Part shown: positions 1-7,032 of the stretch, piece after piece | How the letters are laid out: the number at the start of each line of letters is the position of its first letter | Position numbering within the stretch: the stretch's first letter is position 1 | Source of the DNA: Bacteroidia bacterium | GTDB taxonomy: Bacteria; Bacteroidota; Bacteroidia; Bacteroidales; UBA12481 | Direction: 5' to 3' | Assembly (NCBI GenBank): GCA_026391235.1 | Contig: JAPLDV010000463.1 | Span: 1 to 7,032 of the forward strand | DNA: 7,032 nt | Notes under the pieces: generated by a model | The model's database searches: none | Told to the model about the DNA's origin: nothing | What the model saw: the letters and a program-made list of their open reading frames with translations, nothing else | Made by a program: the position numbers and the translations under genes

Positions 1-951
1 ACCTGGTCGGTTAACCTCGTCTGGATCAATAGTACGCAGGTAATAGGCCGTTCATCCTATTATGTTCAAAAAATGATGGCTGAAAACCGGCCCGGCTATA
101 ATTTTAAAACAGAGATAACTCCACGTCCAGAAAAACCTCTTTTACTCAATGCCGACGGTTGTGTGGGAGTGGGAACCTGGCGTACGCAAACCGAGTACAA
201 GGATTTTAAAATTACTGCCTCCGATGGCAAAACAGAAAAACCCGCAACCGGGGATTGGGTGAAACAAAACGGCGAATGGACCATTTCGGATAACCTGGTG
301 GCCCAGACTTCTGATAAAACCATGACCAGCCTGATGTGGAACAAGCCGTTCACCGGAGCTTATACCTTTGAACTCAAAGCCCGTATTACAGGAGGAGATG
401 AAGGTTTCCTGATTTGCTTTGGTATGACGGACCAGAATAAGAAAGGCTATCTTTTCAATATCGGAGGATGGATGAATACCCTGACCGCTTTAGAAAAGGT
501 TTACAATGGAACCACTGCCGGCATTTTAAGCGAACAGATTCCGCATACCCTTGAAAAAGACAAGTGGTATGATATCAGGATTGTGGTAACTGCACAGGAT
601 GCCGCACTCTGGATTGACGGGGTCCTGAAAATCAAATACAAGCCTACCAGTCAATTACGCCAGTTTGCCATTGGCGGTTACGATGAAGCTGCCGGTGAAG
701 TTATCGTTAAAGTGGTCAATGCCGATGAAATCCCATGGAATTCATCCATCAAGATCATCAATAGTAGCCAGGTATCGTCATTTGGTGAAGTTATTACATT
801 GTCCGCCAAGTCTTTGGAAGACGAGAACTCCTTTGAAGAACCATTGAAAATATCGCCGGTAATAAAGGGATTCGATAAATTTTCAGCCGAATTCATCTAT
901 GAGTTCGAGCCCGCATCTTTTACCATCTTAAAAATCAAGGTTACCAAATAG
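1..951 (+). CDS. GH51-type alpha-L-arabinofuranosidase, C-terminal part (5' end outside window)
   Basis: The frame is open from base 1, so this is the last 316 residues of a longer gene; the catalytic barrel lies outside the window. Residues 1-26 (TWSVNLVW, then SSYYVQKMMAENR) match the end of the GH51 barrel. GVGTWRTQTEYKDFKIT follows at about residues 55-72. Residues from about 85 to 215 form a LamG/concanavalin-like sandwich (GEWTISDNLVAQ, FELKARITGGDEGF, DKWYDIRIVV, ALWIDGVL). The end returns to the GH51 C-terminal beta domain: VKVVN, LEDENSFEEP, then FEPASFTILKIKV. The family hydrolyses terminal alpha-L-arabinofuranosyl bonds in arabinan, arabinoxylan or arabinogalactan. In plant and Bacteroidota GH51 enzymes the sandwich is a known accessory region that may bind carbohydrate. 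No secretion signal can be judged because the N-terminus is missing. An internal ATG at 73 is only the first ATG in view, not the real start. A GH38 gene follows 262 bp downstream on the same strand. Confidence 0.85.
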   Translation, partial: TWSVNLVWINSTQVIGRSSYYVQKMMAENRPGYNFKTEITPRPEKPLLLNADGCVGVGTWRTQTEYKDFKITASDGKTEKPATGDWVKQNGEWTISDNLVAQTSDKTMTSLMWNKPFTGAYTFELKARITGGDEGFLICFGMTDQNKKGYLFNIGGWMNTLTALEKVYNGTTAGILSEQIPHTLEKDKWYDIRIVVTAQDAALWIDGVLKIKYKPTSQLRQFAIGGYDEAAGEVIVKVVNADEIPWNSSIKIINSSQVSSFGEVITLSAKSLEDENSFEEPLKISPVIKGFDKFSAEFIYEFEPASFTILKIKVTK

Positions 952-1000
952 TTTGAACTTGATTAATTGTTCTCGAATTATTACTACATTTCGCTGTTGC

Positions 1001-1068
1001 TGACTCCCCTCTCCCGTGAACGGAGCGCTAGTGGAGTGAGCGCGGGAGAGGGGGACGGGGGGTGAGGT
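1001..1068. repeat. REP-like GC-rich palindromic element
   Basis: Arms CCCCTCTCCCG (1006-1016) and CGGGAGAGGGG (1043-1053) are exact inverted repeats around a 26-base centre. The centre contains a second possible stem, GCGCT (1025-1029) with AGCGC (1039-1043). A G-rich tail, ACGGGGGGTGAGG, follows. The element is far more GC-rich than the DNA around it and lies just after the arabinofuranosidase stop. Inverted repeats with CCCCTCTCCC/GGGAGAGGGG arms and a GGTGAGG tail occur as dispersed intergenic repeats in many bacteria. It could attenuate transcription from upstream, but no T-run follows, so a terminator call is not supported. Confidence 0.6.
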
Positions 1069-1129
1069 GGATCGCGAGAAAGGCAAATACCCGTCATCAT
1101 ATGAAAGATCTTTTCCTGCAAGTTTTCTG

Positions 1130-1170
1130 CTTGGATTTTCGGTTAGAAAACCGAGATTATTTTGTGGTAA
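1130..1170 (+). promoter_or_regulatory. Candidate Bacteroidota-type promoter for the GH38 gene, with a dyad in the spacer
   Basis: TTATTTTG at 1157-1164 resembles the Bacteroidota -7 element TAnnTTTG with one mismatch. A TTGG at 1131-1134 sits 22 bases upstream, near the expected -33 spacing. Between them lies a 6-bp inverted repeat, TCGGTT (1139-1144) and AACCGA (1149-1154), with loop AGAA, which could be an operator or simply a small hairpin. The leader to the ATG at 1214 would be about 40 bases. No strong Shine-Dalgarno sequence is present, which is usual in this phylum. The match is weak and is offered only as a candidate. Confidence 0.25.
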
Positions 1171-1213
1171 AAATGTGCCACCCGAATAAACTAACGATTC
1201 AAACTAAGCCTAT

Positions 1214-2020
1214 ATGAAAAAAATATCACACTCCATTATTTACTTTCTGATTCTGGTTTTGCTTGCCGTCCAAACTGCATCAGCTCAAACCGACACCAAA
1301 AAAGTATATCTGCCCGGATTTGATAAAGGGATCAGCGGCGTGGATTTCAATTACCGTTCACCACTGCCCCAGAATGAGGATGCCTATATCCTCCGGAATT
1401 CTTTCGCAAACCGGGAAATGACATGGAAAACGGCACCGCTAACCCAGTCAGGCCTGTCCGGAAAGGTCGCTTTCATTTTTATGGCGGCTATGTCAACCGA
1501 TAGCCGGGACCTTAAATATCAGCTGAAAGTCAATGATGGGGAGGTTTTCAATTTTACCAATAATCAGGATAAAGTCTGGTTAGTAAAAGGTTCCCTGGGG
1601 GGAGAATTATCTTTTTACCAGGCAAAAAGTATTTCCGGCGTGGAACTCAATGGATTTATGATCTTAACCATTCAGGCCAACCGGATAAAAACAAAAGAAC
1701 CGGTGGAATTAAAGGTTACCCTTTTACCGACCACTAAGAATTCCTGGATCATCATTTTCAAAAAGGCATTGCAAAACCTGACGACGATAACCAGCTCTCC
1801 GGTATTGGTAAGGGAAAATGGGGAACCGAATCAACAGGTGGTCATCAGTCAGATTCAGTTCAGGGAACCCGGACCGATAACCTTCAGTTCCGGAGGTAAG
1901 GTGCTATTTACCAGCCAAACCAAAATCGGGTTCAACCAATTCTATGTCCCCGTACCGGCTGTCAAATCAGCAAAGAAAGTAACCATCCTTGCAAGTAACC
2001 ATCCTTGCAAAATACGCTGA
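1214..2020 (+). CDS. 5' part of a frameshifted GH38 glycoside hydrolase: signal peptide and N-terminal accessory domain
   Basis: Translation from ATG 1214 gives 268 residues. Residues 1-24 are a clear signal peptide (MKK start, hydrophobic IIYFLILVLLAV core, TASA cleavage before Q25), so the product is exported. Residues 25 to about 255 form a beta-rich region of no family I can name (LPGFDKGISGVDFNYRSPLP near the start, LKYQLKVNDGEVF, VVISQIQFREPGPITF). It resembles the accessory region ahead of the catalytic domain in some Bacteroidota GH38 proteins. The last residues, SNHPCKIR, are an artefact of frame: after KKVTILA an exact 16-bp tandem duplication shifts the frame and TGA 2018-2020 ends it. 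Without one copy, the protein reads VTILAKYADGNSES and continues into the catalytic domain, giving 1128 residues in all. As written, this piece alone has no catalytic residues. It is either a broken gene, a phase variant, or a sequencing or assembly error. Confidence 0.8.
   Translation: MKKISHSIIYFLILVLLAVQTASAQTDTKKVYLPGFDKGISGVDFNYRSPLPQNEDAYILRNSFANREMTWKTAPLTQSGLSGKVAFIFMAAMSTDSRDLKYQLKVNDGEVFNFTNNQDKVWLVKGSLGGELSFYQAKSISGVELNGFMILTIQANRIKTKEPVELKVTLLPTTKNSWIIIFKKALQNLTTITSSPVLVRENGEPNQQVVISQIQFREPGPITFSSGGKVLFTSQTKIGFNQFYVPVPAVKSAKKVTILASNHPCKIR
1977..2010 (+). repeat. 16-bp tandem duplication causing the GH38 frameshift
   Basis: GTAACCATCCTTGCAA occurs at 1979-1994 and again, immediately adjacent and identical, at 1995-2010. 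The match extends two bases to the left (AA), giving a 34-base tract with period 16. Sixteen is 1 modulo 3, so one extra copy shifts the frame. Both copies encode VTILA, the first in the upstream frame and the second in the downstream frame. Deleting one copy therefore joins the two reading frames exactly, with no residue lost or added. Confidence 0.95.
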
Positions 2021-4616
2021 CGGAAACTCCGAAAGCCTCAGCACCACTGTAACTCCTGTAAAAAAGTGGGAAATATACCTGGTGCAGCATGCGCACACCG
2101 ATATCGGATATACCCGCCCCCAATCTGAAATTCTCGCTGAACATCTTCGCTATATCGATTATGCACTTGATTATTGCGACCAGACTGATAATCTGCCCGA
2201 TGATGCAAAATTCCGATGGACCTGCGAGTCTGCCTGGGTGGTGAGAGAATACTTGCGTACACGCCCTCAATCTCAGATCGACCGGTTTAAAAAGCGCATC
2301 GGTGAGGGACGGGTAGAGGTTACGGGTATGTATTTCAATATGGCCGAAATTGCTGATGAGAACATCATGTTTGATTTCCTTCAGCCTCTAAAGGAGATCA
2401 AAGATCAGGGGATCACGGTGAAAACAACCATGCAGAACGATGTGAATGGCGTTGCCTGGTGTTTGCCTGATTATTTTAAAAACACCAGTGTACGGTACCT
2501 GACAATGGGAATCAACGAAACACGTTCGATCCTGCCTTTTAATATCCCAACCTGTTTCTGGTGGGAGGCTCCATCGGGTTCACGATTGCTCGCTTTCCGG
2601 AGCGACCATTACATGACCGGTAATTTTTTCGGCCTGCCTGAAGCAACCTCTTTCGACCCCAATAAAATATTTGATTACATTAAAAAATTGGAAGATAATG
2701 CCTATCCGTTTGATCGCATTGCTGCTCAGTTCTCAGGATATTTCACCGACAATTCACCTCCGTCGACCGGTGCCTGCGAAATCATCAAAGCCTGGAATGA
2801 AAAATATGAATCACCGAAACTCCGGCTGGCAACTGCTTCAGAATTTTTCGAATATGTCGAAAAGAATTATTCAGCATCGCTGCCGGTTTACCGGAATGCC
2901 TGGCTCGACTGGTGGACAGACGGCTTCGGATCCACCTCGCGTGAAACGGCTAAAGTGCGCATGACCCAGAACATGAAGCAGGCAGATGAGGGTTTGTTTG
3001 CCATAGTTTCTATGCTGGGCGGCGGATTATCGGCCGATCTGAAGAGCAAAATCGAACATATCAGTGAAAATGCCCTGTTCTTCGATGAGCATACTGTTGG
3101 TGCAGATGAGAGCATCGATCGTCCCTATTCCGAAAATACAACGGAACAATGGCTGCAAAAAGGATCCTACGCCTGGGAAGCGCTGAAGAAAGTCACTTTG
3201 CTGAACGAGGATGCCCTGGGCCGTATTCAGCCATATCTTAAAAAGGCAAACTTCCCTGTGATATACGTAATGAATCCGATGGGTTGGGCCCGCTCGGGTG
3301 TGGTTGAGCTTTTTGTAGATAACCAGATCATTCCATCCGGAAAACAATTCAAAGTCATGGACCTGGCAACGAACAAGGAAATTCAGGTCCAGCTGGTCCG
3401 TAAACGGAGTGAGGGGGCCTATTGGGCTTTAAAAGTGGATGATATTCCTGCTTTGGGCTGGAAAGCCTTTAAGGTTGAAGTTGGCAATCTTGATGCAGCA
3501 CCCCCTGTTGGTCAGGGTGATGCTTTAAAAACCATTGAGAACCAATATTATAATTTAACTTTTGATGTTGTTACCGGTGCTGTCAGCAGTTTGTACGATA
3601 AGGAACTGAAACAGGAATTGCTCGATAAGGAGAATCCCTGGAAAATTGGTCAGCTGGTTCATGAAACCCTTACCGACCGGAATAATATGAAGGAGACTTC
3701 ACATACAACCGTTTCAAATGTGAAAATGGAAAACGGTGCAAACGGGGATTTATGGCAGAGTGTGAAATTCACCGCTGATCTTGAGGGTTTTGAAAAAGGA
3801 ACTCCCTCATCACCAAAGGGGCTGGAATGGGAGATCCGGTTGTATAACAAAACCAAATTGATCGAATTTCATTTTCTTGGCAGAAAAGAAATCCTCACAA
3901 ATCCTGAGGCACTTTATGTTACCTTTCCTTTTAATTTGCCCGGTTCAAGGATCGTTTTCGAAACAATCGGCGGTACACTTACCCAAGGCAAACAACTGCC
4001 GGGTTCCTCGTCCGACTGGAATGTTGCCCAGAATTTTGTATCGGTCAGAAGTCCGGAGGGACAAATTATTGTTGTAAGCGATGAAATACCGCTGTGGCAA
4101 TTCGGGGGTTTTAACCTGGGTAAATTCGAACGGTATCCCGCACAATGCAAACCCTGGCTCTATTCCTGGGTAATGAACAACTACTGGTTCACCAATTTCA
4201 GAGCTTATCAGGAAGGCGGATTTCACTGGACCTACCAGATCACAACATCAAAAGATACAACCAATGCAGCGGCATCCAAATTTGCATGGGGAGTGCGAAA
4301 TCCATTCCCGAGCAGGACATTCCCGGCTGGGAAAAATGAACTCACGTCTACCATTTTTCAAACGGTCAAAATCGCGGGATCGACAAACATAATGCTTGTG
4401 AATACCCGGCCATCATTCACCAAAACCGGCAGCATATTAATCCATCTCCGCGAATTGGATGGAACACCCGGAGCAATAACAATATCCTCCGCCATCGATG
4501 GACGGCCCATACGCCGAATGATTGAAGTCAATGTAATCGGAGAGGAGATCGGCCTGCCCTTACAATCAATTAACCTAAACCCGTTTGAGGTGAAATTTAT
4601 TCAGATAGAATATTAG
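1989..4616 (+). CDS. 3' part of the frameshifted GH38 glycoside hydrolase (alpha-mannosidase type): catalytic and C-terminal domains
   Basis: This frame opens after TAA 1980-1982; TTG 1989 is the first start-like codon and probably not a true start. Numbering is from TTG 1989. GH38 features are: HTDIGY with H36 and D38 (zinc ligands); QNDVNG with D151, the expected nucleophile and zinc ligand; NAWLDWWTDGFGST from about residue 303; and FFDEHTVGA with H368, the likely fourth zinc ligand. From about 420 a beta region begins (FPVIYVMNPMGW). At about 518-550 lies the GH38 C-terminal signature YYNLTFDVVTGAVSSLYDKE. The end is a beta domain closing with LNPFEVKFIQIEY. Retaining zinc-dependent GH38 enzymes cleave alpha-mannosides; exact linkage is not readable here. 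All catalytic residues are kept, so decay appears recent or the frameshift is not real. Made alone, this piece lacks the signal peptide. In the repaired protein the residues become H289, D291, D404 and H621. Confidence 0.88.
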   Translation: MQVTILAKYADGNSESLSTTVTPVKKWEIYLVQHAHTDIGYTRPQSEILAEHLRYIDYALDYCDQTDNLPDDAKFRWTCESAWVVREYLRTRPQSQIDRFKKRIGEGRVEVTGMYFNMAEIADENIMFDFLQPLKEIKDQGITVKTTMQNDVNGVAWCLPDYFKNTSVRYLTMGINETRSILPFNIPTCFWWEAPSGSRLLAFRSDHYMTGNFFGLPEATSFDPNKIFDYIKKLEDNAYPFDRIAAQFSGYFTDNSPPSTGACEIIKAWNEKYESPKLRLATASEFFEYVEKNYSASLPVYRNAWLDWWTDGFGSTSRETAKVRMTQNMKQADEGLFAIVSMLGGGLSADLKSKIEHISENALFFDEHTVGADESIDRPYSENTTEQWLQKGSYAWEALKKVTLLNEDALGRIQPYLKKANFPVIYVMNPMGWARSGVVELFVDNQIIPSGKQFKVMDLATNKEIQVQLVRKRSEGAYWALKVDDIPALGWKAFKVEVGNLDAAPPVGQGDALKTIENQYYNLTFDVVTGAVSSLYDKELKQELLDKENPWKIGQLVHETLTDRNNMKETSHTTVSNVKMENGANGDLWQSVKFTADLEGFEKGTPSSPKGLEWEIRLYNKTKLIEFHFLGRKEILTNPEALYVTFPFNLPGSRIVFETIGGTLTQGKQLPGSSSDWNVAQNFVSVRSPEGQIIVVSDEIPLWQFGGFNLGKFERYPAQCKPWLYSWVMNNYWFTNFRAYQEGGFHWTYQITTSKDTTNAAASKFAWGVRNPFPSRTFPAGKNELTSTIFQTVKIAGSTNIMLVNTRPSFTKTGSILIHLRELDGTPGAITISSAIDGRPIRRMIEVNVIGEEIGLPLQSINLNPFEVKFIQIEY

Positions 4617-4619
4617 TAG

Positions 4620-4637
4620 GGACGCATATTTGCGTCC
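4620..4637. repeat. Small hairpin GGACGCA-TATT-TGCGTCC
   Basis: GGACGCA (4620-4626) and TGCGTCC (4631-4637) form a perfect 7-bp stem with a TATT loop, starting 4 bases after the GH38 stop codon. No T-run follows, so it is a poor intrinsic terminator. TAGGGACGCA...TGCGTCC-like hairpins are known as dispersed intergenic repeats in several phyla. It could protect the 3' end of the GH38 transcript. Confidence 0.6.
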
Positions 4638-4668
4638 GGATCGTGAAACGTAAAGCGTGACGCGAAAG

Positions 4669-4689
4669 AAGTGACAAGTGACAAGTGAC
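4669..4689 (+). repeat. Three tandem AAGTGAC heptamers
   Basis: AAGTGAC is repeated three times without change (4669-4689). Degenerate relatives lie just before it (CGTGAAACG, GCGTGACGCG, 4642-4664). It lies between convergent genes and has no coding role. Short GTGA-rich intergenic repeats of this kind are seen in Bacteroidota genomes; any function is unknown. Confidence 0.65.
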
Positions 4690-4709
4690 GAACGAAAGCC
4701 CCTTGTCAT

Positions 4710-4732
4710 CCCCGCGAAAGCGGGGACCTTTT
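4710..4732. terminator. CCCCGC-GAAA-GCGGGG hairpin, possible terminator between convergent genes
   Basis: CCCCGC (4710-4715) and GCGGGG (4720-4725) pair perfectly around a GAAA tetraloop, a very stable fold. CCTTTT follows on the plus strand, so it could end the GH38 transcript. On the minus strand no T-run follows, so its effect on pirin read-through would be weaker. GTCATCCCCGCGAAAGCGGGGA is also a widespread dispersed repeat in bacteria, so termination may be secondary to its repeat nature. Confidence 0.5.
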
Positions 4733-4746
4733 AACGCTAGCAGCAC

Positions 4747-5598
4747 TTACGCAGGCGACCTCTTCACAAACCTCCCCGTCTGGTAATCCTCAAATGCCTG
4801 ATAAAGCTCTTCCTTGGTGTTCATTACGATCGGTCCGCGCCAGGCGATCTCTTCATTAAGAGGCTTGCCCCCGATAAGCAGGAACCGGGCGCTGATCTTG
4901 CCGGCCCCAATAAATACCTGGTCTCCTGAGATAAGTTTTGCTAAAGTCCCGGCTCCGATGGGATGTGCCATTTGCTGGTCGAAGAAGGCTGATCCCTCAA
5001 ATACGTATGCGAAAACAGTGTGATCAGGATTCACATCGAAAGTTTGTTGAACTCCCGCCGGCAAAAATATGTCCATAAAAAGCGGCTTGACCACAATATC
5101 TTTAACCGGGCCGGTGAATTCACCAAAACTACCGGCGGCGAGACGGATGCGGATACCTTTCCAGTCGAATTCGGGGATAAGATGCGCGGGAACATCCTGG
5201 TACCGGGGCGACATCATTTTATGCGAAGCCGGGAGGTTTACCCACAACTGAAATCCACTCATTATCCCGTCGAATTTCCGGGGCATCTCCTGATGAAGAA
5301 TGCCGCTTCCGGCAGTCATCCATTGAATATCACCCGATTTGATCACCCCTTTGTTTTTCATGCTGTCCTCGTGTTCCACTTCTCCGGAAAGCATATAAGT
5401 AACCGTTTCGATACCCCGGTGCGGATGCCAGGGAAATCCTGCCATGTAATCCATAGGATCGTCCGATCCGAAATGGTCGAGCATCAGGAAAGGATCTAAC
5501 CATCCCTTGCGCGGATATCCAAACACCCGTTGCAACTTAACCCCGGCTCCTTCTAAAACCGGCGTGCTTCCAAGTGTGCTTTCAATTTTTCTTATCAT
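4747..5598 (-). CDS. Pirin family protein (bicupin metalloprotein)
   Basis: The product has 283 residues, a normal pirin length. The N-terminal cupin carries the metal site: H58 and H60 in WHPHRGIETVTYML, and H102 and E104 in GSGILHQEM. These match the four iron ligands of human pirin. FGYPRKGWLDPFLMLDHFG (about 26-44) and SGFQLWVNLP (about 114-123) are further family marks. The second cupin, from about 170, includes VFAYVFEGSAFF and GDQVFIGAG and, as usual, lacks the metal residues. No signal peptide is visible, so it is cytoplasmic. Some bacterial pirins have quercetin 2,3-dioxygenase activity and others act as redox or metabolic regulators; the sequence does not decide between these. It starts 12 bp after the stop of the PLP enzyme gene and is probably its operon partner. 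ATG 5598 is chosen because the homology begins there (MIRKIES). A nearby upstream ATG at 5606 is out of frame. Confidence 0.93.
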   Translation of the reverse strand: MIRKIESTLGSTPVLEGAGVKLQRVFGYPRKGWLDPFLMLDHFGSDDPMDYMAGFPWHPHRGIETVTYMLSGEVEHEDSMKNKGVIKSGDIQWMTAGSGILHQEMPRKFDGIMSGFQLWVNLPASHKMMSPRYQDVPAHLIPEFDWKGIRIRLAAGSFGEFTGPVKDIVVKPLFMDIFLPAGVQQTFDVNPDHTVFAYVFEGSAFFDQQMAHPIGAGTLAKLISGDQVFIGAGKISARFLLIGGKPLNEEIAWRGPIVMNTKEELYQAFEDYQTGRFVKRSPA

Positions 5599-5609
5599 GG
5601 TATCATGGT
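5593..5609 (-). repeat. 8-bp tandem duplication over the pirin start codon
   Basis: On the minus strand ACCATGAT occurs twice in a row (5609-5602 and 5601-5594), so ATG occurs at 5606 and again at 5598. The first ATG reads only Met-Ile-Pro and then TGA, and that TGA overlaps the pirin start as ATGA. The duplication therefore creates a tiny leader frame whose stop touches the real start. Only the 5598 ATG opens the pirin frame. Confidence 0.75.
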
Positions 5610-5610
5610 T

Positions 5611-6801
5611 TTATTCCTGCAGCGATTTCTTTATTAATTCGAATGTGCGTTCTATATCATTGTCAAGACCAACAGAAAAACGAATCAGTCCCTCCGATAA
5701 TCCCATTTCGTGCTGAATTTCATCAGGGATCTCCGAAGAAGTGCTCTTGCCGGAATTGCTGAACAGCGTCTTGAAATATCCAAGGCTTACGGCCAGGTAT
5801 CCAACCCCATTCATCTCCATCGCTTCCATAACCTTACTTGCCTTCTCAGCAGTCAAAAGGTCGATGGCAATCATCCCTCCAAAACCAAATCCGGGATTCA
5901 TCATCGATTTCAAAAGATCATGCCCCGGATGATCAGGCACTCCAGGATAATTGAATTTCAGCCCAATTGTTTTGAATTTATCCGCAAGATATTGAGCATT
6001 ATAACTATGCTGCTTCATACGGATATGAAGGGTATGAAGATTTTTCAGGATCGATGAGGATCGCATCGGATCGAGAACCGGTCCGAGCAGCATCGCAGTA
6101 CCATTATTGACATCAATCAGTGAACATATATATTCATTGGTTGAACAAATAGCTCCTGCAACACAATCATTCTTCCCGTTGATGAATTTAGTCATGCTGT
6201 ATACCGTGATATCCGCTCCCAGCCGGCAGGGCGACACGATCATCGGGGTAAATGTGTTGTCAACAATCAGTTTTGCCCCATGATCATGTGCAATTTTCGA
6301 CAACGATGGAATATCCGAGATCTGAAGCATCGGATTAGTCATCGTTTCCGTGTAAATCACCTTGGTAGTCGGTCTGACCGCTTTTCTAACAGACTCAAGA
6401 TCAGTAATATTAACAAAGGTGACTTCGATATTAAATCTTTTGATCCAGTTGCTCAGGAAAGCGAACGTTCCGCCATAGGAGGTTATGCTCGACACAATAT
6501 GATCGCCTGAGGATAATCCATGTAATAGTGCGCAGGTTATGGCACTCATTCCGGAAGATGTCACCCAGGCAGCCTCTGTCCCCTCCATGGCGGCTAAAGC
6601 GTCGGATAGATATTTATTGCTTGGATTCCAATGCCGGGAATATAGGAAACACCCCTGGGTTTCTCCATGAAAGGTATCTGCCATCGTTTTGGCCTGCATA
6701 AAAGTAAACGTGGCACTGTCGGTGATCGATGGGTTAACATCTCCATACTCACCAAATTGTAAGAGATCCTGAATTTTAGAGGCCGGATCGAAAGATTTCA
6801 T
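5611..6801 (-). CDS. Cys/Met metabolism PLP-dependent enzyme, similar to plant-type methionine gamma-lyase
   Basis: At 396 residues it has the length of the cystathionine gamma-synthase/methionine gamma-lyase family (fold type I, normally a tetramer). Visible active-site residues are Y54 and R56 in YSRHWNPS (phosphate contact from the neighbouring subunit), Y109 in SYGGTF (stacks on PLP), D181 in VDNTF (PLP nitrogen) and K205 in SMTKF (Schiff-base lysine). Several stretches resemble plant methionine gamma-lyase: GEYGDVNPSI, ALEGTEAAW-like AMEGTEAAW, YPGVPDHPGHDLLKSM, FGFGGMIAID and AVSLGYFKTLFSNSGKSTSS. The expected reaction is breakdown of methionine or a related sulfur amino acid to a 2-oxo acid, ammonia and a thiol. 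Cystathionine- or homoserine-derived substrates remain possible, because bacterial lyases carry a cysteine where this protein has glycine 111. It is cytoplasmic. It heads a probable two-gene operon with pirin. ATG 6801 fits the family N-terminus. Confidence 0.88.
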   Translation of the reverse strand: MKSFDPASKIQDLLQFGEYGDVNPSITDSATFTFMQAKTMADTFHGETQGCFLYSRHWNPSNKYLSDALAAMEGTEAAWVTSSGMSAITCALLHGLSSGDHIVSSITSYGGTFAFLSNWIKRFNIEVTFVNITDLESVRKAVRPTTKVIYTETMTNPMLQISDIPSLSKIAHDHGAKLIVDNTFTPMIVSPCRLGADITVYSMTKFINGKNDCVAGAICSTNEYICSLIDVNNGTAMLLGPVLDPMRSSSILKNLHTLHIRMKQHSYNAQYLADKFKTIGLKFNYPGVPDHPGHDLLKSMMNPGFGFGGMIAIDLLTAEKASKVMEAMEMNGVGYLAVSLGYFKTLFSNSGKSTSSEIPDEIQHEMGLSEGLIRFSVGLDNDIERTFELIKKSLQE

Positions 6802-6862
6802 GAAATAGCGTATTAAGGTTTAATTTAAAAAACTAAAATACGCAAAAAATATGCTAATTGGT

Positions 6863-7032
6863 TAATATGCTAATATGCTAATAAAGAAAGCATTTACTTG
6901 AGGTTAGCTTTATCTGTTGAGGCTCTTTTCATACATAGAAACCAAATAGTATCAAAATGTACATTCATTCAGTACGTTTGTTTTATATACTGCATTAAAT
7001 TAACACATTAGCATATTAGCACATTAGCATAT
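6863..7032. repeat. Period-8 AT-rich repeats in inverted orientation at the right edge
   Basis: On the left, TAATATGC is repeated (6863-6870, 6871-6878, then TAAT). On the right, ACATTAGC/ATATTAGC octamers run from 7005 to the window end. The sets are inverted relative to each other: 6863-6882 pairs with 7007-7026 with one mismatch, including 15 exact bases (6868-6882 with 7007-7021). The 124 bases between them have no open frame of note. TTAGCAnATTAGC repeats are familiar in Bacteroidota intergenic DNA. The array is cut by the window end, so its full length is unknown. It lies in the upstream region of the PLP enzyme gene. Confidence 0.6.

Follow-up and report, generated by a model that had tools for sequence, protein, structure and literature searches.

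What broke the reading frame of a glycosidase gene in an uncultured Bacteroidia bacterium (UBA12481), and can the gene still supply its enzyme? The DNA analyzed, here called the window, is one contig of 7,032 bp, and all statements on the allele rest on that single contig. We think it probable that the gene, which encodes an apparently secreted GH38 alpha-mannosidase, recently lost its function through a short tandem duplication. The identity of the enzyme and the otherwise intact state of its gene are well supported.

The 16-bp duplication and its surroundings

The window holds the following features:

1..951, + strand: end of an arabinofuranosidase-like protein, the upstream neighbour (PF06964 and PF06439), open to its stop and cut by the contig start
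1214..2020, + strand: N-terminal part of the split gene, 268 aa (ORF; aligns to the N-terminus of 15 intact relatives)
1977..1992, + strand: copy 1 of the 16-bp unit, AAGTAACCATCCTTGC (TRF and 16-mer search)
1993..2008, + strand: copy 2 of the unit, identical (TRF and 16-mer search)
2018..2020, + strand: TGA stop reached in the shifted frame (read from the sequence)
1989..4616, + strand: C-terminal part, 875 aa from TTG, with the GH38 catalytic and C-terminal domains (ORF)
4747..5598, − strand: pirin-family protein, a downstream neighbour, intact (PF02678, PF05726)
5611..6801, − strand: Cys/Met-metabolism PLP enzyme (methionine gamma-lyase-like), a downstream neighbour, intact (PF01053, 2.6e-94)

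TRF detected a perfect tandem repeat at 1977-2010 (period 16, 2.1 copies, 100% matches); bases 2009-2010 also match, so that the perfect tract is 34 bp long. The 16-mer occurred twice in the window at up to three mismatches, against a chance mean of 0.06, and none of 200 shuffles had two occurrences. The frame shifts by one base. The 268-aa ORF ends inside a beta domain just before the catalytic domain, with an eight-residue off-frame tail (SNHPCKIR) and then the TGA, the final base of which is 2020, where the initial annotation had placed the end of the feature. The two ORFs overlap at 1989-2020.

The N part was aligned with the 15 closest full-length relatives among the best 120 of 3105 matches (P0002-P0016; lengths of 1122-1132 aa, and 70-87% identity in the C part) and matched them as far as ...KKVTILA, and the C part continued from ..VTILAKYADG. 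The parts thus overlap by one translated repeat, which is translated once in each; the aligner scatters the eight off-frame tail residues of the N part elsewhere. The relatives carry one copy of the stretch corresponding to the 16-bp segment, and the window carries two in tandem. In this alignment no further stop or frameshift was seen in either part of the gene, which spans about 3.4 kb. TRF, the 16-mer search, the ORFs and the alignment confirmed the split by an exact 16-bp tandem duplication that had been described in the initial annotation, and its statement that neither half was broken elsewhere was borne out. The full length of 1128 residues given there agrees with that of the relatives.

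The gene end at 1-951 had both an arabinofuranosidase C-terminal match and a 3-keto-disaccharide hydrolase match. An arabinofuranosidase-like gene adjoins the GH38 gene in one of the five nearest loci (L001, 72% identity) and was not found in the stretches examined for L002-L005. The pirin gene was present in all five (L001-L005; cut by the contig end in L005). The gene of the PLP enzyme, whose top NCBIfam match was methionine gamma-lyase at a score under that model's cut-off, was present in four of the five, L005 being cut by its contig end. Bases differed between the window and L002 by about 18% in the GH38 gene and by 14% in the downstream gene pair, so the window probably represents a different species of the same group.

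Rfam and tRNA scans of the whole window gave no matches. No sigma-70-type promoter was found in 900-2200, and no TAnnTTTG box on the + strand of 901-1300. At the contig end, two runs of 8-bp units (6848-6883 and 6999-7032; AATATGCT / ATTAGCAC) face each other as an imperfect inverted repeat of 34 nt, 85% complementary and 116 nt apart; GCTAATATGCTAAT was found in none of the 79 related loci. An intergenic inverted repeat at 1006-1053 (CCCCTCTCCCG / CGGGAGAGGGG) has perfect arms of 11 nt and a 26-nt spacer, and its arm was found in just one of the 79 loci (L049). Over the pirin start codon lies an 8-bp direct repeat (5593-5609) that places an extra out-of-frame ATG just upstream; the counterpart in L002 is similar and imperfect.

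Identity of the enzyme and continuity of its relatives

The C part matched PF01074, the N-terminal catalytic domain of GH38, with 127 bits (curated cut-off 25), and the catalytic part modelled alone as a complete GH38 fold. Residues H36, D38, D151, D254, and H368 (numbering of the 875-aa ORF) were present and, apart from gaps, invariant in 65 aligned sequences. We take them to be the zinc ligands and catalytic Asp residues of GH38. The initial annotation had called every catalytic residue intact; the five residues stand, with putative roles, and only the HxHxD motif (H36/D38) was aligned to a solved enzyme, that of jack bean, in a weak stretch of 9.4 bits. A PDB sequence search with a 65-row profile retrieved jack bean alpha-mannosidase at 1.2e-7; a 17-row profile gave no match, and the single C part gave only chance-level matches (E of 0.19 or worse). 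Mannosylglycerate hydrolase, the sole NCBIfam match of the C part, was rejected (27 bits against a cut-off of 1138).

The 268-aa part comprises a start that looks by eye like a signal peptide, a beta-sandwich region and most of a second beta domain, which in our reading is Ig-like. A structure model of the relative P0002 (17 rows) showed strands from about residue 30 to 275, a region where pLDDT was mostly 70-90; its catalytic part was poor (mean pLDDT 53), and only the N-terminal beta region was used. The 875-aa part has no signal-peptide-like start of its own. The full gene would thus encode a GH38 alpha-mannosidase that is apparently secreted, as the initial annotation had it, secretion being read from the look of the start. 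Compared with the solved GH38 alpha-mannosidases (PF01074, PF07748; 5kbp of E. faecalis, 2wyh of S. pyogenes, and 6b9o of jack bean), identity to the entries listed was 11-16%. The enzyme of the window differs from these in having extra N-terminal beta domains, and its gene in having the frame broken upstream of the catalytic domain.

All 15 of the listed full-length relatives were continuous at the site, with no insertion there. In the five nearest loci (L001-L005), one ORF of 1134-1143 codons between stops spans both parts. A search with the 268-aa part matched only itself and P0122, a protein of 444 aa that is continuous across the site and on into the GH38 domain. Among the listed relatives, the searches turned up no second split allele of this kind. 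In the family of the L002 genome, 9 of 12 genomes had a match at E≤1e-100; the 10 copies listed contained no internal stops. Five of the 10 are those of L001-L005, and the remaining ones are 43-62% identical. The five nearest genomes (G001-G005) each had 4-15 GH38-like matches, some of them pieces of one gene. Each had one close orthologue, and the remaining matches were 20-38% identical; with these other GH38-like proteins at hand, loss of the gene could be tolerated.

In the wider set of 79 related loci, 78 were free of stops inside the GH38 match, which in some loci is cut at a contig end. The exception, L071, has its stop at an NN gap. A crude rule applied upstream of the catalytic match gave an in-frame Met with a hydrophobic start in 69 of the 79; six were cut by an edge, and four had neither (L066, L071, and the distant L077 and L078).

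In L066 (56% identity), the signal peptide and first part lie in another frame than the catalytic part (L066:2698-3000). The frame changes near a T6 tract, and the coverage of the contig is 3.4; this is apparently a different lesion, or an error. The 11-bp tandem repeat of L066 was rejected as the cause. Among the 79 loci there was thus one other frame break, of a different kind, and none was traced to a tandem duplication.

Probable recent loss of function or possible assembly error

The age of the break was bounded by the stops that the gene has not acquired. With zero stops, neutral divergence after the break can have reached about 0.021 per site at most (3393 sites; 4.2% of point changes give a stop, with transitions weighted two to one and indels ignored). 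The dS to L002 was 0.89 in the C part and 1.02 in the N part; if it is shared equally between the two lineages, the break would fall within roughly the last twentieth of the branch.

Substitutions on the window branch pointed the same way. With L001 as outgroup, the ratio of nonsynonymous to synonymous changes in the C part was 25:105 on the window branch against 50:70 on that of L002 (Fisher P 0.0002), a difference toward more constraint on the window. The counts were 37:91 against 36:78 with L003 (P 0.68) and 36:94 against 36:78 with L004 (P 0.57); L005 was left out as an outgroup. In the N part, nonsynonymous change was not raised on the window branch with any of the three (P 0.38, 1.0, and 0.82). 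The lack of any excess indicates that ordinary selection acted until very recently, or still acts, in which case the break is an artefact. By these sequence comparisons the break is young, or not real. The very recent mutation that the initial annotation had offered as one possibility was supported by the lack of a second lesion and of a nonsynonymous excess.

In the reading that we prefer, recent loss of function, the duplication would have been a single event, in which replication slipped or switched template at a microhomology of 2 bp (AA). The 268-aa product would be exported and would have no active site. The intact catalytic part would have neither an export signal nor a good start codon; within 1900-2150, its frame has a stop at 1980, followed by just two start codons, TTG 1989 and GTG 2082. 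With both parts so disabled, the enzyme would be effectively off. Slippage might restore the frame at a low rate, as in other short tandem duplications, without this being a selected switch.

The chief alternative is that assembly or consensus calling introduced the extra copy, for example where two contigs were joined or between strain variants, and that the gene of the organism is intact. We hold this to be rather unlikely, and it has the same data behind it: an unbroken frame without relaxed selection is equally expected from an error. The window is a lone short contig, the split is absent from every other listed protein, and frame breaks in such contigs can be technical, as the one in L071 at NN illustrates. 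With a single contig seen, the duplication may exist in no cell. The best other identity in the protein collection was 87%, members inside the 90% clusters not being among those listed, so there was no independent assembly of this population to compare. Against an error, short-read assemblers tend to collapse the copies of repeats much shorter than a read and not to add any. Short tandem duplications are also documented inactivating events in another bacterium (PMC4022640). Recent mutation and assembly error, both named in the initial annotation, are the likely options, and from the contig alone the two are not separable.

Switching, restart, and decay as unlikely alternatives

Reversible switching, also proposed in the initial annotation, would mean that copies in the 16-bp tract come and go at a rate sufficient to turn the enzyme on and off, and that the tract has been retained for this purpose. 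This seems quite improbable to us. A perfect tandem tract of 34 bp within an ORF, shifting its frame, can slip. For genes of the pneumococcal capsule (type 3 locus, cap8E, and tts), phase variation is reported to result from duplications within them (Waite et al., 2001, 2003, cited in PMC4022640), and these resemble the present case in that a short, spontaneous duplication inside the ORF turns the gene off. They differ in that one contig was seen here, with no second state observed, and in that the organism and the enzyme are unrelated. For an insertion of 9 bp, the same source quotes an expected reversion frequency no higher than about 1e-5. From these duplications and the quoted frequency the tract is revertible in principle, and reversibility in that sense would be ordinary for a two-copy 16-bp tract.

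The evolved switch itself was not supported. The unit was not conserved in L001-L005, and the tract was neither conserved nor variable in relatives; none of the 15 continuous relatives shows a second state, and P0122, the one other match of the 268-aa part, runs through the site. In contingency loci with simple-sequence repeats, as tabulated in a review (PMC4235727), the copy number of a coding repeat likewise sets the frame. Such loci have multiple units and switch reproducibly; here there are two 16-bp units, absent from the relatives seen. High switching rates in the review's table go with more units, and the table includes no 16-bp units.

The density of short tandem arrays bears on both this reading and a related one. 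Short exact arrays (period 6-60, at least 17 bp) numbered 4 in the 7,032 bp of the window and 73 in the 916,544 bp of the 79 related loci, and were denser in the window than in any of these loci. The Poisson P was 0.003 for the four arrays and 0.02 for the three left without the 16-bp repeat, in a post hoc comparison. Three of the four are noncoding or sit at the start of a gene; the array at the start of the pirin gene has an imperfect counterpart in L002. We read this density as a weak hint of a slippage-prone genome. It would mark such a genome if two-copy duplications of about 16 bp arose and collapsed in this lineage at a rate high enough to turn secreted glycosidases on and off as an unplanned switch, an idea that we consider very unlikely.

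Exact tandem repeats with a period of 10-60 gave 26 rows in the 916,544 bp of related loci. Twenty of these were classified against stop-free frames of at least 100 codons, and seven of the 20 overlapped none. The six left out were four overlapping arrays, a poly-C run and an array at a contig end; L059, L063, and L066 were inspected closely. A 12-base piece of the 16-bp unit (up to one mismatch, either strand) was present in 5 of the 79 loci. A limited literature search on a switch by tandem duplication found no 'alpha-mannosidase' paper, and we make no claim that it is unreported.

The split gene might still make the enzyme, by +1 ribosomal frameshifting or by a restart at TTG 1989 or GTG 2082, perhaps as two proteins. 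The overlap of the ORFs at 1989-2020 would in principle permit a restart near the stop, and the catalytic part alone is predicted to form a complete fold. Inspection of CGC-TGA-C by eye revealed no slippery +1 motif, a restarted C part would have no signal-peptide-like start, and no listed relative is split at the site; we find continued production highly improbable. That the gene is an old pseudogene in decay is scarcely credible, since beyond the frameshift there is no second lesion and nonsynonymous change is raised in neither part.

Recent loss of function is thus the reading that we retain. If the duplication is real, it would be a further case of a loss-of-function allele caught while fresh in a wild population; the enzyme affected degrades polysaccharides, and its relatives are unbroken. 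If both states occurred together, phase variation by tandem duplication would extend to an environmental glycosidase.
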